The position numbers and the translations under genes were made by a program. From contig CAILNX010000026.1 of assembly GCA_903835685.1 (NCBI GenBank), positions 1-64,000 on the forward strand: 64,000 nt of DNA, given 5' to 3'. Source of the DNA: an uncultured delta proteobacterium. Its GTDB lineage: Bacteria; Desulfobacterota; Desulfovibrionia; Desulfovibrionales; Desulfovibrionaceae. Each line of letters opens with the position of its first letter. The stretch's first letter is position 1. Shown piece after piece: positions 1 to 64,000 of the stretch. The notes below the pieces were generated by a model. The model was not told the DNA's origin. It saw only the letters and a program-made list of their open reading frames with translations, and searched no databases.

Positions 1-833
1 TCGTAGATGTCCTCGATGCCGCGCGAGGCCTTGAACACCAGGGCCTCGAAGCCCGGGGTGATGGGTGTGGAAAGCTCCACGCTCAAGGCCTTGGCCCGGA
101 TGATCACTTCCTGGGGATCGGAAATGTCGGCCGGGGTGATCTTGTTCATCACATCAGCGGCCGAGTAGCCCAGCATGCGTTCCGCACCCACGTTGAAGAT
201 CTGGATGACCCCCTTGGCGTCCGTGGCGATGCTGGAAAAATTGGCGCTGTTGAAAATGGCGTTCTGCAGGGCTCCGGCCTTGAGCAGGGCCTCTTCGGCC
301 TCCTTGCGCGCGGTGTTGTCCGTGCCGATGAGCAGATACCCGATGATGCGGTCCTGATCGTCGCGCAGGGCCGTGACCGAGACCACGGCCGGGAACCTGC
401 TGCCGTCCTTGCGGATGTAGGTCAGCTCGTAGATGTCCTCGATGCCGCGCGAGGCCTTGAACACCAGGGCCTCGAAGCCCGGGGTGATCGGCGTGGACAG
501 CTCCACGCTCAAGGCCTTGGCCCGGATGATCACTTCCTGGGGATCGGAAATGTCGGCCGGGGTGATCTTGTTCATCACGTCAGCGGCCGAGTAGCCCAGC
601 ATGCGCTCCGCGCCCACGTTGAAGATCTGAATGACCCCGTTGGCGTCCGTGGCGATGCTGGAGAAATTGGCGCTGTTGAAAATAGCGTTCTGCAAGGCCC
701 CGGCCTTGAGCAGGACCTCCTGACGCCGGAGTTCGTTGTCGACCACCGTCTCGCCCGTTCCAGGGTGGAGGGTGGAAGGGGCGATGTGTTCTGGGCGGAT
801 ATCTGGATTCAAGCCCGTCGTTACCTTGTCCAT
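1..833 (-). CDS. Tandem PAS-domain sensory protein, 5' part only
   Basis: The gene starts at ATG 833 behind an AGGAAG ribosome site and runs off the left edge, so its output domain is not visible. After about 40 residues come two PAS domains of 142 residues each. Their DNA is almost identical, with a direct repeat of period 426 bp (for example 1-300 against 427-726). Each unit carries the PAS-like stretch FNVGAERMLGYSAADVM and ends in a PAC-like segment. A histidine kinase or diguanylate cyclase output is likely by analogy but not shown. It begins 50 nt downstream of the kinase stop at 883, so it may be the last gene of that operon. Confidence 0.8.
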   Translation of the reverse strand, partial: MDKVTTGLNPDIRPEHIAPSTLHPGTGETVVDNELRRQEVLLKAGALQNAIFNSANFSSIATDANGVIQIFNVGAERMLGYSAADVMNKITPADISDPQEVIIRAKALSVELSTPITPGFEALVFKASRGIEDIYELTYIRKDGSRFPAVVSVTALRDDQDRIIGYLLIGTDNTARKEAEEALLKAGALQNAIFNSANFSSIATDAKGVIQIFNVGAERMLGYSAADVMNKITPADISDPQEVIIRAKALSVELSTPITPGFEALVFKASRGIEDIY

Positions 834-882
834 GTGCTTCCTCGGTTCTTTCCGGTGTCGGATTGATCGATTATTCGAGCTG

Positions 883-2106
883 TCAGGTCTGGTTCGTAAA
901 AGGAGGTTCCCGACCCGTATCCGTTGTGGCTCTCACGGCATTTGGCATGGGCAGGGTGAACACCAGACAACTGCCCTGGTCCGAGGTGCCCGCCAGTTCG
1001 ACTTCCCCGCCCTGGAGGCGGGCCAAACGACGGGCCAGGGCCAGCCCAAGGCCGACCCCTGAATGTTTCTTGGTATGCGGACGCTCCATCTGGGTGAAGG
1101 GGGTGAACAGGCGGGACAGGAATTCCGCGGGAAAGCCCGGACCCGAGTCCTCGATGCGCACCTCGAGGCTTTCCCCTTCTGTCGTTGTGAACCTGCGGCC
1201 GGAGACTTTCACCCTGCCCTTGTCCTGAGTGAACTTCACGGCATTGCCCAGCAGGGCCACCAGGACCTGCCGGAACTTCACCTCATCCAACAACATGGCC
1301 TGCTCCATATCCCCAGCCAGATCCAGTTCCAGGCTGATGCTGTGGAGGGAGGCCTTCTCCTTGCTCATCTCCAGGGAGGCGCGCAGCAGCCCGGCCGGGG
1401 AGGCCGGGGCCAGTTCCAAGGCTATGTCCCCGGCGTCGAGCTTGGTCAGTTGGAGGATGTCCGTGAGCTGGGCCAGCAGCCGCTGCCCCGACTCCCGGAT
1501 GGTGGTCACGTACTCTTCCTGCTTGTCCGTGAGCGGCCCGAAGAAACGGTCCAGGAGCACCTCGGAAAATCCGATCACCGAATTGAGCGGGGTGCGGAGT
1601 TCGTGGCTCATGTTGGACAGGAAATCGCTCTTGGCCTGGCTGGCCGCATTGGCGGTCAGGAGCGCCTCCCGCAATTTCCGTTCAAGCTCCTTGGTCCGGG
1701 TGATGTCCAACAGGCACCCGACGATCTCAATCGGCGCGCCGTCGTCGTTCTTGATCAGGGTCATCTTGTCCATGAACCAGACATAGACCCCGCTGTGGCT
1801 GCGGAGGCGATATTCTTCCGAGCATTCTCCCCGTTCGGGCAGGCTCTTCAAGATCGCCAGGACCCGAGGGGCGTCTTCGGGGTGCAGGCTGGTTCGCCAG
1901 AAGTCCGGGTCCGCGACCAGAAGGTTCGAGTCCCAGCCCAAGGCGGCCTGGGTGTTGCCGCAGACCGAGGTGTAGCGGTGATCTTCATCCGGCGCGCGGC
2001 TGTAGATGAGCATGGAGGCCAGGGAGAGGATGCACCGGTGGCGGGCCTCGACATCAGTGCCCAGGGCCGAGTCCGGCCGGGGGTTATTCAGCGGGCGGGA
2101 GGGCAT
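883..2106 (-). CDS. PAS-domain sensor histidine kinase
   Basis: About 407 residues with no membrane segment, so probably cytoplasmic. Order is a PAS/PAC domain (about 30-140), a short coiled coil, HisKA with the phospho-acceptor in SNMSHELRTPLNS (His near 168), then HATPase_c with the N box GNAVKFT, the DSGPGF box and GVGLGLALARRL. The start at 2106 overlaps the end of the upstream HD-GYP gene by 23 nt, which implies translational coupling. The frame is open further upstream, but that part lies inside the other gene. The receiver and receiver-HD-GYP proteins just upstream are plausible phosphorylation targets. Confidence 0.85.
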   Translation of the reverse strand: MPSRPLNNPRPDSALGTDVEARHRCILSLASMLIYSRAPDEDHRYTSVCGNTQAALGWDSNLLVADPDFWRTSLHPEDAPRVLAILKSLPERGECSEEYRLRSHSGVYVWFMDKMTLIKNDDGAPIEIVGCLLDITRTKELERKLREALLTANAASQAKSDFLSNMSHELRTPLNSVIGFSEVLLDRFFGPLTDKQEEYVTTIRESGQRLLAQLTDILQLTKLDAGDIALELAPASPAGLLRASLEMSKEKASLHSISLELDLAGDMEQAMLLDEVKFRQVLVALLGNAVKFTQDKGRVKVSGRRFTTTEGESLEVRIEDSGPGFPAEFLSRLFTPFTQMERPHTKKHSGVGLGLALARRLARLQGGEVELAGTSDQGSCLVFTLPMPNAVRATTDTGREPPFTNQT

Positions 2107-3643
2107 GGTAGGCCTTTTCGAACGTGTCCTTGAGGTGCTCATAGGTTTCCTCGAAATGACCGGCGATCTTCTTGAAAGCCGCAAAAACCCGGGGATCGAA
2201 ATGTCCGGGATGCGTCCGCCCGTCGCCCTGGGTGATGATCGCACAGGTCGTGGCGTGGTCGTACGGGGGCTTGTAGACCCGCGTGTTGCGCAAGGCGTCG
2301 TACTGGTCGGCCATGGACAGGATCCTGGCCTCCATGGGGATGGCTTCGCCGGATATCCCCCGGGGATAGCCCGAGCCGTCCCAGCGTTCGTGATGGTTCA
2401 GGGCGATGTTCTTGGCCATGGTCAGGCGGGGGTTGTCCCCCAGGATCATGGCCCCGTATTGGGGGTGCAGCTTCATGACCTCGTATTCCTCCGGGGTCAG
2501 CTTGCCGGGCTTGAGCAGGATGGGCGGAGGGATGTGGATCTTGCCCACGTCGTGGGTCAGGGCCTGGACCTTGATGGAGCGGATGAACTTCTCGGGCAGG
2601 CCGATTTCTCGGGCCAAAAGGGCGCAGTATTCGCCCACCCGGTGGATATGGTTGCCGGTGTCCTCGTCGTTGGCCTCCGAGGCCCGGGCCAGGGCCTGCA
2701 GGCTGTAGTCAAAGGCGTCGGAAATCTCGTTCATCTGGAGATAGAGGGTTTTCAGGAACACGGTGTGGGTGACGATGGCGTTGATGACGTCCGCGTCGTA
2801 GCGGGTGATGGGCCGCTGGTAGTTGAGGACCAGGAGGCACACGTCGTCGCTCATGAAGCAGAGCATGTTGCGCACCTGGATCTTCCGCTCCCTGAGCTTA
2901 GCGACCACGGGGCCGATCTCCTTGCCCTCCAGTTCGTCTCCGGAAAAGGTGACCACCCGGGCGGCCTTGCCCTCGGGCAGGGCCAGGTACAGGTCCAGCA
3001 TCATTTTGAAACTGGTCCGCTGCACCTTCTCCGTGCTTCGCTCGTACACGTACCAGCGCCAGGAATCCCCACCGAGCTTGAGCCCCGCCACCACCTGGGA
3101 GGGCTTTTCCGGGTCCGCTGCCCGTCCGAGGATCAACTCCACCACCTTGTCCATGGCCTTGAGCAGGCTGAAGTTGTTGGGGTCGTATGTCCTGGCGATG
3201 ATCCGGCCGAACGAGGTGATCTGGCTGATGTTGGCGTATGCGCTTTTAAGCCGGTCGTTCAAGTCCTTGACCTTGAGCAGCATGTTCACCCGGGCCAGGA
3301 CCTCGGCCTGGTCAAAGGGCTTGGACAAAAAGTCGTCGGCCCCGGTCTCGATGCTTTTGATGCGCTCGGCCTTGGCTGTCAGGGAGGTGACCATGACCAC
3401 CGGGATGTCCCGGGTCAGCGGGTCTTCCTTGATGGCCCGGCACACGGCGTATCCGTCCATGCCGGGCATCATCACGTCCAGAAGGATCAGGTCCGGACGG
3501 TGCTTGCGGGCGACCTCCAGGGCCTGGGGGCCATTTTCGGCCTCGAACACCTCGAATCCGCGAGGCACGAGCACGGCCCGCAGGAGATCGCGGTTGTGCT
3601 TCTCGTCGTCCACGCAGAGAATCGTGGCCACGGCAACGGTCAT
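2084..3643 (-). CDS. Response regulator with HD-GYP domain (c-di-GMP phosphodiesterase type)
   Basis: 519 residues. The N-terminal receiver (about 5-125) has the acidic pair in CVDDE and phospho-acceptor Asp56 in LILLDVMMPG. A middle region of about 190 residues has no recognised motif. The C-terminal HD-GYP domain (about 325-500) has the metal motif THDVGK and the signature HHERWDGSGYP. HD-GYP proteins hydrolyse cyclic di-GMP, and the receiver suggests phosphorylation control. The start overlaps the upstream receiver stop by 4 nt (ATGA) and the end overlaps the kinase start. Activity on c-di-GMP is inferred from the intact motifs. Confidence 0.9.
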   Translation of the reverse strand: MTVAVATILCVDDEKHNRDLLRAVLVPRGFEVFEAENGPQALEVARKHRPDLILLDVMMPGMDGYAVCRAIKEDPLTRDIPVVMVTSLTAKAERIKSIETGADDFLSKPFDQAEVLARVNMLLKVKDLNDRLKSAYANISQITSFGRIIARTYDPNNFSLLKAMDKVVELILGRAADPEKPSQVVAGLKLGGDSWRWYVYERSTEKVQRTSFKMMLDLYLALPEGKAARVVTFSGDELEGKEIGPVVAKLRERKIQVRNMLCFMSDDVCLLVLNYQRPITRYDADVINAIVTHTVFLKTLYLQMNEISDAFDYSLQALARASEANDEDTGNHIHRVGEYCALLAREIGLPEKFIRSIKVQALTHDVGKIHIPPPILLKPGKLTPEEYEVMKLHPQYGAMILGDNPRLTMAKNIALNHHERWDGSGYPRGISGEAIPMEARILSMADQYDALRNTRVYKPPYDHATTCAIITQGDGRTHPGHFDPRVFAAFKKIAGHFEETYEHLKDTFEKAYHALPPAE

Positions 3644-4008
3644 AGGTCTCCCAGCAGTTCCGTGACCAGTTGCGGCAGCCTGCGCGTATCCAGCGGCTTG
3701 GACATGTATTGGTCGAAGCCCTGGGCCAGGATCCGTTCGCTGTCGCCCTTCATGGCGAAGGAGGTCAAAGCGACGAGTTTGATGCCTCTGGTGAGCGCGT
3801 CGGCCTTGAGGGCCGCCCCTGCGGCCAGTCCGCTCATGACCGGCATTTGGATGTCCATGAAGATGAGGTCCGGCAGGTGTTGCCGGGCCATGTCCAGGCC
3901 TTCCTGGCCGTCGCCCGCCTCCAGCACCTCGTGCCCGTGGTGGTGAAGGATGTCCCGCAAGAGCATGCGATTTTTTTCGTTGTCCTCAACGATAAGGATT
4001 CTGGCCAT
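3640..4008 (-). CDS. Single-domain response regulator (CheY/DivK-like)
   Basis: About 122 residues forming one receiver domain: acidic pair in IVEDNEKN, phospho-acceptor Asp52 in LIFMDIQMPVMSG, the Thr of ALTSF, and the conserved Lys in YMSKPLD. The start at 4008 is chosen because AGGAGG lies just upstream; an upstream in-frame ATG at 4029 would overlap that site. First gene of a three-gene overlapping operon with the HD-GYP regulator and the kinase, so it probably relays phosphate between them or acts as a diffusible output. Confidence 0.9.
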   Translation of the reverse strand: MARILIVEDNEKNRMLLRDILHHHGHEVLEAGDGQEGLDMARQHLPDLIFMDIQMPVMSGLAAGAALKADALTRGIKLVALTSFAMKGDSERILAQGFDQYMSKPLDTRRLPQLVTELLGDL

Positions 4009-4029
4009 GCCACCTCCTGGAGGGTTCAA

Positions 4030-4606
4030 GGACGTCTCGGCAGCCCATCACCCTAAAGAGGGTGCCGGGGAACCGGACCTCGTTCTCTTCCCGTCGCCAT
4101 CTCCTCAGCATATGGAGGAGCCCATGAGCCGTACCGACAGCGATGCTTCTGTTTTTTCGGATTCCCGGAGCCGTCTCCGGCCACAGCGGCCAAGCCGCCG
4201 CCTCTCGAGCCCCCAAGCCCGGGTCCCCTTTTGGTCAGGGCTTTGATTCCAAGTCCGACTCCAGCGCCGACGGCCTGCCAGACAAGACTCCCTGCTGCAT
4301 AAGGCTCCTGTTCGTTATTCGACATACAGGTGCAGCCGGTTCGATGAGAGGCCAGTGCTTTGGGACCTCCGGCAAGGACGAACGAAGCCTTCTCGTGGAT
4401 GCAGACCTTATCCCAACAGCGTTACAAGAAGCCTGCCACAGGCTGTTTCCTTGCAACATGCTAATAATTATTGGTATATTGTTTGGTGAGAAGGGGAACG
4501 TAGCGTGTTTCTTTTCTGAACAGAGTCGCCGGGCAAGAAATTCTTGGGAAGCAAGAATCAAGGTCGGGGCTTTGGGCCGCGCACGGCCCTCCAGTCCTCA
4601 CCGCCA
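4030..4606. other. Gene-poor degraded strip
   Basis: No convincing gene on either strand in nearly 600 bases. The longer open frames (for example minus 4053-4325, 90 codons) lack ribosome sites and recognisable motifs. The strip contains an AT-rich palindromic patch (CTAATAATTATTGG near 4460) unlike the surrounding GC-rich sequence. Together with the receiver remnant, the MobD-like ORF and the tRNA fragment to its right, it looks like decayed mobile DNA. Confidence 0.5.
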
Positions 4607-4684
4607 TACAAGCGCGGCCGTCCCCATGATGTCGTTCTGATGGATATCGGGCTGCCAGGGGTGGATGGGACTGATTTTAGTTAG
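4607..4684 (+). pseudogene. Fragment of a response-regulator receiver domain
   Basis: The plus-strand frame reads a phospho-acceptor segment, HDVVLMDIGLPGVDG, then a stop at 4682. This is the beta-3 strand and following loop of a receiver or hybrid-kinase receiver domain. Neither the upstream beta-1/2 part nor the downstream lysine region is present in any frame, so it is a short remnant. It sits directly upstream of the MobD-like ORF. Confidence 0.6.
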
Positions 4685-4698
4685 TGAAGAGGTCGTTT

Positions 4699-4911
4699 AT
4701 GACCGAACTGGAGTGGCATTTGACCCAAGCGTTCACGCGAATGGAAGAGAATCTGGGAGCTCGTCTGGCAGCCTTGGAGAGGTGGATGGAAGCACTCAAA
4801 ACAGAACAGAGTCGGATCAGGAGGGAGGTGCAGGCCTGCGGGGGCTTGGCGGGAGACTTGGAGAGCTCGTTGCGAGAACTCGAAAATGCGTTGAACAGAT
4901 TGTCGGCATAG
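4699..4911 (+). CDS. Small coiled-coil protein, MbeD/MobD-like
   Basis: 70 residues starting at ATG 4699 with GAGG seven bases upstream. It opens with MTELEWHL and is an almost continuous amphipathic helix rich in Glu, Leu and Arg. The start and the pattern resemble the small MbeD/MobD mobilisation proteins of ColE1-type plasmids (MTELE then a heptad repeat). I rely on remembered family features, so the assignment is tentative. An overlapping +1 frame continues as an acidic tail to 5045 and may be real or accidental. The nearby tRNA-Asn fragment agrees with a mobile-element origin. Confidence 0.5.
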   Translation: MTELEWHLTQAFTRMEENLGARLAALERWMEALKTEQSRIRREVQACGGLAGDLESSLRELENALNRLSA

Positions 4912-5060
4912 CCCGGAACGTTCCGGCAGGGAAAACGCAAATCGTGGACCTGCTATCAGACCTGAACCTGGAAGATGAACCTGATCCTTCCGAACCGGGG
5001 GAAGCCGTCCCTGATCAGGACCTCGACCCTAGGTTTCGCAACTGACGGGTGGTGACGCCT

Positions 5061-5108
5061 TCGCTGTTAACCAATAGGTTCGGTGTTCGAGTCACCGCCG
5101 GGGAGCCA
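5061..5108 (+). tRNA. tRNA-Asn 3' fragment (probable attachment-site remnant)
   Basis: The segment reads as the anticodon loop CTGTTAA (anticodon GTT, Asn), the variable loop, a T arm with stem CGGTG/CACCG around TTCGAGT, the 3' acceptor strand CCGGGGA, discriminator G and CCA. No matching 5' half (TCCCCGG with a D arm) lies upstream, so this is not a complete tRNA. Such detached tRNA 3' ends are the usual mark left where an integrative element has recombined into a tRNA gene. Confidence 0.75.
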
Positions 5109-5118
5109 CGGAAACATA

Positions 5119-5153
5119 AGGGCTTTCAGGTTTGCGCCTGGAGGCTCTTTTTC
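5119..5153 (+). terminator. Intrinsic terminator after the tRNA-Asn fragment
   Basis: A 12-pair stem (AGGGCTTTCAGG with CCTGGAGGCTCT, including G-T pairs) and a TTTGCG loop are followed by TTTTTC. It is probably the original terminator of the tRNA gene, now next to only its 3' half. Confidence 0.7.
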
Positions 5154-5188
5154 TGTTTGTCCACAATCCTCATTCGAACCGTTCGTTC

Positions 5189-5674
5189 TTACTCTCCCGC
5201 CAACTCCAAGACCGCCTGCCGGGTCTTGGCGGCCAGCCTGAAACCCAGCGCGTCGAGCTGATTCAAGATCGGAGCCAGGGATGGGATCAGGCCTGCCGCT
5301 TTGGCCTGGACCAGGATGCCCAGTGTCCCGACATGGGCGACTCGCAGGGTTTTGGCCATCTGTCGGGCCAGCATGTCGTCCAGGATGACCACGACATCCG
5401 GGCCATGTTCGAGGGCCAGGGCCAGCACCTGGGACTCCCCCTCGCCCAAGTCCCGAGCCAGGGGGAGGGCGGCCAGGGCCAGGGGCGTCTCGACTCGGAC
5501 CCAGGGGAGGGTCTCCGGTTTGGGCAGGTCCAGGCCGAGGCGGCGGCCAGCGTCAAGTTCCGCGATCACTCCCTGGGGGACGGTCACATTCCCGGCCAGA
5601 GCCCGGAGCAGATCAAGCCGACCGGCTTGGTGGAGATATTGAAGGGGTGAGGTGTTACAGATGATCTTCCGCAA
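5189..5674 (-). CDS. DUF3368-type PIN-like protein, probable toxin
   Basis: 161 residues. The start KIICNTSPLQYL matches the DUF3368 group of PIN-like proteins (D/N-T-S/T-P-L). Acidic residues typical of a PIN active site follow (IAELDAG, GEGESQVL, ILDDMLAR). PIN toxins are usually Mg-dependent ribonucleases. The first motif has Asn where classical PIN domains have Asp. It overlaps the upstream UPF0175 gene by 20 nt, the usual antitoxin-first arrangement. Toxicity is inferred from family and arrangement. Confidence 0.75.
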   Translation of the reverse strand: MRKIICNTSPLQYLHQAGRLDLLRALAGNVTVPQGVIAELDAGRRLGLDLPKPETLPWVRVETPLALAALPLARDLGEGESQVLALALEHGPDVVVILDDMLARQMAKTLRVAHVGTLGILVQAKAAGLIPSLAPILNQLDALGFRLAAKTRQAVLELAGE

Positions 5675-5927
5675 TCCGCACCTCGCCGAGCAGATCGTCC
5701 CGACTTAAGGTGAAGGTGTCCAGGCCGAAATCCGCCAGCCGGGAAAGGAAAACCGTCCGTGGGACGCCCGCCATTTTGGCGGCCGCGCCTGAGGACAGCC
5801 GTCCCATCTCGTAAAGCTTCAGGGAGGCCAGGAGGCGAAGTCCATCGCCGATCTCCTGTCCCTTGAGCGGGAGGCTCTTGATGGCGGCCAGGGCATCATC
5901 CGGGATGTCGATGGTGATTTGAGTCAT
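5655..5927 (-). CDS. UPF0175-family protein, probable antitoxin
   Basis: 90 residues. An N-terminal strand (MTQITIDIPDD) is followed by helices and the segment SSGAAAKMAGVPRTVFLSRLADFG, a short helix-turn-helix-like region typical of UPF0175 proteins. AAGG upstream of ATG 5927 serves as ribosome site. UPF0175 genes commonly precede DUF3368 genes and are regarded as their antitoxins, and the 20-nt overlap with the downstream gene fits this. Autoregulation is likely for the class, but no clear operator is visible. The pair sits beside the tRNA-Asn remnant. Confidence 0.75.
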   Translation of the reverse strand: MTQITIDIPDDALAAIKSLPLKGQEIGDGLRLLASLKLYEMGRLSSGAAAKMAGVPRTVFLSRLADFGLDTFTLSRDDLLGEVRIAEDHL

Positions 5928-6049
5928 ATCTTACACCTTCTGTCCGCAGCGCTCATCATTCATGCCACGCAATCACTTTGCCCCGGTCTTGGGCTTTTCG
6001 CAACCGGCATTCGGCCCCCATGCTTTTTTCCAGCATCTTGCACCCGGTT

Positions 6050-6595
6050 TCAGGCGCTCCCATGCATGATCTTGTCGTGCACCTCTCGGGTCAGGGTCTC
6101 GATACTCTGGCTCAGAGTCTTCACCAGTTCGGTCAGTTGCGTGTTTTGCTGCATCAGGTCCATGAGTTGGGCGGTCTGCTGGGCCGCAAGAACCTGGCGC
6201 TCTTCGGCCGCATTGGCCAGGTCTTCCCGGTGTTCGGCGTCAGCTTCGGTGTGGGCCTTGTCCCGGTCGGCCTGCCTGGTCTGGGCCAGCAGGATGAGCG
6301 GGGCGGCGTAGGCGGCCTGGAGGCTGAAGGCCAGGTTGAGCAGGATGAAGGGGTAGATGTCGAACTGCCAGACCCCGGCGGCGTTGACGACGATCCAGAT
6401 CGCGACCAGGACGGTCTGGCCCACCAGAAAGAGGGGGGTCCCGAAAAACCGGGCAAAGGCCTCGGCCTTGAGGGCGAACCAGTCCCCTCCGAAGACCGGG
6501 CCGAGGTGGGCGTGGGGCACATGAAAGCGCAAATGACGAGGGGCGGTCGGGACCGCGGAAGCGGCGGCCTGAGGACCCACAGGGCTGTTCTTCAT
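6050..6595 (-). CDS. DUF1003 inner-membrane protein
   Basis: 181 residues. Two hydrophobic segments (about 51-74 and 81-104) are joined by the short turn VWQFDIYPF, followed by a long charged coiled-coil tail with many Gln and Glu. This layout and the phrase DIYPFILLN are characteristic of DUF1003. GGAGAACAT precedes ATG 6595. No enzymatic motif is visible and the function is unknown. It lies downstream of the ADH synthase gene on the same strand with a gap of about 30 nt and may be co-transcribed. Confidence 0.85.
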   Translation of the reverse strand: MKNSPVGPQAAASAVPTAPRHLRFHVPHAHLGPVFGGDWFALKAEAFARFFGTPLFLVGQTVLVAIWIVVNAAGVWQFDIYPFILLNLAFSLQAAYAAPLILLAQTRQADRDKAHTEADAEHREDLANAAEERQVLAAQQTAQLMDLMQQNTQLTELVKTLSQSIETLTREVHDKIMHGSA

Positions 6596-6626
6596 ATGTT
6601 CTCCGTTTGGTGTTGCGGCCGGGGGG

Positions 6627-7430
6627 TTATTCCTGCCCCTTGAGGATATCCATGGCCTTGTCCGCGCTGACGTCTTCGTGCACCACGCTGGCCAGGGCCT
6701 GGGTGATCAGGTCCGGGCGTTTGTGCTGGAAGATGTTGCGGCCCACCGAGAGCCCGGCCCCTCCCGCCCGCAGGGAGTCCTGGACCATGCCCAGGAAGGC
6801 GCGGGTGCTGTCCATCTTGGGGCCTCCGGCAATGACCACCGGGATGCAGCAGGCGTCCACCACGCGCGAGAACGACTCCGGGTCTCCGGTGTAGGGCACC
6901 TTGACCACGTCCGCGCCCAGCTCCACCCCAACCCGGGCGCAGTGGGCCACGATCTCCGGGTCGTACTCGTCGCGCACCTTGGGGCCGCGCGCATAGACCA
7001 TGGCCAGCACGGGCATGCCCCAGCTCTGGGCCGTGTCCGTCACCCTGCCGAACTCCTCCAGCATCTTGGCCTCGCTCTCGTCGCCTAAGTTCACGTGCAC
7101 GCTTACCGCGTCCGCGCCCAGGCGGATGGCCTCCTCCACGCTGCACACCAGGGCCTTGGCGTTGGGCAGCGGGGACAGGGAGGTGCTGGCGGACAGATGC
7201 ACGATGAGGCCCACGTCCCGGCCCCGGGTGCGGTGGCAGCAGCGGGGCATGCCCTTGTGCATGAGCACGGCGTTGGCCCCGCCATCGACAATGGATTTCA
7301 CCGCGCTGTGCATGTTTACGATGCCGGGGATGGGTCCCACGGTGGTTCCGTGGTCCATGGGGACGATAATGGTGCGCCGGGTGTTGCGATCAATGATGCG
7401 CTCCAGCCGGACTGCTTTGCCCATAAACAT
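6627..7430 (-). CDS. 2-amino-3,7-dideoxy-D-threo-hept-6-ulosonate (ADH) synthase
   Basis: 267 residues of the DhnA/LsrF class I aldolase family. [13 protein letters not shown] near the start, the barrel strands [10 protein letters not shown] and [11 protein letters not shown] (candidate Schiff-base Lys), VVIAGGPK and [13 protein letters not shown] match the archaeal-type ADH synthase. That enzyme makes the first intermediate of an alternative route to 3-dehydroquinate from aspartate semialdehyde and a deoxy-ketohexose phosphate, replacing DAHP synthase. GGAGG six bases before ATG 7430 supports the start. The partner dehydroquinate synthase II is not in the window. A generic DhnA aldolase is the alternative. 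Confidence 0.8.
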
Positions 7431-7775
7431 TGTGGTCCTCCAGTATGGTTGCGCGCCGTGGCCGGGAAATTCCCCGCGTCACGGGCTTTTATGCTGACGC
7501 CAGGTCCTCCTATCAAAGACAGGGGCCGCTCACAACTCCGGCACAACGATAACGGCCAACGTCCGCCAGAACACCAACCCTGAAAAAAATATAACGCCCT
7601 TGATGTATTTCTGCATACCAGCTAGGCAGACGCAACTTGTAAGGCCAACCCCGTCGCGAGGCGGGTTTCGGAAAGCCACGGATCTCGCTCCGCAATGAGA
7701 CAGCCGGGCCGCCAAGTCGAACGGATGTTCCCTGTGGCGGTTTTCGACTGTGAACTTCTTGGCAGGAGCGAGGCA
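7431..7775. other. Intergenic region between divergent genes
   Basis: 345 bases separating the divergent ADH synthase and chemoreceptor genes. It must hold both promoters. An A/T-rich patch around 7579-7595 (GAAAAAAATATAAC) is the only promoter-like composition; I see no clear -35/-10 pair, riboswitch or small ORF with a ribosome site. Confidence 0.4.
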
Positions 7776-9530
7776 ATGAAGAACGTCAAAATAGGCATCC
7801 GGCTCACCTGCGGCTTTCTGGCCGTCTCCCTCATCACCCTGGCCATCGGCCTCATGGGCATCACCTCCTCCCTGCGTTTCAAATCCGACATGCGCGAAGT
7901 CGGCCTGGTGACCCTGCCCTATGCCACGAACTTAGGGATCATCCGTTCGGAATTGAACAATATCCGGGCCGTGCAGCGGACGCTCCTGGCCCAGGACCTG
8001 GCCGAGGACGTCAAGACCCGGACCCTGGAGACCATGCGCAAGGCCTGGGTCAAGTATGATGCGGCCCTGCGGGAGGCCTCGGGCCTGGACCTGGACGGGG
8101 GGGAGAAGGGCAAACTGGCCGAGGCCACCCGGCTGGTGAGCGCTTGGAGGGCCTCCAACGAGGAATTCCTCCGGGCCCTGGGCCAGGGCGATTACGAGAA
8201 GATGGCCGACATCGCCCTGCATTCCGGCCGGGACATCCAGTTCAAGGCCATCCAGGCCCTGGACGACATCGTGACCGAACAGAAAAACGAGGCCACGACC
8301 CTGGTGGCCGGGGTCAACGCCCACATCGAGTCCATCAACGCCTGGGCCATGGGGGCCATGGGCCTGGGATTCGCGGTTTCCCTGGCCCTGGGCCTGGCCC
8401 TTACCCGGGGCATCGTGAAGCCGCTCTCCTCCTGCGTGGTCTTTGCCGAGGCCGTCTCGGCCGGAGACCTGGACCAGACCCTGCGCCTCGACCGCGAGGA
8501 CGAGACCGGGGTCCTGTCCCGGAGCCTCAACCAGATGGTGGCGGCGCTCAAAGGCAAGATCGCTGAGGCGGACGCCAAGAGCCGGGAGGCCGGGGAAGAG
8601 GCCGAGAAGGCCCGGCTGGCCACCCTTGAGGCCCGCGCGGCCCAGGAAAAGGCCGAGTCGGCCAAACGTGAAGGCATGCAGGAGGCGGCTTATCAGTTGG
8701 AGGGCGTGGTGGGCGTGGTGTCCTCGGCCTCCCTGGAGCTTTCGGCCCAGATCGAGCAGTCCAGCGGCGGGGCCAGGGTGCAGTCGGATCGGGTGGGCCA
8801 GACCGCCGCGGCCATGTCCCAGATGAATGCGGCGGTCCTGGAAGTGGCCAAGAGCGCCTCGGAGGCGGCCATGACCGCGGAGACGGCCCGGGCCAAGGCC
8901 GACGAGGGGAAAGTGGCCGTGGGCGACGTGATCCGGAAGGTGGGAGATGTGCAGGCCCAGGCCTCGGGGCTCAAGCAGAACATGACCGAACTGGGCAAAC
9001 AGGCCGAGGGCATCGGCCAGGTGCTGAACGTCATTGCCGACATTGCCGACCAGACCAATCTTCTGGCCTTGAACGCGGCCATTGAGGCGGCCCGGGCCGG
9101 CGAGGCCGGGCGCGGGTTCGCCGTGGTGGCCGACGAGGTGCGCAAGCTCGCGGAAAAGACCATGACCGCGACCCGGGAAGTCGGGGCAGCCATCCACGGC
9201 ATCCAGCAGGGCACCATGGAAAATATCGAGCGCGTGGACCAGACCGTGCGCGAGATCGGCGAGGTCACCACCCTGGCTGCGGGATCGGGCGCCACCCTGC
9301 AGGGCATCGTCTCCCTGGTGGACCAGGTCACGGACCAGGTGCGCTCCATTGCCACGGCCTCGGTCCAGCAATCGGCCGCCAGCGAAGAGATCACCACCTC
9401 CATCACGGACATCAGCGAGATCTCCAACGAAACCGCCGACGCCATGCACCAGTCCACCCAAGCCGTGGGGGAGCTGGCCTCCCAGTCCCAGGTCTTGAGC
9501 GGGCTCATCGAGAGGATGCAGGCCGCCTGA
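7776..9530 (+). CDS. Methyl-accepting chemotaxis protein
   Basis: 584 residues from ATG 7776, chosen because AGGAG lies upstream and the signal anchor follows at once. Order: membrane helix 1 (about 8-30), a periplasmic four-helix-bundle-like ligand domain (about 35-190), membrane helix 2 ([18 protein letters not shown]), HAMP, a charged coiled coil, and the MA signalling domain. The hairpin tip that contacts CheA/CheW is intact ([20 protein letters not shown], then [16 protein letters not shown]). No CheR-tethering pentapeptide is seen at the C-terminus. The ligand cannot be predicted. Confidence 0.95.
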
Positions 9531-9563
9531 TCCGGGCGTGCGCGTTTTTGAGTGGCCAAAAAG

Positions 9564-9604
9564 GGAGCCGGACGTCCCTGGCAGGTCAGGGCGCGTCCGG
9601 CTCC
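9564..9604. terminator. GC-rich hairpin after the chemoreceptor gene
   Basis: Perfect 11-bp inverted repeat GGAGCCGGACG / CGTCCGGCTCC around a 19-nt loop, 34 nt after the chemoreceptor stop. The T-run lies on the left side (CTTTTT on the minus strand), so it is a canonical terminator only leftward. For the plus-strand gene it may act as a 3'-protecting hairpin. Confidence 0.5.
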
Positions 9605-9627
9605 AGATGCAGGGAGGTCGGGTATCG

Positions 9628-9647
9628 CTTGTGAACAAATTCACAAG
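9628..9647. promoter_or_regulatory. CRP/FNR-family operator (TGTGA-N6-TCACA)
   Basis: CTTGTGAACAAATTCACAAG has arms complementary over 7 bp around a 6-nt centre and contains exactly TGTGA-N6-TCACA, the core recognised by CRP-type regulators including HcpR-like proteins. It lies 134 bases upstream of miaB; a possible promoter (TTGTCA around 9667, A/T-rich stretch around 9683) follows. The cognate regulator is not identified. Confidence 0.6.
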
Positions 9648-9780
9648 AGCAGGTTCTGCGGCCCTTGTCAAGAGTTCTGGAAAAATAAAGTGTTGTGAAC
9701 AAAAAAGGGCGGGTATGCCCCTGGCCTTGGAGCCTGGCTTGCAACTTTACAGCGCCGGTCAGGGGGACTAGGCTTGGGGG

Positions 9781-11145
9781 ATGAAGTTTCACGTCATCAC
9801 CTTCGGGTGCCAGATGAACGCCCATGACTCCCAGTGGCTGACCCGGGCCATGGAGCAGCGGGGCTGGGAAGAGAGCGCCGAGGACCAGGCCCAGGTCTTT
9901 ATCCTCAATACCTGTAGCGTGCGGGAAAAGCCCGAGCAGAAGGTCTACAGTTGCCTGGGCCGCCTGGCCCGGCATCTGGGGCGGAGCCCGGAGCGGTTCG
10001 CGGCCGTGGGCGGGTGCGTGGCCCAGCAGGTGGGCCGGGAGTTTTTCGAGCGCTTCCCGGCCGTGCGCCTGGTCTTCGGGGCCGACGGCGTGGCCCGCGC
10101 ACCCGAGGCCCTCACCCGTCTGGCCCAGGAACCCGGGACCCGGATCAGCCTTCTGGATTTCCTGCCCACCTATGAAGAACGGGAAGTGGCCCTGCCCCAG
10201 GTCGAGACCCGGCCAGACAGGGCCTCGCCGGTCTCGGCCTTTGTGAACATCATGCAGGGCTGCGACAATTTCTGCACCTACTGCATCGTGCCCTTTGTGC
10301 GCGGACGCCAGAAATCCCGGGCTCCGGCGGACATCCTGGCCGAGTGCCGGGCCCTGGCCGAGAACGGGGTGCGGGAGATCACCCTCCTGGGCCAGAACGT
10401 GAACAGCTACGGCCTGGACGACTGCGGCCAGGGCCTGTCCTTCGCCCAGCTCCTGGACCAGGTGGCGGGCATCCAGGAGATTTCCCGCCTGCGCTTCACC
10501 ACCTCCCACCCCAAGGACCTGGCCCCGGAGGTGGTGGCCGCCTTTGCCCGGCACGAGAACCTCTGCCCCCAGTTGCACCTGCCCCTTCAGGCCGGTTCCG
10601 ACGCGGTCTTGAAGCGCATGGGCCGCCGTTACGACCGGGAGCGCTACTTCAGCCTGGTCCGGGACCTGCGCGCGGCCCGGCCGGACCTGGCCCTGACCAC
10701 GGACCTGATCGTGGGCTTTCCGTCGGAGACCGAGGAGGATTTTCTTCAGACCCTGGAGATGATGGAGGCCGTGCGCTTTGCCGGGGCCTTTTCCTTCAAG
10801 TACTGCGACCGGCCCGGAACAGCGGCCGCGCGCATGGACCCCAAGGTCCCGGAGGAAGTCGCGGCGGATCGTTTGTCTCGCTTGCAGAAACTCCAGGACG
10901 GTATTACAGAAGGGTATCTGGGGGAACAGGTCGGACGCGAGGTCCTGGTCCTGTTCGAGGGCGGCAGCCGCAAGCCCGGAGAGGACGGCGGCGGGGCCAT
11001 GGGCCGCGACCCCTGGGGCCGGGTGGTCAATGTGCCTGGCGAGGACCCGGCGGGCCTCATCGGCCGTCAGGCCCTGGTGCGCATCCTGGAAGCCAAGAAA
11101 CATTCCCTGCTGGGAAAAAGGGTGGGGGCGCCATGTTGGAAATGA
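9781..11145 (+). CDS. miaB: tRNA-2-methylthio-N6-dimethylallyladenosine synthase MiaB
   Basis: 454 residues with the methylthiotransferase layout. The N-terminal UPF0004 domain (TFGCQMNAHDS, LNTCSVREKPEQ and GGCVAQ supply three Cys for one iron-sulfur cluster). The radical-SAM domain has CDNFCTYC (CxxxCxxC) and VRGRQKSR. A TRAM domain forms the last 70 residues. MiaB methylthiolates N6-isopentenyl-A37 of tRNAs reading UNN codons. GGGGG directly before ATG 9781 is a weak ribosome site. The end overlaps the next gene by 13 nt, so miaB, the BFN gene and probably the PHP gene form an operon. Confidence 0.95.
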   Translation: MKFHVITFGCQMNAHDSQWLTRAMEQRGWEESAEDQAQVFILNTCSVREKPEQKVYSCLGRLARHLGRSPERFAAVGGCVAQQVGREFFERFPAVRLVFGADGVARAPEALTRLAQEPGTRISLLDFLPTYEEREVALPQVETRPDRASPVSAFVNIMQGCDNFCTYCIVPFVRGRQKSRAPADILAECRALAENGVREITLLGQNVNSYGLDDCGQGLSFAQLLDQVAGIQEISRLRFTTSHPKDLAPEVVAAFARHENLCPQLHLPLQAGSDAVLKRMGRRYDRERYFSLVRDLRAARPDLALTTDLIVGFPSETEEDFLQTLEMMEAVRFAGAFSFKYCDRPGTAAARMDPKVPEEVAADRLSRLQKLQDGITEGYLGEQVGREVLVLFEGGSRKPGEDGGGAMGRDPWGRVVNVPGEDPAGLIGRQALVRILEAKKHSLLGKRVGAPCWK

Positions 11146-11627
11146 AGGTCTTCGGACTGGCCTTGGACGAGAACAACCAGGCCCCGGTGCTCATCCTCAA
11201 GGACTTGAAGGACGAGGCCGGTCTGCCCATCTGGATCGGGGCCATGGAGGCCATGGCCATTTCCATGGTCCTGAACAAGGTGGCCTTTCCCCGGCCCATG
11301 ACCCATGACCTGCTGCTCAACGTCATCGCGGGCATGGGCGGCAAACTGGCCCGGGTGGAGATCACCGCCCTGGAAGAGGGCACCTATTTCGCCGATCTGG
11401 TGGTCATTCAGAACGGCCAGCCCCGGCGCATCGACGCCCGGCCCTCGGACGCCGTGGCCCTGGCCCTGCGGGCCGAGGCCCCCATCCTGGTGGCCGAGAC
11501 CGTGCTGGCCCGGGCCGGGACCGCGGACAAGGCCGCGCCCAAGCCCACCCTGCTCAGCGGGGAGGCGGATCGGTGGACCGACGTCCTGGAAAAGTTCTCG
11601 GTTGACGACACCAAATACAAGATGTAA
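11133..11627 (+). CDS. Bifunctional nuclease (BFN/DUF151) family protein
   Basis: 164 residues. MLEMKVFGLALDENNQAPVLILKD, cut by the family's PVLIL and LPIWIGAMEA phrases, then RPMTHDLL and RRIDARPSDAVALALR identify DUF151, the domain first described in plant bifunctional nucleases and common in bacteria beside miaB. The bacterial role is uncertain; nuclease activity is known for some family members. About 30 extra C-terminal residues are not conserved-looking. Start 11133 overlaps the miaB end by 13 nt and a G-rich ribosome-site-like stretch precedes it. Confidence 0.9.
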   Translation: MLEMKVFGLALDENNQAPVLILKDLKDEAGLPIWIGAMEAMAISMVLNKVAFPRPMTHDLLLNVIAGMGGKLARVEITALEEGTYFADLVVIQNGQPRRIDARPSDAVALALRAEAPILVAETVLARAGTADKAAPKPTLLSGEADRWTDVLEKFSVDDTKYKM

Positions 11628-11639
11628 CCGGCCCTGGCC

Positions 11640-12293
11640 ATGATCGACCTGCACACCCACACGGTTTTCAGCGACGGCGTGCTCATCCCGGCCGAGCTGA
11701 TCCGGCGGGCGGCCTTTGCCGGGTACAAGGCCGTGGCCATCACCGACCACGCCGACCCGAGCAACCTGGATTTCATCCTGGGCCGCATCCGCTCCCTGAC
11801 CGAGAAATACGCCGCCTTTCTGGAGATCGACGTGTACCCCGGGGTGGAGTTGACCCACGTGCCGCCCGCGCTCATGGGCCTGCTCACCGCCCAGGCCCGT
11901 AACGAGGGCGCGGCCCTGGTGGTGGCCCACGGCGAGACCGTGGTGGAGCCCGTGCTCCTGGGCACCAATCTGGCGGCCATCGAGGCCGGGGTGGACATCC
12001 TGGCCCACCCGGGGCTGATCACCGAGCAGGACGCGGCCCTGGCCGCCGAGCGCGGGGTGTATTTGGAGATCACCACCCGCAAGGGCCACAGCCTGACCAA
12101 CGGCCATGTGGCGGCCATGGCCCGGCGTTTCGGGGCCAAGCTGGTCATCAACAACGACGCCCACGCCCCAGGCGATTTCGTATCCGCCGAACTCAGGCGC
12201 AAGGTGGCCCTGGGCGCGGGCCTGAGCCTCGACGAATACCACGGGGCCGAGGCCAATTCCGTGGCTCTGGTGCAAAAAATGCTGCGTAAGTGA
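11640..12293 (+). CDS. PHP-domain phosphoesterase
   Basis: 217 residues of a compact PHP domain. The metal-binding motifs are present: DLHTHTVFSDG at the start, ITDHADPSN, GVELTHVPP, AHGETV, DILAHPG and a late NNDAHAPGDF. The set matches histidinol-phosphatase-like metal-dependent phosphoesterases, but the protein is shorter than HisK and shows no histidine-biosynthesis context. The substrate is unknown. It begins 12 nt after the BFN gene and is followed by two terminator-like hairpins, so it probably closes the miaB operon. Confidence 0.85.
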   Translation: MIDLHTHTVFSDGVLIPAELIRRAAFAGYKAVAITDHADPSNLDFILGRIRSLTEKYAAFLEIDVYPGVELTHVPPALMGLLTAQARNEGAALVVAHGETVVEPVLLGTNLAAIEAGVDILAHPGLITEQDAALAAERGVYLEITTRKGHSLTNGHVAAMARRFGAKLVINNDAHAPGDFVSAELRRKVALGAGLSLDEYHGAEANSVALVQKMLRK

Positions 12294-12302
12294 AAATTCC
12301 AC

Positions 12303-12321
12303 GGCAAAAGACTTGCCTTTT
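12303..12321 (+). terminator. Short hairpin terminator after the PHP gene
   Basis: GGCAA/TTGCC stem with a 5-nt loop followed by TTTT, ten bases after the PHP stop codon. Confidence 0.5.
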
Positions 12322-12344
12322 CTAGAGAATGGCTAGATAGTTTT

Positions 12345-12376
12345 GGGAGCCGCGTACCCCCGTGGTTCCCTTTTTT
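12345..12376 (+). terminator. Intrinsic terminator upstream of tolQ
   Basis: Ten-pair stem GGGAGCCGCG / CGTGGTTCCC with loop TACCCC and then TTTTTT. It separates the miaB-BFN-PHP group from tolQ, which therefore needs its own promoter between here and 12516. Confidence 0.75.
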
Positions 12377-12515
12377 ATTGGACGAAGTGGCCTCCGTCGG
12401 GGTCTTGTGTGGAGGCCCCTGGGCGGGTGTGGGAATTTCTGCTGGACGCGGCCGACCTGGGTCGTGGCGCCCGGGTCCGGCTTGAGACGGAATTCATAAG
12501 CGAGGTGGACAAGAT

Positions 12516-13259
12516 ATGGATATGGTTCCCCAGACAGATTTCTGGACCATGATCAGCGGGGCCACGATTGCGGTCAAGCTCGTGCTCCTGCTCCTGGTGG
12601 GCATGTCGTTCTTCAGTTGGACCATCATTTTCACCAAGATCGTGGTCCTGGGCCAGGCCCAGAAGAAGGTCATGGGCGGCCTGGAGCGGTTCGAGAACGC
12701 CGTGGACCTGGCCGCCGGGCTCCAGACCCTCCAGCAGCTCCCGGGCTCCCCGCTGTTCGCCATCGGCAGCAAGGCCGTGAGCGAGTACAAGCGCCTGGAC
12801 AAATCCGACCTGGAACCGGTGAAGAAGCGGGAACTGGTGGCCGACACCCTGCGCCGGGTCCTGCGCCAGGGCGTGAGCATGGAGATGAAGCGCCTGGGAT
12901 CGAGCATCTCCTTTCTGGCCACCTGCGCCAATGCCGCGCCCTTCATCGGGCTGTTCGGCACGGTCTGGGGCATCATGCACGCCTTCCACGCCATTGGCGC
13001 GGCCAAGAGCGCGGCCCTGACCACGGTGGCCCCGGCCATTTCCGAGGCCCTGGTGGCCACGGCCATCGGCCTGGGCGTGGCCATCCCGGCCACCCTGGCC
13101 TACAACTACTTCCAGAGCCAGTTGGTCACCATCGAAGGCGAGCTCATCAATTTCGCGGGCGTGTTCCTGAACCGGGTGGAGCGGGAGATTCCCTGGACCA
13201 CCGAGGAATCGGCCCGGCAGATGACCCGTCCCCGCGCAGCCACCAACCTGCTGGGGTAG
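12516..13259 (+). CDS. tolQ: TolQ, proton channel subunit of the Tol-Pal system
   Basis: 247 residues of the MotA/TolQ/ExbB family. One membrane helix near the N-terminus (about 14-36), a cytoplasmic loop, and two helices in the C-terminal half (around NAAPFIGLFGTVWGIMHAF and ALVATAIGLGVAIPATLAYNY). With TolR it uses the proton gradient to power outer-membrane constriction at division. AGGTGG precedes ATG 12516. First gene of tolQRAB-pal, all on the plus strand with gaps of 3 to 73 nt. Placement beside tolR and tolB excludes a plain ExbB call. Confidence 0.92.
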   Translation: MDMVPQTDFWTMISGATIAVKLVLLLLVGMSFFSWTIIFTKIVVLGQAQKKVMGGLERFENAVDLAAGLQTLQQLPGSPLFAIGSKAVSEYKRLDKSDLEPVKKRELVADTLRRVLRQGVSMEMKRLGSSISFLATCANAAPFIGLFGTVWGIMHAFHAIGAAKSAALTTVAPAISEALVATAIGLGVAIPATLAYNYFQSQLVTIEGELINFAGVFLNRVEREIPWTTEESARQMTRPRAATNLLG

Positions 13260-13262
13260 ACC

Positions 13263-13688
13263 ATGGCCATGCAATCATCCCAAGGCGGGCTCATTTCCGA
13301 GATCAACGTCACGCCCTTTGTGGACGTGATGCTGGTGCTGCTCATCATCTTCATGGTCACGGCGCCCATGCTTACCCAGGGCATCGACCTGGACCTGCCC
13401 CAGACCCGCACGGTGCGCAACCTGCCCCAGGACGCGGACCACATGGTCCTGTCCATCCGCCGGGACGGGTCCATCTATCTGGACAAGTACGAGGTGAAGG
13501 CCGAGGAGCTGGAGGGCCAGCTCAAACGCTTGGTGGCGGACCAGAAGAAGCAGCTCTTCCTGCGCGCGGATAGGGAAGTGTCCTACGGCCAGGTGGTGCA
13601 GGTCATGGGCGAGATCAAGCACGCGGGCATCGACCGCATGGCCGTGGTGGCCGAAGAGCCGCAACCCAAGCCGGCGGACAAGAAGTAA
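13263..13688 (+). CDS. tolR: TolR/ExbD-family protein
   Basis: 141 residues. A short cytoplasmic N-terminus with the conserved INVTPFVDVMLVLLIIF helix, whose Asp is the proton-carrying residue of the family, then a periplasmic domain with the phrase VSYGQVVQVMGEIKHAG. It starts three bases after the tolQ stop, which implies tight coupling and stoichiometric production with TolQ. Confidence 0.93.
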   Translation: MAMQSSQGGLISEINVTPFVDVMLVLLIIFMVTAPMLTQGIDLDLPQTRTVRNLPQDADHMVLSIRRDGSIYLDKYEVKAEELEGQLKRLVADQKKQLFLRADREVSYGQVVQVMGEIKHAGIDRMAVVAEEPQPKPADKK

Positions 13689-13736
13689 TCCGCGTCCGCG
13701 CGGTCTGGTTTGCACGGGAATTACCGGGACCAAGGC

Positions 13737-14660
13737 ATGTTTTCAGAGAACAAACTGGGATTTTTCCTCTCCTTCCTGCTGCATGCGCTCTCCATCGTGC
13801 TGTCCCTGGTCTATCTGAATTCCTCGGGCATCAAGATCGATCTGGACCAGCCCATCTATCAGGTGGACCTGGTCTCGCTCCTGCCCACGGGCGGCCCGGC
13901 CGGACCTGTGGGCCAGGCCCCGGCGCCTGCGCCCGACCAGTTGGCCAAGCCCGAGCCCAAGCCTGCCGAGGCCAAGGAAGAGGCTGTGCCCCTGCCGCCC
14001 CAGCCCAAGCCCGAACCGCCCAAGCCCGAGCCCCCCAAACCGGAACCGCCCAAGCCCGAACCTCCGAAACCCGAGCCTCCCAAGCCCGAGCCTCCCAAAA
14101 AGCCTGACGTCAAGGCCATCAGCGACGACAAGTCGGCCAAGACCGCCAAGCCCGAGGCCAAGAAGGAGGAGGCCGTAAAGCCTCCCGGACCCACGCCCCA
14201 GGAGCTTCTGGCCAATGCCCTGGCTGCGGCCAAGAAGGACGCCCAGAGCCACCAGCAGAAGGAAAGCCAGAATTTCGAAAAGACCCTGTCCTCCCTGCGC
14301 AAGAGCGTGGGGGCCACGCCCGGCGGCGAGATCCCCGGCGGCCCCGGCGGCGCGGGTGGAGGCCAGGGGGCCTCGGGCCTGCTCCAGGTCTACGGCGAGA
14401 TGGTCAAGCAGGCCATCAAGCGCAACTGGCGCTATCCGGTCATCGGCTCGACCCAGAATTTCCAGGCCTCGGTGGAGATCAAGATGGATGAAACCGGAAA
14501 GATCACCTCGGTGCGCCTGGTGACGCCCTCGGGCCGGGCGGACTTCGACTCCTCGGTCTTAAAGGCCATCACCGAAACCCAACAGATTCCGCCGCCTCCG
14601 GCCAAGCAGGTGGGTGCGGTGCAAATCAACTTCAATCTTCAGGAAATGAGCAGCAGGTAA
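13737..14660 (+). CDS. tolA: TolA-like energy-transducing protein
   Basis: About 307 residues. A single N-terminal membrane helix (about 8-25) is followed by a low-complexity periplasmic arm: several PKPEPP repeats (about residues 90-125), then a Lys/Glu/Ala-rich stretch, a Gly-rich linker and a C-terminal TonB/TolA-like domain (YGEMVKQAIKRNWRYPV, then VEIKMDETGKITSVRLV). The arm links TolQR to TolB/Pal at the outer membrane. The polyproline arm resembles TonB more than the long alpha-helical arm of E. coli TolA; position in the cluster decides the name. Start 13737 is used because AAGG precedes it. Confidence 0.87.
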   Translation: MFSENKLGFFLSFLLHALSIVLSLVYLNSSGIKIDLDQPIYQVDLVSLLPTGGPAGPVGQAPAPAPDQLAKPEPKPAEAKEEAVPLPPQPKPEPPKPEPPKPEPPKPEPPKPEPPKPEPPKKPDVKAISDDKSAKTAKPEAKKEEAVKPPGPTPQELLANALAAAKKDAQSHQQKESQNFEKTLSSLRKSVGATPGGEIPGGPGGAGGGQGASGLLQVYGEMVKQAIKRNWRYPVIGSTQNFQASVEIKMDETGKITSVRLVTPSGRADFDSSVLKAITETQQIPPPPAKQVGAVQINFNLQEMSSR

Positions 14661-14665
14661 CAAAA

Positions 14666-16003
14666 ATGAGCACGTCCATCCGCCGCCTCCTTGGCCTGGC
14701 GATCCCGGCGATCCTGGTGGCCGCCCTTCTCGGCGTCAGTCAGGCCCGGGCCGCCGACACCCTGTCCATCGACATCTTCGGCCCCGGCCAGGGCAAGGTG
14801 AACATCCTCATCCTGCCGCCCAAGCCCCTGGGGGCCGATCCCGTGGACCCCATGGCCGAGGAGTTCCAGAAGCTGGTGGAGGCCAATCTCCAGTTCCTGC
14901 CTTTTTTCAACGTGATCCCGGCCTCGACCATCCTGGGCGGGGACCCCAGCAAGGGCGTCAAGCCCGAGAGCATCGACTTCGCCCCCCTGACCCTGGCCCG
15001 GGTGGACCTGGTGGTCACCACGGGCTGGCAGCCCAATGGCGGGGTGCAGGACCTGGAGGCCCGGGCCATCGAGACCTTTGACCAGCGGGCCATCCTGGGC
15101 AAGGCCTGGGGTCAGATCGACCGCTCCCGTCTTCAGGAGGTGGCCGACCGCTTCTGCAAGCTGCTCATGGAGGCCATCACCGGCAAGAGCGGGTTCTTCG
15201 GGTCCCAGATCGCCTTTTCCAAGAAGACCGGGGACGGCAAGGAGATATTTGTCACCAGCCCCCTGGGCCGGGATATCCAGCAGGTCACCAAGCTCGGCGG
15301 CATCAACATGAGCCCGGCCTGGTCCTTTGACGGCCGCTTTCTGGCCTTCAGCCGGGTGGGCGACAGCGCGCACATGCTCGGCATCTGGGACCGCTCCTCG
15401 AACAAGATCACCCAGACCAAGTTCTCGGGCAACACGGTCATCGCCCCGACGTTCACCCCGGACGGGACCATCGCCGTGACGCTGGCCCTCAAGGGCAGCC
15501 CCCAGCTCTATCTCCTGGACAAGAGTCTGCGCCCGGAAAGCCCCCTGGCCCCCAGCGGGACCATCGACGTGTCCGCCTCCTTTTCCGGGGACGGCAAGCG
15601 CATGGCCTTTGTCTCGGCCCGGGCTGGCAACCCGCACATCTTCATCCTGGACCGGGACTCGGGCCAGGTGGTGCGAGTGACGTACGAGGGCAAGTACAAC
15701 ACCAATCCCCAGATCAGCCGGGACGGCAAGCTGGTGGTCTTTTCCCGAGAGATGCCCGGCGGCCACCGCATCTTCCTGAGCGACCTGACCACGGGCCAGG
15801 AGAAGCAACTCTCCTTCGGGCCGGGCAGCGACGAGCAGCCCTGCTTCGACCCGGACGGGTATTTCGTGGCCTTCTCCTCCAGCCGGAACGGGGCCAATCA
15901 AATCTACGTGACCACCCGCCACGGCGAAGAGGCCAAGCCCGTCTTCACCGGCGGACCCGGGGCGGCCACGTCCCCGGCCTGGGGGCCGGGATTGAGCGAG
16001 TAG
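14666..16003 (+). CDS. tolB: TolB, periplasmic beta-propeller of Tol-Pal
   Basis: 445 residues. A signal peptide ends near ARA-AD (about residue 29). The N-terminal domain is followed by a six-bladed propeller with repeated phrases such as MSPAWSFDGRFLAFSR, NPQISRDGKLVVFSR and QPCFDPDGYFVAFSSSRNG. TolB binds Pal and other outer-membrane partners. It starts 5 nt after the tolA stop, with AGCAGG as ribosome site. Confidence 0.93.
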   Translation: MSTSIRRLLGLAIPAILVAALLGVSQARAADTLSIDIFGPGQGKVNILILPPKPLGADPVDPMAEEFQKLVEANLQFLPFFNVIPASTILGGDPSKGVKPESIDFAPLTLARVDLVVTTGWQPNGGVQDLEARAIETFDQRAILGKAWGQIDRSRLQEVADRFCKLLMEAITGKSGFFGSQIAFSKKTGDGKEIFVTSPLGRDIQQVTKLGGINMSPAWSFDGRFLAFSRVGDSAHMLGIWDRSSNKITQTKFSGNTVIAPTFTPDGTIAVTLALKGSPQLYLLDKSLRPESPLAPSGTIDVSASFSGDGKRMAFVSARAGNPHIFILDRDSGQVVRVTYEGKYNTNPQISRDGKLVVFSREMPGGHRIFLSDLTTGQEKQLSFGPGSDEQPCFDPDGYFVAFSSSRNGANQIYVTTRHGEEAKPVFTGGPGAATSPAWGPGLSE

Positions 16004-16076
16004 CATCCAAGGAACGAACGCCTGTCCCGCCGGGGCAGGAGATGAACCGTTATCGACCAAGCGTGGAGGAATGCCG

Positions 16077-16679
16077 ATGAATACGAGAATGTTGACCGTG
16101 GTCGTGGTGGCCCTGACCCTGCTGCTCCTGGCTGCGGCGGGCTGTTCCAAGAAGAAAATCGACGCCGGACAGGGCGCGGGTTCGGGCGACTCCTATGCGG
16201 CCTCCTCCCGCACCGGCACCGAGGGCGATCTGGCTGGCGGGGCAGGGGCCGGAGGCAGCAAGTTCGGCAAGGGCGACGACGCGGCCCGCAAGGCCCGTTT
16301 GCGCGACCGTCTGGCCTCGGACCCGGAATTCCGCAAGGCCGTGGACGACATCACCGAGCGCATCTATTTCGACTACGACTCCAACGCCGTGCGCGCCGAC
16401 GCCCAGCCCGTGCTGCGCAAGAAGGCCGACCTGCTCAAGCGCTACGCGGACGTGAACATCGTGGTCGAGGGCCATTGCGACAGCCGGGGAACGGCCGAGT
16501 ACAACCTGGCCCTGGGCGAGCGCCGGGCTCGTTCGGCCTATGAGTTCCTGATCCAGCTCGGCGTGTCCCCCGAGCGCATGAGCATCGTGTCCTTCGGCTC
16601 GGAAAAGCCCCTGTCCCCTGGTGGGACCGAGGACGCCTTCTCCAAGAACCGGCGCGACGAATTCTCCGTGGATTTCTAG
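16077..16679 (+). CDS. pal: Pal, peptidoglycan-associated lipoprotein
   Basis: About 200 residues. A lipoprotein signal peptide ends LLLAAAGC (lipid-modified Cys), then a flexible linker and a C-terminal OmpA-like domain with YFDYDSNAVRADAQPVL and NIVVEGHCDSRGTAEYNLAL, the peptidoglycan-binding core. ATG 16077 is preferred over 16071 because GGAGG is then eight bases upstream. Last gene of the tol cluster, followed by a strong terminator. Confidence 0.94.
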   Translation: MNTRMLTVVVVALTLLLLAAAGCSKKKIDAGQGAGSGDSYAASSRTGTEGDLAGGAGAGGSKFGKGDDAARKARLRDRLASDPEFRKAVDDITERIYFDYDSNAVRADAQPVLRKKADLLKRYADVNIVVEGHCDSRGTAEYNLALGERRARSAYEFLIQLGVSPERMSIVSFGSEKPLSPGGTEDAFSKNRRDEFSVDF

Positions 16680-16700
16680 GTCCCGGCATTCAACAAGCAA

Positions 16701-16736
16701 AAAGCCCCGGCTTCCTTGGAGGCCGGGGCTTTTTTT
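16701..16736 (+). terminator. Intrinsic terminator of the tol-pal cluster
   Basis: AAAGCCCCGGC / GCCGGGGCTTT stem, 10-nt loop and a T-run. Because the stem also begins with A residues it may serve the converging ribF gene as well. Confidence 0.9.
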
Positions 16737-16762
16737 CGATCAATTCGTTTCCTCGACAGGGA

Positions 16763-17749
16763 TCATCCCCCGCAGGTCACGATGCGCTCGCCCGGGGTCA
16801 GAGGCCGGGGCGGGCTGGCCTCGGGCATGGCCAGGATCTGACGGGCCAGGGCCACGTCGTCGGCGATGCGGGCTTTCAAGGCGTCCAGGCTGTCGAATTT
16901 GCGCTCGGCCCGGATGCGCTGCACGAAATGAATCTTCAGCTCCCGGCCGTAGAGGTCGCCCCTGAAATCCAGGAGGTGGGCCTCCACGGACATGGCCGTG
17001 TTGCCGAAGGTGGGATTGAACCCGATGTTGGCCACGGCCGGGATGAGCTCCCCGTCCAGTTCGGCCCACAGGGCGTAGACCCCGGGCTTGGGCGTGAGCT
17101 GCTCCTCGATGTGCAGGTTGGCCGTGGGAAAGCCCAGGAGCTTGCCGCCCCGGTCCTGGCCGTGCTCCACCGGCGCGCAGAGCTGGTGGAAGCGGCCCAG
17201 AAGCGGCCGGGCCTCCCAGACCTCTCCGGCCTGGACCAGGTCCCGGATGCGCGTGGAGCTGACCACCGCGTCCTCGATGATCACCGGGTCCAGGCGCTGG
17301 GTGTTGTACCCGTATTTCTCCCCCAGGGCCTTGAGCAGCTCGTGGTTCCCTTTTCGGCCCTTGCCCATGGCGTAGTCGTACCCGATGACCAGTTCGCGCA
17401 TGGACAGGCCTTGCAGGAGGTAGCGGACCACGAACTCCTCGGGCGTGAGCGCGGCCATGTCCCGGGTGAATTCCAGAACCAGGGTCAGCTCCACGCCGAG
17501 CGCGGCGATGAGTTCAAGCTTCTGCCGGGTCTGGGTGATGAAGGGCATGGTGGGCTTGCCCGTGAGCACGCGCAAGGGGTGGGGGTCAAAGGTCACCACC
17601 ACGCTCAAGAGCCCCAGGGCCCGGGCCTTGTCCCTGACCGTGCCGATGAGCTTCTGATGTCCCTGGTGCACCCCGTCGAAATTTCCGATGGTGACGCAGG
17701 AGGAGGCCACGATGCCTTTTATTTCTTCGATGGTTCTGGCGACGATCAT
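16763..17749 (-). CDS. ribF: Bifunctional riboflavin kinase / FAD synthetase
   Basis: 328 residues. The N-terminal nucleotidyl-transferase domain has IGNFDGVHQGHQK and the SSTRIRDLV motif near residue 160. The C-terminal riboflavin-kinase domain has GFPTANLHIEEQ and the late EAHLLDFRGDLYG. The enzyme turns riboflavin into FMN and then FAD. ATG 17749 aligns with the family start; an in-frame ATG at 17770 adds seven residues. No FMN riboswitch is visible upstream. It converges on pal across the terminator at 16701. Confidence 0.93.
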   Translation of the reverse strand: MIVARTIEEIKGIVASSCVTIGNFDGVHQGHQKLIGTVRDKARALGLLSVVVTFDPHPLRVLTGKPTMPFITQTRQKLELIAALGVELTLVLEFTRDMAALTPEEFVVRYLLQGLSMRELVIGYDYAMGKGRKGNHELLKALGEKYGYNTQRLDPVIIEDAVVSSTRIRDLVQAGEVWEARPLLGRFHQLCAPVEHGQDRGGKLLGFPTANLHIEEQLTPKPGVYALWAELDGELIPAVANIGFNPTFGNTAMSVEAHLLDFRGDLYGRELKIHFVQRIRAERKFDSLDALKARIADDVALARQILAMPEASPPRPLTPGERIVTCGG

Positions 17750-17861
17750 ACCTTGTCTCTGGATCAACATGGCAAAAAGGACGGATACTCCAAAAGCGCC
17801 GGGCCTTCAACTCTTTTTAACCATATGAAATGATATGTGAATTTAAAAATGAAAAAAGTGC

Positions 17862-17890
17862 TTGCCAAGGCAAAGGCCCGTACGTATAAG
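17862..17890 (+). promoter_or_regulatory. Sigma-70 type promoter of tRNA-Leu
   Basis: TTGCCA, a 17-base spacer and TATAAG, ending 15 bases before the mature tRNA 5' end, within an AT-rich stretch. Confidence 0.75.
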
Positions 17891-17905
17891 GCCTTTCTCG
17901 CGTGT

Positions 17906-17992
17906 GCCGAAGTGGTGGAATTGGTAGACACGCTAGGTTCAGGGTCTAGTGGGGGTTCCCCCGTGGGAGTTCGAGTCTCCCCTTCGGCACCA
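17906..17992 (+). tRNA. tRNA-Leu (anticodon CAG)
   Basis: 87 nt including an encoded CCA. Acceptor GCCGAAG/CTTCGGC, anticodon stem CTAGG/TCTAG with loop TTCAGGG (anticodon CAG), a long class II variable arm (GGGGG/CCCCC-type stem), T arm around TTCGAGT, and discriminator A. It reads CTG, a codon used heavily throughout this window. Confidence 0.95.
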
Positions 17993-18002
17993 CCTGAACG
18001 CT

Positions 18003-18048
18003 AAAGGGCTTGAAGGTCATCGCAAGAGACGCCTTCAAGCCCTTTTTT
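18003..18048 (+). terminator. Intrinsic terminator of tRNA-Leu
   Basis: AAAGGGCTTGAAGG pairs with CCTTCAAGCCCTTT around a loop of about 15 nt, followed by further T residues. Confidence 0.9.
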
Positions 18049-18183
18049 GCGGCCAAATTTCGGTTCTGTCCCCAAGAGTTCCGCCTGCCTGCTCTGTCCC
18101 GATTCGGGCTTTGGCCCGCCGCCCCTTCGCCATTTTTCTCTCTTCCCTTGCCCCGGCCCCCGCAGCCGTGCTAGGGCAGTCTC

Positions 18184-18729
18184 ATGCGGCAATCCTCCTA
18201 CATCACGGACTTCGAGCACTGGCTGGAGCGGGTCAAGGACCTGCCCATCTTCCAGTCCCTGGACCTGGAACGGGCCAAATGCCTGCTGGCCCACTGCCGG
18301 GTGCGCCAGTTCGAGCCCGGCGAGCTGGTCATCACCGAGGGGAAGGACGACGGCCTGATCTACATCCTGGCCTCGGGCCAGGTGCGGGTGGAGAAGAGTG
18401 GGGTGGTGCTGTCCGAACTGCACCGTCTGGGCGACATTTTCGGGGAGATGAGCCAGATCGAGGGCCTGCCCCGCAGCGCCTCGGTGCGGGCCGTGACCAA
18501 GGCCCTGTGCATGGCCGTGGACATGTCCCTGATCAACGGGCTGACCGGCCAGGAGAAGGTCCTGTTCCAGGCCGCCTTCTACCGCGCCCTGGCCGAGAAG
18601 CTGGCCGAGAAGCTGCGCCGAACCGACGTGGAGCTGGTGCGCACCCAAAACACCCTGGCCAATCTGGAGCGCACCGTGGAGCTCAAGACCCAGGTCCTGG
18701 AGAAATACCGCCGGGCCGGGCTGGCCTGA
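18184..18729 (+). CDS. Cyclic-nucleotide-binding-domain protein without DNA-binding domain
   Basis: 181 residues. One cNMP-binding jelly roll (about 20-135) has FEPGELVITEGKDDGLIYIL, GDIFGEMSQIEG and PRSASVRAV, which matches the phosphate-binding cassette region. The C-terminal 50 residues form a charged helix with heptad-like spacing (RALAEKLAEKLRRTDVELVR) instead of a Crp-type helix-turn-helix. It cannot be a classical CRP regulator; a nucleotide-responsive partner protein or dimeric sensor is more likely. It stands alone after tRNA-Leu. Confidence 0.85.
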   Translation: MRQSSYITDFEHWLERVKDLPIFQSLDLERAKCLLAHCRVRQFEPGELVITEGKDDGLIYILASGQVRVEKSGVVLSELHRLGDIFGEMSQIEGLPRSASVRAVTKALCMAVDMSLINGLTGQEKVLFQAAFYRALAEKLAEKLRRTDVELVRTQNTLANLERTVELKTQVLEKYRRAGLA

Positions 18730-18910
18730 GGTAATTTTATGGAGTGAATTGGCATGGGTGGCAATATAAAATAATCTATTTTTGTGTAATGGGTGTATAA
18801 TTTGTAACGTTATTTCTAGTCGCCAGGAGTGTCCGGTTGAGTCAAGTGCGATGTGTGCAACATGATGTATTTATAATGCTTGTAGTCGCAAAAAAGAAGG
18901 GGATAAGGGC

Positions 18911-19492
18911 ATGGCAATTGAAATAGCAAAAGATGTAGTAAGTATTTTTGCGCTTGTTGCGTCAGGGATTGCGGTCGCTTTTAGCTATTTTAGCTTTAGA
19001 CAGACAAAATTTAGAACAGAGGATGATTATATAAAAAATCTTCTTGATTGGCACTATGATGTAGTGATGGTGTTAATTAAACTGAGGCATGGCGTTGATT
19101 CTGTGAGTGAAATTGATAAAATTGCAGATTTAGCAAAGCTTTCATCTCTGATTGAGTGTGGAAGATTTTTTTTCCCAAATATTGATAAAGGAGATGGATA
19201 TGGAAAAGATAAACCAACAGCTTTTCAGGGATATAGAAATTTAGCACTTGATTTTCTCGTGGCATCTTATAATATATTAAAAGGAGAAACAAGTCATAAT
19301 GAAAAGAAGCGAAAATTATCGATGATGCAGAGAAATTTTACATCGATAATTTTTGAGATCGTTATTCCGGAAAATAGGTTAAAACAATTAAAAAAATTAA
19401 CTGGTAGATACTTTGTTAAAGACAAAATTTTTGAAGATTATATCAATTCAGAAAATGAGTCTATAATTCATCATATATGGTCTCGGCATTGA
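18911..19492 (+). CDS. AT-rich orphan membrane-anchored protein
   Basis: 193 residues from ATG 18911, with AAGGGGATAAGGG just upstream. Codon use is A/T-ending and Lys, Ile, Asn and Phe are common, unlike every neighbour, so recent acquisition is likely. One N-terminal membrane helix (about 8-28, VVSIFALVASGIAVAFSYF) is followed by a helical soluble part with no recognised motif. The frame is intact, which argues for selection or very recent arrival. No integrase, repeat or phage gene lies alongside. Function unknown; single-membrane-helix cargo of this kind is common in accessory and defence loci, which is only a suggestion. Confidence 0.75.
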   Translation: MAIEIAKDVVSIFALVASGIAVAFSYFSFRQTKFRTEDDYIKNLLDWHYDVVMVLIKLRHGVDSVSEIDKIADLAKLSSLIECGRFFFPNIDKGDGYGKDKPTAFQGYRNLALDFLVASYNILKGETSHNEKKRKLSMMQRNFTSIIFEIVIPENRLKQLKKLTGRYFVKDKIFEDYINSENESIIHHIWSRH

Positions 19493-19524
19493 GTGTATAG
19501 AGTTTTGCCCCATGAGACGGACAG

Positions 19525-20430
19525 CTACCCCTCGACGGGATACTCCCCCGGATAATCGCGCCTGAGCGTCGCCAGCGCCCGGGCCTCGCCCTGTTCGTAG
19601 GCCGAAAAATCCAGCATGGCCTTGTGCCCGCCCTGATGGTGGGTCAGGTACTCCTGGATGGGGAAGTTCCGGCAGGTCCGGCCCAGGAGCGAGATGTCCC
19701 GGAACCAGCGCACCCCCGTGTCCATGATCTCGGTCCCGCACTGGGCCATGGCCCCGAGCGGCATGGCCGGGCCGTGCGGGGCGGTTATGGGCCGGGCCTG
19801 GGCCAGGTTCACCAGGGCGCACCACTCGTTCATCCGGCAGTGGGGCAGGGGCCAGGGATGGGTCGTGAATTCCTCGGGCAGGCTCAGGTTGTAGGGGTGC
19901 AGGTTGCGGCCCGGGGGCATGCGCTCGTAGAGGCGCAGGAGATAGGCCCGGGAGGGCTTGAAGTCGAGGTAAGTGTCCGGGGTGCATTTTTCCGCCCAGT
20001 GCGCCGGGCAGAACAGGCAGCCGCCCACCTGGCCGATGGCCAGATGCTCCCCGATGTTGGCCAGAAGCGCGCCCACCACGTCCCCGAACACCTCGATGTC
20101 GTTGTGCATGACCAGGGCGAAGTCCTTGTCCGAGCGCTCCCAGCCGTACTGGTAGCGGATGGACAGGCGCTGCGCCTCGTCAGCCAGGCTTTCGCGCGCA
20201 ACGGGCGTATGCCAGTTGATGTAGTGCGCGGGTTGGTGCACCTCCATCCGGGAGGGCAGCCTGGAGGCCAGGACCTGCTTGATGGCCTCATGCTGGCCAG
20301 GATGGTTCGGGGGCTCTTCGATGAAATAGATGCGGTCGATGTGCCTCCCCGAGTGCCGAAGCAGGGAGAGCAGGGCCAGGGCGGTCTGCAGGGGCTTGTA
20401 GAGGACGTTGATGAAGACGTCGATGCGCAT
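19525..20430 (-). CDS. Putative glycosyltransferase-like protein
   Basis: 301 residues, no signal peptide. The N-terminal half reads like a GT-A fold: MRIDVFINVLYKPL, then a strand with RIYFIEEPP, then FALVMHNDIEVFGDVV, where the NDIE acidic cluster could serve as the DxD-type metal site. The Cys/His/Trp-rich middle (CLFCPAHWAEKC) is unusual. Sequence-level assignment is weak: it could also be a conserved hypothetical with a Rossmann-like fold. It stands alone, divergent from glucokinase. Acceptor and donor unknown. Confidence 0.5.
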   Translation of the reverse strand: MRIDVFINVLYKPLQTALALLSLLRHSGRHIDRIYFIEEPPNHPGQHEAIKQVLASRLPSRMEVHQPAHYINWHTPVARESLADEAQRLSIRYQYGWERSDKDFALVMHNDIEVFGDVVGALLANIGEHLAIGQVGGCLFCPAHWAEKCTPDTYLDFKPSRAYLLRLYERMPPGRNLHPYNLSLPEEFTTHPWPLPHCRMNEWCALVNLAQARPITAPHGPAMPLGAMAQCGTEIMDTGVRWFRDISLLGRTCRNFPIQEYLTHHQGGHKAMLDFSAYEQGEARALATLRRDYPGEYPVEG

Positions 20431-20560
20431 GACCCAGGTCTCATCATGTTCCGGCCCACGGCGTCAAGCCCCGGGCCTCTTTGCCAACAGCCTGTTCTTT
20501 GTATAGGAATCGGGCCAGGCCCCTGGCCGTTGCCCTGACCCCACAGACCGGAGGTCGCCC

Positions 20561-21529
20561 ATGCCCCTCATTCTGGCCGCTGACATCGGCGGGACCACCA
20601 GCCGTTTCGCCGTCTTTTCCGCCACGCCCGACGGGGCTCTGGCCCTGCTGGACGACCCCCTGCGCCTGAGCACCAATGATTTCTCCTCCTTCCGGGACCT
20701 GCTCCTGGCCGTGCGCGATTCGGTCTTGGGCCAGGCCTTTGCCCGGGCCGACCGGGTGGCCTTTGCCGTGGCCGGGCCAGTGCGCGGGGGGCTCTGCGAT
20801 CCGCCCAACATCGCCTGGGACCTGGACCTGGACCGGGACCTGGATGGCCTGGGACTGGGGCTGGGGTTGGGTCTGCGACCGGCCGTGCTGGTCAATGATT
20901 TCGTGGCCCAGGCCTGGGGCTGTCTGACCGAGGCTGGGAGCGGGGCCGAGGTGATCCAGGCCGGGCAGGCCGATCCCGCCCGTCCCCTGGCCGTGGTCGG
21001 GGCCGGAACCGGGCTCGGGCACTGCGCCCTGGTTCCGGACGGCTCAGGCGGGCATGCGGCCCTGCCGTCCGAGGCCGGGCACGCGGCCTTTGCCTTTGAG
21101 GGCCAGGAGGAGGCGGAGTTCGTGCGTTTCGTGCGGGCCAACACCGGGGTGGCCGCGCCAGTGGGGGATCAGGTGGTGTCCGGCTCGGGCCTGGCCCTGG
21201 TGCACTGGTTTTTGACCTCCGAGCGCCTGACCCCGGAGGAGGCGGCCGCTCATCTGGACGGGGACAGCCCCACCCTGCGCTGGTTCGCCCGCTTCTACGG
21301 CCGGGCCTGCCGCCACTATGTGCTGAACGTGCTCGGTCTGGGCGGGCTGTACGTCTCGGGCGGGGTGGCGGCCAGAAATCCGGTCCTGGTCCGGCACCGG
21401 GCTTTCTTAAGGGAGTTCACGGACAGCGAGGCCTTTGGCGGCCTGCTGGCCAAGGTTCCGGTGCGGCTGAATGCCAACCAGGATACCGGGCTGTACGGGG
21501 CGGCTTTTTGCGCGGCCAGGGTCTCATGA
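20561..21529 (+). CDS. glk: Glucokinase
   Basis: 322 residues of the bacterial glucokinase (ROK-unrelated, E. coli Glk-type) family. The phosphate-binding start is LAADIGGTTSRFAVF, the sugar region has VLVNDFVAQAWG, the adenosine motif is VGAGTGLGHCALV, with PSEAGHAAFA and a late GLYVSGGVAARN. It phosphorylates glucose with ATP. GGAGG upstream of ATG 20561 supports the start. A run of Gly-Leu dipeptides (GLGLGLGLGLRP, about residues 96-107) replaces a loop seen as ordinary sequence in the family. Confidence 0.9.
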   Translation: MPLILAADIGGTTSRFAVFSATPDGALALLDDPLRLSTNDFSSFRDLLLAVRDSVLGQAFARADRVAFAVAGPVRGGLCDPPNIAWDLDLDRDLDGLGLGLGLGLRPAVLVNDFVAQAWGCLTEAGSGAEVIQAGQADPARPLAVVGAGTGLGHCALVPDGSGGHAALPSEAGHAAFAFEGQEEAEFVRFVRANTGVAAPVGDQVVSGSGLALVHWFLTSERLTPEEAAAHLDGDSPTLRWFARFYGRACRHYVLNVLGLGGLYVSGGVAARNPVLVRHRAFLREFTDSEAFGGLLAKVPVRLNANQDTGLYGAAFCAARVS

Positions 21530-21570
21530 CCTGATCGGGCCATCGTTTTTCCGCACGAGCAGGCCACCCG

Positions 21571-21615
21571 GAAGAGAAAGAAAAATATAATAAATTCTTG
21601 TTCTTGTGTGGTGTG
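21571..21615 (-). repeat. AT-rich 3' element, copy 1
   Basis: Read on the minus strand, an AAGAACAAGAA tract, TTTATTATA and a pyrimidine run TTTTTCTTTCTCTT form an imperfect A/T stem. It lies about 29 bases after the CheA-like stop. The core ATAATAAATTCTT-TT-TT-TGTG-TGT-TTGAG recurs at 56829. Possible non-canonical terminator. Confidence 0.45.
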
Positions 21616-21643
21616 TTGAGGCCTGCGACATCCGTAGGCCGGT

Positions 21644-23305
21644 CTAGGTCTCTTCCCCCATGGCCATGCGCAGAAGTTCCTCGATGTTCAGGACCAGGGC
21701 GTCGTAGTCGCCCATCATGCCGTAACCCAGGATGGGCAGGCCGTAGAGGCTGTGCACCGGCACGGTGAACCCGGTGATGACCACCTGCTGCTGGCGCAGG
21801 ACCTCGTCCACCAGGATGGCCGCCCGCCGGTCCCGCACCTTGGCCACCACGGCCTGGCACTGGTGCACCGGCCTGCCGCTTTCCTCCAGGTTCAGGAAGC
21901 GGTCCAGGCGGATGAGCCCGTCCATATGCTCCCGGACGCTCAAGACCTCCCGGCCGTCGGGCAGCATGGTCAGGTCCGAACTTAAGGGCTGGTAAATCTC
22001 CACGATGTCCCGGCTGGGCAGGATGAAGCGCTCGGAACCCACGGCGCAGACCAGACCCTCGGCAATGCCCTGGTCCACGGCCCGGGACAGGGGGATGGAC
22101 AGGGTGAAGGTGGTGCCGATCCCGGGCTCGGACTGGATGAGCACCTCGCCGTTCAAGCGCTCCTTGACCGCGGTGAGCACGGCGTCCATGCCCACGCCCC
22201 GGCCGGACACGTCGGTGATGGCCGCAGCCGTGGAAAAGCCCGAGCTCATGATGAACTGGAAAATTTCCTCCCGGGTGTACTCCCGGCCCTCTTCCCACAG
22301 GCCTTTTTCCCGGGCCTTGCGCTGGATGCTGTCGGCGTCCAGGCCCTTGCCGTCGTCCACCACCTTCAAGGTGGCGAATTCGCCCTTGCGTTGGGCCGCC
22401 AGCAGGATGACCCCGGTCTCTTCCTTGTCCGCGGCCAGCCGCTCCTCGGGCGACTCCAGCCCGTGGTCCACGGCATTGCGCAAGAGGTGGACCAGGGGCT
22501 CGTTGATGGCCTCCACCAGCTTCTTGTCCAGCTCCAGGTCCTCGCCAGCCACCTCCAGGCGGACCTTCTTGCCGGTTTTCTGGGCCAGGCTGGACACCAG
22601 GCGGTGCATGGGCGTGAAAATCTGGCGCAGGGGCACCAGACGGATGTGCTCCACCTCGGTCTTGATCTGGTCGATGATCTGGTCCATCTCCCGCAGGCCG
22701 GACACGGCCCGGCCCTGCACGGAATGGTCCTGGGTCACCACGGCGAAGGTGACCATGAGCTTGCCCACCAGTTCGATCAAGCTGTCCAGCTTTTCCGTGC
22801 TCACCCGGATGGAGGAGATGACCTCGGGCTTGGCCTGGCCAGGTGGCTCCGGGGCCGCGCGGCCCGTTTCCGGCTGGGGTGCGGGCTGGGCCTGGGTCTG
22901 GGCCAGGGTCTGGGGGCTGGGCGCTGGTTCAGGCTGGGCGGCGGGCTCTGGACCTGGGGCTGGGGCCGTGCGTGGCTGGCTCGGGCCGGAGGCCAGGGGC
23001 GTGGGCCTGGCCGGGGCCTGCTTGGGGACCGGGGCCTGCTCCTGGTCCAGGAGTCCGGCCAGGGTGTAGAGCAGCCGCTTGTGGGCCTCGCACAGGCCCA
23101 GGAAAGCGGAGATGATCTCCCGGGAAATGGGGGTGATGCCTTCGGCCAGCATGTCCAGAAGGGCGATGACCGGCGGCGAGGGCAGCTTGACGTGGGGCAG
23201 GCCCAGGGCGCTCAAGACCTCGGGCAGGGCTCCGCTGACCCCGCTTTCCAGGTCCAGGACGATTTTTTCGATGTGCTCGATGCAGTCGGAGATATTGCTT
23301 TTCAT
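21644..23305 (-). CDS. CheA-like histidine kinase lacking a usable HPt domain
   Basis: About 553 residues. Residues 1-90 are helical and resemble a P1 region but contain no H-x-x-K-G phosphorylation site. A Pro/Ala/Gln linker (about 95-155) follows, then the P3 dimerisation helices (STEKLDSLIELVGKLM), the P4 ATPase (LVHLLRNAVDHGLE, DDGKGLD, SGRGVGMD) and a P5 CheW-like domain to the end. It should therefore phosphorylate an HPt domain in trans, and the next upstream gene encodes one. The start is uncertain: 23305 is the ATG nearest the conserved part, with 23332 and 23362 possible. Confidence 0.88.
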   Translation of the reverse strand: MKSNISDCIEHIEKIVLDLESGVSGALPEVLSALGLPHVKLPSPPVIALLDMLAEGITPISREIISAFLGLCEAHKRLLYTLAGLLDQEQAPVPKQAPARPTPLASGPSQPRTAPAPGPEPAAQPEPAPSPQTLAQTQAQPAPQPETGRAAPEPPGQAKPEVISSIRVSTEKLDSLIELVGKLMVTFAVVTQDHSVQGRAVSGLREMDQIIDQIKTEVEHIRLVPLRQIFTPMHRLVSSLAQKTGKKVRLEVAGEDLELDKKLVEAINEPLVHLLRNAVDHGLESPEERLAADKEETGVILLAAQRKGEFATLKVVDDGKGLDADSIQRKAREKGLWEEGREYTREEIFQFIMSSGFSTAAAITDVSGRGVGMDAVLTAVKERLNGEVLIQSEPGIGTTFTLSIPLSRAVDQGIAEGLVCAVGSERFILPSRDIVEIYQPLSSDLTMLPDGREVLSVREHMDGLIRLDRFLNLEESGRPVHQCQAVVAKVRDRRAAILVDEVLRQQQVVITGFTVPVHSLYGLPILGYGMMGDYDALVLNIEELLRMAMGEET

Positions 23306-23390
23306 GGCTGTCGCCAGGACCTGGGGCAGCATCGGCCCGGCCCTGGGACGCGGCCGGAGCAAGAGGCAGGGGGCGTAAGTCTGGACACGG

Positions 23391-24134
23391 TCATGGGCTT
23401 TCCGTGCGGCTGGCCAGAAAGGCCGATTCGCTGGGCCACTGGGTCAGATAGCGGTCAAAGCCCCAGGTGTGGAACACCCCCCGGCACTCGTGGTCCAGTC
23501 CGGTCACGGCCAGGCAGAGGATGTCCGCCAGGGGCAGGATGTCCTCCCACAGGGCCGAACCGGCGCTGACCACCCCGGAAAAATCAAGCAGGACCGCGGC
23601 GCCCGGCGGGGTGGCGGCCAGGACCTCGATCACGGCCTGACGCTGGGCGGCCAGATGGAGCCGTAAGGCGCGCAGGCGGATGACGCGCAGGCCCTTGTGG
23701 TCCAACACCTCCACGCTCTGGTCCTGGGACATGTCCAGCTTGGGCGGCTTTTTCTGGGCCTCGTGCAGGGCGGCGCGGGTCGACTCGGTTTCCGACTCCA
23801 GGGGCTGGCCGGTCTGTTTGATCTGGTCGATGACGTTGAACACCGAGGTCACGGCCTGGGCGGCCACGGCGCAGTTGTCCGGGGTGTCGGCCACCTCGCC
23901 GCTCTGGAGCTTTTTCAGGAAGCTCTCCACCTCGTGGGTGAAGAGCGAGGCGGGTTCGAATCCGGGAATGAACCCGGTCACCCCTTTTATGGTGTGCAGG
24001 GGCCGGGAGAGGGTCTCGACGGCTTCGCCGGTTCGGCCCTGATAGAGCTGGGCCAGGCCTTCCATGACCTGCGGGTAGTATTTGTCGTTGACCTCGGACA
24101 AAAATTCGTCCAGCAGGCCGTCGTTCTCGCTCAT
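23391..24134 (-). CDS. HPt domain fused to a STAS-like domain
   Basis: 247 residues. Residues 1-115 form an HPt four-helix bundle with the acceptor His47 in SRPLHTIKGVTGFI. Residues about 145-245 resemble a STAS domain (LRLHLAAQRQAVIEVLAA, VLLDFSGVVSAGSALWEDIL), the fold of anti-sigma-factor antagonists; it has Ser-Ala-Gly-Ser at the usual phospho-serine position. It starts two bases after the CheY-like stop and ends 86 bases before the CheA-like start. It most likely supplies the P1 function missing from the kinase and couples it to a STAS output. Confidence 0.82.
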   Translation of the reverse strand: MSENDGLLDEFLSEVNDKYYPQVMEGLAQLYQGRTGEAVETLSRPLHTIKGVTGFIPGFEPASLFTHEVESFLKKLQSGEVADTPDNCAVAAQAVTSVFNVIDQIKQTGQPLESETESTRAALHEAQKKPPKLDMSQDQSVEVLDHKGLRVIRLRALRLHLAAQRQAVIEVLAATPPGAAVLLDFSGVVSAGSALWEDILPLADILCLAVTGLDHECRGVFHTWGFDRYLTQWPSESAFLASRTESP

Positions 24135-24136
24135 GG

Positions 24137-24529
24137 CTATTCTCTTACCAGCCCGAGTTTCTGCAGTTCGGCGAAAAGTTTGGTCCGCTCGATGGGCTTG
24201 ATCAGATAGCCCGAGGCCTCGCCGTCGTGAAAGGACTTGATCACGGTCTTGGGGTCGCTCAAGGCCGTGGTCATGAGCACCTTCACCGGTTCGAGTCCGC
24301 CCTGCCGTTCCAGGGCGCGGATGGAGGTCAGGGCCTCCAGCCCGTCCACCACGGGCATCATGATGTCCATGAGCACCAGGGTATAGGGGCGGCCCAGGTC
24401 ATGGGCCAAGGTGAAGGCCTGCACGGCTTCCTGGCCGTTGACCGCCAGGTCCACCTCGAACAGGGGGGCCAGGAGACGCTTGAGGATCTCCCGGCTGGTG
24501 AATTCGTCTTCGACGACCAAGGCCTTCAT
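24137..24529 (-). CDS. CheY-like receiver protein
   Basis: 130 residues, one receiver domain: VVEDEFTSRE acidic pair, LVLMDIMMPVVDG with the phospho-acceptor Asp, MTTALSD and the conserved Lys in YLIKPIERT. First gene of the three-gene module CheY / HPt-STAS / CheA-like, with only two bases between it and the HPt gene. Probable acceptor of phosphate from the HPt protein. Confidence 0.9.
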   Translation of the reverse strand: MKALVVEDEFTSREILKRLLAPLFEVDLAVNGQEAVQAFTLAHDLGRPYTLVLMDIMMPVVDGLEALTSIRALERQGGLEPVKVLMTTALSDPKTVIKSFHDGEASGYLIKPIERTKLFAELQKLGLVRE

Positions 24530-24584
24530 GCACGGTCCTTTGTTGCAGGGGACGCGGAAGATTCGCGTCGCATGGGCGAAAAAA

Positions 24585-24606
24585 TATTCTCCACGAGTGG
24601 AGAATA
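24585..24606. promoter_or_regulatory. Perfect 10-bp inverted repeat upstream of the cheY-like module
   Basis: TATTCTCCAC-GA-GTGGAGAATA, centred about 67 bases before the ATG of the CheY-like gene. Its A/T-ended, near-gapless symmetry is operator-like, and no T-run follows, so it is not a terminator. Confidence 0.5.
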
Positions 24607-24796
24607 AGCAGAAGCATTTCTCATCGTTGGCCCCTCGCGGGAGCCGACGCCCATTCCTGGATTCCCCGATGGGATGCTCTTATCCGATTATTATACCAAA
24701 AGCCATGAGAAGAACAAGCCCCGAGACTAATAATTCAAAGTGAACCCCGTCCGGGCCGGTCTTGCGCCGGGTCCGGGGATCATGTACCCCGGGTCC

Positions 24797-25387
24797 ATGA
24801 GTGAGACGGCCACCACCAATCGCCAGGCCCGCATCCGGGGGGTCCTGGCCCGCCGCCAGAAGGACCTGACCCTGGTCCTGGACAACATCTGGGACCCGCA
24901 CAATGTCTCGGCCATCCTGCGCAGTTGCGACGCCTTCGGGGTGCTCAGGGTGCATCTCTATTACACCACGGAGAAATGGCCGGACATCGGGCACAAGACC
25001 TCGGGCTCGGCCCGCAAATGGATGGAGCGCCAGAACCACAACGACGGCCCGGCCATGATCGAGGGCCTGCGCGCCACCGGGCACCAGATCGTGCGCACCG
25101 GGTTTTCGGACCAGGCCCGGCCCCATTACGATTTCGATTTCACCCGGCCCACGGCCGTGATCCTGGGCAACGAGCACCGGGGCGTGTCCCCGGAGCTTAT
25201 CGCCCTGGTCCCGGACGAGATGTACATTCCCATGCAGGGCATGATCCCCAGCCTGAACGTGTCCGTGGCCTCGGCGGTCATCCTCTACGAGGCCTTTTCC
25301 CAGCGCCGGGTCAAGGGCTTCTACGAGCGGCAGAGCTTAAGCGCCGAAGAGATCGAGGGGTTTGTGGGGGATTGGGCCGGTCGGTAG
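24797..25387 (+). CDS. TrmH/SpoU-family tRNA 2'-O-methyltransferase
   Basis: About 196 residues. The SPOUT knot motifs are present: NIWDPHNVSAILRSCDAFG (motif 1 with the catalytic Arg), ILGNEHRGVSPEL (motif 2) and IPMQGMIPSLNVSVASAVIL (motif 3). Of the family the closest is TrmH, which methylates G18 in tRNA; RlmB-type proteins have an N-terminal domain that is absent here. Start 24797 aligns with TrmH; ATG 24782 behind GGGG is an alternative. A terminator follows. Confidence 0.88.
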   Translation: MSETATTNRQARIRGVLARRQKDLTLVLDNIWDPHNVSAILRSCDAFGVLRVHLYYTTEKWPDIGHKTSGSARKWMERQNHNDGPAMIEGLRATGHQIVRTGFSDQARPHYDFDFTRPTAVILGNEHRGVSPELIALVPDEMYIPMQGMIPSLNVSVASAVILYEAFSQRRVKGFYERQSLSAEEIEGFVGDWAGR

Positions 25388-25411
25388 GGGAAAATTCGCG
25401 AGATCGCCAGG

Positions 25412-25450
25412 GCGGCTTCTTATCCGGAGAGGATTGGGGGCCGCTTTTTT
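25412..25450 (+). terminator. Intrinsic terminator after trmH
   Basis: GCGGC/GCCGC outer stem with an inner ATCC/GGAT pairing, followed by TTTTTT. Confidence 0.65.
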
Positions 25451-25472
25451 GTCGGGAATCGGCCCGCAGGAT

Positions 25473-26192
25473 TCAGGGTTGCGCGGGATTCCCGGTGCTG
25501 CCCCAGGCCTCGTCCAGCCCCGGCCACCCCTTTACCAACTCCTCTTCCACAGCCGACGGCACCAGAAATTTCAGGCTCTGGCTCTTGCGCCAGCGCTCCC
25601 GGATGTCCGTGGAGCTGACGTCCAGGCGGCGCAGGGGCAGGAAATGGATGGTCGCGTTCGGCGCGAGGGTCCAGGAGGACTGGCCCGCCTGGTCCGTGGC
25701 TGGATGGGGCACGGCCTTGGGCCAGTAATGGGTGATGTCCCGGGCCACCTGGGCCAATCCTAAGTCCTCGCGGCCGAGCACCACCAGATTGGCCAGATGG
25801 GGCAGGTCCAGGCCCTGCCGCCAGAGCGGGAGCTTTTGCAGGTTCTCGGCCCCCAGGATGTAGAACAACTCGGCCCCGGGGTTGCGCTCCCGCAGGACCG
25901 CCAGGGTGTCGGCCGTGTAGGACGGCCCGGGCCGCTCGCTTTCCACCAGATTCAGGCCCAGGCCCGGGACCCGGTCCAGGGCCAGTTCAAGAAGCCGCAC
26001 CCGGTCGGCGAAGGGGAGCATCTCTCCGCCGTGCTTGAGGGGCTGCATGGCCGCCGGAACCAGGTCCACCCGGTCAAGAGCCAAGGCCTCCCGGGCCTCG
26101 ATGGCCATGCGCAGATGGCCCACGTGGGGCGGGTTGAAGCTGCCGCCCAACAGGCCCAGGCGCAGATGAGGAAAGCCCTTGGAAATCGGCAT
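25473..26192 (-). CDS. nadD: Nicotinate-nucleotide adenylyltransferase
   Basis: 239 residues. LGLLGGSFNPPHVGHLRMA carries the nucleotidyl-transferase HxGH motif, and LDVSSTDIRERWR is the ISSTxIR motif. It makes deamido-NAD from nicotinate mononucleotide and ATP. ATG 26192 is chosen because AAGG lies five bases upstream. It lies 82 bases downstream of proA on the same strand. Confidence 0.92.
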   Translation of the reverse strand: MPISKGFPHLRLGLLGGSFNPPHVGHLRMAIEAREALALDRVDLVPAAMQPLKHGGEMLPFADRVRLLELALDRVPGLGLNLVESERPGPSYTADTLAVLRERNPGAELFYILGAENLQKLPLWRQGLDLPHLANLVVLGREDLGLAQVARDITHYWPKAVPHPATDQAGQSSWTLAPNATIHFLPLRRLDVSSTDIRERWRKSQSLKFLVPSAVEEELVKGWPGLDEAWGSTGNPAQP

Positions 26193-26207
26193 GGTCCTTC
26201 TCAGGCG

Positions 26208-26246
26208 CACAAGAACAAGAAATAATTATTCTTATTCTTCATTCTT
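26208..26246 (-). repeat. AT-rich 3' element, copy 2
   Basis: Nearly palindromic AAGAACAAGAA / TTCTTATTCTT with centre ATAATTA, lying about 29 bases after the proA stop on the minus strand. Same base pattern as the elements at 21571 and 56808. Confidence 0.45.
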
Positions 26247-26274
26247 GGGGGCCATTTTTTTTCCTGGTCTGACA

Positions 26275-27534
26275 TTAGGCTCTGACATGCCCCTGGCCCA
26301 GGAGCACGAACTTGGTGGTGGTCAGCTCGCGCACGCCCATGGGGCCGTAGGCGTGCAGCTTGGAGGTGCTGATCCCGATCTCCGCGCCCAGGCCGAGTTG
26401 GCCGCCGTCGTTGAACCGGGTGGAGGCGTTGACCACCACCAGCGACGCGTCCACCTCGCGCAAAAAGCGTAGGGACCGGGCGTAGTCCGCCGTGAGAATG
26501 GCCTCGGTGTGGTTGGACCCGAAGCGTGCGATATGAGCCTGGGCCTCGGTCTGGGTGTCCACCACCTTGACCGCCAGGGTCAGGTTCAGGAACTCGAAGC
26601 CCCAGTCCTCGTCCACAGCCGGTCCCGCAGCCGCGCCGAGCAGGGGGAGGGAGCGCGGGCAGCCCTTGAAGCGCACCCCGGCCGCCCCCAGGCGCTGGGC
26701 CATGGCCGGCAGGAAGGCCTCGGCCGCGTTCTTGTGCACCAGCAGGCACTCCAGGGCGTTGCAGGCCGCCGGGTACTGGGTCTTGGCGTTCAGGCAGATG
26801 TCCACGGCCCGCTCCAGGTCCGCGTCCTCGTGCACGTAGATGTGGCACACGCCCTTGTAGTGCTTGAGCACGGGCATGGTGGCCTTCTGGCACACGGTCC
26901 GGATGAGGCCCTCGCCCCCGCGCGGGATGACCACGTCGATGTACTCGTCCAGGGTCAAAAGGGCGTTCACCGCCTCCCGATCCGTGGTGGGCACCACCTG
27001 CACGGCGTCCCCGGGCAGCCCGGCGGCGGTCAGGCCCTTGGCGATGACCCCGGCCAGGGCCTGGTTGGAATGGATGGCCTCGGAGCCCCCGCGCAGGATC
27101 ACGGCGTTTCCGGCCACCAGGCAGATGATGGAGGCGTCGATGGTCACGTTGGGCCGGGACTCATAGATCATGGCCACCACGCCCAGGGGCACGCGCATGC
27201 GGCCCACGAGCATGCCGTTGGGCCGCTTGACCATGGTCTCGATCTCACCCACGGGGTCGTGCTGGGCAGCCACGTCGCGGCAGCCCTGGATCATGGAGGC
27301 CATGACGCCGTCGGACAGGGTCAGGCGCTTGATCTTGGGGCCGTCCGGGTCCGTGGCCCGGGCCGCCTCGACATCAATGGCGTTGGCCGCCTGAATGGCC
27401 GCCTGGTCCTTTTCCAGGAGGTCGGCGATGTTCAGCAGGGCCTGTTTCTTGGCCGCGCCTTCGCAGGAGGACAGGATGGCGGCGGCGGCCTTGGCCCGCT
27501 GGGCCATTTCCTTCATCTGGGTGGGGATATCCAT
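26275..27534 (-). CDS. proA: Gamma-glutamyl phosphate reductase
   Basis: 419 residues of the aldehyde-dehydrogenase superfamily. Visible motifs are PLGVVAMIYESRPNVTID, ILRGGSEAIHSN, VVIPRGGEGLI, the catalytic Cys in YPAACNALECLLVH and GAEIGISTSKLHAYGPMG near the end. It reduces gamma-glutamyl phosphate to glutamate semialdehyde in proline synthesis. GAGG precedes ATG 27534. proB is not in the window. Confidence 0.95.
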   Translation of the reverse strand: MDIPTQMKEMAQRAKAAAAILSSCEGAAKKQALLNIADLLEKDQAAIQAANAIDVEAARATDPDGPKIKRLTLSDGVMASMIQGCRDVAAQHDPVGEIETMVKRPNGMLVGRMRVPLGVVAMIYESRPNVTIDASIICLVAGNAVILRGGSEAIHSNQALAGVIAKGLTAAGLPGDAVQVVPTTDREAVNALLTLDEYIDVVIPRGGEGLIRTVCQKATMPVLKHYKGVCHIYVHEDADLERAVDICLNAKTQYPAACNALECLLVHKNAAEAFLPAMAQRLGAAGVRFKGCPRSLPLLGAAAGPAVDEDWGFEFLNLTLAVKVVDTQTEAQAHIARFGSNHTEAILTADYARSLRFLREVDASLVVVNASTRFNDGGQLGLGAEIGISTSKLHAYGPMGVRELTTTKFVLLGQGHVRA

Positions 27535-27717
27535 GGAATGATCCTCGTGGCTGAAAGTTCGCACCCGGTCGCTTGTACGGGCCGGGCAGTCCCGGAAATA
27601 GCCACGCTTTTACCGTTCCTGTCAACCCCCTGGCACGAACCCGTGACGCGGGCTCATTGACAAATCCGGCCGTCGCGTTCAAGAGTCCGGCCAGACGAAC
27701 CGCAATACGGAGGGCAT

Positions 27718-28059
27718 ATGGACGAGAGAGTGGTGGTTACCCGGGAAGGGAAGATCGAGGAGTTGGAAAAGCGTTTTTCCGTGGAGATATTCCCGGAGCT
27801 CATCTACTATTTTCCGGACAACGGCGAGGTGGGCTTCATCTGCGGCCCGACCACGCTGACCATGGCCGGTCTGGTCCAGACCGACAACAAGATGATGACC
27901 ATCGAGGAGCTGAACACGGCCGATGAGTTCGAGCACAACCCCAACGTGGCCTTCATCCTGGAGGCCATCGAGGACGAGGACCGCTACCTCATGCTTCAGG
28001 ACATCATCAAGTACGTGGAGCAGGAGCGCAAAGAGGCGGCCAAGGACAAGAAGAAATAG
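27718..28059 (+). CDS. Small acidic protein of unknown function
   Basis: 113 residues with an excellent ribosome site (GGAGG before ATG 27718). It is acidic overall with a Lys-rich end. A compact alpha/beta pattern is suggested by MDERVVVTREGKIEELEKRF, then GEVGFICGPTTLTMAGLVQ and the helix DRYLMLQDIIKYVEQERKE. There is no signal peptide or membrane segment. Codon use matches the neighbours and a terminator follows, so it is a genuine stand-alone gene. I do not recognise a family. Confidence 0.8.
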   Translation: MDERVVVTREGKIEELEKRFSVEIFPELIYYFPDNGEVGFICGPTTLTMAGLVQTDNKMMTIEELNTADEFEHNPNVAFILEAIEDEDRYLMLQDIIKYVEQERKEAAKDKKK

Positions 28060-28082
28060 CCCCGCGCCGGAATCGAATCTTG

Positions 28083-28122
28083 AAAGGCTGGGCCGCCGTT
28101 GGCGGTTTCCGGCCTTTTTTGT
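28083..28122 (+). terminator. Intrinsic terminator after the 113-residue protein
   Basis: AAAGGC-GG-CCGCC / GGCGG-CC-GCCTTT stem with a GTT loop and a run of T. Confidence 0.85.
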
Positions 28123-28129
28123 TTGGGGA

Positions 28130-28166
28130 CAAATAAAAGCGCGGACCCCCGAGGGAGGCCCGCGCC
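28130..28166 (-). terminator. Probable terminator of dnaK
   Basis: On the minus strand GCGCGG pairs with CCGCGC around a C/G-rich inner hairpin, then TTTTATTT. It faces the terminator of the converging gene. Confidence 0.6.
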
Positions 28167-28189
28167 ATGATTCATTCTTCCGCGAAGTC

Positions 28190-30112
28190 TTATTTCTTCA
28201 CTTCGGTATAATCCGCGTCCACCACGTCCTCGTCGGGCTTGCCGCCGGGGTGCGGGCCTGCGCCCGCGCCAGGAGCGCCGGGTCCGGCCTCGGGGCCGCC
28301 GGGCTGGCCCTTGGACTGGGAGTAGAGCTGTTCGGCCAGCTTGTGGGAGGCCTGGGCCAGTTCGTCCGTGGCCGCCTTGATGGCGTCCTTGTCCTCGCCC
28401 GCCAGAATTTTCTTCAGGGCTTCCAGCTTGGTCTCGATGGTGCCCTTGAGCACCGGGTCCACCTTGTCGGCCAGGTCGCGCATGGACTTCTCCGTGGTGT
28501 ACACCAGGGAGTCGGCCTGGTTGCGCACCTCGATGAGCTCCTGCTTCTTCTTGTCGTCCTCGGCATGGGACTCGGCGTCGCGCACCATGCGCTGGATGTC
28601 GCTCTCGGCCAGGCCGCTGGAGGCGGTGATGCGGATGGACTGCTCCTTGCCCGTGCCCAGGTCCTTGGCCGACACGTTCACGATGCCGTTGGCGTCGATG
28701 TCAAAGGACACCTCCACCTGGGGCACGCCGCGCGGCGCGGCCGGGATGCCGGTCAGCTCGAAACGGCCCAGGGTCATGTTGTCGCCCGCCATGGGGCGCT
28801 CGCCCTGGAGCACGTGGATGGACACCGAGGGCTGGTTGTCCGCAGCCGTGGTGAAGGTCTGGCTCTTTTTCGTGGGGATGGTGGTGTTTCTTTCGATGAG
28901 CTTGGTGAACACCCCGCCCAGGGTCTCGATGCCCAGCGACAGCGGGGTCACGTCCAGGAGCAGCACGTCCTTGACGTCACCGGCCAGGATGCCGCCCTGG
29001 ATGGCCGCACCCATGGCCACGACCTCGTCGGGGTTCACGCTGCGGTTGGGCTCCTTGCCGAAAATCTGGGACACCTTGAGCTGGACCAGGGGCATGCGGG
29101 TCATGCCGCCCACCAGCACCACCTCGTCGATCTCCTCCTTGGTCAGGCCAGCGTCGGCCATGGCCTTGAGGCAGGGCTCCACGGTGCGCTCCAGAAGATC
29201 CGTGACCAGCTGCTCCAGCTTGGCCCGGGTGATCTTGATCATGAGATGCTTGGGCCCGTTCTGGTCGGCCGTGATGAAGGGCAGGTTGATCTCGGTCTCC
29301 ACAGCCGTGGACAGCTCCTTCTTGGCCTTTTCCGAGGCTTCCTTCAAGCGCTGCAGGGCCATGCGGTCCTGGGACAGGTCGATGCCGTTGTCCCGCTTGA
29401 ACTCGGCCACCAGGTATTCGATGACCCGGTGGTCGAAGTCCTCGCCGCCCAGGAAGGTGTCGCCGTTGGTGGCCCGGACCTCGACCACGTTGTCGCCCAC
29501 CTCCAGGATGGAGATGTCGAACGTGCCGCCGCCTAAGTCGAAGACCGCGATCTTCTCGTTGCGCTTCTTGTCCGAGCCGTAGGCCAGGGAGGCGGCCGTG
29601 GGCTCGTTGATGATGCGTTTGACCTCGAGCCCGGCGATGCGGCCGGAGTCCTTGGTGGCCTGGCGCTGGGAGTCGTTGAAATAGGCCGGAACGGTGATGA
29701 CCGCCTCGGTCACGGTCTCGCCCAGATAGGCCTCGGCGTCAGCCTTGAGCTGGCCGAGGATCATGCCCGAGACTTCCTGGGGGCTGTGCTTCTTGCCGTC
29801 GATCTCCACCCAGGCGTCGCCGTTCTGCGCGGCCACGATCTTGTACGGACAGTGGTCGATCCATTTCTTGAGCTGGGGGTCGTCGAAACGGCGGCCCATG
29901 AGCCGTTTGATGGCGAAAATGGTTTTGGCCGAGTTGGTGATGGCCTGGCGCTTGGCGATTTCGCCCACCAGACGCTCCTTGTCGGTAAAGGCCACGATGG
30001 ACGGCGTGGTGCGCCCGCCCTCGGGGTTGGTGATGCATTTCGCATCCTTTCCTTCCATGATGTATACGCAGGAATTGGTGGTTCCCAAATCGATGCCGAT
30101 GATCTTGCCCAT
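28190..30112 (-). CDS. dnaK: Chaperone DnaK (Hsp70)
   Basis: 640 residues, the usual DnaK length. The ATPase starts [13 protein letters not shown], with [13 protein letters not shown] in the middle and [14 protein letters not shown]-type sequence near 335, then the substrate-binding domain and helical lid. The tail is Gly/Pro-rich and ends [12 protein letters not shown], the usual DnaK ending. GGAGG precedes ATG 30112. Last gene of hrcA-grpE-dnaK; dnaJ is not here. Confidence 0.97.
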
Positions 30113-30192
30113 ATGGTCCTCCTCCGGACTTTTGTCTTGGGATTGGAAGTAATTCTTGATCTGGAGTTGTAAAGGTTTTTCGGCCTGATTAT

Positions 30193-30825
30193 TTATGAAA
30201 TCTTGTTCACCAGGACCTTGGCCGGGCGCAGGAGCCGCCCTTTCAGCACGTATCCGCTCTGCATGACCTGAAGAACGGCCCCGTCAGGCTGGGAGGGGTC
30301 GCTGGCCATGCCCACGGCCTCCTGGATCTTGGGGTCGAAGGCCTCCCCGGCCTGGCCCACGGCCTCCAGGCCATGGCCGCGCAGGGTGTCCAGGAACATC
30401 TTGCGGGTCATGTCCACGCCCAGCACGAAATCCTTGCAGGCCTCGACGTTCTTCCCGTGGGCCAGGGCCAGTTCCAGGTTGTCCAGCACGGGCAGCAGGT
30501 CGGCCAGCACGGATTCGCCCGCGTATTTGCGCAGCTCGGCGGTCTCCCGCTCCAGGCGTTTGCGCAGGTTGTCCGTGTCGGCCAGGGCGCGCAGCTTGTC
30601 GGCCTGGGCCTCCTGCATCACCGAGCACTGGGGGCAGATATGGGCCTTGCACAACTCGGCCAGCTCGGCCTCGCTCAAGCTCATTTCCGCGGCCGGGGCT
30701 TCGGGGGAGCCGGTTTCGGCCGGGGTCTCGGGTTTCGCGCCCTGGGGGCGTCCGTCGGAACCGTAGGTGGTCACGGGAATGTCCTGCCCGCGATCCAGGG
30801 GGTCTTGGTGTTTCTTCTCGCTCAT
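30193..30825 (-). CDS. grpE: Nucleotide exchange factor GrpE with a Cys-rich insertion
   Basis: 210 residues. After a Pro/Glu-rich N-terminal segment comes the long dimerisation helix ([20 protein letters not shown]) and the beta-rich head ending [19 protein letters not shown]. Just before the helix is [14 protein letters not shown], three Cys as CxxxxCxxC plus a His, which looks like a metal- or redox-binding motif not required for GrpE function. Start 30825 is the ATG that gives the usual length. It lies between hrcA and dnaK. Confidence 0.92.
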
Positions 30826-31018
30826 GCTTGGTGTCCCGTCTCCCGTTGAAATGGGTCTCTTCAAAAGGGCAAGAAAAAGCCTTGCCCGGTCAATCTGGTC
30901 CGAACAAGGCCGCCCGGCCGGTGGATCGCTTCTCGCGCGATCGGAACCGTCCCCGGGCATGCATCAAGAAAAATACCCGTTCTTGAGCCTTGTCGCTGTC
31001 CTGGTCAAAGGTTCGCCG

Positions 31019-32050
31019 CTAGAAGCGGTTCGTGAACATGGTGGTAAGCACCCTGGCGGTGAAGTCAACCACCGGAACCACATAAGCGTAGTTCATGCGC
31101 ATGGGGCCGATGATCCCGATGACGCCCGCGGGCTGGCCCTTGACCTGGTAGGCCGAGGAGACCAGACCACAGTCCTGGAAGGCGTCCAGGTCCGCTTCCC
31201 GGCCCAGGGTGATGGCGATGCCCCGCTCGCGCATGGTCCGGGTGAGCAGGGAGAGCAGGCGGCCGCGCTCCTCCAGAAAGGTGAGCAGTTCGCGCATCTG
31301 GCCCAGGTCCGGGAACTCCGGGCGGCCCAGCAGGGAGGAGGTCCCCTCCACGTAGAGTTCCCGCTCCTCCTCGTCCTTCATCAGGTCCCGGGCCAGGGCC
31401 AGGGCGCGCCAGGACAGGGTGGAGATGGCGTCGCCCGCCTCTTTCAGTTCCCGCAGGATGTGGGCCTGGGCTTTTTCCACGCTCAAGTCCGCGAAAAGAT
31501 GGTTCAGATAGTTGCCAAAGGCGATGAGGTCGTCGGTGGAATAGTCCTCGTCGCAACGAATGAGGCGCTTCTGGACCATGCCCCCTTGCAGGACCAAAAG
31601 GGCCATGACCAAACCCTGGCCCACGGGCACGAAATCAATCTGCTTCCAGCGGGCTGTGTCCCGGATGGGGGCCACCACCATGCTGGCCTGGCGGGAGATG
31701 GTGGCCAGCAGCCGGGAGGCCTGACGCAGGATGTCGGAAATTTCCAGCCCGGCCTGGTCCAGCCGTTCGGTGATGAGCGCCTGCTCGGTGCGGCCCGGGG
31801 CGGCCTGGGGCAGGCTGAAGTCCAGGTAGTGGCGCAGGCCCTGGGCCGTGGGCAGGCATCCGGCCGAGGTGTGGGGTTGCTCCAGGTAGCCGCGCTCCTT
31901 CAAGTCGGCCATGATGGAGCGCACCGAGGCGGCCGAGAGCGCAAACGACGAGCGGGCGGCCACGGTGCGCGAACCCACGGGCCCGGCCTGGGCCACGGAG
32001 CCTTCGACCACCAGGGCCAGGATTTCTCGTTCGCGGGGCAAAAGGGGCAT
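31019..32050 (-). CDS. hrcA: Heat-inducible transcription repressor HrcA
   Basis: 343 residues. The N-terminal winged helix has LPREREILALVVEGSVAQAGPVGSRTVAARS and SAASVRSIMADLKERGYL, then the GAF-like domain and the C-terminal GVIGIIGPMRMNYAYVVPVVD typical of HrcA. It represses chaperone genes through CIRCE operators when GroEL is available. First gene of the operon; the spacing to grpE is about 190 bases. I could not find a convincing CIRCE element upstream. Confidence 0.95.
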   Translation of the reverse strand: MPLLPREREILALVVEGSVAQAGPVGSRTVAARSSFALSAASVRSIMADLKERGYLEQPHTSAGCLPTAQGLRHYLDFSLPQAAPGRTEQALITERLDQAGLEISDILRQASRLLATISRQASMVVAPIRDTARWKQIDFVPVGQGLVMALLVLQGGMVQKRLIRCDEDYSTDDLIAFGNYLNHLFADLSVEKAQAHILRELKEAGDAISTLSWRALALARDLMKDEEERELYVEGTSSLLGRPEFPDLGQMRELLTFLEERGRLLSLLTRTMRERGIAITLGREADLDAFQDCGLVSSAYQVKGQPAGVIGIIGPMRMNYAYVVPVVDFTARVLTTMFTNRF

Positions 32051-32154
32051 GGGCGCTTCGCTGGTTCAGGTTGGCCAGAGCCGGGAGTTTTCAGGCTCAA
32101 CTCTGGCTTTCCTGTGCTAACCATCGGAACCGGGACTGTCAAGGCAGGGCGGCC

Positions 32155-32559
32155 TTAAGTCAGACGTCCCAGGCCCAGCCCCATCCCCACGGCGGCCAGA
32201 ATCCAGAACAGGGTCTTGGTCAGGCCCAGAGCCCGGCGGTGGCGGCGGATGAAGGGGGACAGCCCGCGCAGGGGGTCTGAGTCCGCGCCGTTCTCCGGGG
32301 AGAGGAGGAAGGCCAGGACCTCCGGGACCTGGGGGGCGGTCGCTCGGGACAGAAGCCGAGCGGGCCGTGGTTTCGGCAAGGCCTGCGGCCGTCTCCGGGA
32401 TGGTGCGCCGGGTCCCTCCCAGGCCCTTTCCCGGGCGCGGCCCCAGGACGGGGCCAGGGGTATGTTTCTGTCCATGTCCGGGTCCAGGCCCGGGTCCAGG
32501 TCGGAGGCTGAAACCAGGGCCGAGTCCAGGGGGACGGCCAGGCAGGGGCTGGATTTCAT
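32155..32559 (-). CDS. Small protein with C-terminal membrane helix, unknown
   Basis: 134 residues. AAAGGAG eight bases before ATG 32559 and a codon pattern like the neighbours support a real gene. Residues 1-105 are polar, Pro- and Arg-rich and probably disordered; the end carries a basic stretch (FIRRHRRALGLTK) and one hydrophobic helix (LFWILAAVGMGLGLG), so it may be a tail-anchored inner-membrane protein. No family recognised. It lies upstream of hrcA on the same strand. Confidence 0.6.
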   Translation of the reverse strand: MKSSPCLAVPLDSALVSASDLDPGLDPDMDRNIPLAPSWGRARERAWEGPGAPSRRRPQALPKPRPARLLSRATAPQVPEVLAFLLSPENGADSDPLRGLSPFIRRHRRALGLTKTLFWILAAVGMGLGLGRLT

Positions 32560-32693
32560 GGCGAGGCTCCTTTGGGCTTAAGATGGTGATGGTCCCGGCG
32601 GGCTCCCGTCTTGCCTGCCCCTTGCGTTTTCAGTATGGGGGGAGGGACGAAGCCCGCCGGAATCCTTTTCCCAGGTGTCGGTGTAGCGCGACC

Positions 32694-32708
32694 GGATCGC
32701 TTCGATCC
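32694..32708. promoter_or_regulatory. Inverted repeat in the LysR-gene upstream region
   Basis: GGATCG-CTT-CGATCC followed at once by the palindrome CCAATTGG (32707-32714), 50-70 bases before the LysR-type start. Candidate autoregulatory or regulator binding site between divergent genes. Confidence 0.4.
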
Positions 32709-32763
32709 AATTGGAATATTTGATGGAGGTCTTCAGCCTCCGTGATGAAGGTTTCGTCAGCCC

Positions 32764-33648
32764 ATGGAACTCTATCAGCTTCGCACCTTCGTGGCCGTGG
32801 CCGAGGAAGGCCACCTGACCCGGGCGGCCGAGCGGCTCTCTTTAAGCCAGCCCGCAGTCAGCGCCCACATCAAAGCCCTGGAGGAGGAGTTGGGGGTGAG
32901 CCTGTTCACCCGCACGCCCCGGGGCATGCAGCCCACCCCTGCGGCCATGCGCCTGAAGGACCAGGCCATAAAGGCCCTGTCCGTGGTCAGCGACCTGGTG
33001 CGCCAGGCCGGGATCATGCGCGAGGAAGTGGCCGGCGAGGTCCGGGTGGGCATGAACACCGACCCGGTCTTCCTGCGCCTGGTGGAGCTGGTCTCGGCCT
33101 TGAAGGCCGAGAGTCCCAAGCTGGAAGTGCACCTGCTCCAGAGCATGTCCGGGATGATCGTGGACGCGGTCAAGGCCGGGCGCATGGACGCGGGTTTCGT
33201 GTTTTGGCTCGCGGCCGCGCCGGACCTCCGCATGCGCCGCTTGCGCGAGATCAGCCTGAAGATTGTGTCCCCCACCTGCTGGGCCGACCGGATCATGGAC
33301 GCGACCTGGGAGGACCTGGCCGAATTTCCCTGGATCTGGACCCCGCCGCACTGCTCCTTCCATCAACTGGCGGAGAAGGTCTTCCGCTCCAAGGGGTGCA
33401 TGCCGGACAAGGTGTACACTGCGGACTACGAGGCGATCATGAAGGCCCTGGTCTGCTCGGGCAAGGGGCTGTCCATTATGCGCGAGGACGAGGCCGAGGC
33501 GGCCTTTGCGGACGGGGAGCTGTGCATCTGGCCCCACGGGGATTTGAAGGTCGATCTGTCCTTCATCACCCTGCGCGAGCGGGAGGAGGACCCCCTGATC
33601 CAGGCCCTGGTCCAGGCCGTGCGTCAGGTGTGGGGAACCGAGGAGTAG
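32764..33648 (+). CDS. LysR-family transcriptional regulator
   Basis: 294 residues. The N-terminal winged helix reads MELYQLRTFVAVAEEGHLTR, then AERLSLSQPAVSAHIKALEE and GVSLFTRTPRGM; the linker helix and a two-lobed LysR substrate-binding domain (from about 90) follow. The inducer is unknown. It is transcribed divergently from the 134-residue protein and converges on the receiver gene at 33669, so neither neighbour is an obvious target except the gene across the shared upstream region. Confidence 0.94.
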   Translation: MELYQLRTFVAVAEEGHLTRAAERLSLSQPAVSAHIKALEEELGVSLFTRTPRGMQPTPAAMRLKDQAIKALSVVSDLVRQAGIMREEVAGEVRVGMNTDPVFLRLVELVSALKAESPKLEVHLLQSMSGMIVDAVKAGRMDAGFVFWLAAAPDLRMRRLREISLKIVSPTCWADRIMDATWEDLAEFPWIWTPPHCSFHQLAEKVFRSKGCMPDKVYTADYEAIMKALVCSGKGLSIMREDEAEAAFADGELCIWPHGDLKVDLSFITLREREEDPLIQALVQAVRQVWGTEE

Positions 33649-33668
33649 GCGGGGGATCGGCTGTTACG

Positions 33669-34073
33669 TCAGGGCAGGACCTTGAGCAGGGCCTTGATGA
33701 GCTTTTTTTCGTCCACGGGCTTGATGAGCACGTCGGTGACGCCGAGCTTGATGGAGGAGACCACCATGTCTTTTTCCGCCTCGGCGGACATCATGATGAA
33801 GGGCAGGTCTTTGCCCTTTTCGCTTTCCCGCACCAGTTGAAGCAATTCCAGGCCCGAGCGTTTGGGCATCTTCCAGTCCGAGATCACCAGGCCGATGGCC
33901 TCGGTGGAGGCGATGGACCAGGCCGCCTCGCCGTCGGCGGCCTCGAGGATGTTGGTGGCCCCCATGAGCTCCAGGATCTTCCGGGCCAGGGTGCGCACAA
34001 ACGGCGAGTCGTCCACCAGGAGGATGGTCATTCCTCCGAGGTAATTCTTCAGATCTTCCAGGGTTCGGGCCAT
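33669..34073 (-). CDS. CheY-like receiver protein, terminal member of a phosphorelay operon
   Basis: 134 residues. A short N-terminal helix is followed by a receiver: ILLVDDSPFVR, phospho-acceptor Asp in LVISDWKMPKRSG, MMSAEAEK and VLIKPVDEKK. It follows the HPt gene by 22 bases on the minus strand. ATG 34073 is the only start that avoids overlap with the HPt reading frame. Confidence 0.9.
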   Translation of the reverse strand: MARTLEDLKNYLGGMTILLVDDSPFVRTLARKILELMGATNILEAADGEAAWSIASTEAIGLVISDWKMPKRSGLELLQLVRESEKGKDLPFIMMSAEAEKDMVVSSIKLGVTDVLIKPVDEKKLIKALLKVLP

Positions 34074-34095
34074 GACCGCTGTGTCTCCCTCGGTT

Positions 34096-34416
34096 TCAGA
34101 ACTGGGCCAGGGCGGATTCGAGGCCTTCAACATTCACCCGGACCAGATCCAGGTCGCCGGTCTTGGCTCCAGCTTCGATAGCCTTGGCTAGTTCGGCCAA
34201 ATCGTCAAGCCCCATGTTCAGGAGATTGCCCTTGAGGGCATGGGCGGCCTCGGCCAGCGCCAGGAGGTCGGCGGCCTGAAGCAGGGCGGGAAAGTCCTTC
34301 AAGGCCTGGGCCACCACGCCCTGGCCCAGGGCCAGCAGTTCGGCCACGTCGCTGTCACCGAGCCCCACGGTTTCCTTCAGATGGGCGGTCACTTTCTCTT
34401 TCAGGGTCTGGGCCAT
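34096..34416 (-). CDS. Stand-alone HPt phosphotransfer protein
   Basis: 106 residues forming one helical bundle with the acceptor His59 in AEAAHALKGNLLNMG. It probably moves phosphate from the receiver domain of the hybrid kinase (next gene upstream) to the receiver protein (next gene downstream). AGGAAG lies upstream of ATG 34416. Longer open sequence upstream of this start lies in the intergenic region and is not protein-like. Confidence 0.87.
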   Translation of the reverse strand: MAQTLKEKVTAHLKETVGLGDSDVAELLALGQGVVAQALKDFPALLQAADLLALAEAAHALKGNLLNMGLDDLAELAKAIEAGAKTGDLDLVRVNVEGLESALAQF

Positions 34417-34466
34417 GGGGGAATTATTCTTCCTGTTTCGGGTTGGGGTTTCAGGGGCTTTCCAAA

Positions 34467-36380
34467 CTAGGCTTTCATGTATTTTTGCAGGAGGAAGGTC
34501 AAGGCCTCGGTCTTGAAGGGTTTGGACATGTATTCGTCCATGCCCGCGGCCCGGCAACGGTCTTCGTCCTCTTTCATGGCGTGGGCGGTCAGGGCCACGA
34601 TGGGGATGTGCACCCCGGCCTGGCGCAACCGGATGGTGGCCGTGAGTCCGTCCATGACCGGCATCTGCACGTCCATGAGCACGATGTCCGCCGAGCCCGG
34701 GTCGGCCGTGAGCCGGTCCACGGCCTCCTGGCCGTTGGCCACCATGACCACGTTCTTGACCCCCAGGTTGGCCAGGATCTTGTTCAGGAGGAGCTGGTTG
34801 AAGGTGTTGTCCTCGGCGGCCAGCACGCGCAGGGAGGAGAAATCCGCCCGGGTCCGGGGTGGGGCCTGGGTCTGGTCAGAGGGCCGGTCTTCGGGCAGGG
34901 GCTCGGGCAGGGCCAGGGTCAGGGTCAGGGAGAAAACGCTGCCCTGCCCCGGGGTGCTGCTCACCTCGATGCGCTCTCCGCCCATGAGCCGGGTCAGGTT
35001 GCTGGAAATGGTCAGGCCCAGGCCCGTGCCCCCGAAGCGCCGGGTCACGGTGCTGTCGGCCTGGTCAAAGGCCTGGAAGATTTTCTCCAGCTTGTCCGCC
35101 GGGATGCCGATGCCTGTGTCTTCCACCCCGAAGCGGATGCGGATCTTCCCGTCCTCTTGTCCAGGGGCCAGGACCTGGGCTTTCAAGGTGACCGCGCCCT
35201 GGCTGGTGAATTTCACGGCATTGCCCATGAGGTTCAGGAGAATCTGGCGCAGGCGCACGGGGTCCACCAGAACCTGGGTCGGCAGACCGGGGTCCACGTC
35301 CATGGCCAGGCTCAGGCCCTTGTCCCGGGCGGTCACGGCCAGGGCCTCCAGCACTTCGTTCAGCAGGCGGCCGAGGTCCGTGCGCTCGGGGGTGATCTCC
35401 AGGCGTCCGGCCTCGATCTTGGAGAAGTCCAGGATGTCGTTGATGATGGCCAGCAGGTTCTCGGCCGAGACCAGGATGGCCTGGACCATCTCCTGGTTCT
35501 CGGCGGTCAGCCCGGCTACGGCCAGCAGGCGGCTCATGCCCAGGATGGCGTTCATGGGTGTACGGATCTCGTGGCTCATGTTGGCCAGGAATTCGCTCTT
35601 GGCCCGGCTGGCTGCCTCGGCCGCCTCCTTGGCGGTCTGAAGCTCCTCGTTGATGCGCCGCCGCTCCTTGATACCCTCGGCCAGGCGGGAGTTGGCCTCG
35701 GACAACTCGCGGGTGCGCTCGGCCACCCGTTCCTCCAGATGGTCCCGGTGCCTTTGCAACTCCTGCTCCGAAAGGGCCAGGCGCTCCACCTTGTCCAGGA
35801 GGTCCTGGTTCATGTCCGACACAAGCTGGTACAGGCGCAGATGCTCCATGGCGTTGGCGCTGCTCTGCATGAGGATGGACAAGAGGGCCAGGGAGGAGTC
35901 CGGGATTTCCTGGACCTCTGCGGCCAGGATGCCCAGGAACACCCCGATGTCCTTGGTGGCCGTGGACAGGGCGTGGATGATGAGCTGTTGGCCCGGGGCC
36001 TGGGCCGGAACCACCACGGCCTTTTTCCGGGCCACGATCCAGGCCAGGGTCCCGCTCTCCACCAGGGCGTCCAGTTCCTGCTCCATGTCCGTAAAGCGGG
36101 TCATGGGCTGGCACATGGCCTGGGACAGGTCCATGGTCTCTTCGTCGAAAAGGTGGATGGAGGAGGCGGACAGGGCCACGATCTGGCTCACCCGGGCCCC
36201 GATTTCCTCCAGGATGGGATCAAGGGAGACCAGGGCGTCGCTCTTGGCCTGGAAATTTCCCAGGGAGGCGGCCAGGTCCAGGGCGTCCAGGGTGAAGCGG
36301 TTGACCTCCTCCAGGTAGGCCAGCCGACGTTCCAGGCCCTGGACGGAGGAGGGATCAGCGGCGCGTTTTTTGGCGCTCAT
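34467..36380 (-). CDS. Hybrid sensor histidine kinase (GAF-like, HisKA, HATPase, receiver)
   Basis: 637 residues, no membrane segment. Residues about 30-185 resemble a GAF domain, followed by a coiled coil (190-260), HisKA with [14 protein letters not shown] (His270), HATPase_c ([27 protein letters not shown]) and a C-terminal receiver with [12 protein letters not shown]. The start ATG at 36380 overlaps the HDOD stop by 4 nt (ATGA). Receiver plus the separate HPt and receiver genes downstream make a complete His-Asp-His-Asp relay. Confidence 0.92.
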
Positions 36381-37633
36381 GCCGTAAAGGCCCTCATGAT
36401 GTCCTCCACCTGCTGGTCCACCTGGGGGACCAGGGCCGAGAGGACGTTTTTGGACAGGCCGAGCAGGTCCCAGGCCTCGGGAACGAGCGGGGGCACCAGG
36501 CGGGTGCCGCTGGACCCGATGGCCAGGGTGTGGGCCACCACGTCGGCCACGTGCAGAATGGCCGGCTCCAGCGGGTTGCGCGAGGACAGGGGGTTGTGGT
36601 GGCCCTGGATGGCGTTCTCCAAGGTCACCGGGAATTTCCATTCCTTGAGCAGGGCCCCGGCCAGTTTGGCGTGGTTGAAGCCCCAGACCTCGGCCTCGGC
36701 CTCGGTCACGGTGATATTTTTTTCCGCGGCTTTCACCACGGCCTCCCGGGCCAGGGCCGGAAAATTGCGGAACATGACCAGTCGGCCGATATCGTGCAGC
36801 ATCCCGGCCACGAAGAAGCGCTCCTCGCCCGGATTGCGCATGCGTCCGGCCAAAAGCCGGGCCAGGATGCCGCAGGCCACGCTGTGCCGCCAGAAGGAGG
36901 CCATGTCCATGATCTCGGCCGGGATGTCCTTGAAGGCGCTGATGACCGAGACGCCCAGGGCCAGATTGGTGAGCTGGTTGGTGCCGGTGATGGTCACGGC
37001 CCGGGACAGGGTGTCCACCTTGTTGGGAAAGCCGTAGAAGGAGCTGTTCACCAGCCTGAGCAGCTTGGCCGAAAGGCTGGTGTCCTTGCCGATAATGTCG
37101 GCCACGAACGAGGCTGAACTGTTGGGATTCTTCAAGGCCTCGATGATCTGGTGGAAGATGTCCGGCAGGGAGGCCAGGTCGTTCTTGCCCTGGATGATGG
37201 AGGCCAGGGTGGGCGGTTTGGGCAGGACCGCGCCCTCGTCCCGGGCCGGCACATTGATGCGGGTGCGGGCGAAGTCCGCCACCACCTTGTCCACGCCCTC
37301 GGCCTGGAGCTTTGCGGCGGTGCGCAACACGGAAATCTTCATGAGTTCGCGCACGGCCTCGTGGTCCCGGTTGGCCAGGGCGAACTGTCGGGAGATGAGC
37401 ACCTTGGCCGCCTGCAACACCCGGGGCTCCAGGCGTTTCAGCTTTTCCGCCGTGGCTTGCTCGGCCGTGGCCCCTTCCACGTCGGCCTCGGTCACCCCCC
37501 AGATCTTGCACACCCGGAGAATCTTCTCCGTGACCTCCTGGCCCTTGCCCAGAATCAACCGGCCCTGGGGCGAGTTCAAGTCCGCCGACAGGGTCATGCC
37601 TGGTTGGAGGTCCTGCAAGGGAAGAAGGCCCAT
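36377..37633 (-). CDS. HDOD-domain signalling protein
   Basis: 418 residues. An N-terminal DUF3391-like part (LLPLQDLQPGMTLSADL) of about 60 residues is followed by a linker and an HDOD domain (about 145-350) with SAKLLRLVNSSFYG, ITGTNQLTNLALG and a remaining HD-like FVAGMLHDIGRLVMF. HDOD proteins usually lack phosphodiesterase activity and act as signalling scaffolds. First gene of the HDOD / hybrid kinase / HPt / receiver operon, with ATGA coupling to the kinase. Confidence 0.9.
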   Translation of the reverse strand: MGLLPLQDLQPGMTLSADLNSPQGRLILGKGQEVTEKILRVCKIWGVTEADVEGATAEQATAEKLKRLEPRVLQAAKVLISRQFALANRDHEAVRELMKISVLRTAAKLQAEGVDKVVADFARTRINVPARDEGAVLPKPPTLASIIQGKNDLASLPDIFHQIIEALKNPNSSASFVADIIGKDTSLSAKLLRLVNSSFYGFPNKVDTLSRAVTITGTNQLTNLALGVSVISAFKDIPAEIMDMASFWRHSVACGILARLLAGRMRNPGEERFFVAGMLHDIGRLVMFRNFPALAREAVVKAAEKNITVTEAEAEVWGFNHAKLAGALLKEWKFPVTLENAIQGHHNPLSSRNPLEPAILHVADVVAHTLAIGSSGTRLVPPLVPEAWDLLGLSKNVLSALVPQVDQQVEDIMRAFTA

Positions 37634-37742
37634 GGCGCGCTCCGGGGTCTTTCGGCCTGGAATTTTCAGTATCCCGCCGTGAACCTTGAGCTTTGGCTTA
37701 TTTCGGCCTTGGGGTCAAGACCGTCCGGAGCGGAGGCATTTT

Positions 37743-39812
37743 TCAGTCATCCAGGACCTGGGCCACTTTCAGTTCGTTGGTCAGGGGGTCCACCCGCTTA
37801 AAGACAACCAGGCAGGGCTTTCCGGGGTAGAGCTTGTCCCCGAGCATGTTCTTGGGCACCCGGGTGTAGATCTGGAGCTCGGGCAGGGCCAGGGTGGCCA
37901 TGGGGCCGTTTTCGTCCACCATGACCGCCGGGTACTCCCGGCCCAGGTTCTGGGCCAGGTGCACCAGCCGCCAGTAGCGGGGCCGGAAGCGCTGGATTTG
38001 GGACACGGCCTCCAGCCGGGAGCCGAGCAGGGGCAGCAGGGCCTCCAGGTCCTGGGCGCTGAACCGGGGCTGGCCGGTCTCGGCCAGATGGCAGAGCTGG
38101 GCCACGTTGAGGAAATCCGGATAGCGGCGCAGGGGCGAGGTGCTCGGGGCGTAGGCGGGCAGGCCCAGGCCCGCGTGGGGTCGGGGCCGGGTCTCCAGCA
38201 GGGGGGCCGAGAGCACCCGCACCACCCGGTAGATGTCCTCGGCCCGCTCCCAGACCCCGGCCATTTCCTGGCCGATGGCGATGTCCTGGGTGCGGTGGAG
38301 CAGGACCGCCCCGGCCTTGTGGGCCAGGTCGGCCACGGCCCAGTTGGCCAGGATCATGAATTCGCTGACCACAAGCTCGGCCTGGTCCATGCGGGGTTTG
38401 AGCGTCAGCTCCACCCGGGTCTCGCCCGTGTCCGGGTCCTGGGTCAGGACCAGGTGGGGGTCGGGCTTCTTGATGACCACCGCGCCCCGGGCCAGGCGGG
38501 CCTCAAAGGCCTTGCCAGCGGCTTGCATGGCCAGGGCCAGGTCCGGGTCGCTGCCCTCGGCCAGGGCCGTCTCGACCTTTTCATAGGTGGTGTTGGCCAC
38601 CTGGACGAATCCCGTGCGCGGGGTGGCGCCCAGGAGCTGGCCCGCGTGGTCCAGGCGGATGTCCAGGATCAGGGCGGGCCGGGGGCCGTCGGCCAGGAGG
38701 CTGAAGAGGCGCAGGCCCAGGGCCTCGGGCATCATGTGGCTCGATCCCTCGGGCAGGTACAGGCTGGTGGCCCGGTGCATGACCGCGCGGTCCAGGGGCG
38801 AGCCGAACTCCCAGTGCAGGCAGGGCCGGGCCAAGGCGATGGACACCAGGAACCCCTCATCCGTGGCCGCCACCTTGAAGGCGTCGTCGATGTCCCGGGT
38901 GGTCTCGGCGTCGATGCTCACGAATCCGGGTTCGATCGCGGCCTGGTCAACGGCTTGGCCCACGGTTTGGGTCACGACTTGGGTCAGGGCCACGATCTCT
39001 CCGGCAAAGGGCGCGGACCAGGAATCGTCGGCCGCGTAGTCGGCCTCGTCCAGCAGGCTGTTGTAGTGTCTGGGCACCAGTTCCCAGGCCTGGGCCAGGA
39101 GCAGGGCCAGGCAGGGGTGCTCGGGCAGGCCCTTGGTCAGCATCTTCCATAAATCCTCGGTGCCCGAGGAATGGGGGTTGGCCAGGCGGTCCTTCAAAAG
39201 ATCGGTCAGGCGGGCGGAAATCTCCGGGTCCGGCTCCGGGGGCCGTGGCGCGTCCGGCCGACAGACCCGGTCCCAGAGGGCGCGCAGGAAATCCGTGCCC
39301 AGGCTGGAGAGCCGCTCCATCTCGTGCTGGATTCGCTGATGCTCCAGGCGTTCCTCCACCTTGGCCTTGGGAAAGACCTCGAATTCCGGGGGATGGAATT
39401 TGAAATGGGTGCGCGCGGCGAGCATGGCCCGACCGAGGGCGGCCAGTTCGTCCGGCCCGGGCTGGTCCCATAGGAGCCCGGCGAACCAGGTCACGGGCGC
39501 GTGGTCCACCTCGCCCTGGGCCAGTTCCCACAACTCCAGGATGTCCAGGCCTTTCTCGATCTCCTCGCGCCGGGCCTGATGCAAGTCCAGGCGGGACTCC
39601 ATGTCCGCGCGGGAGGCCTCGCCCGAATAGAGGGGACCGGACCAGGGCAGGACCCGGTTGGCCGCCAGCTTGGTCTCCCGGCGGCTGGCCGTGAACAGGC
39701 GCAGGCGTCCGGCCTGCTCCTCCACCACATAGGCCGCGTGGGGTCGGTCGTTCTGGAGAAATTCGACGATGCTGCCCGGTCTGGGGCCTTGGCTGGTTTT
39801 GAGCAACGACAC
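37743..39812 (-). CDS. RNB-domain exoribonuclease (RNase II/R-like)
   Basis: 689 residues. The catalytic RNB domain (about 290-600) has SIDAETTRDIDDAF with the acidic cluster that binds Mg, ALARPCLHWEFGSPLDRAVM and the late APSTSPLRRYPDFLN. The N-terminal 280 residues are unlike the two cold-shock domains of E. coli RNase II, and the S1 domain at the C-terminus is short. It should degrade RNA processively from the 3' end. The architecture resembles the shorter RNB proteins of cyanobacteria and delta-proteobacteria. Confidence 0.87.
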   Translation of the reverse strand: MSLLKTSQGPRPGSIVEFLQNDRPHAAYVVEEQAGRLRLFTASRRETKLAANRVLPWSGPLYSGEASRADMESRLDLHQARREEIEKGLDILELWELAQGEVDHAPVTWFAGLLWDQPGPDELAALGRAMLAARTHFKFHPPEFEVFPKAKVEERLEHQRIQHEMERLSSLGTDFLRALWDRVCRPDAPRPPEPDPEISARLTDLLKDRLANPHSSGTEDLWKMLTKGLPEHPCLALLLAQAWELVPRHYNSLLDEADYAADDSWSAPFAGEIVALTQVVTQTVGQAVDQAAIEPGFVSIDAETTRDIDDAFKVAATDEGFLVSIALARPCLHWEFGSPLDRAVMHRATSLYLPEGSSHMMPEALGLRLFSLLADGPRPALILDIRLDHAGQLLGATPRTGFVQVANTTYEKVETALAEGSDPDLALAMQAAGKAFEARLARGAVVIKKPDPHLVLTQDPDTGETRVELTLKPRMDQAELVVSEFMILANWAVADLAHKAGAVLLHRTQDIAIGQEMAGVWERAEDIYRVVRVLSAPLLETRPRPHAGLGLPAYAPSTSPLRRYPDFLNVAQLCHLAETGQPRFSAQDLEALLPLLGSRLEAVSQIQRFRPRYWRLVHLAQNLGREYPAVMVDENGPMATLALPELQIYTRVPKNMLGDKLYPGKPCLVVFKRVDPLTNELKVAQVLDD

Positions 39813-39835
39813 GGATGATCCCTTGGGTTCGTGGA

Positions 39836-39860
39836 CGAAAAAGCCGGACGCATCCGGCTC
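39836..39860 (-). terminator. Intrinsic terminator of the AICAR transformylase gene
   Basis: AGCCGGA/TCCGGCT stem with a 4-nt loop, followed on the minus strand by TTTTTCG, about 53 bases after the stop codon at 39913. Confidence 0.8.
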
Positions 39861-39912
39861 TCGCTTGTTAGTATCGGATACCGGCCCAAGGACCGGGAAT
39901 ATTGCCGTTGTC

Positions 39913-41187
39913 CTAGTGCTTGAACGAGCGCTGGCCGGTGAAGACCATGGCCACCTGGGGCTTGGCCGCGTTCACGGCCTCGACGATCTCGTGGTCGCGG
40001 ATGGAGCCCCCGGGCTGGGCAATGGCCGTGATCCCCTGCTCGATGCACAGGTCCACCCCGTCCCGGAAGGGGAAGAACCCGTCGGACACGGCTACGGACC
40101 CGGGCAGGCCGCCCTTGGCCTGGGCCGTGCGGGCCTCGATGTCGGCCAATTTGGTGGCCAGGTCCGCCTCGGTCTTGGCCTTGGCCTTGAGCTCGTAGAT
40201 GGACAGCCCGAGTTCCTTGAAGCTCAAGGAGTCGGCGTACTTGGTGTAGGCCTTGGCGATGGTCGCGTCCACGCAGCCGACCCGGTCCTGCTCGCCCGTG
40301 CCCACGGACACCGTGGCCCCGTCCCGGGCGAAGATGATGGAGTTGGAGCTCACTCCGGCCTCCACGGCCCAGGCGAACAGCAGATCGTCGGCCTCCTTGG
40401 CCGAGGGCCTGCGGGCCAGGGTGTCCACCCCGTCCTTTTTGGCCGTGGCCGGGAGAAAGTCCGCAGTGGAGAGGATGCGGTTGCGGAAGGAGAACTGGAC
40501 CACCAGCCCGCCGTCCACCAGGGATTTGATCTCCAGGAAGGGCTGGCCCACCAGAACGCTCAAATCGCCCAGGGCTGGAATCTCCAGGATGCGCAGGTTC
40601 TTGCGGCCTTTGAGCACGTCCAAGGCCCCGGGCTGGAATCCGGGCGCGGCCACCACCTCGAAATAAAAGCTGTTGATGAGTTCGGCCGTGTCCTTGCCCA
40701 AGGGCCGGTTGACCACCACCGTTCCGCCAAAGGCCGCGATGCGGTCGGCCCAGAAGGCCTTTTCCACGGCCACGGCCAGGCCCTGATCCGACCAGGCCGC
40801 GCCGCAGGGATTGTTGTGCTTGAGGATGACCGCCGCGGGCTTGGCCGTCAAATACTGGAGGATGTTGATCCCGTTGTCCACGTCCGTGAGGTTGATCTTG
40901 CCCGGGTGCTTCCCGGCCTGGACCATCTGGGATTCGTCCAGAGAGGCCACCAGTCCCTGCCCGGCCGGGCGGAACTCCACGCCCTCAAGCGTGAGGCCCC
41001 CGCCGGTCAGCTCGTACAGGGCCGCGGGCTGGTCGGGGTTCTCGCCGTAGCGCAAGCCCTTGGTCTGGTTGTCCAGGTGCCAGGTGCGCTTCTTGAATTT
41101 GAGTTCCTGGTCGCCCAGGCGGATGGACATCTCGGCCGGGAAGGGGTCCTTGACCACGGTCTTGTACATGTCTTTGAGATTGCTCAT
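39913..41187 (-). CDS. purH: Stand-alone AICAR transformylase (PurH C-terminal part)
   Basis: 424 residues corresponding only to the AICAR formyltransferase half of PurH: LRYGENPDQPAALYE, LDESQMVQAGKHPGKINL, ILKHNNPCGAAWS (the catalytic Lys-His), SNSIIFARDGATVSVG and DGFFPFRDGVDLCIEQG. The N-terminal IMP cyclohydrolase (MGS) domain is missing and the start has its own ribosome region, so this is not a truncation by frameshift. It adds the last formyl group of purine synthesis; an IMP cyclohydrolase must be encoded elsewhere. Confidence 0.93.
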   Translation of the reverse strand: MSNLKDMYKTVVKDPFPAEMSIRLGDQELKFKKRTWHLDNQTKGLRYGENPDQPAALYELTGGGLTLEGVEFRPAGQGLVASLDESQMVQAGKHPGKINLTDVDNGINILQYLTAKPAAVILKHNNPCGAAWSDQGLAVAVEKAFWADRIAAFGGTVVVNRPLGKDTAELINSFYFEVVAAPGFQPGALDVLKGRKNLRILEIPALGDLSVLVGQPFLEIKSLVDGGLVVQFSFRNRILSTADFLPATAKKDGVDTLARRPSAKEADDLLFAWAVEAGVSSNSIIFARDGATVSVGTGEQDRVGCVDATIAKAYTKYADSLSFKELGLSIYELKAKAKTEADLATKLADIEARTAQAKGGLPGSVAVSDGFFPFRDGVDLCIEQGITAIAQPGGSIRDHEIVEAVNAAKPQVAMVFTGQRSFKH

Positions 41188-41312
41188 GGTATTTGCTCCG
41201 AATATGGCCCGTGGGCCGGGGTTGGTCGAAAAGGGAGCATACCACTAGCACAGGCGCGGCCCGGGGGCAATTCACCCCCGGGCAGGGGAGGCGGAGGGGT
41301 TGGAAGGCGCAG

Positions 41313-43661
41313 CTACTTCCCGAATATCTTGCCCAAAAGGTCCTTCGCGCCCTTGCCCGAGGACGAGGGCTGGTTCTTGGACGAGGCGGTCTTGTTCAGG
41401 CCCAGGGCCGCGCCCGCGCCCTTGAGCAGACCCCCGGCCACGTTCACCGGGGCCGAGAGTATCTCCTTGGCCAGTTCCCCGGTGGCCAGTCCGTAGCCAG
41501 GCTTGGAAAAGGTCCCGGAGATGCGGATGGGCACCGTGAGGCCAAAGGTGTCGTCCGAGCCCTTGCCGCCCTGGCCCTGGCCGGTCAAGGCCAGCTTGGG
41601 CCTCAGCAGATAGTCGATCTCCTCGGTTCCCAGGTTGGCCGTGCCCTCGCCCGTGGCCCGCAGGGCCGGGGCCTTTAAGGACAGGTCCTTGTTGGTGATG
41701 AGTCCGTTGACAATGGTCAGGCTCCCGGACAGTTCGCCGAAATCGGTCTTCTTGCCCTGCCCGGCCTGCCCGGCGTCGCCGCTTCGGGTGCCGGACGAGG
41801 CGGCCTTGGCCAGGCCCAGGAAGTCCACGCCCGGGAACACCCCGTCCTTGACGTGGAAATCAGCCTTGCCGTTCAGGCTCCGCTTCATCTCCGGGGTGGT
41901 GTCGCCCAGGCAACGCAGGTCCGCGTTCAAATTCACCCGGCCTTGCAGGGAATCGTGGCCGAGCAGGTCCTTGAGCAGCGGTCCGGCGTTGACCCCGCTG
42001 ACCGCAGCGGTCAGGGCCGTGGTTGGTTCGGCCTTGGCCGCGTCCAGGGCCAGGGCGGCCACCACGGAGCCCTGGTACAGATTGACCTTGGCCGGTTTCA
42101 CGGACACCAGGCCGTCCCAGGCCTTGAAGGCCAGCTCCACGTTTTCCATATGCACGTTGGCCGCCTTGAGCCGTCCGGCCGCGAGGCTTCCCTCCACACG
42201 CAGGCCGCGCAGGGTCTCCACCGGGATGACCTGTCCGGGCTTGCCGCTGCCTTGGTCCTTGGCTCCGGCTTCCTTGCCCGAGGTTTTTTCGGACTTGTCG
42301 GCGGACTTTTCGCCGGATTTGGGCGGCAGGTAGCGGTCCAGGTCCAGGGCGTCCACAGCCAGGGTGAAGGCGGCGGCGGGCTTGGCCTTCAGGTCCTTGA
42401 CCTTGGCCTCGCCGGTGATCCGGCTTCCGTCCAGGCCCAGGTCCAGGCCGCTGACCGTGGCCTGGTCCGGGGTCAGGTCCAGCTTCAGGGCCGCGCTGAC
42501 AGCGGTCAGGGCCTTGGGATCGGCCATGTGCTGGGGCAGGCCCAGTTGGGCCAGGGCCTCGCGCACGTTGCCCGGGGTCAGGGCGAAATTGCCGCGCACG
42601 GTCAGCCCGTCCTTGAAGCCCACCACGGGTTCGCCGGTCAGGGTCAGGCCCAGGGCGGCCAGGGTCAGATTGCGTGCGGCCGCGATCCCGGCCTTCAAAT
42701 CCAGGTCCAGGTCCCCGCTGATCTTGGCCGACACGGGCTGGGCGGTATCGGTCAGTTTCAGGCCCTGCGCGGTCAGGACCAGGCCCTTGATCCCAAAGGT
42801 CTGGGCGGCCAGGTCCAGGTTCAGGTCCCCGGTCAGGTCCAGGGCCGCCGAACCGCCGGGCACGGCCTGGCCCTGGGCCTTGACGCCGAAGGCCACCTTG
42901 GCCAGGGCGAATTTCTGGGCGGGCAGGTCCATGGCGGCCAGGGCCTTCAGGGTCACGGCCGCCGTGAGGTCCGGGTCGGCGCTGGCGGCTTTGAAGGACA
43001 GGGCGATGTCCGTGGGGTCAGTCAGGTTCAGGAGGCCCGTGGTCAGGTTCAGGCCGGAAATTTCATAGCGCGCCTTGGCCGGGCGATCCTCCCAGACCAC
43101 CTGGGCGTCGGTCATGCGTATTTCTCCCACGGTCAGGTCGATGCCCCCTTGGGCCTTGGACAGCGCGGCCACGGGAGTGGCGGTCTCCTTGGCCTGGATT
43201 TTGTCTTCGGGCGTGGCCGAGGCCATGATCTTGGTCTGGGACAGCCCTCCCCAGGTGGTGGTCCCGTCCTCGGCCGTGATCAGGCGCAGGCGCAGGCCGT
43301 CGAGGTCCACGCGCTTGACCTGCACCTTGCCGGAGATGAGCGGCAGGAGCTTCACGGCCACCTCGGCCCGGGTCACTTCCACGAAACGGGTCTCGCCAAA
43401 GGCCGGGGGGCTGGACAGGTGCATGGGGCCGATGCTCACCCCGACCCAGGGGAAGACCGAAAGCTTGATGTCCCCGTCCAGGGACAGTTCCTGGCCGGTG
43501 TGGTCGCGGACCAGCTGGGCGATGCGGGCCTTGTGGGCGTTGGGATCGAAGAGGGCCAGGGCCATGGCCATGGCCGCCAGGATGAGCAGGATGAAGACGC
43601 CGCAACCGATGAGGATGTATTTGACGGGCCGGGATATCGAGGGGGTCGTGGGGACGGTCAT
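41313..43661 (-). CDS. AsmA-family inner-membrane-anchored protein
   Basis: 782 residues. One membrane helix near the start (about 14-38), then the family opening ALFDPNAHKARIAQLVRDHTGQELSLDGDI (shown here in the parts FDPNAHKARI and LSLDGDIKLS). A long repetitive beta-rich periplasmic body ends with a domain like the AsmA C-terminus (SLNGKADFHVKDGVFPGVDF). A Lys/Ser-rich insert lies near 425-450. AsmA-like proteins are thought to move phospholipid between the membranes. It is divergent from the LppC-like lipoprotein. Confidence 0.88.
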   Translation of the reverse strand: MTVPTTPSISRPVKYILIGCGVFILLILAAMAMALALFDPNAHKARIAQLVRDHTGQELSLDGDIKLSVFPWVGVSIGPMHLSSPPAFGETRFVEVTRAEVAVKLLPLISGKVQVKRVDLDGLRLRLITAEDGTTTWGGLSQTKIMASATPEDKIQAKETATPVAALSKAQGGIDLTVGEIRMTDAQVVWEDRPAKARYEISGLNLTTGLLNLTDPTDIALSFKAASADPDLTAAVTLKALAAMDLPAQKFALAKVAFGVKAQGQAVPGGSAALDLTGDLNLDLAAQTFGIKGLVLTAQGLKLTDTAQPVSAKISGDLDLDLKAGIAAARNLTLAALGLTLTGEPVVGFKDGLTVRGNFALTPGNVREALAQLGLPQHMADPKALTAVSAALKLDLTPDQATVSGLDLGLDGSRITGEAKVKDLKAKPAAAFTLAVDALDLDRYLPPKSGEKSADKSEKTSGKEAGAKDQGSGKPGQVIPVETLRGLRVEGSLAAGRLKAANVHMENVELAFKAWDGLVSVKPAKVNLYQGSVVAALALDAAKAEPTTALTAAVSGVNAGPLLKDLLGHDSLQGRVNLNADLRCLGDTTPEMKRSLNGKADFHVKDGVFPGVDFLGLAKAASSGTRSGDAGQAGQGKKTDFGELSGSLTIVNGLITNKDLSLKAPALRATGEGTANLGTEEIDYLLRPKLALTGQGQGGKGSDDTFGLTVPIRISGTFSKPGYGLATGELAKEILSAPVNVAGGLLKGAGAALGLNKTASSKNQPSSSGKGAKDLLGKIFGK

Positions 43662-43895
43662 GGGCGAACTCCATGGGTTTGCGGCGGGCGGCGGCCAGCG
43701 GGGGGCGGGCCGGGGATCGCCTGGTATGGGAGTCAGTCTGCCTTCAATATCTCTTTCCGGGCAAAGGAGGCAACCCTTTTCCCGCCATTCTCACAACCTT
43801 GCGCTTCGGCCCCGGATAGCGTAACCCTTCCCCGTTCCGGGGAGGGGCGCGGCCCTTACGGCCCCGCCATCCCCTCGACCTTTGCAGGTGTGAAT

Positions 43896-46010
43896 ATGCA
43901 CGACAATCGACGTTTTTCGGGCTCATGTTCCCGGACGTATGCGGCCTCGGTCAGGTCTATGAATCTGGCCGTTCTTTTGGCTGCGGCCCTCTGCCTCCTC
44001 GTCCTGGCCGCTGGCTGCTCCAAGCGCGCCCCCCAGGCCCCGGCCCAGCCCTCGGCCCAGCAGATGACCCCCGAGGCCTTGTTCCGTTCGTCCGAGGAGT
44101 CCCTGGCCAAGCGGGATTTTGCCCGGGCCGAGATGGGCTACGCCAAGCTTTTGGAGCGGCCGGACCTCTCCCCTGACCGGCGGCTGGCCGTGTTGAAAGG
44201 CGCGGCGACCAGCGCCTCCAAATCCGGGCACCACCATTTGGCCCTGACCTATCTGCGCCAGTGGTCCCAGGCCGACGCTTTGGCCGAGCGCTCCTGGGAG
44301 TGGCAGGACCTCTACGTGGACTCCCTGGTGGGCACCAAGGAGGACGGCGCGGCCCGCACCTTCCTGACCAAGATTCTCTCCAAGCCCGACGTCCCGGCCG
44401 AGACCAGGGTTCAGGCCGGATTCCGCCTGGCCGGGCTGTACTGGGACAAGAAGGACTACTCGGCCAGCCTCAAGTCCCTGGCCGCGGCCTATGCCGAAAT
44501 CCCGGGGGCGGACGACCGCAAGGGCATGGAGCGCCGGTTGCGCGAGGAGCTGAACGGCCTGGCCGATCCGGAACTGAGCAAGCTGGCCGGTGCGGTCACG
44601 GCCGAGAACCAGTTCCAGTACCCTTACGCCGTGGTGGCCTTTCTCAAGGCCGAGCGCCTGGCGCGCGGAGGCGAGGCGGGCTGGGCCCAGGCCTGGCCGG
44701 TGCTGCGCCGCATCGTGAGCCGGGCCGAGTTGGCCGACAAGGCCCCCCTGGCCCAGAGCCTGGAGGCCCTGGAGAAGAACCGGGGCGTGCCCGAGCAGGG
44801 CATTGTCCTGGCCCTGCCCTTGACCGGCAAGTACGCGCCCGTGGGCTGGAAGGTCCTGCGCGGCGCGGGCGAGGCCCAGTGGCGCATGGCCCGGGCCGGG
44901 TCCCGCCTGGAGGTCCGGGTGGTGAACACCGATTCTCCCGGGTGGCTGGCCGAACTGGCGGCGATACCACCGCATTTCCGCCTGGTGGGCGGCCCCATGC
45001 AACTGGAGAACTTTCGCGAGATCATCGACTCCAGCGCTGGGCGCGAGCGCATCGTGTTCGGGTTTCTGCCCAGCCTGGGCGAGGGCGAGGAGGGCCGTAA
45101 GGCCTGGCGCTTTTTCGCCAGCCCCCAGGACCAGGTGCGCTCCCTGGTGGACTATTGCGTGAACCATTTGGGCGTCACCGGGTTCGCCACCCTGTACCCG
45201 GACGAGCGGTTCGGCAGCCGCATGGCCCAGCTTTTCCGCGATGAGGCGGCCAAGCGCGGCGGGCACGTGTACCGCGAGGAGCACTACCCGCCCCAGGACC
45301 ATCCCAAATGGGGAGCGGCCGTGGCCCGGCTCCTGGGCGTGACCCCGGGCAAGGGGGCCGTGGCTCCCAACACCCCGTTCAAGGCCGTGTTCCTGCCCGA
45401 CGCCCTGTCCCAGGTGGAGATGCTCGTGCCCCATTTCTTCTATTACGAGGAGAACCGCCTGGCCCTGCTCGGACCCGAGCTGTGGAACCAGGCCGGGTCC
45501 AAGGCCCTGGAGGGCGAGGAGCGCTATTTCGAGCTGGCCCTGTTCCCCGGGGCCTGGTGGGCCGAGAGCGACGGCGGCCGCCAGTTCGCCCGCATCCTGG
45601 CCGAGGACGGCCTGGGCGCGCCGGACTTCTGGATGGCCCTGGGCTATGATTTCGTGCGCTTTGCCGCCACCCTGGGCTCGTTCCCGGCGGCCTGGACCCC
45701 GGAGATGGTCAACGAGCGCCTGTCAGTCCCGTCCCGGGTGGACTACGCCCTGGCCCCCCTGGCCTGGGACAAGGCCGGGCAGGCCTCGGAGCAGCTTTTC
45801 CTGTTCACCCCGGAACAGGGCGGCCCGGCCCCGGCCGATCCGGCCCAGTTCCAGGAGCGCATGCAGAAGGCCGACCAGCGCCGTACCTACCGGGTGAAGA
45901 TCCTGCGCGACCAGATGGAGGCCAAGCAGAAGAAGGCCCAGGGCCACGCCCCGGGCGGAACGGGAACCGATCCTGGGACCGTGCCCGGGACCGTGCTGGA
46001 AACCGATTGA
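43896..46010 (+). CDS. LppC/LpoA-like lipoprotein (periplasmic-binding fold)
   Basis: About 704 residues. A lipoprotein signal ends CLLVLAAGCSK. Residues 55-270 are TPR-like helical repeats (FARAEMGYAKLLERP), and the C-terminal half is a type-I periplasmic-binding fold starting GIVLALPLTGKYAPVGWKVL, as in the LppC family (LpoA in E. coli activates PBP1A). ATG 43896 has AGGTG five bases upstream; the shorter ATG 43959 gives a cleaner signal peptide but a poor ribosome site. It is followed by gatC after 39 bases. Role as a peptidoglycan-synthase activator is inferred. Confidence 0.82.
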   Translation: MHDNRRFSGSCSRTYAASVRSMNLAVLLAAALCLLVLAAGCSKRAPQAPAQPSAQQMTPEALFRSSEESLAKRDFARAEMGYAKLLERPDLSPDRRLAVLKGAATSASKSGHHHLALTYLRQWSQADALAERSWEWQDLYVDSLVGTKEDGAARTFLTKILSKPDVPAETRVQAGFRLAGLYWDKKDYSASLKSLAAAYAEIPGADDRKGMERRLREELNGLADPELSKLAGAVTAENQFQYPYAVVAFLKAERLARGGEAGWAQAWPVLRRIVSRAELADKAPLAQSLEALEKNRGVPEQGIVLALPLTGKYAPVGWKVLRGAGEAQWRMARAGSRLEVRVVNTDSPGWLAELAAIPPHFRLVGGPMQLENFREIIDSSAGRERIVFGFLPSLGEGEEGRKAWRFFASPQDQVRSLVDYCVNHLGVTGFATLYPDERFGSRMAQLFRDEAAKRGGHVYREEHYPPQDHPKWGAAVARLLGVTPGKGAVAPNTPFKAVFLPDALSQVEMLVPHFFYYEENRLALLGPELWNQAGSKALEGEERYFELALFPGAWWAESDGGRQFARILAEDGLGAPDFWMALGYDFVRFAATLGSFPAAWTPEMVNERLSVPSRVDYALAPLAWDKAGQASEQLFLFTPEQGGPAPADPAQFQERMQKADQRRTYRVKILRDQMEAKQKKAQGHAPGGTGTDPGTVPGTVLETD

Positions 46011-46049
46011 CCGGGGAGAATTCCCCCTACCCCTTGCGAGGATGACGTC

Positions 46050-46334
46050 ATGAAAATCACCCCCGAAGAAGTCAGCCGCGTGGCCCGACTGGCCCGGCTG
46101 GAGCTTTCCGAGGCGAAGCGCGAACTCTTCGTGCCTCAGCTCCAGAACATCCTGAGCTACATGGACCAGTTGGCCGAACTGGACACCACGGGCGTGACCC
46201 CCATGTACGGGCCGGTGGAGCACACCACCGTGCTGCGGGCCGACGAGGTGCGCAAGGATTTCACCCGGGCCGAGGTCCTGTCCAACGCCCCGGAAGAGGA
46301 CGGCCGCTTCTTCATCGTGCCCCGTATCGTCTAA
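46050..46334 (+). CDS. gatC: Asp/Glu-tRNA amidotransferase subunit C
   Basis: 94 residues: KITPEEVSRVARLARLELSE at the start, LSYMDQLAELDTTGV in the middle and the end DGRFFIVPRIV are characteristic of GatC. It stabilises GatA in the enzyme that converts Glu-tRNA(Gln) and/or Asp-tRNA(Asn) to the amidated form. GatA follows after 18 bases; gatB is not in the window. Confidence 0.95.
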   Translation: MKITPEEVSRVARLARLELSEAKRELFVPQLQNILSYMDQLAELDTTGVTPMYGPVEHTTVLRADEVRKDFTRAEVLSNAPEEDGRFFIVPRIV

Positions 46335-46352
46335 CCTCCCCGAGGAATTTCC

Positions 46353-47819
46353 ATGTCCGAGCTGTTCCGCAAGACCCTTTCGGAAATCCGCGACCTCCTG
46401 GCCACGGGCGAGGTTTCCGCCCTGGCCGTGACCGAGGCCTGCCTGGCCCGTATCGAGGCCACCGAGCCCAAGATCGCCGCGCTCCTCAGCCTCCAGGCCG
46501 AGGCCGCCCTGGACCAGGCCAAGGCCTTGGACCGCCAGGGGCCGGACCCGGCCCAGGCCCTGTGGGGCGTGCCGCTGATCCTGAAAGACGTGCTCACCAC
46601 CAAGGGCGTGCCCACCACCTGCGGCTCCAAGATTCTGGAAAATTTCGTGCCCTTCTACGACGCCACGGCCGTGGCCAAGCTCAAGGAGGCCGGGGCCGTG
46701 CTCCTGGGCAAGGCCAACATGGACGAGTTCGCCATGGGCTCGTCCACGGAGAATTCGGCCTATCACGCCACGCGCAATCCCTGGGACCTCTCCAGGGTGC
46801 CGGGCGGGTCCAGCGGCGGTTCCGGGGCCACGGTGGCGGCCGGGCAGTGCTTCGGCTCCCTGGGCTCGGATACCGGCGGGTCCGTGCGCCTGCCCGCCTC
46901 CTTCTGCGGCATCGTGGGCCTGAAACCCACCTACGGCCGGGTCTCGCGCTACGGGCTGGTGGCTTACGGCTCGTCTTTGGACCAGATCGGCCCCCTGGCC
47001 CGGAGCGTGGAGGACACGGCCCGGCTGCTCTCGGCCATTGCCGGGCACGACCCCAAGGATTCCACCTCGGTGGACGCGCCCGTGGCCGACTATGTGGGAG
47101 CGGTGCAAAACGCCAAGGATTTGAATGGCCTGACCATCGGCCTGCCCGAGGAGTACTGGGGCGAGGGCCTGTCCCCCGAGGTGTCCGAGGCCTGCCGCAA
47201 AGCCGTGGACCTGGCCCGGGATCTGGGGGCCAAGACCGTGCCCGTATCGTTTTCGACCACCCGCTACGCCGTGGCCACCTATTATATCGTGGCCATGGCC
47301 GAGGCCTCCTCCAACCTGGCCCGCTTCGACGGGGTGCGCTACGGGCACCGCACCAAGGAGGCCGGGGAGCTCCTGGACCTGTACCAGAAATCCCGTACCG
47401 AGGGGTTCGGGGAAGAGGTCCAGCGCCGGATCATCATCGGCACCTACGTGCTTTCGGCCGGGTACTACGACGCGTACTACCGCAAGGCCGCCCAGGTGCG
47501 ACGCTTGATCCGCCGGGACTTCGACCAGGCTTTCGAGAAGTGCGACCTGGTGGCCGGGCCGGTGTGCCCCATCACGGCCTTCCCTTTGGGCGGGTTCACG
47601 GCCGATCCCTTGCAGATGTATTTGATGGATATTTTCACCATCTCCCTGAACCTGGCCGGACTGCCGGGCCTCTCCCTGCCCGTGGGCCTGGGCCGGGACA
47701 CCGGACTGCCCGTAGGGTTGCAGCTTCTTGGCCCGGCTTTTAGCGAGGACCGGCTGCTGGCCGCGGCCCGGGTCCTGGAAGCGGCCCAGGGCGAACGTCC
47801 CTGGCCGTCGGCCGTGTAG
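46353..47819 (+). CDS. gatA: Asp/Glu-tRNA amidotransferase subunit A
   Basis: 488 residues of the amidase-signature family. The Ser-cisSer-Lys triad region is visible: [18 protein letters not shown], the Gly/Ser-rich [15 protein letters not shown] and [17 protein letters not shown]. The C-terminal half carries the GatA-specific [13 protein letters not shown] and [10 protein letters not shown]. It releases ammonia from glutamine for transamidation by GatB. A strong terminator follows. Confidence 0.96.
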
Positions 47820-47852
47820 GAGAGGGAAGGGGCCAGAGGCCCGGTCAAAAGA

Positions 47853-47886
47853 CAAAAAAAATCGGCCCGAAGGCCGATTTTTTTTT
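47853..47886 (+). terminator. Intrinsic terminator after gatA
   Basis: AAAAATCGGCC / GGCCGATTTTT with a CGAA tetraloop and a long T-run; almost symmetric, so it could work in both directions. Confidence 0.92.
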
Positions 47887-47904
47887 CGCCGTGAGCCCCG
47901 TTGT

Positions 47905-48008
47905 ACCGTGGGCGGGTGGGCCGGAACGTTGTGTTGAATGGGCCTTGGCCCTTCGCTACTTGGTGTGTTCGTTCCCGTCCTCGTTCCCGGCCGCACCTGT
48001 CTTCCAGA
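47905..48008. repeat. Hairpin-rich tandem repeat, copy A
   Basis: About 104 bases, from ACCGTGGGCGGG to CTTCCAGA. It contains GGCCGGAACG pairing with CGTTCCCGGCC and an inner GGGCC-TT-GGCCC stem. An imperfect second copy starts at 48034. No ORF with a ribosome site covers it and no match to a known RNA class is evident. Confidence 0.55.
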
Positions 48009-48033
48009 AATTCAGCGGCGAGTATCCGAAGGG

Positions 48034-48125
48034 ACCGTGGGGTGGCTGATCGGAACGCTTGTGTGAAGTGTTTTCTTCATGGTGTTCGTTCCCGATCTCG
48101 TCCGACCGCTCACCTGTTCTCCAGA
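48034..48125. repeat. Hairpin-rich tandem repeat, copy B
   Basis: About 92 bases aligning with copy A: ACCGTGGGGTGG, CGGAACG-TTGTGT-GAA, GGTGTTCGTTCCCG, CTCGT-CC, CCGC-CACCTGT and CCAGA are shared. GATCGGAACG can pair with CGTTCCCGATC and GAAG with CTTC. The remaining part to 48299 is an ordinary intergenic stretch with an AT-rich patch near 48180-48200. Confidence 0.55.
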
Positions 48126-48299
48126 TGACTGGGTCAAAGCAGGTTCCATGCCAAGCCTTCTGCCCGAAGCGGCATGCCTTTATATTTATCTAAAATAATT
48201 CAAGAAGTGTATGAGGGGAACAGGTCGGCTCTGGCCCGAAGCCCAGGAGCCCGGGCAGGGATTGCCGGGTTCTTGACAGACTTTTTTCTTGGGCGCGGG

Positions 48300-48824
48300 T
48301 CAGCGGAAACGGCGACGGCGACGGGCCAGATAGAGCCGGGCGGCCACGGCCAGGGCCAGGCCCATGAGCACCAGCCAGCCGGTGTGCGGCAGGGGGAAGT
48401 CGTAGGTCTGAGGCTTGTCCGGCTCCAGCCATTCATTGCGGGCCGAGGGCATGGGCTCGGCGGAAAAGGGCAGGTAGCCCGGGAGCAGGTTGCGGTTGGT
48501 GGATTTGGCGGCTCTGTCGCTCCGGGCCACTTCCCGGGGCAGGCTGGGGAAGGGGTCTTCGACCGCAGCCTCGGGCTGGGCCAGGGACAGAGGCGCGGGC
48601 GAGGTCTCCTCCATGGAGCGGGGGCCGATGTCCCAGCCGATGAGCGGGCGTCCGGCCGGATTGGTCGCGGACAGGGCGGCCGGGTCCTCGCCCCGGTGGC
48701 GGTCGGCCGTGGCCCAGAAGGCCGTGGTGTGCAAAAGGGAGTCGTTGGGCCATTTGGCCGTGAGCGAGGTGGCCCAGGCCGGGGCCTGGATCAGGATGAA
48801 CAGCAGCAGGAGGATTCGTTTCAT
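48300..48824 (-). CDS. Secreted protein with LPXTG-like C-terminal tail
   Basis: 174 residues. A signal peptide (MKRILLLLFILIQAPAWA) is followed by a Pro/Ser/Ala-rich, probably unfolded middle. The end is tripartite: FPLPHTGW, a hydrophobic helix (LVLMGLALAVAARLYLA) and RRRRRFR. LPHTG plus helix plus basic tail is the layout of sortase substrates, unusual in Gram-negatives, although a simple C-terminal anchor is equally compatible. No sortase is in the window. It lies downstream of the Gate-domain gene with a gap of about 100 bases. Confidence 0.75.
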   Translation of the reverse strand: MKRILLLLFILIQAPAWATSLTAKWPNDSLLHTTAFWATADRHRGEDPAALSATNPAGRPLIGWDIGPRSMEETSPAPLSLAQPEAAVEDPFPSLPREVARSDRAAKSTNRNLLPGYLPFSAEPMPSARNEWLEPDKPQTYDFPLPHTGWLVLMGLALAVAARLYLARRRRRFR

Positions 48825-48927
48825 GGCCGATCTCGTGGAGGCGTATGGGGCGGGGGCCGGGCCGATTCCGCCTGGAAAAGATCGAGTATAGGATACGGCA
48901 GGGCAAAGTCAATGCCTGGGTCGGGGT

Positions 48928-49914
48928 CTAGGCCGGAGGCGGCCCCCACAGATGGCGGGCGCAGAAGGCCGGGGGCAGGAGGGCCGTGGACCGGACCAGC
49001 AGGGCCGTGGCCGCCAGGGAGAAGAGCAGACGCCCCCACAGGATGCCCGAGACGTGCCCGCCGAGCATGACCATGAGCAGGGTGTCCTCGATCAAGCTGT
49101 GGCACAGGCCCATGAGGGTCAGGGAGGAGAACACGTCCTTGGGCGCGATCTCCCCGGACTGGGCCTCGCGGATGATCAGCCCGCCGCCGTAGGCCAGGCC
49201 CAGGGTCAGGCCGATGACCGTGATGGCCGAGGCCTTGGGGCCGATGCCGAGCATCCGCAGGACCGGCCGCAAGGCCCCGTTGATGAGCTCCACGGCCCGG
49301 GTGGCGGTCAGAATGCGCATGATGACCACCAGGGCCAGGATCACCCCGGCGATGGAGGCCAGGTTCCTGGCCTCGCCCAGGGCCCAGGACAGGAGCGATG
49401 CGCCCTGGGCGGCCCTGTCGGGGTCCTGGCGGAAGAGCACCACGGCCGGTTCCTGGAGCAGGTGGAAGCGGGTGTATATCTGGTGCAGGAGCATGCCCAG
49501 GACCAGGGCGCCCACGACGCGGCTGGCGGCCTGGAACAGGAATTTCGGACCCGAGCGGCGGGCGATGCTCACCTCCACGGGCAGGTTGTGGGCGATGAGC
49601 AGGACCACGCACAACACGGTCATCTGGGCCGTGCTTAAGGGGGTGTCCAGGGTCAGGGAGAGGAAGACGATGATCCCGCTGTAGATGGAGTTGATCATGG
49701 CCGTGGCCCAGACCAGGCCCATGGTCCCGGGCAGGCCCATGAGGCCCATGACCGGGGCCATGGGCGCGGCCAAATGGCGGATCAGGTCCAACTCCGTGAG
49801 GATTTTGACCCCCACGATGATGGGGATCATGATCTTGAACAGGGTCAGGCAGAGCTGGGCCGCTTCCTTGACCGTGGACAGCGCGGCCGCCCCAAGGGCG
49901 CGGAAAGGGTTCAT
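48928..49914 (-). CDS. Gate-domain (nucleoside-recognition, SpmA/B-like) membrane protein
   Basis: 328 residues with about eight hydrophobic segments. Two related halves each carry Gate-domain phrases: IPIIVGVKILTELDLI and VWATAMINSIYSGIIVF in the first, and LGLAYGGGLIIREAQSG and MGLCHSLIEDTLLMVMLGG in the second. Gate proteins include spore-maturation and nucleoside-transporter families; the substrate is unknown. The start lies nine bases after the carboxypeptidase stop, on the same strand. In this non-sporulating setting the spore label is only a family name. Confidence 0.8.
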   Translation of the reverse strand: MNPFRALGAAALSTVKEAAQLCLTLFKIMIPIIVGVKILTELDLIRHLAAPMAPVMGLMGLPGTMGLVWATAMINSIYSGIIVFLSLTLDTPLSTAQMTVLCVVLLIAHNLPVEVSIARRSGPKFLFQAASRVVGALVLGMLLHQIYTRFHLLQEPAVVLFRQDPDRAAQGASLLSWALGEARNLASIAGVILALVVIMRILTATRAVELINGALRPVLRMLGIGPKASAITVIGLTLGLAYGGGLIIREAQSGEIAPKDVFSSLTLMGLCHSLIEDTLLMVMLGGHVSGILWGRLLFSLAATALLVRSTALLPPAFCARHLWGPPPA

Positions 49915-49922
49915 GGACAAGA

Positions 49923-51311
49923 TCAAGATTCGGGGGTGACCAGAGCCAGTCGGCTCGCGTCCTGGGAGGGGTGGCGCTTTTTCTTGTGCGAGGATTTGCG
50001 GCTGATCTTGTCCCCGGGCTTCTTGGCCTGCTTGTCCGAGACCAGGGTGTAGGCCTTGTCCTTGTGCCTGCTCTTGCCCTTGGCCGTGTCCAGGGAGGCA
50101 GAGGTCTGGTCCTTGGTCAACCGCGTCTCGTTTTTGGCCTGTTGGGCTTCGTTTTTGGCCAAGAGGGCTTCGTTTTTGGCCAAGAGGGCTTCGTTTTTGG
50201 CCAAGAGGGCTTCGCGTTTGGCCAGGCGGGCAGCCCGGGCCTTGCTCTTTTTGGTGTGGCGCGGGCCGTCTTCCGGGGCCAGGGCCTGGGCCTGGCTCGG
50301 GGACTGGGCCGTCTTGTGCTTGCGCTCCACCGAGGCCACCTGCGGGTCCTTGTGCTTGGAGTGCTTTTTCCGGTGGCCCTTGGCGGCCAGGGAGACCGGT
50401 CGGTCGGTGTTCATGGTCTCCCGGACCTGGGCCACCCGGGCCTGGTCCCCGTCCAGGGTGGCGAAGCCGAGCTCCAGGAGCTTTTCCGTCTCCCGGCCAC
50501 GGGTGCGCGAGGATTCCGCGCCCATGACCGCAGCCACCAGGCGGTGGGACCCGCGTTTGGCCGTGGCGATGATGTTGAAGCCCGAGGAGGCCACGAACCC
50601 GGTTTTCAGCCCGTCCACGCCCTCGCACTCGCCCAGCAGGGTGTTGGCGTTATGCCCCTGAAAGTTATTGTAATAATAGTATTTCTGGCTGTGGAAACGC
50701 AGGGCCTCGGGGTAGCGCTTCAAATAGCGCGAGCCCAGGGTGAGCATGTCCCGGGCCGTGGTCACCTGGCCCCGGGCCGGCAGGCCGTTGGGGTTCTTAA
50801 AGGTGGTGTGGGTCATGCCCAGGGAGCGGGCCGTGTCGTTCATGAGCTGCACAAAGGACTTCACGTCCCCTTCCAGGTGCTCGGCCGCGGCCACGCAGGC
50901 GTTGTTGCCCGAGACCACGGCCATGCCGCGCATGACCTCGTTTAAGGTGGGGGTCTCGCCCGGGCGCACGGGCATGCGCGTGCCGCCCGCCGCGTCGGCC
51001 CGGCGGCTGATGACCACGGGCTGGTCCAGGGTGACTTCCTTGTTCTGCAGGGCCTCGTAAACCAGGTACATGGTCATGATCTTGGTGGTGGAGGCCGGGG
51101 CGATGGCCCGGTCGGCGTCCTGTTCGTAGAGGATGCGGCCGGAGGTCAAGTCCATGAGCATGGCGGACTTGACGTTCAAGCTCGGCTCCGAGGCCCCCGC
51201 GAGGGTGGTCCAGGCGAAGGAGGCCAGGAAACAGGCGGTCAGACAGATGAATCCGAGGATGAAGGCCTGTTTCCTGCCTGGGTGTCGGTTCGCTGTCTTG
51301 TACGTCGGCAT
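49923..51311 (-). CDS. D-alanyl-D-alanine carboxypeptidase with long Lys-rich tail
   Basis: 462 residues from ATG 51311. Signal anchor at about 14-38, then the penicillin-binding fold of the DacA (S11) family with the SxxK motif in APASTTKIM, SGN in VVSGNNACVA and KTG in DGLKTGFVA. It trims the terminal D-Ala of peptidoglycan stems. The last 145 residues are an extra Lys/Ala/Ser-rich tail with three exact copies of a seven-residue repeat (EALLAKN), DNA period 21 bp near 50150-50215. No C-terminal amphipathic anchor typical of DacA is seen. Confidence 0.9.
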   Translation of the reverse strand: MPTYKTANRHPGRKQAFILGFICLTACFLASFAWTTLAGASEPSLNVKSAMLMDLTSGRILYEQDADRAIAPASTTKIMTMYLVYEALQNKEVTLDQPVVISRRADAAGGTRMPVRPGETPTLNEVMRGMAVVSGNNACVAAAEHLEGDVKSFVQLMNDTARSLGMTHTTFKNPNGLPARGQVTTARDMLTLGSRYLKRYPEALRFHSQKYYYYNNFQGHNANTLLGECEGVDGLKTGFVASSGFNIIATAKRGSHRLVAAVMGAESSRTRGRETEKLLELGFATLDGDQARVAQVRETMNTDRPVSLAAKGHRKKHSKHKDPQVASVERKHKTAQSPSQAQALAPEDGPRHTKKSKARAARLAKREALLAKNEALLAKNEALLAKNEAQQAKNETRLTKDQTSASLDTAKGKSRHKDKAYTLVSDKQAKKPGDKISRKSSHKKKRHPSQDASRLALVTPES

Positions 51312-51325
51312 CCTTTCCCGCCTTT

Positions 51326-52327
51326 TCAGTTGAGAGCGTTCGCGGCGCGTTCCGCGCCCTGCTTGGCCGCGTTCATTCCCGTGCTCCCCGGCACCGGGGG
51401 TTGCCCGGATTCCGAGGAGTCGCCGATGAACAGGTAGCGGCCCGGCTCCAGCACAGGGGTGCGGTCCTGGCGCAAAAGCCAGGTTCGGCCCTTCAGCCGC
51501 ACCCACTGCTCATAATTGCCGTCCAAAATGGCCCAGCGATCCAGAAATTCGTTCAGCCCGGCTGAGATGCGCACGCAGCCCTTGGAGTCCCTGCGGCCCA
51601 GGCGGCTTTCCCCCTGGACCGGGTCCGTGGCGTGGACCAGAAGGCGCATCTGGGCCAGACTCGGGCCGCCCCGGTAGATCCGGAGCCCGGGCTGGAATCC
51701 GAAGTCCCAGACCCGGCTGCCCTTGGCCCCCAGGCCCATCCAGCCGTCCTGGTTGGGCGTGCCCAGGGCCCGGTAGCCGAAATTCTCCACCCGGTTCTCG
51801 AACACCCCTTCGGGGGTCAGGTAATGATCCTTGCCCTTGTCCATGTCCCCGGAGGAAATGAGATCCAGGCCCACGGGCGAAACGGTCCTGGTGGAGGGGT
51901 CGAAGAAACCGACCAGGGCCAGTTGGCGGTTCCGATTCCGGTCAATGTAGAGAAAGTATAGAATTTTTCTCATGTCAATCTGGGCCTTTTGGGCCAACCG
52001 CAGGATGTCCTGACTGCACTGCGCAATGTATTCCGCGTTTCCGGTGTCCAGACGTTGTATCTTCGCGTCTATCACCCTGGCCGCGTTGGATGCTCCGAGC
52101 TGTTTCTTGCGGGCAGTCAGTCTTTCAATGGTCCGCTGGTATACAACATCATGGAAGCACTGACGCAACATTTGTATTTCTTCATAGGGGACGAGCACTG
52201 CTTCCGTCCGGTTGTCCGCTGCGCCCCCGGATGGCGGGCTGGCCACGGGCGAGGCCTGGTCCGCGACCCCGGCCGCAAGGGGCGGGGCCAGGCAGAGGAC
52301 CAGGGAGAAAACCAGCCAGAACCGCAT
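51326..52327 (-). CDS. L,D-transpeptidase (YkuD-domain) protein
   Basis: 333 residues with a signal peptide (MRFWLVFSLVLCLAPPLAAG). The catalytic YkuD domain (about 150-270) has the conserved HATDP followed by SKGCVRIS, giving the His and the nucleophile Cys. A helical N-terminal region (about 50-130) and a short C-terminal extension flank it. Such enzymes make 3-3 crosslinks or attach lipoproteins to peptidoglycan. It ends 15 bases before the carboxypeptidase start, so both cell-wall enzymes are probably co-transcribed. Confidence 0.9.
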   Translation of the reverse strand: MRFWLVFSLVLCLAPPLAAGVADQASPVASPPSGGAADNRTEAVLVPYEEIQMLRQCFHDVVYQRTIERLTARKKQLGASNAARVIDAKIQRLDTGNAEYIAQCSQDILRLAQKAQIDMRKILYFLYIDRNRNRQLALVGFFDPSTRTVSPVGLDLISSGDMDKGKDHYLTPEGVFENRVENFGYRALGTPNQDGWMGLGAKGSRVWDFGFQPGLRIYRGGPSLAQMRLLVHATDPVQGESRLGRRDSKGCVRISAGLNEFLDRWAILDGNYEQWVRLKGRTWLLRQDRTPVLEPGRYLFIGDSSESGQPPVPGSTGMNAAKQGAERAANALN

Positions 52328-52461
52328 GTGCGTCACTTCCCTCCTTGCCATCCGGAGATGGAGCCCATCATTGACTCCGGACGAGGCAGATGTAGCTCTC
52401 GTTCGGGAAAGAATCAAGTGTTGAAAGTGATTTTTTTCATCAATAAGAGAACGACTCCTCC

Positions 52462-54678
52462 CTACAAGACAAGTCTGGCCACCTGATACATGGCTACGGC
52501 CAGACCGTAAGCCAGGACGGAGTTAAATATCAGGCTGAAGGCCGCCCAGCCCCGCCCGGCCTCCCGGCTGATGGTCACCAGGGTCACGAAGCAGGGGGCG
52601 TAGAGCAGGACAAAGACCATGAGGGACAAGGCTCCGGCCGGGGAGAAGGCGGGGTCCTGGGCCAGTTTTTCGGACAGGGCCCCGGAGTCCTCCTTGTCCA
52701 CCTCGCCCATGGCCAGGGCCGTGCCCAGGGTGGAGACGATGACCTCCTTGGCCGCCACGCCGCCCAAAAGGGCGATGTTCACCCGCCAGTCGAACCCGGC
52801 GGGCTTGGTCAGGGGCTCCAGGGCCAGGCCCAGGCGTCCGGCCAGGGTGTGGCGTACCTCGTCCTGGGCGCGTTCGTTCTTGCCGGTCTTCAGGAAGTCC
52901 TCCAGTTCGGCCAGGCGCTCGGCCGGGGCCTGGTCCTCCCTGGCCTCGGTGATCTGGCCCTCCAGGGCCTGAATCCGGTTGTCGTGGGTTTGGGCCAGAT
53001 TCTCGGGCAGGCCCGGGAAGGTCATGGCCGCCCAGAGCAGGATGGACACGCACAGGATAGTGGTCCCGGCCTTGCGCAGGTATTCCCAGCAACGCTCCCA
53101 GGTGTGTATGAGCAGGCCGCGCAGGGTGGGCAGGCGGTAGGGCGGCAGCTCCATGACAAAGGGGGTGGGTTCGCCCCGGACCACGGTCCAGCGCAGGACC
53201 CGGGAGACCAAGAGGGCCATGACCCATCCGCCCAGGGTCATGCTGAACATGATCAGGGGCGCGGTGCGGGGGAAAAAGGCCTGGGCCAGCATGAGAAAGA
53301 CCGGGACCTTGGCCCCGCAGGTCATGAACGGCGCGGTGAGGATGGTGGCCAGACGCTCCTTGGGGCTGCGCAGGGTGCGGGTGGACATGACCCCGGGCAC
53401 GGCGCAGCCTCCGGCAATGCCCCCGGACACGATGAAGGGCAGCACGGAATTGCCGTGCAGGCCGAAGATCTTGAACACCCGGTCCAGCATGTAGGCCATG
53501 CGGGCCATGTAGCCCGAGTCCTCCAGGGCCGAGAGGAGCAGGAACATGAGCAGGATCAGCGGTACGAAGCCCACGACCCCGCCCACGCCCTTGATCACCC
53601 CGGAAACCAGGAGCGAGCGCAAAAGCCCTTCGGGGACCAGGGCCGTGACCCCGTCGCCCAGGCGGTCGAAGACCCATTGCACGGCGTCCATGGGCAGGCG
53701 GCCCAGGGCGAAGGTGATGACGTAGATCAGGTACACCACGGCGGCCATGATGGCCGGACCCATCAGGCGCTGGGTCAGGACCCGGTCCAGGCGCTCGGAA
53801 GCGTCCAGGCGGAAGCCCCGGTCCTCCCGGGTGACCACGTCTTTCAGCAGTCCGGCGATGAACCCGTAGCGGTAGTCGGCGATGATGGCCTCGGGGGAGG
53901 CGCCCAGGGTCTGGTTCAGGTGGCGTTCGCATTTGGCGGCCATCTCTTCCAGCCGGGCCGAGGTGGCCGGGTCTTTTTCACGCCCCAGGGTGCGGATGAT
54001 GGGGTCCCCTTCCAGGTATTTGAGGGCGGTCCAGCGGGACGGGACCCGGTCCACCAGAAAGGCCGAGCAGGAGATGATCTCCTCCATCTCCTTCAAGGCC
54101 GGGTCCAGGTCCGGGCCGTAGGACAACTCCAAGGGACGCCAGTCCCCGCTCCGGGTCCGGGCCAGTTCGATGGTCCGGCGCACGGCCTCTTCCTTGCCCA
54201 GGCCTCGCCGGGCCACAGCCTCCACGGCCGGGCAGCCGATGAGCTTCTCCAACTGCCGGGTGTCGATGGTCTTGCCCTGGCCTTTCACCTCGTCCATCAT
54301 GTTCAGGATGAGCACCACCGGGATGCCCAACTCCAGGAATTGCACGCTCAAGTAGAGGTTGCGCTCCAGGGACCCGGCGTTCAGGATGTTCAAGACCACG
54401 TCCGGCCGTTCGTTGATGAGAAAATTGCGGGCCACCCGCTCCTCGTCGGTGTAGGCGGTCAGGGAGTAGGCCCCGGGCAGGTCCACGATCTCCAGTTCCT
54501 GGCCTTCGAATTCCATGCGGCCGGACTTCTTCTCCACGGTCACCCCGGGCCAGTTGCCCACGTGCTGGCGGGCCCCGGTCAGGGCGTTGAACATGGTCGT
54601 TTTTCCGGCGTTGGGATTGCCCGCCAGGGCCACCACCAGGGGTTTTACGCTAGGCGTCGATGAGCTGGACAAAGACAT
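52462..54678 (-). CDS. feoB: Ferrous iron transporter FeoB
   Basis: 738 residues. The N-terminal GTPase has GNPNAGKTTMFNALTG (G1), VDLPGAYSL (G3) and LNMMDE (G4), followed by a helical GDI-like part and the membrane domain with two Gate repeats (VPLILLMFLLLSALEDSGYMAR, shown in the part LLLSALEDSGYM, and GGCAVPGVMSTRTL). A polar coiled insert (about 590-640) sits in the periplasm or cytoplasm. It overlaps the feoA end by 29 bases. Confidence 0.96.
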   Translation of the reverse strand: MSLSSSSTPSVKPLVVALAGNPNAGKTTMFNALTGARQHVGNWPGVTVEKKSGRMEFEGQELEIVDLPGAYSLTAYTDEERVARNFLINERPDVVLNILNAGSLERNLYLSVQFLELGIPVVLILNMMDEVKGQGKTIDTRQLEKLIGCPAVEAVARRGLGKEEAVRRTIELARTRSGDWRPLELSYGPDLDPALKEMEEIISCSAFLVDRVPSRWTALKYLEGDPIIRTLGREKDPATSARLEEMAAKCERHLNQTLGASPEAIIADYRYGFIAGLLKDVVTREDRGFRLDASERLDRVLTQRLMGPAIMAAVVYLIYVITFALGRLPMDAVQWVFDRLGDGVTALVPEGLLRSLLVSGVIKGVGGVVGFVPLILLMFLLLSALEDSGYMARMAYMLDRVFKIFGLHGNSVLPFIVSGGIAGGCAVPGVMSTRTLRSPKERLATILTAPFMTCGAKVPVFLMLAQAFFPRTAPLIMFSMTLGGWVMALLVSRVLRWTVVRGEPTPFVMELPPYRLPTLRGLLIHTWERCWEYLRKAGTTILCVSILLWAAMTFPGLPENLAQTHDNRIQALEGQITEAREDQAPAERLAELEDFLKTGKNERAQDEVRHTLAGRLGLALEPLTKPAGFDWRVNIALLGGVAAKEVIVSTLGTALAMGEVDKEDSGALSEKLAQDPAFSPAGALSLMVFVLLYAPCFVTLVTISREAGRGWAAFSLIFNSVLAYGLAVAMYQVARLVL

Positions 54679-54892
54679 GGTCGGCCTCGTTGTTGCGCAG
54701 TGAAAGGGTGAAGTCCCTGAGGCGGATGGCTACCGGGTCCTTGAGCGGGGCGCGGCCCACGATGCGGCCTTCGGCGCCCGGGGTCAGGCCCATGTCCCGG
54801 ATGCGGCGTCCCACCTCGCCCTGGGCCGTGACCCGGCTGACAATGAAGCGCTGGTCCCGTTTGACCTCGCGCAGGCAGACGATATTATCCAT
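54650..54892 (-). CDS. feoA: FeoA
   Basis: 80 residues, SH3-like: DQRFIVSRVTAQGEVGRRI, RDMGLTPGAEGRIVG and the end DHVFVQLIDA. It acts with FeoB in ferrous iron uptake. It starts within the end of the upstream small Cys-rich gene and overlaps feoB, so the three genes are translationally linked. Confidence 0.94.
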   Translation of the reverse strand: MDNIVCLREVKRDQRFIVSRVTAQGEVGRRIRDMGLTPGAEGRIVGRAPLKDPVAIRLRDFTLSLRNNEADHVFVQLIDA

Positions 54893-55058
54893 GGCAGGCC
54901 CCTCCGTCGGGCTTCTTCTGGATCTTCCCCGATCCGCCGCAACAGGAGCAGCCGTCGCAGCAGGAAGGGGTCTTGGAACTCAAATTCCGGCGCAAGCGCC
55001 GCAGAAAATAAAAAGCCGCAACCAGCACGATGCCCACGGTCGCCAACACGTCCCACAT
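54885..55058 (-). CDS. FeoB-associated Cys-rich small membrane protein
   Basis: 57 residues from ATG 55058, chosen because GGAGG lies five bases upstream. One N-terminal membrane helix (about 2-20) then a basic stretch and CCDGCSCCGGSGK with five Cys in nine residues, and a further Cys near the end. Small proteins of this form lie beside feoAB in many anaerobes and may handle ferrous iron or form an iron-sulfur site; the role is not established. Nearest gene to the Fur-controlled promoter. Confidence 0.85.
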   Translation of the reverse strand: MWDVLATVGIVLVAAFYFLRRLRRNLSSKTPSCCDGCSCCGGSGKIQKKPDGGACHG

Positions 55059-55108
55059 ACAAACCTCCATGCCGCACTCCCAGGGCGGAATTGCCCGGCG
55101 GCCTGCTT

Positions 55109-55137
55109 CTGATAGGGCTATTGAAAATGATTGTCAA
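55109..55137 (-). promoter_or_regulatory. feo promoter (-35 TTGACA, -10 TATCAG)
   Basis: On the minus strand TTGACA is followed by a 17-base spacer and TATCAG. The -35 hexamer lies inside the Fur box, so repressor binding would block polymerase directly. Confidence 0.8.
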
Positions 55138-55146
55138 CATCATTTT
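55124..55146. promoter_or_regulatory. Fur box controlling feo
   Basis: Perfect inverted repeat AAAATGAT-TGTCAAC-ATCATTTT, close to the Fur consensus GATAATGATAATCATTATC. It overlaps the -35 of the feo promoter. A second A/T palindrome (ATGAAATA-ATTA-TATTTCAT, 55200-55219) lies 55 bases further out and may be another operator or an UP-like element. Confidence 0.85.
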
Positions 55147-55387
55147 GGGTAATTTTTCACGCCGCCCTGTCCGAGACCTTTGCTAGGATGGATAATTATA
55201 TGAAATAATTATATTTCATTGTATGCGAAATCAGGTCCCCTGTTCAGGGTGGCATGGAGGACAGGCAGGATTGTCCAGCAGGATTGTCAGTCAGGCCGAA
55301 CCAGGGTAAGGTGGAAGAGGGTGTGCGGATCGGGACGGCGAAGGCTGGGCCGAACGGGCCGAACGGGCCGCCATCCATGGAGTGGCC

Positions 55388-56419
55388 ATGGCCGGGCAAG
55401 GCGTGGACATGCAGACGGATTTCGTGGTCCGCTGGCTGGAGGCCCTGGGCGAGAGCCTGGAAAAGGCCGTGGGAACCGGCGAGACCCTGTGGTCCCTGGG
55501 ATTCTGGGGCCTGCTCCTGGTCCTGGGGGGGCTCTTTTTTCTCGCCTATCGCCTGTCTCCTCGTTTCAGGCACATCTCCCAGCTCTGGCTCGGGCGGCTG
55601 ACCGGCAACGCCCATCCCCGCGAAACCGTGGACTATCTGACCGAGGAGCGGGTCCCCCTGGAGGTGGAACTGGATTCCGGGGGCCGAGGTCGCGGGCTGT
55701 GCACCGGCCTGATCCAGTCCGTCCGGGGGGACTCCCTGCGCCTGGAAGTGACCCAGGACAAGGGCCTTGGTCCCTCCCTTATCGGCCGCCCGGTGCTCTG
55801 CCATTTCCGGCCCCTGGTTCACCTGCACTTAAAGGTCAACGCCTTCCGCACCTACATCCTGGGCCTGGAGAAGGACCGGGCCGACACCCGCATCCTAAAG
55901 CTCAAGATGCCGGCCGCCACCCTGGACATGCAACGACGCAAGGAGCGCCGGGTGCGCATCAACAACCTGCGCACGGCCATGGCCCGGGTCTGGCTCAAAT
56001 CCCCGGCCTTGGGTCGGGACTGGCATTTGAAGATCGCTGAAGAGGCCTTTCACGTGGGCACGGTGGAACGCGATGACCAGACCCATCCGGACGAACGGGT
56101 GGTGGACGTCTCTTCCGGAGGACTCCGGCTCATGGTCCCCAAGTCCGCGGTCAAGGGCGAGTTCGAATACGGCAAGGAAGTGTGCGTGGAGCTCAAGGTC
56201 TTTGACCCGGCCCTCAAGGGCTTCGAGGGCTTCTATTTCACGGGCTCGGTGCGGCACGTGACCCACACCCGGCACCGCCAGATCATCATCGGCCTGGAGT
56301 TCTCCTCCGTGGGCGTGCGGAGCAGCCAGGGCGACCTGGACTTCAAGGGCCGGGTCAGCGCCCCGGTGTTGAACGCCTTCAAGAAGGTGCTCGGGCGGCT
56401 GGCCGAGAAGCAGGGCTGA
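55388..56419 (+). CDS. Membrane-anchored PilZ-domain protein
   Basis: 343 residues (GTG 55382 is an alternative start two codons upstream). One membrane helix (about 37-55), then a YcgR-N-like domain (about 75-180) and a PilZ domain. The c-di-GMP signature is split as RRKERRVRI (RxxxR) and VVDVSSGGLRLM (D/NxSxxG), both intact. It should bind cyclic di-GMP at the membrane, linking to the HD-GYP protein at 2084 in theme only. It is divergent from the feo operon and converges on the small membrane protein. Confidence 0.87.
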   Translation: MAGQGVDMQTDFVVRWLEALGESLEKAVGTGETLWSLGFWGLLLVLGGLFFLAYRLSPRFRHISQLWLGRLTGNAHPRETVDYLTEERVPLEVELDSGGRGRGLCTGLIQSVRGDSLRLEVTQDKGLGPSLIGRPVLCHFRPLVHLHLKVNAFRTYILGLEKDRADTRILKLKMPAATLDMQRRKERRVRINNLRTAMARVWLKSPALGRDWHLKIAEEAFHVGTVERDDQTHPDERVVDVSSGGLRLMVPKSAVKGEFEYGKEVCVELKVFDPALKGFEGFYFTGSVRHVTHTRHRQIIIGLEFSSVGVRSSQGDLDFKGRVSAPVLNAFKKVLGRLAEKQG

Positions 56420-56429
56420 TCCTCCCCCT

Positions 56430-56639
56430 CTATTTCCTCTTGCGGTCCTGCATCCGCTTGTGGGTCAGCCCGGCCAGGGCGCCCATGATCCCGCCCAGGG
56501 CCACGGCCCGGCCCGCGTCCATGGACAACAGGTCGATCCAGGAGGCGAACATGCCCAGGGAGGCCCCGATGAGGATGCCCCGGACCATGGCCTCCATGTT
56601 TTTTTCCAGACTGTCGTTGTCGTTTTTGTCGTTGGGCAT
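56430..56639 (-). CDS. Small membrane protein, unknown
   Basis: 69 residues with GGAAGG upstream of ATG 56639. Two hydrophobic segments (about 20-37 and 44-60; ILIGASLGMFASWIDLL and AVALGGIMGALAGLTH) and a basic end. No conserved motif that I recognise. Codon use matches the chromosome. It is convergent with the PilZ gene and isolated on its strand. Confidence 0.65.
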   Translation of the reverse strand: MPNDKNDNDSLEKNMEAMVRGILIGASLGMFASWIDLLSMDAGRAVALGGIMGALAGLTHKRMQDRKRK

Positions 56640-56807
56640 TGGTGTCCTTCCCGTGGAATGGCGTTGGGGGGCTGGGTAGCATGGCTCGGCTGTGGCTGTC
56701 CACGCAGGGACATCGGCGGATCAGGACCGGTCTGGGCCAGGCCGGATTCGTCTTTGGCCACTTGTTGACCAGCGAATACTTGGGGGGTACGCTCCATACA
56801 AAGGCTC

Positions 56808-56862
56808 ACGCAAGAAATGAAAATAAAAATAATAAATTCTTATTGTTATGTGTTGTCTTGAG
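56808..56862 (-). repeat. AT-rich 3' element, copy 3
   Basis: ATAATAAATTCTT, TT, TT, TGTG, TGT and TTGAG here match the element at 21587-21616 with single-base changes between the shared blocks. It lies about 57 bases after the stop of the minus-strand hydrolase gene. The other bases between 56640 and 56918 show nothing recognisable. Confidence 0.45.
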
Positions 56863-56918
56863 CTTGGCCGATTCAGGAATGCAATGCGTCGGGGATGGTC
56901 CTGGCCGAAGAACGCCGG

Positions 56919-57812
56919 TCAGGGCCTGGAATTGGCCCGGATGAACTCGGCCATGGCCGCCACGGTCTCCTGCTCGACCCCGAAATAGCCGTGGGCGGAC
57001 TTGGCCTGGCAGGGCTCGGAAATGGCCGCTCGTCCGCCCTCCATGGTCCGCGTTTCCACGCGCGGGGAATTCTTGAGCTTCTCGGCGATGCGGGCCATGT
57101 CCCTGGCCGGGGTCACCTCGCACTGGTCCGAGGCGTGGCCCACCAGCAGGACCGGAACCCGGATGGCGGTCAGGTCCAGGCTCAGGACCCCGTTCAGCAG
57201 AAAATGCGTCTTGTGGCCGTGCAGGCTGCGGGTGATGGTGGAGGACAGGATGACTCCGTCGATGGGCCTGGCAAGGGTCTCGGCCCCTGTTCCGTCCCTG
57301 GGGACTTCCGGCGTTGCGCTCAGGCGCAGGGCCACGCCAGCGGCCGAGACCGTGCCCCGGCTGGTGCCCACCAGCCAGACCGGCAGTCCGGTCTCCCGGC
57401 GCAAATACCCGGCCACGACCGCCACGTCCTGGGCATGGGCCGCCCCGGAGCGGAACTCGTCGCCCATGCCAGCCTGCCGATCCGAGGGCGCGTCCAGGGT
57501 GGCCACCACCAGGCCCTGTTCCGCAAACAATTCCCGGGAGCGGACCAGGAAATTCCCGCCCAGGGACCCGATGCCCACCTCCTCGCCTTCCCCGTACAGA
57601 CCCAGGGCTCCGTCCCCGCCAGCCAGCAGGATGACGCAGGCCCGGGCCTGCCCGGGCTTCATCAGGAGAAAGTCCTGGGTCACCCCGGGCCGGGTGGGCA
57701 GATGGACCAGGATTTCCCAGGCCTCGGGCTCGGCTTGGGTCTGGGCCAGGGCCGGAGCGGCCGGGATCATGGCCGAGAGCAAGATCAGGGCGAGGGACAG
57801 AAAGAGTTTCAT
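56919..57812 (-). CDS. Secreted alpha/beta hydrolase
   Basis: 297 residues. Signal peptide ending PALA-Q (about residue 23). The fold is seen from CVILLAGGDGALGLY, the nucleophile elbow VWLVGTSRGTVSAAG (Ser near 150) and the late VPVLLVGHASDQCEV with the acid residue; the last His is probably in KSAHGYFGVE. Substrate unknown; esterase or dienelactone-hydrolase-like activity is plausible. Last gene of the TerB-ABC operon, with a 4-nt ATGA overlap to the WcbI-like gene. Confidence 0.85.
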   Translation of the reverse strand: MKLFLSLALILLSAMIPAAPALAQTQAEPEAWEILVHLPTRPGVTQDFLLMKPGQARACVILLAGGDGALGLYGEGEEVGIGSLGGNFLVRSRELFAEQGLVVATLDAPSDRQAGMGDEFRSGAAHAQDVAVVAGYLRRETGLPVWLVGTSRGTVSAAGVALRLSATPEVPRDGTGAETLARPIDGVILSSTITRSLHGHKTHFLLNGVLSLDLTAIRVPVLLVGHASDQCEVTPARDMARIAEKLKNSPRVETRTMEGGRAAISEPCQAKSAHGYFGVEQETVAAMAEFIRANSRP

Positions 57813-58660
57813 GCCCCGGCTTCCGTCTCCGGGTCCAGGGCCTTGACCCGCAGATAGCTGATGAAATCGTCGATGCCCAGGGCTCGGCAGTCCAGGTAGT
57901 GGTTCACGTATTCCAGGAAGGTCCCGGGTCGGCCGTAGAGATTGTACAGGGTGTGCGCGTCGGCAAAAGGCAGGCCGTGCAGGGCGGCCACCTGGGGGTG
58001 GATGGGCAGCTCGAATTCCGGATAGGGATCGGCTGCGGCCCGGGCCGTCTCCTCGGGCAGGGGGGCGAAACCCAGGAGGCGCAATACTTCCTGGGCCACG
58101 TGCAGGGTGAGCCGCCCCCTGGGGTGGTTCACGGTGTTGAACAGCCGCTCCTCACGGAACAGGGCGCGGACCAGGTCCGTGACCTTCACGTCCCAGCGCT
58201 CCTCCTTCTCGTACTCCTGGTCCCAGGAATCGGCGAAAATGCCTTCCAGGTCGAAATACCGGGTCAGGTCCGAGCGGGTGTACAGGTGGAGGATCTCCCG
58301 CTTTTCCAATCCCTTGTCCACCAGCAGGTTCAGGAAGGCGTCGGAGTAGTTGATGACCGGATTGGAGTCGATGAGCGGCCAGTACTGCTTGCAGTACACA
58401 TTGGGCAGGCAGAGCGCCCGGCAGGAGGGGGAGACCTTGGCCCGCAGGACCGGGCTGGACAGCCCGCCCCATTTCTCCTCCAGCCACTGGTGCAGAAAGA
58501 CGGCGCAGGAGGCCAGGTCCGTCTCGGGCACGGGCTGCCGGGTATAGTTCACGTACAGCCGGGTCTCGAAGGCCTGGCTGAAGTCGGGATGGGCGGCCAG
58601 CAGCTCCACCAGGGGGTCGCCCTGGCAGTTGGCCTGGATGAGGCAGAGCGCCCGGCTCAC
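57809..58660 (-). CDS. WcbI-like polysaccharide-biosynthesis protein
   Basis: 283 residues starting at GTG 58660, which overlaps the transporter stop as GTGA. The start LCLIQANCQGDPLVELLAAHP is typical of the WcbI family, whose characterised member is a capsule-biosynthesis protein with a CoA-binding site and putative acetyltransferase activity. The rest carries no membrane segment. In this operon it may modify a sugar or lipid handled by the transporter, which is inference. Proteins of this family more often lie in capsule clusters, which are absent here. Confidence 0.75.
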   Translation of the reverse strand: MSRALCLIQANCQGDPLVELLAAHPDFSQAFETRLYVNYTRQPVPETDLASCAVFLHQWLEEKWGGLSSPVLRAKVSPSCRALCLPNVYCKQYWPLIDSNPVINYSDAFLNLLVDKGLEKREILHLYTRSDLTRYFDLEGIFADSWDQEYEKEERWDVKVTDLVRALFREERLFNTVNHPRGRLTLHVAQEVLRLLGFAPLPEETARAAADPYPEFELPIHPQVAALHGLPFADAHTLYNLYGRPGTFLEYVNHYLDCRALGIDDFISYLRVKALDPETEAGA

Positions 58661-61600
58661 GTCCTGGTCCTGGATCGGCCGTTTCCTCGGCCGTTGCCCC
58701 GACCATTTCCTCGGACACTGCCCCGGGCCGCTCCGCCCAGGCGCAGGAGCCGGTTCATGCCCCAGAGCATGCGCTCCCGGAAGCGCAGGCAGACCAGGGT
58801 GCAGAAATTGAACAGCAGGGCCATGCCCAGAAGGATGAGCCCGTTGTAGACCAGGGTGCTGACCTGGCCCGTGAGCGGCAGTTGCTTTTCGCGCACGAAC
58901 ATGGGGTAGACCCGGGGCTGATCCGGGTCCCGGCCGTTTGGTCCCTCCCGGCCCTCGTACCCGTTCGGTCCAGTCGGCCCATTCTGCTGATCATTGTCCT
59001 CCCGCCATTTCTTTTCGGCCAGGGTCACGATGTCGTGCACGTTCTTGTTCCCGTAGTCGTGCTTGAAGCGGGTGCGGAAGGCCTCCAGCCGGTCGGTGAG
59101 CTCCTGGACCCGGGTGCGGAAGGCCTTGTCCCCGTGGGCCGCGATATAGGCCTCCCGGTCCTGCTTGAAGCGGATGAGTTCGCTGTTCAACTCCTCGTGC
59201 CGAGAGTCGTAGCGGTTCCCGGTCTCCTGGAGCACGATGAGCCCCTCGTAGGCCCAGCGCGAGGGCATGAACTGGCAGATTTCCGGCACCGGGCTGTTCT
59301 TGAACAGGGTCAGGTTCACGTTCATCTTCTCGTATTCGATCAGGGCCCCGCCCAGGATGATCTGGGGGATGAGCACCAGGGGCACGATGTTCTGGGCCGC
59401 CTTGGAGGACAGGCGGGGGATGGAGGAGATGAACAGCCCGCCGGAGATGGCCGTGTAGGACAAGAGGCAGAGGAATATCTGGTAGGGGAGGAACAGCTCG
59501 CGCACCTCCATGACCGCGAACCCGGCCAGGAGGAACAGGGCGTTCTGGAGCAGGGCGAAGAGCATGAGCACCAGGAGCTTGGCCGCCAGATAGCCCCGGT
59601 GGGTGATGTTCAGCATGCGTTCGCGCAGGAAAAGAGCCGAGTCCGAGATGATCTCGTCCGCGCTGTTGGTCATGCTCAAAAAGATGCACACGATGACCGA
59701 GACGAAGACGAAAGTGCGCAAGAGGTCGTTGGTGTACAGGGTGTAGTGGTCGAAAGGGGAGTAGCGCAGGATGAAGCCCACGGTCATGCCCAGGAAGGGG
59801 GCCTCCAGAAAGGTGATGACCAGGTTGGAGCGGTCCCGGGTCTTGTTCTTCAAGTTGCGGGCGAACTGGGTGACGAACTGGCTGAACCGCTCCGAGGTCG
59901 TGGGCAGGCGCGAGGGCGGCAGGTCCTCGGCCGTGGGCAGGCGCACGCTGGAGAACCAGGTCTGGACCACGCTCTTGCGGTACTCGTCCTGCCACCAGGC
60001 CGGGGAGTGCTTGCGCTCGCCCAGGGAGGACCCGTCGATGTCTTTTAAGGCGTCCTCCAGGGTGTCCAGGAGGATGCCCGGCTGCACGGCCTTGCAGTGG
60101 GGGCATTCCACCTCCACGGGCGCGCTGGTCACGGCCTCCATGTGCCGCTTGAAATACTCCAGGGCCTGGTAGGTGGGGCCGAAATAGGCCAGCTTGCCGC
60201 CCTGGTCCAGGAGGATGACCTTGTCGAACATCTTGTACAGCTTGGACCCGGGCTGGTGGATGACCACCAGGACCATCTTGCCGCGCAGGGCGATGTTGGA
60301 CAGAAGCTCCAGGATCTTTTCCGAGTCCTTGGAGGACAGGCCCGAGGTGGGCTCGTCCAGGAGATAGATTTCCGCGTCGGCCAAAAGCTCCAGCCCGATG
60401 TTCAGGCGCTTGCGCTCGCCCCCGGACAGGGTCTTGTCCGTGGGGCTGCCCGCGCGCAAGGAGCGCTTGGAGGTCATGCCGATATCTTTCAAGACCAGTT
60501 CGATGCGGGCGTCCAGCTCCTCCCGGCGCTTGTCCGGGAAGCGCAGCCGGGCGTGGTAGGACAGGTTCTCGTACACGGTCAGGTTGGAGAGCAGCAGGTC
60601 GTCCTGGGGCACGTAGCCGAGAAAGTCCTTGAGCAGGTCGTAGTCCTGGTGCAGGTCGAAGTCGTCCACCCGCACGGCCCCTTCCTGGGGCAGGAAGAGT
60701 CCGCTCAGGATGTTCAAGAGCGTGGACTTGCCCGAGCCGCTGGGGCCGATGATGGCGGTCAACTCCCCGTATTCGATGTCAAAGGACACGTCGTCCACGG
60801 CCACGGTGCCGTCCTCGAAGCAGTAGCGCAGGCCCTCGGTGGCCAGGCGGCGGAACTGGAACAGCTTCTTGTTCAGGGCGCGGCCGTCTGGCTCCGGGGT
60901 CAGAAAGGCGTCGTGGATGAACAGGGTGTCCCCCGGGACCAGGGTGGCCGAACCGGCGATGGGCTCGCGGTTCAGGTAGACCTGATAGGGGCAGTCCCCG
61001 GGATCGAAGAAAAAGGAGGCGTCCCGGCGGATAAGCGCCGCGCTCCAGGTCCCGGACAGGTCGTCCTGGAGGAACACCGGGCTGCGCAGGTTGTTGCCGA
61101 TCTCGATGCGCTCCTGGTCCGGGTCCAGGGGGATGCGCCGCCGGGCGTTCAGATAATAGTAGAGTTCCCGGGTGTTGATCCGAAATCCGTTGATGTAGGG
61201 CACGTCGTCCAAGGTGAGCGGGGTCTCCTGGGTCAGGGGGGCCTTGTCCAGGGCGGCCAGGGTGCTCGGGTCCAGGGGGGTGAAGCTTAAGCGAGTCCCG
61301 CGCACGGCCACCTGGGCCAGGGGAGAGGCGGGCCGTTCCTCCTGAAAGGCCAGGCCCTGCTCGGTCTCCACGATGAACAGCCGGGAGTCCAGGGGGTGGA
61401 GCTTGTTCTCGAAATGGATTTTTAAGTCCTGGTAGCGGATGTGGTAATTGTCCACCTGGATGAAATGGTTGTGGGAGATGCGCGCGGAAATGCCCGGGAC
61501 CAGGGCCGAGCCGTCCAGGGAGACCAGGTGAGCGTGGTCGTTCTGGGTGATGCAGTAGAGGTTGTGGATTTTGTACAGGATGAGGTCCAGGCCGGGCAGG

Positions 61601-62112
61601 GGCAGGCCTAAGTCCCCGTCCTGGTCGCCGGTCACGCGCAGGGCGATGATCCCGGCCCGATCCGGGTCCCCGGGCAGGGGAAAGGGCAGGCCCAGGATAT
61701 TCTCGATGAAGGCCAGGTCGTGGACGTTTATGTCCAGAAGTCGGCCCATGTACCGGGCGGTCTCCACCTCGTCCGGGTGAGCCCGGTCGAACCGGAGGCA
61801 TTCGTAGGTTTTGAGCAGGCAGAAGATGCGGTCTTGGCGGGCCAGACGGTTGTTCAAGGCCCGGGCCACCTCGGCCGGATCGATGGAGGAGGCCGCGAAC
61901 TCCTCGAACATGCGGCCCAGGCGCTCGGCCATGTCCGGGGAGTACAGGCGGCCGTAGAAATTGGCCACGAACCGGCGCTCCTCGGGCGTGACCGGGCCGT
62001 CGGCCCTAGCGGTCAGGGCCAGGAGTTTGAGCACCTCCACGGCCAGGCCGCTCCTGAAAAAGGCCTCGGCGGCCTGGACCGGCGCGCCCGCGATGTCTGG
62101 CGCTGTGGTCAT
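58657..62112 (-). CDS. TerB / FHA-like / ABCG-type transporter fusion
   Basis: 1151 residues. Residues about 15-150 are TerB-like (LLALTARADGPVTPEERRFV). Two beta-rich regions follow (about 180-280 and 350-430); the second, from ERIEIGNNL to GDTLFIHDAFL, resembles an FHA domain. The ABC ATPase (about 440-680) has IIGPSGSGKSTLLN, LSGGERKRLNIGLE and EIYLLDEPTSGLS. An ABC-2/ABCG membrane domain (about 770-1000) and a final helix (about 1090-1115) follow. Between them is a long outward or inward loop with a collagen-like run of six Gly-X-Y triplets (near 1060). A half-transporter of this kind exports lipids, glycans or peptides as a dimer. Confidence 0.88.
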   Translation of the reverse strand: MTTAPDIAGAPVQAAEAFFRSGLAVEVLKLLALTARADGPVTPEERRFVANFYGRLYSPDMAERLGRMFEEFAASSIDPAEVARALNNRLARQDRIFCLLKTYECLRFDRAHPDEVETARYMGRLLDINVHDLAFIENILGLPFPLPGDPDRAGIIALRVTGDQDGDLGLPLPGLDLILYKIHNLYCITQNDHAHLVSLDGSALVPGISARISHNHFIQVDNYHIRYQDLKIHFENKLHPLDSRLFIVETEQGLAFQEERPASPLAQVAVRGTRLSFTPLDPSTLAALDKAPLTQETPLTLDDVPYINGFRINTRELYYYLNARRRIPLDPDQERIEIGNNLRSPVFLQDDLSGTWSAALIRRDASFFFDPGDCPYQVYLNREPIAGSATLVPGDTLFIHDAFLTPEPDGRALNKKLFQFRRLATEGLRYCFEDGTVAVDDVSFDIEYGELTAIIGPSGSGKSTLLNILSGLFLPQEGAVRVDDFDLHQDYDLLKDFLGYVPQDDLLLSNLTVYENLSYHARLRFPDKRREELDARIELVLKDIGMTSKRSLRAGSPTDKTLSGGERKRLNIGLELLADAEIYLLDEPTSGLSSKDSEKILELLSNIALRGKMVLVVIHQPGSKLYKMFDKVILLDQGGKLAYFGPTYQALEYFKRHMEAVTSAPVEVECPHCKAVQPGILLDTLEDALKDIDGSSLGERKHSPAWWQDEYRKSVVQTWFSSVRLPTAEDLPPSRLPTTSERFSQFVTQFARNLKNKTRDRSNLVITFLEAPFLGMTVGFILRYSPFDHYTLYTNDLLRTFVFVSVIVCIFLSMTNSADEIISDSALFLRERMLNITHRGYLAAKLLVLMLFALLQNALFLLAGFAVMEVRELFLPYQIFLCLLSYTAISGGLFISSIPRLSSKAAQNIVPLVLIPQIILGGALIEYEKMNVNLTLFKNSPVPEICQFMPSRWAYEGLIVLQETGNRYDSRHEELNSELIRFKQDREAYIAAHGDKAFRTRVQELTDRLEAFRTRFKHDYGNKNVHDIVTLAEKKWREDNDQQNGPTGPNGYEGREGPNGRDPDQPRVYPMFVREKQLPLTGQVSTLVYNGLILLGMALLFNFCTLVCLRFRERMLWGMNRLLRLGGAARGSVRGNGRGNGRGNGRSRTRT

Positions 62113-62122
62113 GCGCGGCGGC

Positions 62123-62557
62123 CTATTTGTAGCCGGAAACGATGTACCAGTAGGCCCGTTCCTTCTCGAAATCCATCCAGTTGATCTTCACGTGATAGGT
62201 GCCGGTCCATTTGGCCTTGAACACGATTTCGGCCGTGGGACCCTGGCCGCTCTTGGCCACGGGCATCCAGTTCTCGTCATAGACCAGGATGGTGGCCATC
62301 CGGACGTTCTCGTCCCCCCCGGTGGACACCACATACTCGTTGCCAGCGGTCATCTGGGTGTCCAGGTAGTAGGGATCGCCGGGCAGGAGCACCCCGATCT
62401 GGATGTCCCGGACGCTGTAGCCCTTCTTGTTGTAGGACTCCATGGCCGCATAGGCCAGGTCCCGGGCCTTGAACCGGTCGGCCGAGACCAGATGGGGCAA
62501 GACGAAAAGGATGGCCGCAGCCAGGACCAGGGTCGAGAGGCGCGATCTGTGGAGCAT
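62123..62557 (-). CDS. Secreted protein of the TerB-ABC operon, unknown
   Basis: 144 residues with a signal peptide (LSTLVLAAAILFVLPHLVSA). The mature part looks like a small beta sandwich (IQIGVLLPGDPYYLDTQM, VRMATILVYDEN, TGTYHVKINWMDF), as in proteins that bind or carry hydrophobic or sugar ligands. It starts five bases after the upstream secreted protein and ends ten before the transporter, so all three are made together. Family not recognised. Confidence 0.78.
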   Translation of the reverse strand: MLHRSRLSTLVLAAAILFVLPHLVSADRFKARDLAYAAMESYNKKGYSVRDIQIGVLLPGDPYYLDTQMTAGNEYVVSTGGDENVRMATILVYDENWMPVAKSGQGPTAEIVFKAKWTGTYHVKINWMDFEKERAYWYIVSGYK

Positions 62558-62561
62558 GGGG

Positions 62562-63356
62562 CTATCCTTTCTCGATGGTTTTCAGGATCTCGGCGCTGAT
62601 GGCGTTCAACTTGGCCAGGCTTTCCTTGGGCACCGGGCGCTGGTAGCCCACATTGATGAGGGCCTTGATCTCCGGCAGCCTGCTGAGCAGGGCCTTGATG
62701 GCCGGGTGCTTCCGGGATTCGGGACCAAGGGCGTTCATCTTCGCGGCGAAGTAGTCCACCAGGCGGGGCTGGTAGAGCACCGAGGAGGAGGTCTCGTCGT
62801 ACTGGGTCATGAGCACCTTGGTGGTGGCCTTTAAGCCCTCCAGCCAGCCCCCGGCGCTGACCAAAAGGGCGGTCTCGTCGTCGCCCAGGCGGCGCATCTC
62901 GGCCTCCACGTCCCCGCGCAGCTTGTCCAGCTCCTTGCGCACCTCGTCCCATTTTTCCTGCTTGGCCAAGTCCTCGAAGGTCTTGCTCTTGTCCAGCAGG
63001 GTCTTTTGCACCAGCAGCTCTTCGGCCAGGGTCATGATCACCGTGATCATCTCGCCCAGGCGGGTCTTGTCCTTGGCCTGGATGGCCAGGAAGCCGTCGG
63101 CCGCGCGCACGCCCAGGTTGAGCGCCCGGGAGAGGCTGCTGGGGTAGTCGTATTTGCGGTTGTAGGAGGCGGCCGCGTTCCAGTCCGCCTCGCCGACCTT
63201 GGCCAGGGCCACGAAGACCTCGGCCGGGGAGGGCAGGAGGATGTTCTCGTTGAAGCGGGGCTTTTCGTCGTCGGTCAGGCCGGTATCCTGGGCCTGGCAT
63301 AGGCCAGGAAGCAGGAGCAGCAGCAGGGCGGCCAGGAAAGGTCTCAGTGATTTCAT
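62562..63356 (-). CDS. Secreted helical protein of the TerB-ABC operon, unknown
   Basis: 264 residues. Start 63356 is set by AAAGGAG eight bases upstream; longer in-frame sequence precedes it but lacks a ribosome site. A signal peptide (RPFLAALLLLLLPGLCQA) is followed by an all-helical periplasmic part rich in Lys, Leu and Glu, with a late YQRPVPKESLAKLNAISAEI. First gene of the five-gene operon. Family not recognised; a ligand-carrier or peptidoglycan-side partner of the transporter is possible. Confidence 0.78.
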   Translation of the reverse strand: MKSLRPFLAALLLLLLPGLCQAQDTGLTDDEKPRFNENILLPSPAEVFVALAKVGEADWNAAASYNRKYDYPSSLSRALNLGVRAADGFLAIQAKDKTRLGEMITVIMTLAEELLVQKTLLDKSKTFEDLAKQEKWDEVRKELDKLRGDVEAEMRRLGDDETALLVSAGGWLEGLKATTKVLMTQYDETSSSVLYQPRLVDYFAAKMNALGPESRKHPAIKALLSRLPEIKALINVGYQRPVPKESLAKLNAISAEILKTIEKG

Positions 63357-63593
63357 CGAATGGCTCCTTTGCGCCGTGAGGCGTTGGGTCCGGACGGGCC
63401 GCACGAGGCCCGGTTGTGTCAGGGCCGGGAGCACCCGGCGGAGTGACGGAAGCTCTCCATATACGCGAACCTCGGCCCGATTTCAAGGGCGCGACTGTGC
63501 TTTGTCCAGCCTTTCAGTCCGGGGTCATGCCTGCTGTTGCGCCTGCGGCCGCGGTGTGGTTTAAAGGGAGGAGGCGCAAGCCCGGGAGGTTCG

Positions 63594-64000
63594 ATGCAGC
63601 AGGAAATCCTGGCCCGTCTGGGGTCCTTTGTGGCCGCCCTGGCCGTCCTCGGCTGGCTGGAGGCCGCGCGCCCCCGTCGGCCCCGGGTGGCGTCCAAGGC
63701 CCGGCGCTGGACCGCCAATCTGGGCATCGTGGCCGTGGACACCCTGGCCGTGCGTCTGCTCGTCCCGCTCCTGCCCGTGGCCCTGGCCGCCCTGTGCCAG
63801 GAGAAGGGCCTGGGCCTTTTGCCCCTGCTGGGCCTGACCGGGGTGGGCGGTCTGGTCCTCACGCTTTTGGTCCTGGACCTGGCCATCTATTATCAGCATC
63901 GGGCCTTCCACCACTTTCGCCTCCTGTGGCGGCTGCACCGCATGCACCACGCGGACCTGGACCTGGACGTGACCAGCGCCCTGCGCTTCCACCCCGGGGA
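63594..64000 (+). CDS. Fatty-acid-hydroxylase-superfamily membrane protein, 5' part
   Basis: The gene starts at ATG 63594 behind GGGAGG and is open to the right edge (135 codons). Hydrophobic helices at about 6-21, 44-66 and 75-99 are followed by YYQHRAFHHFRLLWRLHRMHH, of which HRAFHH and HRMHH are the first histidine boxes of the di-iron fatty acid hydroxylase / sterol desaturase superfamily. The remaining boxes lie beyond the window. It is divergent from the TerB-ABC operon. Confidence 0.82.
   Translation, partial: MQQEILARLGSFVAALAVLGWLEAARPRRPRVASKARRWTANLGIVAVDTLAVRLLVPLLPVALAALCQEKGLGLLPLLGLTGVGGLVLTLLVLDLAIYYQHRAFHHFRLLWRLHRMHHADLDLDVTSALRFHPG

Follow-up and report, generated by a model that had tools for sequence, protein, structure and literature searches.

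A conserved cassette of a TerB/FHA-like/ABCG fusion protein and two secreted proteins in Desulfovibrionaceae

As listed in Table 1, five ORFs (P1 to P5) lie in a row on the minus strand of the window, the 64,000-nt stretch of DNA from an uncultured delta proteobacterium of the Desulfovibrionaceae that was analyzed as a whole, and a conserved three-gene unit was extracted from this apparent five-gene operon. The best reading is that the unit is the cassette P1-P2-P3, not five genes. It was confirmed that P3 joins a TerB domain, FHA-like domains (as predicted by structure modeling), and an ABCG half-transporter, and the two secreted proteins of unknown family, P1 and P2, gain a likely partner. 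I favor, at a probability of roughly 0.55, the reading that the cassette encodes an ABCG exporter that is regulated and is served by two periplasmic partners of its own. No published description of this gene set was found in literature searches.

The locus and its conserved core

The gap between P1 and P2 is 4 nt and that between P2 and P3 is 10 nt, while P3/P4 and P4/P5 each overlap by 4 nt. The first-pass annotation had described five genes with gaps of 4 to 10 nt or 4-nt overlaps, and all of its coordinates and spacings were borne out. Signal-peptide-like N termini were recognized by eye in P1, P2, and P5. The window is GC-rich and contains many long spurious ORFs. Since up to nine other genomes encode homologues of P1, P2, and P3, at 28-54% identity, these three are real genes rather than chance ORFs. 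No match to a sigma-70-type promoter was found in the region. Just upstream of P1 (window 63597-64000+), a divergent gene starts whose histidine motifs are of the type known from the sterol desaturase/fatty acid hydroxylase group, and the divergent arrangement suggests an upstream region shared with P1. On the far side of P5, a FeoB-like ferrous iron transporter of 738 aa (52462-54678) and a likely L,D-transpeptidase-type envelope protein (51326-52417) were noted by eye.

How widely is the arrangement distributed? Of the 199 family genomes, 10 were found to carry P1, and these are the very ones in which the P3 head was found; they represent 6 of 44 genera. P1, P2, and P3 adjoin in every readable holder; the gene order is P3-P1-P2 in G014, the cassette is divided between two contig ends in G022, and P1 lies at a contig end in G092. 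At eight other measured loci, the gaps range from -4 to 7 nt between P1 and P2 and from 21 to 220 nt between P2 and P3. The pairwise identities of P1, P2, and P3 follow each other closely (r=0.95-0.96), with 0 of 5000 permutations as high. Across the phylum (395 genomes), P1 was found in no genome outside those family holders, and the profile of the P3 head detected elsewhere TerB domains alone. Plasmid searches gave nothing. A P3 search of the genome contigs gave one match, which was set aside as an unrelated ABC protein. Perfect co-occurrence and adjacency back the earlier proposal that the two secreted proteins are dedicated partners of the transporter. The earlier view of all five genes as one system did not hold, since the other core holders have neither P4 nor P5 beside the cassette. 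Thus, the neighborhood is conserved for P1-P2-P3, which stay together in all readable holders, and not for P4 and P5, which adjoin the cassette only here.

Table 1. Positions of the genes, domains, and related loci. Coordinates with two dots are those of the window; those with an L number belong to loci of other genomes.
Feature	Coordinates	Strand	Description
P1	62562..63356	(-)	264 aa; secreted; predicted all-helical; core component
P2	62123..62557	(-)	144 aa; small, secreted; probably beta-sandwich; core component
P3	58657..62112	(-)	1151 aa; TerB, three FHA-like domains (predicted), and ABCG half-transporter; core component
P4	57809..58660	(-)	283 aa; GTG start; WcbI family (PF18588); neighbor outside the conserved cassette
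P5	56919..57812	(-)	297 aa; secreted; GTSRG motif; probably alpha/beta hydrolase; neighbor outside the conserved cassette
TerB-like helical domain, P3 residues 23-140	61693..62046	(-)	PF05099 at 9.6e-7, above cut-off; AlphaFold2 helical bundle
FHA-like domain 1 plus helix, P3 residues 155-238	61399..61650	(-)	AlphaFold2; Foldseek search with the entire N-terminal region
FHA-like domain 2 plus helix, P3 residues 242-322	61147..61389	(-)	AlphaFold2; Foldseek
FHA-like domain 3, P3 residues 324-417	60862..61143	(-)	AlphaFold2; alignment; invariant CPYQ replaces the canonical SxNGT segment
Nucleotide-binding domain (NBD), P3 residues 425-660	60133..60840	(-)	Intact Walker A, Q-loop, signature, Walker B, and H-loop
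CxxC motif ECPxCKxVxP, P3 residues 669-678	60079..60108	(-)	Between NBD and membrane domain (TMD); invariant in 5/5 members
ABCG-type membrane domain, P3 residues 745-1110	58783..59880	(-)	PF01061; six hydrophobic segments by hydropathy
Long region separating hydrophobic segments 5 and 6 (EL3 position), P3 residues about 925-1085	58858..59340	(-)	Hydropathy; alignment
dCache-HAMP-SpoIIE phosphatase and STAS genes	L016:11571-14194; L019:2878-5941; L061:1511-7519		Beside the cassette
ABCG cousin	L068:7918-10977		1019 aa; in G301, another family

The membrane part of P3 and its secreted partners

The C-terminal part of P3 is a complete ABCG half-transporter. In addition to the TerB match (Table 1), Pfam gave ABC_tran (4.8e-33) and ABC2_membrane (2.7e-14), and the ABC motifs are intact in all five P3 members compared. 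The best NCBIfam match was the ABCG-type TIGR00955 (1e-69, under the family's own cut-off), and ABCG structures were among the profile matches. The CxxC motif supplies two Cys residues per chain, and in a dimer of P3 the four could come together as a metal site or a clasp. About 160 residues, judged by hydropathy only, separate the fifth and sixth hydrophobic segments, and this region contains a charged, probably helical stretch; its extracytoplasmic placement follows from ABCG topology.

The homologues of P1 in the other nine core holders are 41-54% identical, and a P2 homologue, at 28-44% identity, adjoins P1 in every other holder checked. Pfam gave nothing credible for P1, P2, or P5; the matches of P1 and P2 to HalX, Imm1, WDR11, and IreB are below cut-off and were judged to be due to chance. 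The AlphaFold2 model of P1 is all-helical with an overall pLDDT of 77, the first 50 residues being unreliable, and its fold had no match in the PDB at E<=0.001. P2 is probably a small beta-sandwich, judging from its sequence pattern; it has no family match, and its profile matched a single PDB entry, the collagen-binding domain of ColH, at a non-significant E of 0.51. Judging from its linkage, P1, which has no fold relative, is most likely a partner of P3. At two loci of one genus, a small secreted Cys-containing protein with no Pfam match is encoded directly downstream of P3 (L018:6174-6629 and L060:4818-5297); it is another lineage-specific addition.

On these grounds, P3 would probably act as a homodimer, exporting through the inner membrane a substrate that is hydrophobic or resembles a lipid. 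The long TM5-TM6 segment would most likely be the docking site of P1 and P2 in the periplasm, where they may take over the substrate or control when it is released. Proteins with homologous ABCG folds can also have functions other than export. P3 might instead be an ABC protein that transmits force or a signal and so drives periplasmic P1 and P2, like the MacB- or LolCDE-type machines, and the two dedicated secreted partners, the long TM5-TM6 segment, and the large cytoplasmic head would suit such a machine. However, the membrane domain and the NBD are of the ABCG type, a class of known transporters, and no MacB/LolC-like membrane domain was detected, so I regard this alternative as unlikely.

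The N-terminal head and its possible regulation

Residues 1-439 of P3 were modeled by AlphaFold2 with nine family members (mean pLDDT 86). In the model, residues 12-140 are helices and three beta-rich domains follow (Table 1). A Foldseek search of the head against the PDB returned FHA structures nearly throughout, with the N-terminal tandems of EssC/YukB at the top (9qks, E 1.6e-4; 1wv3; 5fwh), followed by EmbR, GarA-type proteins, and both FHA domains of Rv1747 (6cah, 6ccd). Most E-values other than the best were between 0.001 and 0.1 and are modest singly; it is the consistency of the list that supports the FHA-like folds. The head also matched 2h5n, which I take to be a TerB-like structure, over about 108 columns (TMt 0.60, E 0.11). 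The FHA-like domains of P3 are invisible to Pfam, and a profile comparison of the head with the PDB found no FHA domain beyond a non-significant GarA-type match; a weak beta-hexosaminidase match was judged to be due to chance. Thus, the TerB, FHA-like, and ABCG parts that the first-pass annotation had placed in one chain are upheld by Pfam together with AlphaFold2 and Foldseek, and the structure prediction that it had suggested as a check gave a TerB-like helical bundle and three FHA-like folds.

The TerB domain is recognized by Pfam in only two of the five P3 family members. In the phylum-wide search with the head profile, the nearest TerB domains were those of DjlA-type J-proteins (E down to 1e-9). 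Six of the seven TerB loci that were translated have a J domain with HPD and are DjlA-type, and such matches were set aside. TerD, the one searched among TerC/TerD-type partners, is absent from this genome. The link to tellurite and stress, which had been drawn from the TerB domain, is therefore not sustained.

Canonical FHA domains bind phosphothreonine through G-R, S-x-x-H, and N-G. With positions placed by reading the alignment of nine sequences and not by structural superposition, these residues are unconserved at the equivalent positions of all three FHA-like domains; G-R and S-x-x-H strings occur in some P3 members as strays outside these positions. At the corresponding positions, FHA-like domain 3 has invariant N340, W356, and C374-P-Y-Q. 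Thus, a bacterial ABCG pump with FHA-like domains would carry another conserved residue set at the phosphothreonine site. Inspection of ORF tables by eye found no Ser/Thr-kinase-like gene adjoining any copy of the cassette. These results bear on a scheme of the Rv1747 type, in which a Ser/Thr kinase phosphorylates either the transporter or its partners, and phosphothreonine is recognized by the FHA domains. FHA domains precede an ABCG half-transporter in both proteins, and the structures of Rv1747 FHA-1 and FHA-2 were among the Foldseek matches. However, the residue set differs, no kinase was seen in the flanks of any copy, and the best structural matches, the N-terminal FHA domains of EssC, also lack the phosphothreonine residues (PMC4925161); the scheme is doubtful, slightly more so than a force-transmitting P3. 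In the preferred reading, that of a regulated exporter, the N-terminal 420 residues would form a cytoplasmic docking and regulatory head that makes no use of a canonical phosphothreonine site.

In some relatives, candidate regulators lie beside the cassette. In L016, the genes of a SpoIIE-type phosphatase, a STAS protein, P1, P2, and P3 follow in this order on one strand, and L019 is likewise arranged; in L061, P1 is directly preceded by the STAS gene, with the SpoIIE gene close by on the opposite strand. These genes were seen at three loci in two genera, and none is present in the neighborhood in this genome. The phosphatase is probably a membrane sensor, as weak matches to dCache and HAMP suggest. 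The STAS motif of SpoIIAA is D-S-S-G with a phosphorylatable Ser. Since the three STAS proteins read A-S-M-G at this position, they are not standard anti-anti-sigma factors. MlaB is a precedent for a STAS protein that binds the ATPase of an ABC system, and with this precedent, a direct STAS regulator of P3 is conceivable. In these relatives, the membrane phosphatase and the STAS protein would probably tune the system. A more tentative possibility, well short of the main reading, is that the cassette represents an undescribed class of envelope export, in which the head reads a signal other than phosphothreonine, delivered in those relatives through a STAS protein whose state the membrane SpoIIE-type phosphatase sets, and the substrate is passed on to P1 and P2 as dedicated periplasmic carriers of new fold families.

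Neighboring genes and comparison with known systems

P4 is a clear member of the WcbI family (Pfam 7.3e-47), and its Cys12 aligns with the CoA-binding Cys14 of WcbI (4bqn). P5 gave only a weak match to Abhydrolase_4 (0.16). Homologues of WcbI occur in 133 of the 199 family genomes, elsewhere than beside the cassette; core holders that have one carry it on another contig or far from the cassette, and G014 and G070 have the cassette and no WcbI homologue among those listed. Homologues of P5 occur in 13 of the 199, among which this genome (G000) is the sole core holder. In several genomes with both, the P4 and P5 homologues are on separate contigs. P4 and P5 are thus private additions of this genome, outside the conserved system. 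The 4-nt overlaps suggest joint translation of P3, P4, and P5 in this genome, so that a local role is possible; in this organism alone, P4 and P5 may serve to modify what is exported. The least likely alternative is a five-gene system in which a stress-linked pump would export a glycan or lipid modified by the WcbI-like protein and the hydrolase would be a functional component; the translational coupling implied by the overlaps and the CoA-binding Cys of P4 agree with it, but the distribution of P4 and P5 and the lack of TerD oppose it. The claim of a glycan substrate rested on WcbI and is unsupported as a property of the system, while it could apply in this one genome. WcbI itself is known from capsule biosynthesis in Burkholderia (PMC4104973), and P4, unlike WcbI, lies outside any capsule cluster seen here.

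A divergent relative of P3 was found in G301. This ABCG cousin is 37% identical to P3 over 547 NBD-TMD columns and has CPHC, which is similar to the CxxC motif of P3; its N-terminal extension is shorter than that of P3, and the N-terminal region lies outside the alignment. A secreted 287-aa protein is encoded directly downstream (the pair spans L068:7918-11912). It looks like P1 by eye, and it was not accepted as a P1 relative because hhalign gave no support. Together, the two genes may represent another form of the system that has diverged from the first.

Two known families share single features with P3. EssC/YukB, the type VII secretion ATPase, is likewise a membrane ATPase having FHA domains without phosphothreonine residues (PMC4925161), but it belongs with the FtsK-like secretion ATPases rather than the ABC transporters, and it has no TerB domain. 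The DjlA-type J-proteins are membrane-associated and have a TerB domain, while a J domain is missing from P3.

The nearest described protein is Rv1747 of Mycobacterium tuberculosis, an ABCG half-transporter whose gene shares an operon with pknF (PMC3908365). It has two FHA domains, and export of phosphatidylinositol mannosides has been proposed for it but is unproven (PMC5549992, PMC3908365). Both proteins have FHA folds N-terminal to the ABCG NBD-TMD in one chain, those of P3 as predicted, and both would probably export an envelope compound (PMC5549992, PMC3908365). P3 differs from Rv1747 in the added TerB domain and third FHA-like domain, the unconserved phosphothreonine-site residues, the lack of an adjoining kinase gene, and the two secreted partners. 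Thus, P3 resembles Rv1747 in outline and falls outside the kinase-FHA-ABCG systems on the features tested, and the regulation of an FHA-ABCG pump becomes testable outside mycobacteria.
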